Source: a virus. From it: a stretch of DNA of 21,372 nucleotides. This document shows positions 1-21,372 of this stretch, piece by piece (position 1 is the first letter of the stretch; each line of letters begins with the position of its first letter). The stretch is from positions 1 through 21,372 of IMG/VR virus record IMGVR_UViG_3300045010_000101; one strand, 5' to 3'. The translations under genes and the position numbers were made by a program. Under the pieces are notes generated by a model, which worked only from the letters and a program-made list of their open reading frames with translations, was not told the DNA's origin and did no database searches.

Positions 1-92
1 AGAACATGCTTCCTTGGGAAAGAATTGTTTATGTCACGCTGCTTAATCAGTACATAGAACAGAAGAACGCAGAAGCAACTCAACAGAGATGA
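1..92 (+). CDS. 3' end of a probable gp26-type baseplate hub gene (partial)
   Basis: An open frame enters from the left edge (first whole codon at base 3) and ends with TGA at 90-92. Only 29 residues are visible, including MLPWERIVYVTLLNQYIEQK, followed by a charged, Gln-rich tail. A C-terminus of the form 'PWER-x-x-Y-x-x-L-L-x-x-Y-I-x-x-x-x' is what I associate with the T4 gp26/gp51 baseplate family and related tail-assembly proteins, and gp26 would fit a gene just upstream of other hub genes. The stop overlaps the start of the next gene (ATGA at 89-92), so the two are probably translationally coupled. The assignment rests on a short tail and on context, so it is tentative. It could be another tail-assembly protein. 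Confidence 0.5.
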   Translation, partial: NMLPWERIVYVTLLNQYIEQKNAEATQQR

Positions 93-2620
93 ACCCAGCA
101 CAACCGCCAGAAGGAATACTAGATCCCAAACAACCTTATTGGCCTGCTGATAAGGTTGGTGAGATTACTTGGTTGCGTCTAAAGGGCAAACTAACTGGCA
201 GAAGAGTAGAAGGTATAAGTGAAAACTTTACATCTTATGTAGACCTTGGTGATGCTGATGCTGATAGGTTGATTGAAAACATTAAGAAGTATGGTAAGTA
301 TCCACAGGTCAATCAGAATGATAGGTATGGTGGTGCATATAATAATGAAGCATATCAGAAGTGGTTGGTAGAAGAGTTCCTTGAGAAACCATTTAGGGAA
401 GAAACAAATAAAAAGATTGAAGAAGCAGAGATTGAAAGAAGAGTAAAGGAGATACAAGAAAACAAAAAAAAGATTGCTAATACTTTAAACAATAAACCAC
501 AACCAGAGGTTCAACCACAGGATAAACTAATCCCAGCAGATCCTTTAGACATTCCTGATCCCTGGGAAGGTAGCGAAACGGTTCCAAATATTATTACTCC
601 TGTCACTACCAAACCAACATTACTGTTGCCACCAGCAAAAGATCTTAAAGATCTTGAACCTGAGGTAAAGAAATCACAGCAGAAGCAGAAGAGACAAAAG
701 AAAGAAAAATCTTTCATCATACCAGAAACTCTTAGTCCTGAAATACAAACTGCGATCAGGAATTTTTCTGGTAATCTTGATAGTGTTCGTAGGCAAATGT
801 CTAAACAGACACGAATACTGCAACGCAGAGAAAGAAACTATAGAAAAATTATAAGTGGATTGGAGTCCACTAAGTTTTTACTTGGGCAACAAGTAGAAAA
901 CTCTAGAGAGGCGTTGGATGATTTAGAAACGCAACAAAGAATTACCAAAGCATATAGTGCTCCTATTGGACCACAACCAACAGAGTCACCTACACCATGG
1001 GCATCAGCGGGTCCAGAAGATGCAGGTAATAAACAAGGATTCACACCACGATTACCTGCGGAGAAATTATCTCAGGGTGGATTTCTTAATACTCCATATC
1101 CAGCAAGGTTTTCTGAAGGAACCGCTGGATATCCAGACACACCTATTCCAGGATTTGCTGAGGGTGGAATAAACACGGCATCTAACTTCGGTAAAAAGAT
1201 GCTACAACCTGGCATCTATGATAATCCAACAATAGGAACTCTACCACCAAACTCTGCTGTTGTTCCGTTGAACAGGAACTTTGGTAAAAAGTTGATGGGT
1301 CAATATGATACTCAACAATATATTCAAGCACTTGGCGAGACAATGTTCAAACCAATCAATGCTTTGCTTGGTGGTGCTCTGGTTACATTAGGAGATATTC
1401 TTAGAAACCTTGGACCTTTTGCTGGATATTTTAATTTGGGATTGAAATCTTTATTTGGATCTTTATCTGGTTTGTTGAAACTTCCTGTAAACATAATATT
1501 AGATTTGTTAGGTGGTCCAGCATATACAGGAACTCAAGTTGATAATGAAGAAACAAAATCTTTTTATGCTTCCTGGAAAGCTTACATGGACAAAAATAAT
1601 TTGTTTTTTCCTGGTGGTGGTTTTGCTCCTGGAGCTCCTGGAGGTGGTGGAGATGCTGGCGCAGGTGAGGGACAAGATTCTGGAGGACCAGAGGCAGAAT
1701 GGATGGGGGGATTACAATATGCACCACCTTCCAATCCTTTCGAAGATACTGATGGTCAAGAAACTGGTATTGATATTTCACTAAAAGGTAAAGGTACAAA
1801 TGGTTATGGTCAAGGATTGACGATACGAAATCCTATTGATAATTTGTATTACTTTTCTAAAGTTCCAAAAGGATTTCAAAATGCTGGCGGTCCAACGAGA
1901 GGGATTCAGGGAACACCGAGAAGAGTTAGGAAAGGAACAGGACCAGGTGGATTTGGTCATTGGGCAACATATTATATCAAAGACAACGATGGCACTTTTT
2001 ATGAATTAATGATAGGTCACTTGGATAGACCAGCTCCAACTTGGAATGATACTGGAAGCGGTGTTAAATTAAATAAAGGAGTGAAGATAGGAGTTCAGGG
2101 CGCTAGTGGATCATCGGTTGGTAATACGCCAGATGGAACTTATGATCACATGACAACTCACGTCAACTCTCCTTATAGAAGAAATCCAGCAAAATCTGGA
2201 CAACTTTTAATACAGTGGGCAAAAGAATTAGATGCTTATAAATCACTAACTACGCCTCGGCAACCACCGATCGCTGGACTAGAAGTTGGTGGTGAAATAA
2301 AAGCAGGAAAAATTAGTAACTTATCTAATACTTTCACTGATATATTCCACAGCAACAGCAAGCAACCTGTTATAAGCACACCTATAAAATCTATAAGTAC
2401 ACCAACTGGTGCTTCTCCTCTACCAAAAGTTCAAAGAATTACAACAACTCCTATTGCAACATCAACAAAAACAAAACCAAAGGTGTATAACATACAAGCA
2501 CCACAGACAGGTCCATCTATTCAAATGATTCCAACACCTACATTTAAACCACAATTTATCATGATTGATATACCAACAAATGATATTTTGGAATCAAATG
2601 AGATTAGGAGGATGATGTGA
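89..2620 (+). CDS. Large virion (tail/hub) protein with degenerate M23 peptidase-like domain
   Basis: 843 aa, starting at the ATGA overlap with the upstream gene. Order of parts: charged, probably coiled-coil N-terminal half (about residues 90-135 and 186-290); a Gly/Pro segment with FAEGG and the tape-measure-like stretch SAVVPL (389-394); a hydrophobic helical block (about 411-481, with LGPFAGYF and LLGGP); a Gly-rich linker (about 510-535); then an M23 (lysostaphin-like) peptidase-like region at about 555-705. In the last region GIDIS (from 560) matches the metal-ligand Asp motif, MIGHLD (641-646) matches the YAHL motif, and GVQGASGSSVG precedes DHMTTHVN (686-693). The first zinc-ligand His before GIDI is replaced, and the usual HxH is HxxxH, so activity is doubtful. 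The C-terminus is Pro/Thr-rich. Shared motifs with the next two genes suggest paralogy. Likely a tail-interior or hub component acting on the host wall. Confidence 0.72.
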   Translation: MNPAQPPEGILDPKQPYWPADKVGEITWLRLKGKLTGRRVEGISENFTSYVDLGDADADRLIENIKKYGKYPQVNQNDRYGGAYNNEAYQKWLVEEFLEKPFREETNKKIEEAEIERRVKEIQENKKKIANTLNNKPQPEVQPQDKLIPADPLDIPDPWEGSETVPNIITPVTTKPTLLLPPAKDLKDLEPEVKKSQQKQKRQKKEKSFIIPETLSPEIQTAIRNFSGNLDSVRRQMSKQTRILQRRERNYRKIISGLESTKFLLGQQVENSREALDDLETQQRITKAYSAPIGPQPTESPTPWASAGPEDAGNKQGFTPRLPAEKLSQGGFLNTPYPARFSEGTAGYPDTPIPGFAEGGINTASNFGKKMLQPGIYDNPTIGTLPPNSAVVPLNRNFGKKLMGQYDTQQYIQALGETMFKPINALLGGALVTLGDILRNLGPFAGYFNLGLKSLFGSLSGLLKLPVNIILDLLGGPAYTGTQVDNEETKSFYASWKAYMDKNNLFFPGGGFAPGAPGGGGDAGAGEGQDSGGPEAEWMGGLQYAPPSNPFEDTDGQETGIDISLKGKGTNGYGQGLTIRNPIDNLYYFSKVPKGFQNAGGPTRGIQGTPRRVRKGTGPGGFGHWATYYIKDNDGTFYELMIGHLDRPAPTWNDTGSGVKLNKGVKIGVQGASGSSVGNTPDGTYDHMTTHVNSPYRRNPAKSGQLLIQWAKELDAYKSLTTPRQPPIAGLEVGGEIKAGKISNLSNTFTDIFHSNSKQPVISTPIKSISTPTGASPLPKVQRITTTPIATSTKTKPKVYNIQAPQTGPSIQMIPTPTFKPQFIMIDIPTNDILESNEIRRMM

Positions 2621-4878
2621 TGGTACAAACACTGAACGAATATATTTTTAATAAGGCAACTAACAAGAGACCTTCAGCATCTCCTGCTGATTCTTCGTCT
2701 AGTTTAATTGAATATGTTGTTAACAGAGTCATGAAGCGTAATGATTCTGGTCAATCATTTGAAGAGCAACTTGACAAAGCATTTCAAATGCTTGGTAAAA
2801 AAACTTCTGCTATCAAGAAAGAACAATTTAAGCAAATCAAAATTGCTACAACTTTATTAGAGAAGCAAGAGGATTCTCAGAAATTAATTACTGACATATT
2901 AAATCTTACTCAAGAAAAAACCATATTAGAAAAACAATTTTATGAAAGAATTTTAGAGAATCAAACACCACCAGAACCACCATCAGAACAACCACCAGAA
3001 CAAAGTGTTCCTGAAGAATTACCTGTTAAGGAAGAGTCAAAAGAATCGAAAGAACAAGCGTTACCAGAGACAGAAAAATTAGCATCTGGAGGGACTACGG
3101 AAATGTCACCACCAGCGCAAAAAAGCAAAAATTTAAATGAAAGAGATAAGCAAATCAAATTCGCAGATGTTATACAGTTGCAACCAAAAGCTTCTGGAAT
3201 TGTTGCTGTATCTATACTTAAAGAATTTTTATCTGCTCTCGGTCCTCTTGCTGGATTCTTTAAACCATATGTAAAAAACATAGCGACTCCATTTGCTATT
3301 GCAATGGGAGTCAGTCAATCCATTATTAGTAACTTATTGGGTGGTCCAGTACAAGCAGGAGAATTCAAATTAAAAGAATATCAAAAAGATTTTGGGAAAA
3401 CTTGGAGTAAGTTTTTGAACGACGATAACTTTATTTCATTGTTTATTGATAGAACAGTTGATAAACTAACTGGAGAAGTAATTGGAGGATTTGTGCCAGC
3501 TAATTGGAAAGATGATCCAGAATTTACAGCAGAACTAAATCGAGTAGCACAAAAATTTAACATCAACGCTAATGATCTTCTCGCTGTAATGTTAATTGAA
3601 ACTGCAGGAACATTGAATCCATCTATAAGAAATCAAGATGGTAGTGGCGCCGTTGGATTGATTCAGTTTCTGCCAATAACAGCAACAGCACTTGGGACAA
3701 CTACTGATAATCTTGCTAAGATGACAAGAGTACAGCAAATGAAATATGTTGAAAAATATTTGCAGTACTGGAAGCTTCCCCAAGGTGCTACTGCAGGTCA
3801 TTTATATACAGCAGTATATTTGCCCGCATACATCAATAAAGATGTTCTCTCAGTAAGAGGTGAGGCAAATTACGAGCAAAACCGTGGTCTGGATTACAAT
3901 AATGATGGTAAAATTACCAGGAGTGATCTAGACGCACATGTAAATAATGCAAAGAAACAATACAAATTGGAGAAAGGGGATGATATAGGTGGCAATAAAT
4001 TACCTATGATGCCATATATGTTAATTGGTTCTAAATCAGGTTATGATGTAAACATTCAAGGACATGATGTAACTATGCATGGTGCCGAAGTAGTTGTTCC
4101 ATTTGGAAATGGTTTTCAAGTATTCCCTGTAATGAACAGAAGATATAATATTATAGAAGATCCTGTTGGTGTTATTGATAGATGGAGACAGATTGCACAA
4201 GGATCTAATTCAAAATTAAGTTCCTTTGTTTCTGGAGGCACCGCTGATTTTTGGAAAATAGCTGCCCTTGCATCAAAAGAAGACAGTTTAAATCCTCAAG
4301 GACAGGCAGATGTTGCACAAGCATTATATAATCGTGCAGCAATTGGTTCTTATCCTGGGGGGAGATCTATTGGTGCAATTATAACAGCACCAGGGCAATT
4401 TGAACCAACTTTTCATAACACTGAATCCTGGGCAGCAATTTGTGATAGAAAATCTGCGATTGTAGCTGCTGGCAATGCACAGAAAGTTGATATGGCAGTA
4501 AGGTCTATTACAAATTCATCTTTACAAAAAGAGGCACAGAAATTTGTTGGGGGAAGAACAGATTTTATGGGGGAAACTCAGAAGAAACATATGAAACCCG
4601 GAGATGTAACTAGAGGACGAGGATATAATTTTCATGGTTGGTTTTATGATGCTAAGCTTCCTAAACCAGCACCTGTGCCTAAAGTTGTTTCTGCTCAAAC
4701 TGTTAGTACCGTTGCTGGGTCAAGTAATAAACCAAAAATTATTGTCAACCAAGTAGGTGGTGAATCGTCGCCATCATTTATACAGCAGGTGCAACAGACC
4801 ATAACAAGATTGATACCAGTTCCTGTATTTAATTCTCAAAGATTGAGAACAGAATTAAATATGAAACGCACCAAATAA
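2620..4878 (+). CDS. Large virion protein with SLT transglycosylase, EF-hand loop and SleB-like hydrolase domains
   Basis: 752 aa from ATG 2620, which shares one base with the previous stop (TGATG). AGGAGG at 2606-2611 lies 8 bases upstream, so this ATG is better placed than the GTG at 2617. The N-terminal 150 residues are charged, then Pro/Glu-rich (PPEPPSEQPPEQ). LGPLAGFF and LLGGP repeat the hydrophobic block of the upstream protein. Residues about 318-420 look like a lytic transglycosylase (SLT) domain: catalytic-type Glu327 in LIETAG, then GAVGLIQFLP from 343. Directly after comes a canonical calcium loop DYNNDGKITRSD (425-436). AEVVVPF (489-495) is a tape-measure-like motif. Residues about 545-665 resemble SleB/CwlJ-type wall hydrolases: SKED (Glu554), DVAQALYNRAA, APGQFEP. 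The protein would cleave peptidoglycan at two kinds of bond during entry. Domain calls are by eye; SLT is the more certain. Confidence 0.8.
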   Translation: MVQTLNEYIFNKATNKRPSASPADSSSSLIEYVVNRVMKRNDSGQSFEEQLDKAFQMLGKKTSAIKKEQFKQIKIATTLLEKQEDSQKLITDILNLTQEKTILEKQFYERILENQTPPEPPSEQPPEQSVPEELPVKEESKESKEQALPETEKLASGGTTEMSPPAQKSKNLNERDKQIKFADVIQLQPKASGIVAVSILKEFLSALGPLAGFFKPYVKNIATPFAIAMGVSQSIISNLLGGPVQAGEFKLKEYQKDFGKTWSKFLNDDNFISLFIDRTVDKLTGEVIGGFVPANWKDDPEFTAELNRVAQKFNINANDLLAVMLIETAGTLNPSIRNQDGSGAVGLIQFLPITATALGTTTDNLAKMTRVQQMKYVEKYLQYWKLPQGATAGHLYTAVYLPAYINKDVLSVRGEANYEQNRGLDYNNDGKITRSDLDAHVNNAKKQYKLEKGDDIGGNKLPMMPYMLIGSKSGYDVNIQGHDVTMHGAEVVVPFGNGFQVFPVMNRRYNIIEDPVGVIDRWRQIAQGSNSKLSSFVSGGTADFWKIAALASKEDSLNPQGQADVAQALYNRAAIGSYPGGRSIGAIITAPGQFEPTFHNTESWAAICDRKSAIVAAGNAQKVDMAVRSITNSSLQKEAQKFVGGRTDFMGETQKKHMKPGDVTRGRGYNFHGWFYDAKLPKPAPVPKVVSAQTVSTVAGSSNKPKIIVNQVGGESSPSFIQQVQQTITRLIPVPVFNSQRLRTELNMKRTK

Positions 4879-4881
4879 ATA
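4874..4881 (+). promoter_or_regulatory. Candidate T4-type late promoter
   Basis: AATAAATA differs from the T4 late -10 element TATAAATA only at the first base, a position I recall as variable in cyanophage late promoters. It overlaps the stop codon of the gene before (TAA 4876-4878) and lies 22 bases ahead of the ATG at 4904, so transcription could start just upstream of the ribosome site at 4888-4896. In AT-rich DNA an 8-mer like this can occur by chance; the position supports it. Confidence 0.5.
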
Positions 4882-4903
4882 ATTTATAAGGAAGGATTGA
4901 TAG

Positions 4904-7456
4904 ATGGCAGAGAGTAGCTTAACGGGATTTCTATTAAAACAAGCATTTAAATCTCGTGATGAAGCGAAAGCCGAAAAAGCGAGACAAGATAAAGTAGTTG
5001 AAAGTGATAAGAAAATAGACGATAAAGATCGTAAGGGTTTGTTCCGCAAAGCATTCACGAAGAATGTATTGAGTGGATTGTTTGGTGGAAAGAGTGCAAC
5101 GGGTGGCGGTAGTTCTACTGCTATTGGCGCTATGCTTGGTGGTGGTAAAAAGAAGAAGCAAAAACAACCCAAAGATGGTGGAGGAAAATCATCAGGGGGA
5201 AAAGCAAAAGGATTAGAAAAGATCCTGCTCATTGGTTTCGGATCTCTAGCAGCAGATACTACTACTATCGGTGGAGGACTTGCTGCTCTCACTGAGATTA
5301 TGAATTCGCAACTGAATGTTGAAAGCGATATATCATCTAACATTCAAGGTATTAATGCCATACTTGCTGATCAACTAGAAGTTCAGACATCATTCCTTGA
5401 TGCTATAGGACTTGGTGGTGGTCTTGGTGGTGGAGGAGGTGGTGAAGGTGGATTATCTAGTTTATTTGGGGGCGCTGGAGCAGGTTCAACTACAAATGAA
5501 TCTTCTCTTACTGGATTATTGCTTGAGCAATTCAATAAACTCAAAGATTTAGCAATGAGTTTTGGTGGTGGTGCTGCCCTGCAGGCTGCCCGTCAGGCAG
5601 GTATGAAAGGTCTTGCTCGGGCAGGGGCTGCTGCAGCACCTGCTGCTTCTGTACTAGGAGTTGGTGCATTGCTCAGTGCTGGTGGTGAAGGCATGTTTCA
5701 GCTTGGCAAGACGGGAGACCAGTCATTGAAAGATAGAAGTAAATTGATAAAAGAAAAGGAAGCACGAGGAGAAAATACTTTCTTAGATAAGACATTACAA
5801 TATGGGCAGACAGGTCTTGGAGAAATAGGAAAAACAGTAGGTGTTGCTGCTGATGTAGGTGGAGCACCAGTGAGAATGCTTGGTGAATTAATTGCTAATC
5901 CTTTCTTAAATGAGAAGCAGAAGAAAGAGCAGGCAATGAATTTGGCAAAGTATGACACTCGTATCAGAGAACATGCTCGTGGTTGGATGAATCGTATTGA
6001 CTTCTTAAATGTTATTTCTGATGAAAAGGGTGGGTTTGGAAATATCTACGGTAATCAAGCTGCTACTAAAGAAATGGCAGGCAAGATGGCAGCAGGTGGT
6101 AGTAAGGCAATGATAGGCGAGGCAGGTAAAGAGGCAGTTGTTCCTCTACACTCTGCAGATTCACCAGCAAAATCCAAGATAGGAATGGATCCTTCTATGC
6201 AAGCATCAGCTGGATCAATGCTTGCAGTTACTGATCAGTTCATCAAATCTATGGGTCCACTTGGAGGTTCTGTATCTCAAGCGTTGGGTTCTGATATCAG
6301 TAATCTTGCTAAAACATTTGGTATGTCACAGACGCTTCCTAATCTTTCTCTAGGTGGTGATAAGTTTAGAGAAGATACTACTGCTAAAAAAGATCGTGAA
6401 AAGTTTTTGAAAGAATTGATTGCAGGATCTTTAGAAGCATTGGGTGCTAAATCAAAACCACAATCACAATCACAACCTGAGAGTCCATCAATAAAACCAA
6501 CCTTAAATAAACCTTCTCCTCCAGAAACAAGAAATCCAGTGTCTAATCCAGATCCTAATTCACCTAATCCACCTTCAAATGGAAGCAATGGAAAAGCAAT
6601 GGGTGCTCGATATACTGATCCCGGAAGTCAACCGGGTGCTGTTATTCCTGATTTAAGTAAAAAAGAAGCAAAAAACATGGGGTTGGGTAATAAAAAAGAT
6701 AATCAAAAATATATAGAATTCCAACCAGGGTCAAAATTACGTGATAAGTATCATATACTTCTTAATGCTGCTAATGGTTCATATGAAGTTTGGGAAAAAC
6801 CAGGCATATTTAATTGGGCGCCTAAGAGAATATTTCTTGGACAAAAACAAAATTCTAACGTTGTAGAGAACAGTGCAATAGCAGAAGAAGCTCATAATTC
6901 AGTCAAAAAGTTTATGATAGATAACATGCCAAAAACTGGACAAGCTTTAAAATGGTTATCTTCAGATGATATACTAGGAGGATATGGCGGACCAAATAAT
7001 GAGAAAGGAGGATCTGTTAAATCATTTCAACAAGGTGGCAAGGTAGTTCAAAAGCCATGGTGGGATTTCTTGGGTTGGGTAACTGGATTACAAGAAGTTC
7101 AGAAAGGAACAACTGGAATCTATTCAAATTCTCCAGCGGGAAGAATTGCTGAGGCATCAGCGCAGAGAAATAGAATGATGAAAGAACTTGGTTATGAAAG
7201 TGGTGGCATCCTGACTGGAGTAAAAGCATCAGCATCAACACCAAAAGTAGCACCAGTTTCATATGCACCTATGGCAACAGCAGAAATAGAATCAACTGAC
7301 ATCGGTGCTATTGTAAATATAATAGGTTCTCAAACACAACAAGCAATACCAGTCATGTCAGATAATAAAGGTCCAACAACATCAGATTACGTAGCGGCAC
7401 CTACTGGTGGCGGTTTGGCATTTACTGTATTATCATCAAGTCAGTGGGGTGGATAA
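4904..7456 (+). CDS. Large Gly-rich tail protein with tape-measure-like motif
   Basis: 850 aa, with a strong ribosome site AAGGAAGGA at 4888-4896. The N-terminus is charged, followed by a Lys-rich stretch, hydrophobic segments and a Gly run (about residues 168-180). ESSLTGFLLKQ at residues 3-13 recurs as ESSLTGLLLEQ at about 199-209, an internal duplication. An Ala-rich hydrophobic helix region spans about 220-265. GGSKAMIGEAGKEAVVPL (about 398-415) is the motif typical of phage tape-measure proteins (usually GEAGPEAVVPL). MGPLGG follows near 450. Residues about 510-570 are a Pro/Ser/Asn-rich linker, and QQGGK appears again in the C-terminal part. No enzymatic domain was recognised. It belongs with the two genes upstream and leads into the hub genes, so a role in the tail tube interior or hub is likely. 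Which of the three, if any, sets tail length cannot be told from sequence alone. Confidence 0.7.
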   Translation: MAESSLTGFLLKQAFKSRDEAKAEKARQDKVVESDKKIDDKDRKGLFRKAFTKNVLSGLFGGKSATGGGSSTAIGAMLGGGKKKKQKQPKDGGGKSSGGKAKGLEKILLIGFGSLAADTTTIGGGLAALTEIMNSQLNVESDISSNIQGINAILADQLEVQTSFLDAIGLGGGLGGGGGGEGGLSSLFGGAGAGSTTNESSLTGLLLEQFNKLKDLAMSFGGGAALQAARQAGMKGLARAGAAAAPAASVLGVGALLSAGGEGMFQLGKTGDQSLKDRSKLIKEKEARGENTFLDKTLQYGQTGLGEIGKTVGVAADVGGAPVRMLGELIANPFLNEKQKKEQAMNLAKYDTRIREHARGWMNRIDFLNVISDEKGGFGNIYGNQAATKEMAGKMAAGGSKAMIGEAGKEAVVPLHSADSPAKSKIGMDPSMQASAGSMLAVTDQFIKSMGPLGGSVSQALGSDISNLAKTFGMSQTLPNLSLGGDKFREDTTAKKDREKFLKELIAGSLEALGAKSKPQSQSQPESPSIKPTLNKPSPPETRNPVSNPDPNSPNPPSNGSNGKAMGARYTDPGSQPGAVIPDLSKKEAKNMGLGNKKDNQKYIEFQPGSKLRDKYHILLNAANGSYEVWEKPGIFNWAPKRIFLGQKQNSNVVENSAIAEEAHNSVKKFMIDNMPKTGQALKWLSSDDILGGYGGPNNEKGGSVKSFQQGGKVVQKPWWDFLGWVTGLQEVQKGTTGIYSNSPAGRIAEASAQRNRMMKELGYESGGILTGVKASASTPKVAPVSYAPMATAEIESTDIGAIVNIIGSQTQQAIPVMSDNKGPTTSDYVAAPTGGGLAFTVLSSSQWGG

Positions 7457-7459
7457 AAA

Positions 7460-8866
7460 ATGTTAGATCTTAATGCCGCAGTCAAAGAAGTTTATATCAC
7501 TGACTTAAAAGGAAAAAAACATATGCTAACTGGTACAGGACCAGAAGCACAGATCAACGCCATTCGTATCTATGAGGGAATGGAGATGCCTACTATTGCT
7601 GCTGAGATAGAAATTATTGACACAGCAATTAACCTGATTGCCACTGCTCCTATCGTAGGCACGGAAGAAGTGGTAATTAAATTAATTGCTCCCATAATTT
7701 CACAAAAAGAATACACTTATAAGTTTGTCGTATACGGCATTAGAAACAGAATTGTTTCTAAAAATGCACAGATGTATGTGCTTGACTTGTTCACACTTGA
7801 GGCATTGAAAAACGAAGTGTTGCGTGTTGGTAAAAAATTAGAGGGAACTGGTGAACAGATTGTTAATGACATTTTGAAAAATTATCTAGAAACAGATAAG
7901 AAAATAGATACTGAACCATGTAAATATAAGATGAAAGAGATTCCTTCTCTCAAGAGACCTTTCGATCTTATTACTTCTATTCTTCCTGAGTGTGTATCAG
8001 GAAGCACAAATCCTCAGCAAAAAGCACAACCATCCTCTACAAATAAATCGGGATCTACAACAAAAGCAGCAGGAACAACCGATTCGCCAACTGAAACAAC
8101 AGCAACAATCATATCTGGCACAGCTGGATATGCATTCTTCGAAACTTATGACGGATATGTGTTTAAATCTTATGATCAATTAATAAAATCAAATGAAAAG
8201 CATAAGGGATACTTATATGGTTATGCACAAACACCCGAAAGTGATGCAGAAAAAAATGCTTTTAAAATTTTAAATTACTCTTTTGGATCTCAAGAAAACA
8301 TTCTAAAGAAAATGAGATACGGTGTGTACTCTTCAATGATTGCTTTCTTTAATTCATCTACTCTTGAGTACGAAGAGTATATGTTCTCTCTTGATAAAGA
8401 ATATCAACAGATGGCGCACTTAGGAACAGATGAAAAGATTCCAGAACAAATTAAAAATTTCTCCAAGTATCCATCGAGAATTATGTTGCAATTTTATGAT
8501 CATGAGACATATCATAATGGTATAGATATAGCAAATCCGCAGCAAGCAGGATCTAAAGGCGGCACTCCATTCCCAGATTTTAGAAAGCAGTGGATGGCAC
8601 AATCGATTAGTAGAAGTATCATAATGAAAAATCAGATCCTAAATATTACTATACCTATCAATCTTGAGTTGCGGGCGGGAGATAAATTGAGAGTTAGATT
8701 ACCTAATCAATCTGTTTCTTCAGAAAGAGAAAAACAATTATATGATGAAAAAAATAGCGGAGTTTATTTAATCAACAAAGTTTCTTATGAAGTTTTGAGA
8801 GACAATTCCAAGGGATTGATTGCGGTATCAAATCTAGAATTAATCAGAGATAACCTAGGTAGCTAA
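7460..8866 (+). CDS. gp27-like baseplate hub protein
   Basis: 468 aa, starting 3 bases after the previous stop, with a G-rich ribosome site (GGGGTGG) overlapping that gene's end. Residues 1-175 are beta-rich (EVYITDLKGKKHMLTG, AAEIEIIDTAINLI, YKFVVYGIRNRIV) and resemble the tube-like barrel domains of phage hub proteins. A Ser/Thr/Gln-rich linker lies at about 185-215. The C-terminal half contains RSIIMKNQILNITIPIN, ELRAGDKLRVRLP and GVYLINKVSYEV, the pattern of the second barrel in gp27/gpD/VgrG-type hubs (an L-x-x-GD-x-(I/L) strand and then a final return strand). T4 gp27 is 391 aa. T4 gp27 forms the trimer that joins the tail tube to gp5, and gp5 lies just downstream here (separated only by cp12). 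The link to gp27 is structural reasoning, not clear sequence identity. Confidence 0.62.
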   Translation: MLDLNAAVKEVYITDLKGKKHMLTGTGPEAQINAIRIYEGMEMPTIAAEIEIIDTAINLIATAPIVGTEEVVIKLIAPIISQKEYTYKFVVYGIRNRIVSKNAQMYVLDLFTLEALKNEVLRVGKKLEGTGEQIVNDILKNYLETDKKIDTEPCKYKMKEIPSLKRPFDLITSILPECVSGSTNPQQKAQPSSTNKSGSTTKAAGTTDSPTETTATIISGTAGYAFFETYDGYVFKSYDQLIKSNEKHKGYLYGYAQTPESDAEKNAFKILNYSFGSQENILKKMRYGVYSSMIAFFNSSTLEYEEYMFSLDKEYQQMAHLGTDEKIPEQIKNFSKYPSRIMLQFYDHETYHNGIDIANPQQAGSKGGTPFPDFRKQWMAQSISRSIIMKNQILNITIPINLELRAGDKLRVRLPNQSVSSEREKQLYDEKNSGVYLINKVSYEVLRDNSKGLIAVSNLELIRDNLGS

Positions 8867-8867
8867 A

Positions 8868-9086
8868 ATGATATACAATAACATTACTGATCATATTAAA
8901 GAAAACCAAAGAAGAATGAATGATCCAATGATTTCTTATCAAGCACGAAGGCACGTTGAAGAAGAATTAGAATCTTTGGAAAAGTATCATAGCAGACATC
9001 CAGAAGATTCTCACGATCCAACTTCATTAGAACTTTATTGTGATGATAATCCAACGGCATTTGAATGTAAAATTTTTGATGTGTAG
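8868..9086 (+). CDS. cp12: CP12-like Calvin cycle regulator
   Basis: 72 aa, starting 1 base after the hub gene stop. The C-terminal half has the CP12 layout: a helix with VEEELESLEKYHSRH, a spacer, then SLELYCDDNPTAFECKIFDV. The two Cys residues are separated by eight residues (CX8C), the redox pair of the CP12 C-terminal domain, followed by the acidic/aromatic tail that inserts into GAPDH. No N-terminal Cys pair is present, as in some cyanobacterial and phage forms. CP12 ties GAPDH and phosphoribulokinase into an inactive complex. Phage copies are thought to slow carbon fixation and push reductant to the pentose phosphate pathway and nucleotide synthesis. The gene lies inside the tail-hub cluster, so it is probably transcribed with late genes unless it has its own promoter; none was recognised. 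Confidence 0.85.
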   Translation: MIYNNITDHIKENQRRMNDPMISYQARRHVEEELESLEKYHSRHPEDSHDPTSLELYCDDNPTAFECKIFDV

Positions 9087-9091
9087 TTCTT

Positions 9092-11791
9092 ATGTTGTTA
9101 CCTGAATTAAATACGCCTGTAGGATTTGCTGGTAAAGATGGATTTTACTGGTGGATTGGTCAGGTAGAAACTGGTAAGGATATTAAAAATTCTAACAGAT
9201 ACAAAGTTAGAATTGTTGGACAGCATCTTAAGAGTTGCGAGGCAATTCCTTATGATGATTTGCCTTGGGCAACTATCATGCTGCCCGTCACACATCCTTC
9301 GAGTTTAGGTAATAGTAACTATACACCAGCAAGATTACAAAAAGGTGATTGGGTGATTGGATTTTTTCTTGATGGTGCATCAGGGCAGCATCCAATAATC
9401 ATGGGTCAGATGCAGCGTGTTACTGCATCAACAAAAAACGATTCGTTGGATACCAAACAAAGTGCAGAAGAATGCCTTGGATATACTACCTATGTTCCGC
9501 CTACAAATCCAACAGTTGCAATACCAGTGGTGCCAGCGGGAACAGAACCAACCTCATCGAATAGACAAACGGGAACAGCAGAACCTTCTGCTGCATTACA
9601 AGCATCGGCCGGAGAAAATAATCCAGGCAATCAAATGGGTAGATATGCCTGTCATCCTATAGCAGACGCTGGATGTAAAGACACTGGCACTGCCAAAACA
9701 AAGATGGAACAGGTGTTTACTGAAATTTTTGGTAGTATTTCTAAAAATGGTGGCACTATTGGAACCAAAATGCTGAGCGAAGCAACTGGTCAGGTATTTG
9801 ATTATGCAAAAACAGCAAGAGGTTATGTCACCAGAGTGTTTGGCGTAGCGAATGCATATCTTAGAAATGCTAAGTTTAGAATGATTGCTTTGATTAAACA
9901 AGGCATAGAACAACTTATTAAATGGTTGATGGGTGTTCCTACACCGCCAACGGGGTCACCAAAGTCAGGTCCAGTTACTAAGAAAAAAAATGTAGGATTT
10001 CTTGGTAAGTTAATTAAAGATTTGAATGATAGATTGGGTGCAATTAACTGCCAGTTTGCTAATTTTGAAGAAAAATTGCTTGCATTTCTCACTAACTTAA
10101 TTACAGAATTGGTTACTGATGTTGTCAGTGCAGCAACATGTGTTATCGAATCAGTTATTAGTCAGATTCTTAGCGAAATAGAATCATTTTTAACTGGCAT
10201 TGTTGATGCTGTTCTTGGTCCTTTGCAATCTATTCTTGGTATCATAGCAAGTCCTTTAAATATTTTGGGAGCAGCTTTACAATATATCTTCCAACTCATA
10301 GGACTTAGTTGTACTGGACCAGATAATAAGTGCAGTGAGAAAACACAACACTGCACTGGATCAGCAAATAAAAAGAAACCAGGCGAAGATGATTTTGCAA
10401 AACTTGATAAATTAATATCGGAAATAGAATCAAAAGGTGTTATACCATTGCAATCAACATGTGACGAAGCTTATGCATTACCGTGTCCAATTGTTACTAC
10501 AGCTGATGTAACTGGTGGTACGCCAGGCAAAGGAAGTATTCCTGGCACAACACCATTAGATCCTCCCGATAATGAATACGAAATTGTTTTACCCCCACTC
10601 GTTGATGTTATTACAGTGGATCCTCCTACTACGCCAACAATACCAACATTTCCCCCAGTCAACGTAGATATTGATAGTTTTGCTACTTTAATTTTAAGTG
10701 GGAAAGAAGATGTAACTGCATTGCTATATAACAATTCATTACCAACGCCAACGCCAACGCCAACACCAACACCAACGCCAACACCAACGCTATTACAAAC
10801 TGCAATTTATTCAACTAAATCAAATGGATCTATTAGTTTAAGTGGCTCTTCTGCAATTACATTCATACCAATTGTTGTTGCTCCTACTCCTAGTTTAAAT
10901 TTCTTGTTGACATCAAACAAATCTAGGGTAACTGCTGGAGAAAATATTTCTTTTACTCTCACTGTGATTTCTGGAACAGTAGCAGATGGAACTGAATATG
11001 ATTACCTAATGTACGGAAATATAGAACGCACTGATTTCATAAACAACACAACGATTGGCAAAATTAGAATGGTTGGTGGAGTTGGTGTTGCTACGATTAC
11101 TCTTTCCAATAAATTAAGCATTACATCTGATACTGTTGTTACATTTAGTGTGCTGGGTCCAAGAATTACAAAAGATTTTGTCATATACACAACCGATCCT
11201 CCCAATCCACCACCGCCACCCCCAGAAGAATTTAAACCACCTACTTTAGATGTGATTGTAGATGACAATGGTAAGATAATATCGATAATAATTCTAGATA
11301 AAGGAGATTCTTATTTAAGTCCTCCATTCGTAACGATTTATGGAGAAGGCATAGGAGGATTTGCTTCTGTGGAATTAGATGAAAATGGAAAATTAAAAAA
11401 GGTATTTGTTGATAGACCAGGCACAGGTTACACTCCAACGATTACAACAAATGATAACTGCTATATCGATGGATTCATAGTTATCAGACCAGGATATCGC
11501 TACGCTTCCGAACCTACCATATATGTTGATGGAGATCCAACAATAGCTAAAGCAGTAATTAATTCTACTGGTAATCTAATTGCAGTGGAAGTAATAAATA
11601 AAATTAAAACGTTTGGTGCATTTCCTTCTATAGAAATTGTTGGTGGTGGTGGCATGGGAGCTAAAGCAATACCATCATTCAATTGTATTGAACCTACTTT
11701 ATATAAGAAGTATGTTGCCAGCGTGTCGCCATCTGGTGTAGATAGTGTAGTTGATTGCCCTAATGGCGATTGCGATGATTGCAGTGTGTGA
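9092..11791 (+). CDS. gp5: gp5-type baseplate hub protein without visible lysozyme domain
   Basis: 899 aa, starting 5 bases after cp12 with no clear Shine-Dalgarno sequence. Residues about 15-112 match the N-terminal OB-fold of T4 gp5: GFYWWIGQVE, YKVRIVGQH, IPYDDLPWATIMLP, LQKGDWVIGFFLDG, HPIIMGQM. The T4 lysozyme domain that should follow was not recognised. Instead there is a Ser/Thr/Pro segment, a long amphipathic helical stretch (about 300-415), a Cys-containing segment (about 408-430), a (PT)8 tract (about 551-566), beta-rich domains, a PPPPPP stretch near residue 705, and repeats of the GTGYTPTI / YASEPTIYV type often found in phage adhesins. The tail ends with three Cys residues (CX4CX2C). 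T4 gp5 is 575 aa. The protein should be the central hub below gp27, but its enzyme part appears lost. Confidence 0.85.
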   Translation: MLLPELNTPVGFAGKDGFYWWIGQVETGKDIKNSNRYKVRIVGQHLKSCEAIPYDDLPWATIMLPVTHPSSLGNSNYTPARLQKGDWVIGFFLDGASGQHPIIMGQMQRVTASTKNDSLDTKQSAEECLGYTTYVPPTNPTVAIPVVPAGTEPTSSNRQTGTAEPSAALQASAGENNPGNQMGRYACHPIADAGCKDTGTAKTKMEQVFTEIFGSISKNGGTIGTKMLSEATGQVFDYAKTARGYVTRVFGVANAYLRNAKFRMIALIKQGIEQLIKWLMGVPTPPTGSPKSGPVTKKKNVGFLGKLIKDLNDRLGAINCQFANFEEKLLAFLTNLITELVTDVVSAATCVIESVISQILSEIESFLTGIVDAVLGPLQSILGIIASPLNILGAALQYIFQLIGLSCTGPDNKCSEKTQHCTGSANKKKPGEDDFAKLDKLISEIESKGVIPLQSTCDEAYALPCPIVTTADVTGGTPGKGSIPGTTPLDPPDNEYEIVLPPLVDVITVDPPTTPTIPTFPPVNVDIDSFATLILSGKEDVTALLYNNSLPTPTPTPTPTPTPTPTLLQTAIYSTKSNGSISLSGSSAITFIPIVVAPTPSLNFLLTSNKSRVTAGENISFTLTVISGTVADGTEYDYLMYGNIERTDFINNTTIGKIRMVGGVGVATITLSNKLSITSDTVVTFSVLGPRITKDFVIYTTDPPNPPPPPPEEFKPPTLDVIVDDNGKIISIIILDKGDSYLSPPFVTIYGEGIGGFASVELDENGKLKKVFVDRPGTGYTPTITTNDNCYIDGFIVIRPGYRYASEPTIYVDGDPTIAKAVINSTGNLIAVEVINKIKTFGAFPSIEIVGGGGMGAKAIPSFNCIEPTLYKKYVASVSPSGVDSVVDCPNGDCDDCSV
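10742..10789 (+). repeat. Hexanucleotide microsatellite in gp5 coding a (Pro-Thr)8 linker
   Basis: Eight tandem copies of CCAACR (R = G or A) run without interruption and encode alternating Pro-Thr. The unit is a multiple of three, so copy-number change by slippage keeps the reading frame. The tract separates the helical part of gp5 from its beta-rich C-terminal part and probably acts as a stiff linker. Confidence 0.95.
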
Positions 11792-11803
11792 TGAGGAAAA
11801 CAA

Positions 11804-13609
11804 ATGGCAACTAGTTGGTTAGATTTACAAGCAAAATTAAAATCTGGAGTAAAAAGTTTTCCTAACCCAGTAAAAGGAAAGTGTGGAACTGGAACCAGAA
11901 CAATAGACACTGATATAAATTTAGGTCTTCCTGGTTTAGATGGTATTGCTGGAGATCTTAACGGAATTCTTGGCGATGTACAAGGAGCAATTGATCAATT
12001 TGGTTCTGAGGTCATGGGAGTGCTTCAGGATATTGGTGCGTGGATTCCGCCTGATTTGCAGGGTAGCGGTAGTAGTTCTGCAGAAGCAAAACAAGCAGCA
12101 AAAATAGCAGACATTACTAAGCAAAATACACAGACAATAGAAGGCGGAAATATTGCCACCACTACTGGTCACAATGAACAAACAGGGCAATCATTCTATC
12201 AGATCAAGATGAGTTCTGGAACTGGAATGGCATTTGATACTGACGGTTCTATTCGTTTTAACGCTGCAGCAGATCCTCCAGACAGTCCTATTGCAGGAGA
12301 TTTTGAAATCTCTAGATGCAATAGTTTTCTTGCAAACATAGAAGAATCTTGCATTATAACAGTTAACAATAAAAATAATATTTGTGGTGGTAAAGACGCA
12401 AATATTAAAAAATCATTAATGATTCTTGTTAATGGTGGTGATGTTGATTTAGAGGTAACTGGTGGTGATGTGAAAGTAAAATCATCAGGCAATATATCAT
12501 TAGATGCTGGGAAAACTTTAGAATTAAGAGGAGCAGATATTAAATTACTAGCTGGTGGTGGAATTTCTGATGCGAAGAAAGCAGGGCAGGCAGCAGGAGA
12601 ACAGTATGGCGGCATGATTGACTTGAGATGTGGCACATATAGGAATAGTGCTACTACAAAACAAACAATAGAGTCAGCAAAATATAGCACAGTTAAAGGT
12701 GAATTGACAATTGCTATGGAAGATCCAATGGCACGATTTAATATTGTATCTGCTGGTCATTTTATGGTAGATGTTAATGGCGACATTCTAGAAGAAAGTA
12801 GAAGTAAAGCGACTATTGTTGGCAGAATACCTAAAGTTGGTATTCCCGCTTTACCTATTTTGGGTAATTTGATTAGTCAAAACGCTCAATACACAGTAGT
12901 TAATGATCGTCCAATTATACCAGAACCATCAACGGGATCTACAGAATCACCTGACGCACAACCGATGATGCAAGTAGTTAATAGTGTAAGTGCTCAGGGC
13001 GGATTCAAAGTTAATTTAATGAGAGGAGATATTATTTTTAGTACAAAGCAAGGCAATCTCATTATGGGTAATGAAAAATCATTGATTGCAGACATCACTA
13101 AACCCAATACAGACGTTTCATTATCACCTGCGATTGTTAAAGGAGCTAAAACACCAGGAATGTATGTTGGATCGGATGCATCACCATTCCTTGCATTATA
13201 CAATGCGTCATCAACTTATATGACAGCGGGCAAATTTACGCCAGGACCAACACCAACGATTAATTCTGTTGTTGTTACTCCTGCATCAGTAAATCTTACT
13301 GCTACCGCAATGACTAATAAAGTTATTGGTGCTATGACTAACAATTTAAAAGGAGCAGTTACTACAGATATCGCTGGTACAAACACTCTCAATATTAAGG
13401 GGGCAAACATTGAAAATATTACTGGTGCTAAATTAGCAAATGTTACTGGTTTTATCACAGACAAGTCGCCAGCAGGTGTGGTTATTGAGAGTCCAGGAGC
13501 AATTACAATTAGGTCAATAGGAATTATAGATATTACATCTGGTGATGCAATAAACATTACTGCTGGTGGTGCACTAACCATGATTGCCACAGCAATTCTT
13601 TTAAATTAA
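11804..13609 (+). CDS. Beta-helical spike-like baseplate protein
   Basis: 601 aa, 12 bases after gp5, with a GAGGA ribosome site at 11793-11797. The N-terminal 90 residues are short helices with many Gly/Asp/Leu. The middle and C-terminal parts show short-period beta repeats: GGDVDLEVTGGDVKVKSSGN, ISLDAGKTLELRGADIKLLA, and near the end TLNIKGANIENITGAKLANV, GAITIRSIGIIDITSGDAIN. Such strands with Gly turns are typical of the triple-stranded beta-helix of T4 gp5C and VgrG spikes. The order gp27-like, gp5, this gene suggests it provides the needle that T4 encodes as the C-terminal part of gp5. No enzymatic motif was seen. The last base before the change of gene type is its stop at 13607-13609. 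Alternative: a different baseplate structural protein with beta-helical repeats. Confidence 0.68.
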   Translation: MATSWLDLQAKLKSGVKSFPNPVKGKCGTGTRTIDTDINLGLPGLDGIAGDLNGILGDVQGAIDQFGSEVMGVLQDIGAWIPPDLQGSGSSSAEAKQAAKIADITKQNTQTIEGGNIATTTGHNEQTGQSFYQIKMSSGTGMAFDTDGSIRFNAAADPPDSPIAGDFEISRCNSFLANIEESCIITVNNKNNICGGKDANIKKSLMILVNGGDVDLEVTGGDVKVKSSGNISLDAGKTLELRGADIKLLAGGGISDAKKAGQAAGEQYGGMIDLRCGTYRNSATTKQTIESAKYSTVKGELTIAMEDPMARFNIVSAGHFMVDVNGDILEESRSKATIVGRIPKVGIPALPILGNLISQNAQYTVVNDRPIIPEPSTGSTESPDAQPMMQVVNSVSAQGGFKVNLMRGDIIFSTKQGNLIMGNEKSLIADITKPNTDVSLSPAIVKGAKTPGMYVGSDASPFLALYNASSTYMTAGKFTPGPTPTINSVVVTPASVNLTATAMTNKVIGAMTNNLKGAVTTDIAGTNTLNIKGANIENITGAKLANVTGFITDKSPAGVVIESPGAITIRSIGIIDITSGDAINITAGGALTMIATAILLN

Positions 13610-13626
13610 TAGGCGATTTCAAAATT

Positions 13627-13648
13627 GACCTTTAATTACTAAAAGGTC
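13627..13648 (+). terminator. Possible weak terminator hairpin after the hub gene cluster
   Basis: GACCTTT (13627-13633) and AAAGGTC (13642-13648) form a 7-bp stem with an 8-base loop, 17 bases after the stop. The bases after it are A-rich first and reach T-runs only at 13659-13662 and 13669-13674, so it is not a classical intrinsic terminator. It could instead be an RNA 3' end stabiliser. Confidence 0.35.
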
Positions 13649-13690
13649 GTAAAAAAAATTTTGGGTAATTTTTTGTTAAAAAAGTCGAGC

Positions 13691-13719
13691 TTGACATAAT
13701 CTCCAAATATCTTTATACT
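13691..13719 (+). promoter_or_regulatory. Sigma-70-type promoter (TTGACA, 17 bp, TATACT)
   Basis: A perfect -35 box TTGACA (13691-13696) is followed by exactly 17 bases and TATACT (13714-13719). The expected start is near 13726, about 25 bases ahead of the ATG at 13750, with GAGG at 13736-13739 as ribosome site. It would be read by host RNA polymerase with its main sigma factor and drive the small gene and the CAU tRNA. Confidence 0.8.
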
Positions 13720-13749
13720 AGCAATGTAGGACTTTGAGGTCTGGGTCTT

Positions 13750-13938
13750 ATGAATTTTCAAAATACTTTTGAACAAGCTCTTGACAAAATCACGGTTGAT
13801 ATCTACAATAAGAGAGTAATCATTAGAGGCGAACATGGAACTACACTCATTTTTAAATGTGCTTCGATTAACGAACTAGTTGAACTCAAGCAACAGTGTT
13901 CTAGAGTTCTTAAATCAGAAAACTTTATTTACAGATAA
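13750..13938 (+). CDS. Small protein of unknown function, 62 aa
   Basis: I do not recognise this protein. It has a promoter and ribosome site well placed upstream (TTGACA/TATACT at 13691-13719, GAGG at 13736). The sequence MNFQNTFEQALDKI suggests a short helix, then a beta pair (VDIYNKRVIIRGEHGTTLIF) and a charged helix (INELVELKQQ). Two Cys residues (36 and 50) are present. No signal peptide or membrane segment is seen. The stop codon is one base from the first base of the CAU tRNA, so gene and tRNA are probably on one transcript. A second TTGACA-N17-TACAAT lies inside the gene. Confidence 0.65.
   Translation: MNFQNTFEQALDKITVDIYNKRVIIRGEHGTTLIFKCASINELVELKQQCSRVLKSENFIYR
13781..13809 (+). 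promoter_or_regulatory. Possible internal promoter (TTGACA, 17 bp, TACAAT)
   Basis: TTGACA at 13781-13786 and TACAAT at 13804-13809 are spaced by exactly 17 bases inside the 62-aa gene, about 130 bases ahead of the CAU tRNA. The match is good, but it lies within coding sequence (Leu-Asp-Lys codons supply TTGACA), so chance is possible. Confidence 0.4.
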
Positions 13939-13939
13939 T

Positions 13940-14012
13940 GCTGGTTTAGCTATCTGGTGAAAGCACCCGACTCATAATCGGACACAGGTGGGATCGTTCC
14001 CCACAACCAGCA
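13940..14012 (+). tRNA. tRNA with CAU anticodon (Ile2 or elongator Met)
   Basis: Seven-base acceptor stem GCTGGTT (13940-13946) with AACCAGC (14005-14011) and A as discriminator; CCA is not encoded. The D-stem pairs 49-51 with 62-64. The anticodon stem has a 7-base loop CTCATAA giving anticodon CAT (13973-13975). The outermost anticodon-stem pair is C-A. The T-stem is GTGGG/CCCAC. The T-loop reads ATCGTTC, where T54 and A58 of the normal TTCRANY are swapped to A54 and T58. The core CGACTCATAATCG resembles bacterial tRNA-Ile2, whose C34 is changed to lysidine to read AUA; elongator Met cannot be excluded. It starts one base after the stop of the 62-aa gene. Confidence 0.85.
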
Positions 14013-14013
14013 C

Positions 14014-14042
14014 TTGACAATCAAGGCATCGCTTGTTATGAT
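14014..14042 (+). promoter_or_regulatory. Sigma-70-type promoter (TTGACA, 17 bp, TATGAT)
   Basis: TTGACA (14014-14019) and TATGAT (14037-14042) are spaced by 17 bases and fill the short gap between two tRNA genes. The expected start near 14049 is only about 6 bases before the Leu tRNA. It could drive this tRNA and the downstream 88-aa and cpeT genes. Short inverted repeats, CAATCA (14018-14023) with TGATTG (14039-14044), overlap both boxes. Confidence 0.78.
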
Positions 14043-14054
14043 TGTTCTCTGTTT

Positions 14055-14127
14055 GGGAGTGTAGCCCAGCGGAAGAGGCAAACGACTTAAAATCGTTCAA
14101 GGGTGGGTTCAAATCCCACCACTCCTA
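14055..14127 (+). tRNA. tRNA with UAA anticodon (Leu), short variable arm
   Basis: Acceptor GGGAGTG (14055-14061) pairs with CACTCCT (14120-14126), with one G-T wobble at the end; discriminator A at 14127; no CCA. The D-stem is GCC/GGC, the anticodon stem AACGA/TCGTT, and the loop CTTAAAA gives anticodon TAA (14088-14090), reading UUA. The T-stem is GTGGG/CCCAC with a standard TTCAAAT loop. The variable region is only five bases (CAAGG), whereas leucine tRNAs normally carry a long variable arm. All stems pair well, so it looks functional. Confidence 0.88.
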
Positions 14128-14130
14128 TCT

Positions 14131-14153
14131 CTCACTAAATATATTGTAGTGGG
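14131..14153 (+). promoter_or_regulatory. Hairpin just before the 88-aa gene, with CTAAATA late-promoter-like box in it
   Basis: CTCACTA (14131-14137) pairs with TAGTGGG (14147-14153) around a 9-base loop, between the Leu tRNA and the ATG at 14160. The right arm covers the only G-rich stretch that could serve as ribosome site, so the hairpin could limit translation, or mark the 3' processing site of the tRNA. CTAAATA (14135-14141) is one change from the ATAAATA late box; weak evidence. Confidence 0.4.
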
Positions 14154-14159
14154 AATATT

Positions 14160-14426
14160 ATGAAATACACACTCTCTCAAGCATATGTTTTTTATATGGG
14201 TGAGGTTGTTCGTATGTATTTTGTCCAAGGTCTTCCATATACATTTGATCAATTACCTCAAATTATACAAGACCATCCTGCTGTTCAAACAGAAGCACTT
14301 CAACATCGTGACTATGATGATGAAGATATGTTAAAAAATTCTAATTATCTAATAATGGAAGAAATGCACCCTCTAATGTTTGAAGTAGATATCGAAAATC
14401 CAGAATTATTGCCAAAAGATGATTGA
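14160..14426 (+). CDS. Protein of unknown function, 88 aa, translationally coupled to cpeT
   Basis: I do not recognise this protein. It starts with MKYTLSQAYVFYMGEVVRMY, a probable helix with aromatic residues, and has an acidic C-terminal half (DYDDEDM, EVDIENPELLPKDD). No membrane segment or signal peptide is clear. The ribosome site is weak (GTGGGA at 14150) and partly inside a hairpin. Its last 8 bases overlap the start of the cpeT-like gene, so the two are coupled and may act together. It follows the Leu tRNA by 32 bases and is probably on the same transcript. Confidence 0.65.
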   Translation: MKYTLSQAYVFYMGEVVRMYFVQGLPYTFDQLPQIIQDHPAVQTEALQHRDYDDEDMLKNSNYLIMEEMHPLMFEVDIENPELLPKDD

Positions 14427-14886
14427 AGAATTTTTTCTTTATTTTGAAGGCACATTTAATAACTGTATGCAAGCAATGTCGCATCCTACTAAGTTTGCGA
14501 TGATTGAATTACTTCATAAAAAACTTGATAATAACCGTTTTCATTGCATCCAACAGTATTATGTTGACAAAGTTCCATATCGAAACAGTATTATTGAAGT
14601 AGTTTCCCATGACTCTCACTTAATTCTCAAATTTTTCAAAAATGAGGGATTGACATACTTGACTGGATGCGATGTAATAATGGAGAAGATGGGTTCTGAG
14701 TTTATCGGCAAAAATCTTTGTAATGAATGTTTTATAAAATGGCAAGATAAACAGACCCGCCTTCAAGCTACCAGTATTCTTGGGAATAACTACTATCATG
14801 TAATTGATCAAGGATACGATATAAACACTGGCGAGCAAATTTGGGGATCTTACAATGGTCCTTTTGAGTTCGTCAAATTGCCCTAA
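14419..14886 (+). CDS. cpeT: CpeT/CpcT-type phycobiliprotein lyase
   Basis: 155 aa; ATG at 14419 overlaps the end of the 88-aa gene by 8 bases. The pattern of the CpeT/CpcT family is present in order: FEGTFNNCMQAMSHPTKFAM (family: G-x-F-x-N-x-x-Q-A), FHCIQQYY, VPYRNSIIEV, TGCDVIMEK, F-x-G-x-x-C, and the C-terminal VIDQGYDINTGEQIWGS with YNGPFEF. These lyases are single-domain beta barrels that attach phycoerythrobilin (or phycocyanobilin) to a Cys of phycobiliprotein beta subunits. T4-like cyanophages often carry a compact cpeT, thought to keep or alter light harvesting during infection. Length is shorter than typical host proteins, as usual for phage copies. The last codons lie inside the Thr tRNA acceptor stem. 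Confidence 0.85.
   Translation: MIEEFFLYFEGTFNNCMQAMSHPTKFAMIELLHKKLDNNRFHCIQQYYVDKVPYRNSIIEVVSHDSHLILKFFKNEGLTYLTGCDVIMEKMGSEFIGKNLCNECFIKWQDKQTRLQATSILGNNYYHVIDQGYDINTGEQIWGSYNGPFEFVKLP
14650..14678 (+). promoter_or_regulatory. Possible promoter inside cpeT (TTGACA, 17 bp, TGTAAT)
   Basis: TTGACA (14650-14655) and TGTAAT (14673-14678), one change from TATAAT, are spaced by 17 bases within cpeT, about 200 bases before the Thr tRNA, which otherwise has no promoter of its own. Being inside a coding region, it may be chance. Confidence 0.35.
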
Positions 14887-14953
14887 TAGCTCAGTTGGAT
14901 AGAGCAACGGTTTTGTAAACCGTAGGTCGTTGGTTCAAGTCCGACTTGGGGCT
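14880..14953 (+). tRNA. tRNA-Thr (UGU)
   Basis: Acceptor GCCCTAA (14880-14886) pairs with TTGGGGC (14946-14952) including one T-G wobble; discriminator T; no CCA encoded. The D-arm is GCTC/GAGC, the anticodon stem ACGGT/ACCGT, and the loop TTTGTAA gives anticodon TGT (14914-14916), reading ACA. The T-arm is GTTGG/CCGAC with loop TTCAAGT. The first seven bases are also the last codons and stop (TAA 14884-14886) of cpeT, so processing of the tRNA would cut the cpeT message at its end. Confidence 0.95.
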
Positions 14954-14977
14954 TCTGTGTGAAGGAAGACGCAAGAC

Positions 14978-15002
14978 CCAGGAGATCGCTCCTGGTTTTT
15001 TT
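14978..15002 (+). terminator. Strong intrinsic terminator
   Basis: CCAGGAG (14978-14984), loop ATCG, CTCCTGG (14989-14995), then seven T (14996-15002). The GC-rich stem followed directly by a T-run is the classical form. It ends transcripts from the tRNA/cpeT region just before the late promoter of the giant gene. Confidence 0.92.
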
Positions 15003-15003
15003 G

Positions 15004-15011
15004 TATAAATA
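15004..15011 (+). promoter_or_regulatory. T4-type late promoter (exact TATAAATA)
   Basis: TATAAATA matches the T4 late -10 consensus exactly, begins 2 bases after the terminator T-run, and lies 38 bases ahead of the giant gene ATG at 15050. It would be used by RNA polymerase carrying the phage late sigma factor (gp55) with the sliding clamp (gp45) and gp33. Confidence 0.88.
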
Positions 15012-15049
15012 ACACAGAAGAAATAAACATAATTACGGGTAACTGAGTA

Positions 15050-18000
15050 ATGCCATTAACGAGATTAGATAATCTACTTTCAAGTAAAACTGGTAAGTAT
15101 CTTTATGTTTCTCCTGACGATTTTAATGCGACAGACGCTTTAGATAATAGAGGAAATTCACCAACTAGACCATTTTTATCGATTCAGAGAGCTTTTCTTG
15201 AAGTAGCAAGATTTTCGTATTTACCTGGCATTGATAATGATCGTTTTGATCAATTCACAATCATGCTGTCTCCCGGTGTACACCATATTGACAACAGACC
15301 AGGCATTGAAAACGTAGATGATCTTCCTGTATTTCAGTATAATCAGGCGCTTGGTGAGTGGGAAACAAACAGTAATGTGAGTTTTGATTTAAGCGATCCT
15401 AACAACATTCTTTACAAGTTTAATGGTCGTGATGGTGGTGCTACCATTCCTAGAGGTACTTCACTCGTAGGTATGGACTTGCGTAGAACTCAATTGCGCC
15501 CATTGTATGTTCCTGATCCTGCAGATAAAGATGTTCCTCGTTGTTCGCTATTTAACGTAACTGGTGGTTGCTATTTTTGGCAATTCACTATTCAAGATGG
15601 AGATCTTTCTTCTAATTCTCCGTTATATGATGCAACTGCTGGTATAGGTAAGGTATACACTCAACCAAATGACACTGTTAATAAATTAATACCAGAATTC
15701 TCTCATCACAAAATTACTAACTTTGTATTTGCTGATAGACAAGATCTTGGTCTTCTCTACAGAAAGATTTCGCATGTTTTCAGTGATTATCAACCACCTA
15801 TCGATGACGTATTTGTAGAAGGAGAAACACAACCAATAACCGAATATTGGTCTTCTACAGTTAATTACTCTGCTGGCAATAAAGTTTTGTATAATGGTCA
15901 AGCATATTTGGCATCTACTAGTTCAATCAATTCTAGACCAAATGTGAATCCAAATAAATGGTCATTAATGATCATTCGCAGCAGGGAGTTTGATTTCAGA
16001 ATACAGGAAAATAGAATTGTTGGACCACTACAAGATGCTATTCGTCTTGAGGAAGTAAGAGTTGATGATTCAGTACCAGTTGGTATTACTACTCTTACTG
16101 TTCGTACAAAAATTAATCATGGATTTTTTCCTGGGCAATATGTTGCTATTACTAACAATGGTCTTAATGATACATTAAATGGAGTTTTCCAAGTAGCAAG
16201 TATTAGCGCAACAGATCCAAAAGTATTTACATATCGTGTATCTTCTACAGCAACTGGTCTAGGTCTTGTAAGCGGCACAACCTACACTGCAGCATCTTCA
16301 CCCCCTCTTGACACTAACTCTACCGTACAGGCGGAGGTAGATAGCGTAGAATCTGCATCTCCATACGTCTTTAACGTTTCAATTCGTTCAACCTGGGGTA
16401 TTTGTGGTATTTGGGCAAATGGTAGGAAAGCTAGTGGATTTAAATCCATGGTTATTGCTCAGTACACTGGTGTTTCTCTACAAAAAGACGATAGAGCATT
16501 CATTCGTTATGATGAGTTTAGCAACACTTGGAACCAAGCACCGTTAACCGATGCATTTGCAACTACTCCTTATCACATTAAGGGAGATGCATATTGGAAA
16601 GATGATTGGAGAAACTTCCACGTTAAGGCATCTGACGACTCCTTCATTCAGTGCGTTTCGATTTTTGCTGTAGGTTTTGCTGATCACTTCTTGATGGAAA
16701 GTGGTGGTGATATGTCAATCACCAACTCTAACTCCAACTTTGGTAATACTTCTCTACACGCTATTGGTTTTAAAGGATTTGCCTTTAACCAAGATAAAGG
16801 TGGATACATTACTGATATTATTCCACCAAAATTATTATCAACTCTGAATGTAAATAGAAAACAGTATTATACTTTTGATGTTCCTTTAATTAGAGGAACT
16901 TCGCTGAATCCTAACTCTACTAGATTATACCTTGGAACTGAAGATGCTCGCAATCCAGAAGATCGCCCAGCAGGTTCTATTGATGGATATAGATTGGGTG
17001 CAAAAAGAAATGAAAAGATTTTTGTAAAACTTGACGCATCTGCTTCTAAATCAGCAGATCTTATTCATTCTGGTTTTAAAAAATGGACTGCCTCACTTTC
17101 CACGTTAAATCCTATTGGTGTTGGATTTACTACTGAGTTTAATTTGAAGCAAGATGCTGCTAACTTAATTGATGCTAATAAGACATTCATTCAAGCGGAA
17201 GCATTTGGATATATTCTCGACAAATATCCAAATCTTCAAAATATTCCTTATGTAAATCCAAATATTACTTCTGAAACTGGACGCTATAGAGATGCTTCTA
17301 CATTAATTAAAGCGAACAGACAAGAAATTATTGATTATGCTTTCTCTAAAATACAAATCGCATTTCCTTCATTCGTTGTTCCTGGTGGAGGAAATGCTGA
17401 TGAAAAATGTAAGCGTGATATTGGATATATTGTAGACGCTATCGCTGACGATTTATACAGTGGTGGTAACTCCAATATGATTGATGCCACCAAAACATAT
17501 TTTAACTCTTCTGGTCAACTAATCAGCAATGGTCTTGCTGGAGAAGAAACTCAATCAATCTTTGCTTTCAATAGAGCAAAAGATTGGTGTAAGAAAGCAA
17601 TTTCAAACCTACTAACAAACACTTCTCTGTTAGATAACCCTGCTCTTTCTGCATCTGGTACTACGATTACTGTAACCACTGCAACGCCACATAATCTACA
17701 AGCAAATGATTTTGTAACAGTTGGTGGTGCTACACAAACTCAATTTAACGGTAGGTATCAAGTTCTTTCTGCTGGATTAACCTCAACTCAGTTTAGATAT
17801 ACTGTTACATCTGCTCCTAGTGTAGCAAATGCAACTGGAGCTGTCTATGTTTCTACTATCACAATCGATCCGTTAAATGATGATGCGAATGTAGGAAGAT
17901 TTAAGGATGCAAGTAAATTAATTACTTCAAACAGGCAAGAAATTATTGATAGAGCAGCTGCAGAAATTGCTGTTCAGTTTCCCGATTTCTATTATCCAGG

Positions 18001-21000
18001 TGATCCTCAAACTACATCAACTTCTAGATATAAAGATGCATATCGTTTAATTCAGCAAAATAAACAAGAAATTATTGATGGCGCTTATGCACAAATAATA
18101 ATTGATTTTCCATCTTTTGTAAATCCAAATGAAACTAAGTGCAAAAGAGATATTGAATATTTCATTGATGCAGTTTCTTTAGATGTTGTACAGGGTGGTG
18201 GTAACGTATATTCTCGTAAGTTTGTTCAGCAATATTTTGTAGATGCAAGTACTCCATTACCTAATGGTTTACTCGGAGAAGAAGGTCCATCTGTTTCTGC
18301 ATTTACTAAAGCTCGTAACCTAATGAAGGCAGCTCTTGCCAACCAACTTACAATTAAAGATCTTACCATTACTGCTGGTAAAGCAAACTATAATGGAACT
18401 GGTTTGACTATTGCAAACACAGATGCAGTATCTTGTGCTGATGTTCAATTAGCAATTGATACCCTTTCTTTCTTAATTACTTCAAGAATTGCTGCAGGTA
18501 ATCTTACAGGATTACCTGCAGAATCATTTGGGTCTTCGCCAGCAGGAGAAACTAAGTGTAAGCGAGATATTGCATATATTGTTGATTCGATTGCTCAGGA
18601 TATTTTCTGGGGTGGTAATGAATTTACGGTAGGTTCAGTTAGAGAGTATTTTACTCAAGCAGGTACACCAATTCCAAATGGTCTTGTTGGCGAAATTGCA
18701 CAATCTGTTGCTGCATTTAATAAAGCAAGAGAATGGTGTAAGCGAGCAATTACCAATCAACTTTACGCTAAGAATTTAAATATATCTACTGGACCTGCTG
18801 TTGCTAGTGGGTCAGGTGGAAATATTTCATATACGCAATCTGGAAATGGAGCAATTTGCATTGATGTTCAATCAACGGTAGATTCTTTGTTTTCTATTGT
18901 AACTAGTGTTATAAATGCTGGTAATATTAATGCGCTTCCAACAGTAGACAATGGCGATTGGGATTGTGCTAATGTAAGACGAACTATTGATACTTTAGTT
19001 AATATTATTAATAGTTCTCTTCTTGCTGGTAATTTAAATAATTTGCCAGTTAGAAATATTGGTCCATGGTCTCAAGTAAGTGATGCAAGTAAGTGTAAGC
19101 GTGATATTGGATATATTGTAGAAGCTATTACATCTGATTTGAAATTGGGTGGAAATATAAACACTATTAATGCCGCTGAATCATATTACACTGGTACTCA
19201 ATTAGATTATATTGAAAATGAAAAGTTAGAAACTCTTGATGCATATCGTTATGTAAGAGATTTGGCGATTTCTGCAATGAGAAATCATAACACCTACATT
19301 TCTAATGCATCTACAACTAACGGATCTTCGATTGTAACTATTCCAAGCACAGTTGGTCTTGCAATCGGCATGAAGGTTCGCAGCGTTGCAGCAATTCCAA
19401 CGTCTTCATCAAGTACAATTACATATACAACAAATATTCCTACCACTGCATATATTAAAAAAATTGGTGATGGCTTAAACGGTCTCGCTACAAATAAAAT
19501 TCAACTTGGTACTCAAGGAAGCAAATTTGATATTGGATCAAATGTTAATGCTACCGCTACTTCCACTGGAGTTAATTTATATGTTGAATTAACTCAAGGA
19601 GTTTGGAGTACAGAATTAGCTCCATCAACTGATTTTAGTATAACTCAAGATTATAATTACCTTACTCCTGGAGATATTGCAACTGGTGCTCCTGGTGGAG
19701 AATGTGCTAGTGTTGCAAGCACGCTCGTTAATTATTATCAAATTTTATCTACTGTTATTAACAGTGGAGTTGGGTCGGTTCCTAGAGTTGCATCAACTTT
19801 AAATACATCTGGTCTTGCACAAAGAGCTACTCTATTTTCTCTCACTGAGTTTGATAGCAATGGAATTCCCACAACTAACCCACACCAGCTTGAAACAGGA
19901 ACACCAATTCGTCTTGTACCAAGAGCAAAAAGTGGGGTTAATGTAGACAAGAGAGTAATTCGTTTACCAAAAGGATTTGATACAAATACAATTTACTATG
20001 TAATTGCTCCTGGCAGAAAAACCGATCCTTATGATTATTCTAATATTGGATTATTTAATGGTTCTAATCAACAGAATTTATTACTCGCAACCAGTTCAGA
20101 AAATGCTGCTGCAGGTATTTACATCTATTCGTCCGAAACAGATGGAATTGATTCAAATGTAGAAATTGATGTCTATCAATACATTCTTGATTTAAACTAT
20201 GACTTACATCAGTATCAAACAAAAATTGTTGTGGGATCTTCTTCAATTCTTGAAACTGACAGACCACACGTATTTGATAAACCATCTACTAATGTAACTC
20301 CACAATTAGTGTTTTTCCGTATAGGATCTGATATTGTAGGATCTTCACTACCTACACTATCATCAACATTTGGTGGCGCAACTATTTCTAGCAAAACACT
20401 TTTTTATGTTCGTTACGTTAGTAGCACAAGATTTACAATTCACGAAACATTTGCAAATGCTCGTGATAATATCAATCCAATCTCTTTCCAACCAGGAAGC
20501 AGTGCAGTATTCTACACATTTGCTGATAAGCGTAGATCACCACTTAGATACGATCCTAAAATTGGCGTCTCACCCACAGATGGTTGCTGGTATATAGAAA
20601 CTCTGTCTACTGGAAACACTATTATTCCTAGAATAAAGCAGTCAGATTATGCTGGAAGATTGAGAACAACTGATTCTTATTTTGAAAGAATTGAAGACAA
20701 CAGAACAAAAGAGGATAGAATCTATCGTCTGCGTTATGTAGTACCTAAAAATCTTAAGACAGTTCGTGATCCTATCAGAGGATTTGTACTTAAAATTCGC
20801 ACAGATGAAAAGAGAAGATTACTACCACAAAAAATTCTTCTCAAACCAACTTCAACAGGTGCAGATACAGCAACTCTGCTTGCTCCTGTATCAGGAGAGC
20901 GTCTTGGGTTATCCTTACAAGAGCAAATTACGCTCAATCCAAACTTCTCTTCTACATACGATCCATCACCATTTGGTAATCCAAAAAGATTGGAAACAAA

Positions 21001-21372
21001 TGCAAAGGTAGCATTTACTGTTCAATCTGCTAGAAAAGTTTTGCTCAATGGCAAAAATTATCTACAGTTGAATGTTTTTGATATTGGTATTGATGCGGAA
21101 GCTTACAAAACCAAGATCCTTACAACTGTTAAAATTTCTTCGCCAGAAGGAGGTAATGGATTTTTTGTAGCAAGCGTAATAAATTCAAACAACACCAACA
21201 GAGTAACATGGGCAGGTAATTGTTCTGGCACTGCTTATGTGCACGGATACTTTGCATATGAAAACGAATACTATATGATTCTGAAGGATTTCACTGGAAA
21301 TTCTTTCATTGATTATTATGCAGCAACACCTACCGTTTTCACCCAAGGTTCTGTAACTGCAACTTTGCTTGA
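15050..21372 (+). CDS. Giant modular virion structural protein (3' end outside window)
   Basis: Open from ATG 15050 to the window edge without a stop: 2107 codons, frame read by eye throughout. The start follows a late promoter; the ribosome site is weak (CGGGT, 15037-15041). The N-terminus MPLTRLDNLLSSKTGKYLYV continues with SPTRPFLSIQRAFLEVARFS, which I associate with very large virion proteins of T4-like cyanophages. A carbohydrate-binding-like module (YWSSTVNYSAGNKVLYNGQA...KWSL) lies at about 265-308, similar in spacing to CBM5/12 modules. Two copies of an FNG-x-(Y/F)-x-V domain lie at about 344-411 and 867-941. Four copies of KCKRDI-x-Y-(I/F)-(V/I)-(D/E)-A lie at 786, 1030, 1169 and 1348, interleaved with four copies of a Cys-x-x-V repeat (1129, 1270, 1306, 1552). 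Probably a tail fibre or baseplate-periphery protein that contacts the host surface; exact role unknown. Confidence 0.85.
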   Translation, partial: MPLTRLDNLLSSKTGKYLYVSPDDFNATDALDNRGNSPTRPFLSIQRAFLEVARFSYLPGIDNDRFDQFTIMLSPGVHHIDNRPGIENVDDLPVFQYNQALGEWETNSNVSFDLSDPNNILYKFNGRDGGATIPRGTSLVGMDLRRTQLRPLYVPDPADKDVPRCSLFNVTGGCYFWQFTIQDGDLSSNSPLYDATAGIGKVYTQPNDTVNKLIPEFSHHKITNFVFADRQDLGLLYRKISHVFSDYQPPIDDVFVEGETQPITEYWSSTVNYSAGNKVLYNGQAYLASTSSINSRPNVNPNKWSLMIIRSREFDFRIQENRIVGPLQDAIRLEEVRVDDSVPVGITTLTVRTKINHGFFPGQYVAITNNGLNDTLNGVFQVASISATDPKVFTYRVSSTATGLGLVSGTTYTAASSPPLDTNSTVQAEVDSVESASPYVFNVSIRSTWGICGIWANGRKASGFKSMVIAQYTGVSLQKDDRAFIRYDEFSNTWNQAPLTDAFATTPYHIKGDAYWKDDWRNFHVKASDDSFIQCVSIFAVGFADHFLMESGGDMSITNSNSNFGNTSLHAIGFKGFAFNQDKGGYITDIIPPKLLSTLNVNRKQYYTFDVPLIRGTSLNPNSTRLYLGTEDARNPEDRPAGSIDGYRLGAKRNEKIFVKLDASASKSADLIHSGFKKWTASLSTLNPIGVGFTTEFNLKQDAANLIDANKTFIQAEAFGYILDKYPNLQNIPYVNPNITSETGRYRDASTLIKANRQEIIDYAFSKIQIAFPSFVVPGGGNADEKCKRDIGYIVDAIADDLYSGGNSNMIDATKTYFNSSGQLISNGLAGEETQSIFAFNRAKDWCKKAISNLLTNTSLLDNPALSASGTTITVTTATPHNLQANDFVTVGGATQTQFNGRYQVLSAGLTSTQFRYTVTSAPSVANATGAVYVSTITIDPLNDDANVGRFKDASKLITSNRQEIIDRAAAEIAVQFPDFYYPGDPQTTSTSRYKDAYRLIQQNKQEIIDGAYAQIIIDFPSFVNPNETKCKRDIEYFIDAVSLDVVQGGGNVYSRKFVQQYFVDASTPLPNGLLGEEGPSVSAFTKARNLMKAALANQLTIKDLTITAGKANYNGTGLTIANTDAVSCADVQLAIDTLSFLITSRIAAGNLTGLPAESFGSSPAGETKCKRDIAYIVDSIAQDIFWGGNEFTVGSVREYFTQAGTPIPNGLVGEIAQSVAAFNKAREWCKRAITNQLYAKNLNISTGPAVASGSGGNISYTQSGNGAICIDVQSTVDSLFSIVTSVINAGNINALPTVDNGDWDCANVRRTIDTLVNIINSSLLAGNLNNLPVRNIGPWSQVSDASKCKRDIGYIVEAITSDLKLGGNINTINAAESYYTGTQLDYIENEKLETLDAYRYVRDLAISAMRNHNTYISNASTTNGSSIVTIPSTVGLAIGMKVRSVAAIPTSSSSTITYTTNIPTTAYIKKIGDGLNGLATNKIQLGTQGSKFDIGSNVNATATSTGVNLYVELTQGVWSTELAPSTDFSITQDYNYLTPGDIATGAPGGECASVASTLVNYYQILSTVINSGVGSVPRVASTLNTSGLAQRATLFSLTEFDSNGIPTTNPHQLETGTPIRLVPRAKSGVNVDKRVIRLPKGFDTNTIYYVIAPGRKTDPYDYSNIGLFNGSNQQNLLLATSSENAAAGIYIYSSETDGIDSNVEIDVYQYILDLNYDLHQYQTKIVVGSSSILETDRPHVFDKPSTNVTPQLVFFRIGSDIVGSSLPTLSSTFGGATISSKTLFYVRYVSSTRFTIHETFANARDNINPISFQPGSSAVFYTFADKRRSPLRYDPKIGVSPTDGCWYIETLSTGNTIIPRIKQSDYAGRLRTTDSYFERIEDNRTKEDRIYRLRYVVPKNLKTVRDPIRGFVLKIRTDEKRRLLPQKILLKPTSTGADTATLLAPVSGERLGLSLQEQITLNPNFSSTYDPSPFGNPKRLETNAKVAFTVQSARKVLLNGKNYLQLNVFDIGIDAEAYKTKILTTVKISSPEGGNGFFVASVINSNNTNRVTWAGNCSGTAYVHGYFAYENEYYMILKDFTGNSFIDYYAATPTVFTQGSVTATLL
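17276..19310 (+). repeat. Four diverged copies of a KCKRDI-type helical module in the giant protein
   Basis: Copies centre on KCKRDIGYIVDAIADDL (17405), KCKRDIEYFIDAVSLDV (18137), KCKRDIAYIVDSIAQDI (18554) and KCKRDIGYIVEAITSDL (19091). Copies 1-3 also share GGN or GGGN, then a YF segment, P/S-NGL-x-GE, and AF-x-(K/R)A. Copies 1 and 2 are preceded by R-(Y/F)-(K/R)-DA-x-x-LI-x-x-N-(R/K)-QEIID, which has an extra copy at about 17891. Cores are 139 to 244 residues apart. Confidence 0.88.
18430..19800 (+). repeat. Second repeat family in the giant protein (Cys-x-x-V, ...AGN...LP)
   Basis: SCADVQLAIDTLSFLITSRI (18431), ICIDVQSTVDSLFSIVTSVI (18854), DCANVRRTIDTLVNIINSSL (18962) and a weaker ECASVASTLVNYYQILSTVI (19700). 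The first three continue as (N/L/A)-AGN-(L/I)-x-x-LP; the fourth continues as NSGVGSVP. The copies alternate with the KCKRDI modules, as if a composite unit had been duplicated and eroded. Confidence 0.8.

Follow-up and report, generated by a model that had tools for sequence, protein, structure and literature searches.

Bacteriophage T4 opens the cell wall at entry with the tail lysozyme of gp5, and the locus described here raises the question of how a T4-like cyanophage with a different gp5 gets through the wall of its host. Kyanoviruses are among the commonest phages of the ocean, and we have not found their wall opening at entry described in the open-licence literature. The locus is carried by a 21,372-base virus record, IMGVR_UViG_3300045010_000101 (the whole stretch analysed, hereafter 'the window'), and is the baseplate-hub locus of a T4-like cyanophage of the Kyanoviridae type. 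Here, we examine two large neighbouring proteins, P0001 and P0002, together with the corresponding proteins of relatives, whose fetched loci are given L numbers. We think it quite probable, mechanism included, that P0001 and P0002 are large internal tail proteins (hub or tape-measure-like) and that the wall-opening enzymes reside in them instead of in a gp5 lysozyme.

The open reading frames of P0001 (843 aa; positions 89-2620), the first slot protein and a putative large internal tail or hub protein, and of P0002 (752 aa; 2620-4878), the second, overlap by a single base (TGATG). They are followed by P0003 (850 aa; 4904-7456), the third slot protein; P0004 (7460-8866), a hub protein of the T4-GC 15 family (phrog_350, 7e-96); P0005 (9092-11791), a gp5-type protein; and P0006 (11804-13609), a separate DUF2345/gp5-type tip protein (PF10106 at 2.8e-6; phrog_4540 at 1.7e-9). 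All of these genes, and the domains described below within them, are on the plus strand. P0004 is named gp27-like from its gene position; its S-PM2 and S-SM1 orthologues carry the T4-GC 15 label, and that family is a core virion structural protein of cyanophages (PMC3037559). The near-identical contig L008 has gp48, gp4, the tail tube, gp26 and gp51 upstream, and the combined gene order is the same as in Kyanoviridae hub loci such as those of S-PM2 and S-H9-2 (gp48, gp2, gp4, tail tube, gp26, gp51, large proteins, T4-GC 15 protein, gp5 protein, gp5-tip protein, then CpeT and tRNAs). No cultured phage was matched when the first 12 kb were compared by megablast with 50,697 phage records. After the hub genes, positions 13940-14953 contain three tRNA genes (Met-CAT, Leu-TAA and Thr-TGT) and a CpeT-like gene (14419-14886). 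Next comes a tail-fibre protein (15050-21370) that exceeds 2100 aa and is open at the window end; it is internally repetitive and matches several PHROG fibre families.

In P0005, profile searches recognise Gp5_OB only, an OB domain with 34% identity to T4 gp5, and find no lysozyme domain, with T4 gp5 itself matching Phage_lysozyme at 1.3e-12 as a positive control; nor was Phage_lysozyme found anywhere in the window. An earlier sequence-only reading of this DNA had gp5 without a lysozyme domain, which is borne out, and the hidden gp5 lysozyme that it named as counter-evidence did not appear in the profile search. Six other kyanovirus gp5 proteins (from five isolates and L010) likewise have no recognisable lysozyme domain, and the 'tail lysozyme' label on kyanovirus gp5 records is therefore without domain support in those tested. 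The same reading held that wall opening had moved to large hub-side proteins: wall-cutting domains do lie there, beside a gp5 that has no lysozyme, although a move out of gp5 does not follow, as a lysozyme may never have been present in the gp5 of this lineage. As in S-PM2-type phages, two genes divide the functions of gp5 between them: P0005 has the OB domain and P0006 the DUF2345 tip. Residues 720-860 of P0005 also match repeats of wedge and head proteins.

P0002 has two glycan-cutting folds. Residues 299-447 (3514-3960) can be confirmed by homology as an SLT lytic transglycosylase domain. The region with its neighbours scores 21.6 bits against PF01464, over the cut-off of 21.3, with 21.3 bits for the isolated domain and 18.8 (under the cut-off) in a whole-protein scan; the assignment is settled by independent matches to PDB 9udh ('lytic transglycosidase'; residues 299-441 at 4.6e-23) and 9k2v ('Internal protein'; 3.3e-11). 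Matches to the SLT region occur in 270 phage records. Glu327 (codon at 3598), which aligns with Glu in 9udh and 9k2v and is invariant in five SLT-bearing sequences, is likely to be the catalytic acid, as expected for the family.

Residues 545-675 of P0002 (4252-4644) are filed as a SleB/Hydrolase_2-like domain, an assignment supported by similarity to PF07486 (24.2 bits, under the curated cut-off of 27; E 7e-7 within the window) and by homologues in Synechococcus phages. The closest of these is in ACG-2014g (2e-15), with weaker ones in S-SCSM2R ('cell wall hydrolase SleB') and 7B11-B ('endolysin'), and the slot protein of ACG-2014j is over the PF07486 cut-off at 27.9 bits; a PDB search with the SleB-like profile returned nothing credible. 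Glu554 (codon at 4279) is invariant across six sequences and is the likely catalytic acid, by a presumed equivalence to the SleB catalytic Glu based on the motif. Between the two enzymes lies a region with an EVVVP motif (residues 455-520; 3982-4179) that is kept in relatives with differing enzymes, and the P0002 orthologues in L004-L007 share 55-57% identity with it overall.

The candidate enzyme of P0001, a cassette at residues 535-718 (1691-2242), is more divergent. It has no credible match in Pfam, PHROG, NCBIfam or PDB, and none to PF01551 even at E<=10; PDB matches to a thioredoxin-domain protein and pyruvate carboxylase are spurious, and a Nocardia plasmid match (E 0.4) was taken as chance. 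Against a local profile built from nine M23 domains of kyanovirus slots the cassette scores 9.5 bits, compared with -1.7 +/- 1.6 (SD) for shuffled sequences (2000 made, 1859 scored), one of the 1859 scoring equally high. The register is as expected, with IGHL (H644) aligned to YxHL and GVKIGVQGASG to the glycine turn of M23. Profile-profile comparison with seven M23 domains is weak (E 0.079), and the M23 protein of S-SRM01 gives the best local match, across GVKIGVQGASG...DGTYDHM (E 0.003 for that pair). The H(x)nD zinc motif is absent; in its stead is E558-T-G-I-D562, placed by eye, outside the aligned stretch, where M23 has HxGxD, so that Asp is kept and His is changed to Glu. HxH is absent too, YDHMTTH at 685-691 having His in another spacing, and the candidate site residues are E558, D562, H644 and H687/H691. 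AlphaFold models of the two enzyme regions are poor, with mean pLDDT values of 30.6 and 42.8. Because the profile likeness is weak, the signature residues are changed and HxH is missing, we label the cassette M23-like and do not assign it to M23. The resemblance itself being weak, stronger support comes from position, as a true M23 domain (E 1e-17 to 1e-24) occupies the place of the window's cassette in L006, L007, L010 and L011. The three hydrolase-like domains of the sequence-only reading, and the Pfam families it named for them, thus fare unequally: SLT is over its PF01464 cut-off with the 9udh match besides, the SleB-like domain falls short of Hydrolase_2, and the M23-like region goes unmatched by PF01551.

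Besides copies of the same virus, the only relatives of the cassette that were found are in L019 and L020 (near-identical contigs). The L019 copy is 87% identical, with dN 0.095 and dS 1.80 (the latter near saturation), and the cassette is under purifying selection, as are the SLT and SleB-like domains. It is possible, though we do not favour it, that the cassette is a degenerate, non-catalytic M23 fold whose role is to bind peptidoglycan or to control the enzymes next to it, in the way that EnvC and NlpD regulate amidases. Glu558 stands in place of the first zinc His, and either Tyr685 or Thr689, depending on the register, in place of the first His of HxH; regulatory roles are known for degenerate M23 folds (PMC9662197). 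Yet Glu is able to ligate zinc, glycan and peptide cutters are otherwise paired in the slot, and purifying selection is strong, with E558, D562, H644, H687 and H691 all kept in L019, a conservation that would also suit binding. That the cassette is instead a new domain, unrelated to M23 and merely sitting at its position, we regard as unlikely. A local profile score well over the shuffles and in register, the S-SRM01 M23 protein as best local match, and the replacement of M23 at exactly the same junctions all speak against it, and have to be set against the lack of any Pfam, PHROG, NCBIfam or PDB match, the profile-profile E value, and the absence of a homologue from the 50,697 phage records and from a pattern scan of 84,980 genomes (which reaches close relatives only). 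The reading that we prefer is that the cassette most probably does the peptide cutting for which its orthologues have M23, a predicted function for which there is also an indirect reason, since it is the sole peptide-class candidate in the window.

P0001 and P0002 share a hydrophobic paralogous segment (E 5e-8), and a profile iterated from the P0002 copy to convergence locates this carrier module at residues 413-505 of P0001 (1325-1603), 176-275 of P0002 (3145-3444) and 428-503 of P0003 (6185-6412). It is also present in both slot proteins of S-PM2, S-H9-2, S-RIM44, Sf-CH3 and S-CAM1. Searched against all open reading frames of 80 aa or more from the fetched loci, the profile finds 38, all of them slot proteins, and no other at E<=10; one of the 38 (L016:13505-16048) was absent from the profile building. 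Where an enzyme is recognised, it lies about 25-110 residues past the module. No copy of the module was found in slot proteins from S-SM1, S-RIM2, S-MbCM6, ACG-2014d, ACG-2014g, S-SSM7 or P-TIM68; it is therefore a mark of some kyanoviruses only, whereas the slot with its enzymes is more widespread. The third paralogue, P0003, has a GEAGKEAVVPL motif besides the carrier module; a family profile search recognised no enzyme domain in it, and it is perhaps the tape measure proper.

As judged from alignments, the slot between gp51 and the gp27-like protein is a place where two or three big proteins are kept and enzymes are swapped on a conserved scaffold. Relative to L010, P0001 is 82-90% identical over residues 121-420 and only 27-33% over the cassette (541-720), which is of another family; L019 presents the reverse pattern, with 83-92% over residues 541-720 and mostly 34-56% over 121-480. 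For P0002 and L010, identity is 53-85% over residues 1-300, 18-34% in the enzyme regions, 42% between these (481-540) and 78% over the last 32 residues, and both L010 and L011 have GH19 and Phage_lysozyme in place of the window's SLT and SleB-like domains. The N-terminal conserved domain of P0001 (residues 1-147; 89-529; phrog_11440 at 3.9e-19) matches slot-A proteins of S-CAM1 (4e-39) and S-H9-2 (8.5e-13), occurs without the remainder of the protein in L013-L017, and is probably a docking domain. In two contigs (L012:10001-12988 and L014:10001-13210) a single gene joins the P0001 N-terminus to the carrier/SLT part of P0002.

The sequence-only reading regarded two glycan-cutting folds plus a peptidase-like fold as an unusual entry kit, a view that a survey of the slot does not sustain: in the isolates and contigs surveyed such enzymes are regularly found there, the usual combination being one that cuts glycan and one that cuts peptide. 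Phage_lysozyme2 with M23 is found in S-PM2, Sf-CH3 and S-RIM44, glucosaminidase with VanY in S-SCSM1, glucosaminidase with M15 in S-RIM2, and Phage_lysozyme with M15 (just under its cut-off) in S-SM1. Single enzymes were recognised in S-H9-2 and S-SRM01 (M23), S-MbCM6 (SLT), S-CAM1 (glucosaminidase, under its cut-off), ACG-2014d (VanY), S-CAM7 (Amidase_5/CHAP), ACG-2014j (Hydrolase_2), and ACG-2014g and S-SCSM2R (SleB-like, by tblastn), and none in S-SSM7 and P-TIM68. The contigs have SLT_3 and M23 (L015), M23 and a SleB-like domain under its cut-off (L016), M23 and an SLT-like domain recognised by homology to P0002 (L012), M23, SLT and SleB-like domains (L006 and L007), or M23, GH19 and lysozyme (L010 and L011), and the close relatives L004, L006, L007 and L019 likewise have two glycan-cutting folds in one protein. 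Every surveyed genome with at least two recognised enzymes has both the glycan-cutting and the peptide-cutting class; with a hand-chosen sample, many related genomes and classes assigned from family names, this pairing is a pattern and not a tested law. Residues 66-218 of the first slot protein of S-PM2 (S-PM2d207; L027:3129-6629) match PF01129 ART (25.1 bits, over the cut-off of 22.3), and it is possible that this one hub protein combines a tail lysozyme with an injected ADP-ribosyltransferase modifier like T4 Alt.

The window is a metagenomic contig, and the presence of its slot proteins in the particle is inferred from the virions of relatives. S-SCSM1 ORF213 and ORF214 (loci L041 and L042) lie exactly in the slot, after gp51 and before the hub protein. 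Both were detected in virions by mass spectrometry, and their authors considered them unlikely to be structural (PMC9602691). In S-CREM2, ORF208 and ORF209 adjoin the central-spike genes and gave 73 and 71 unique peptides from virions, and were called endolysins, possibly capsid-packaged (PMC10665884). S-CREM2 has the longest reported cyanophage tail (~418 nm), and its slot proteins are also very long, at ~1565 and ~1456 aa as calculated from the published coordinates (PMC10665884). Because of their position and the length of the scaffold, we read the S-SCSM1 and S-CREM2 proteins as tail proteins. That slot proteins are endolysins for release, or capsid-packaged enzymes, and not tail-borne entry enzymes, is an improbable alternative in spite of the opinion of both sets of authors that they are non-structural (PMC9602691, PMC10665884) and of some database annotations as endolysin, as it sits poorly with the length of the scaffold proteins (550-1560 aa), with their strictly syntenic place between hub genes, with the many peptides recovered from virions, and with the existence of paralogous scaffolds of which one copy (P0003) has no recognised enzyme.

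In the mechanism that we propose for P0001 and P0002, each consists of a scaffold, a hydrophobic carrier module, an enzyme cassette and a short C-terminal tail. They would sit inside the tube or hub and be expelled or exposed on contraction, so bringing the enzymes to the periplasm at entry. The SLT domain (through Glu327) and the SleB-like domain (through Glu554) would cut the glycan strands, and the P0001 cassette would cut, or at least bind, the peptides; with glycan cutters and a peptide-cutting cassette, the wall would be opened on both bond types. Recombination would exchange the cassettes while the scaffold stays. A bolder proposition is that kyanoviruses have a lysin slot of their own, driven by recombination, in which exchangeable enzyme cassettes are delivered by a common carrier module and obey a rule of one glycan and one peptide cutter, and that the P0001 cassette is in addition a new class of endopeptidase with an altered (Glu/Asp/His) metal site; taken as a whole, we hold this to be doubtful. 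The preferred model leads to the expectation of two complementary cutters between gp51 and the T4-GC 15 protein, swapped among lineages, and gives a new reading to proteins taken for endolysins or packaged enzymes in published proteomes. It also offers a set of enzymes (SLT, GH19, SleB-like, M23, glucosaminidase and VanY) that may act on cyanobacterial peptidoglycan.

Comparison with known systems shows what is shared and what is particular. Like the proposed enzymes of the window, T4 gp5 is a tail-borne wall opener acting at entry, and the window has a gp5 OB homologue; in T4, however, the lysozyme lies inside gp5, whereas here gp5 has none and the tip is a separate gene, P0006. The S-PM2 (S-PM2d207/208), S-SCSM1 (ORF213/214) and S-CREM2 (ORF208/209) proteins have the same gene position and proposed role, and some share the carrier module, but the slot enzymes of such isolates differ from those of the window (Phage_lysozyme2 with M23; glucosaminidase with VanY). 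We have not found the common slot, the carrier module or the exchange of enzyme families described in the open-licence literature, which is weak evidence of absence. Tail lysins with several activities are already known, also in a cyanophage: the hub protein gp15 of the Anabaena myophage A-1(L) has lysozyme, endoglucanase and peptidase domains, the last two of which were shown to lyse host cells (PMC10966104). It resembles the window in placing several wall-cutting domains in a cyanophage contractile tail, and differs in that the three are in a single hub protein of a non-T4 myophage, whereas the window has two large proteins beside a gp27-like hub, and in that the folds (SLT, SleB-like and M23-like here) are not the same. 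In the tape measure protein of mycobacteriophage TM4, motif 3 is likewise a hydrolase within a large internal tail protein, a peptidoglycan hydrolase that improves DNA entry (PMC1796659), although TM4 is a siphovirus with a single motif family and no slot with exchanged enzyme families. Together, the A-1(L) hub and the TM4 tape measure protein show that tail-borne wall cutters are workable.
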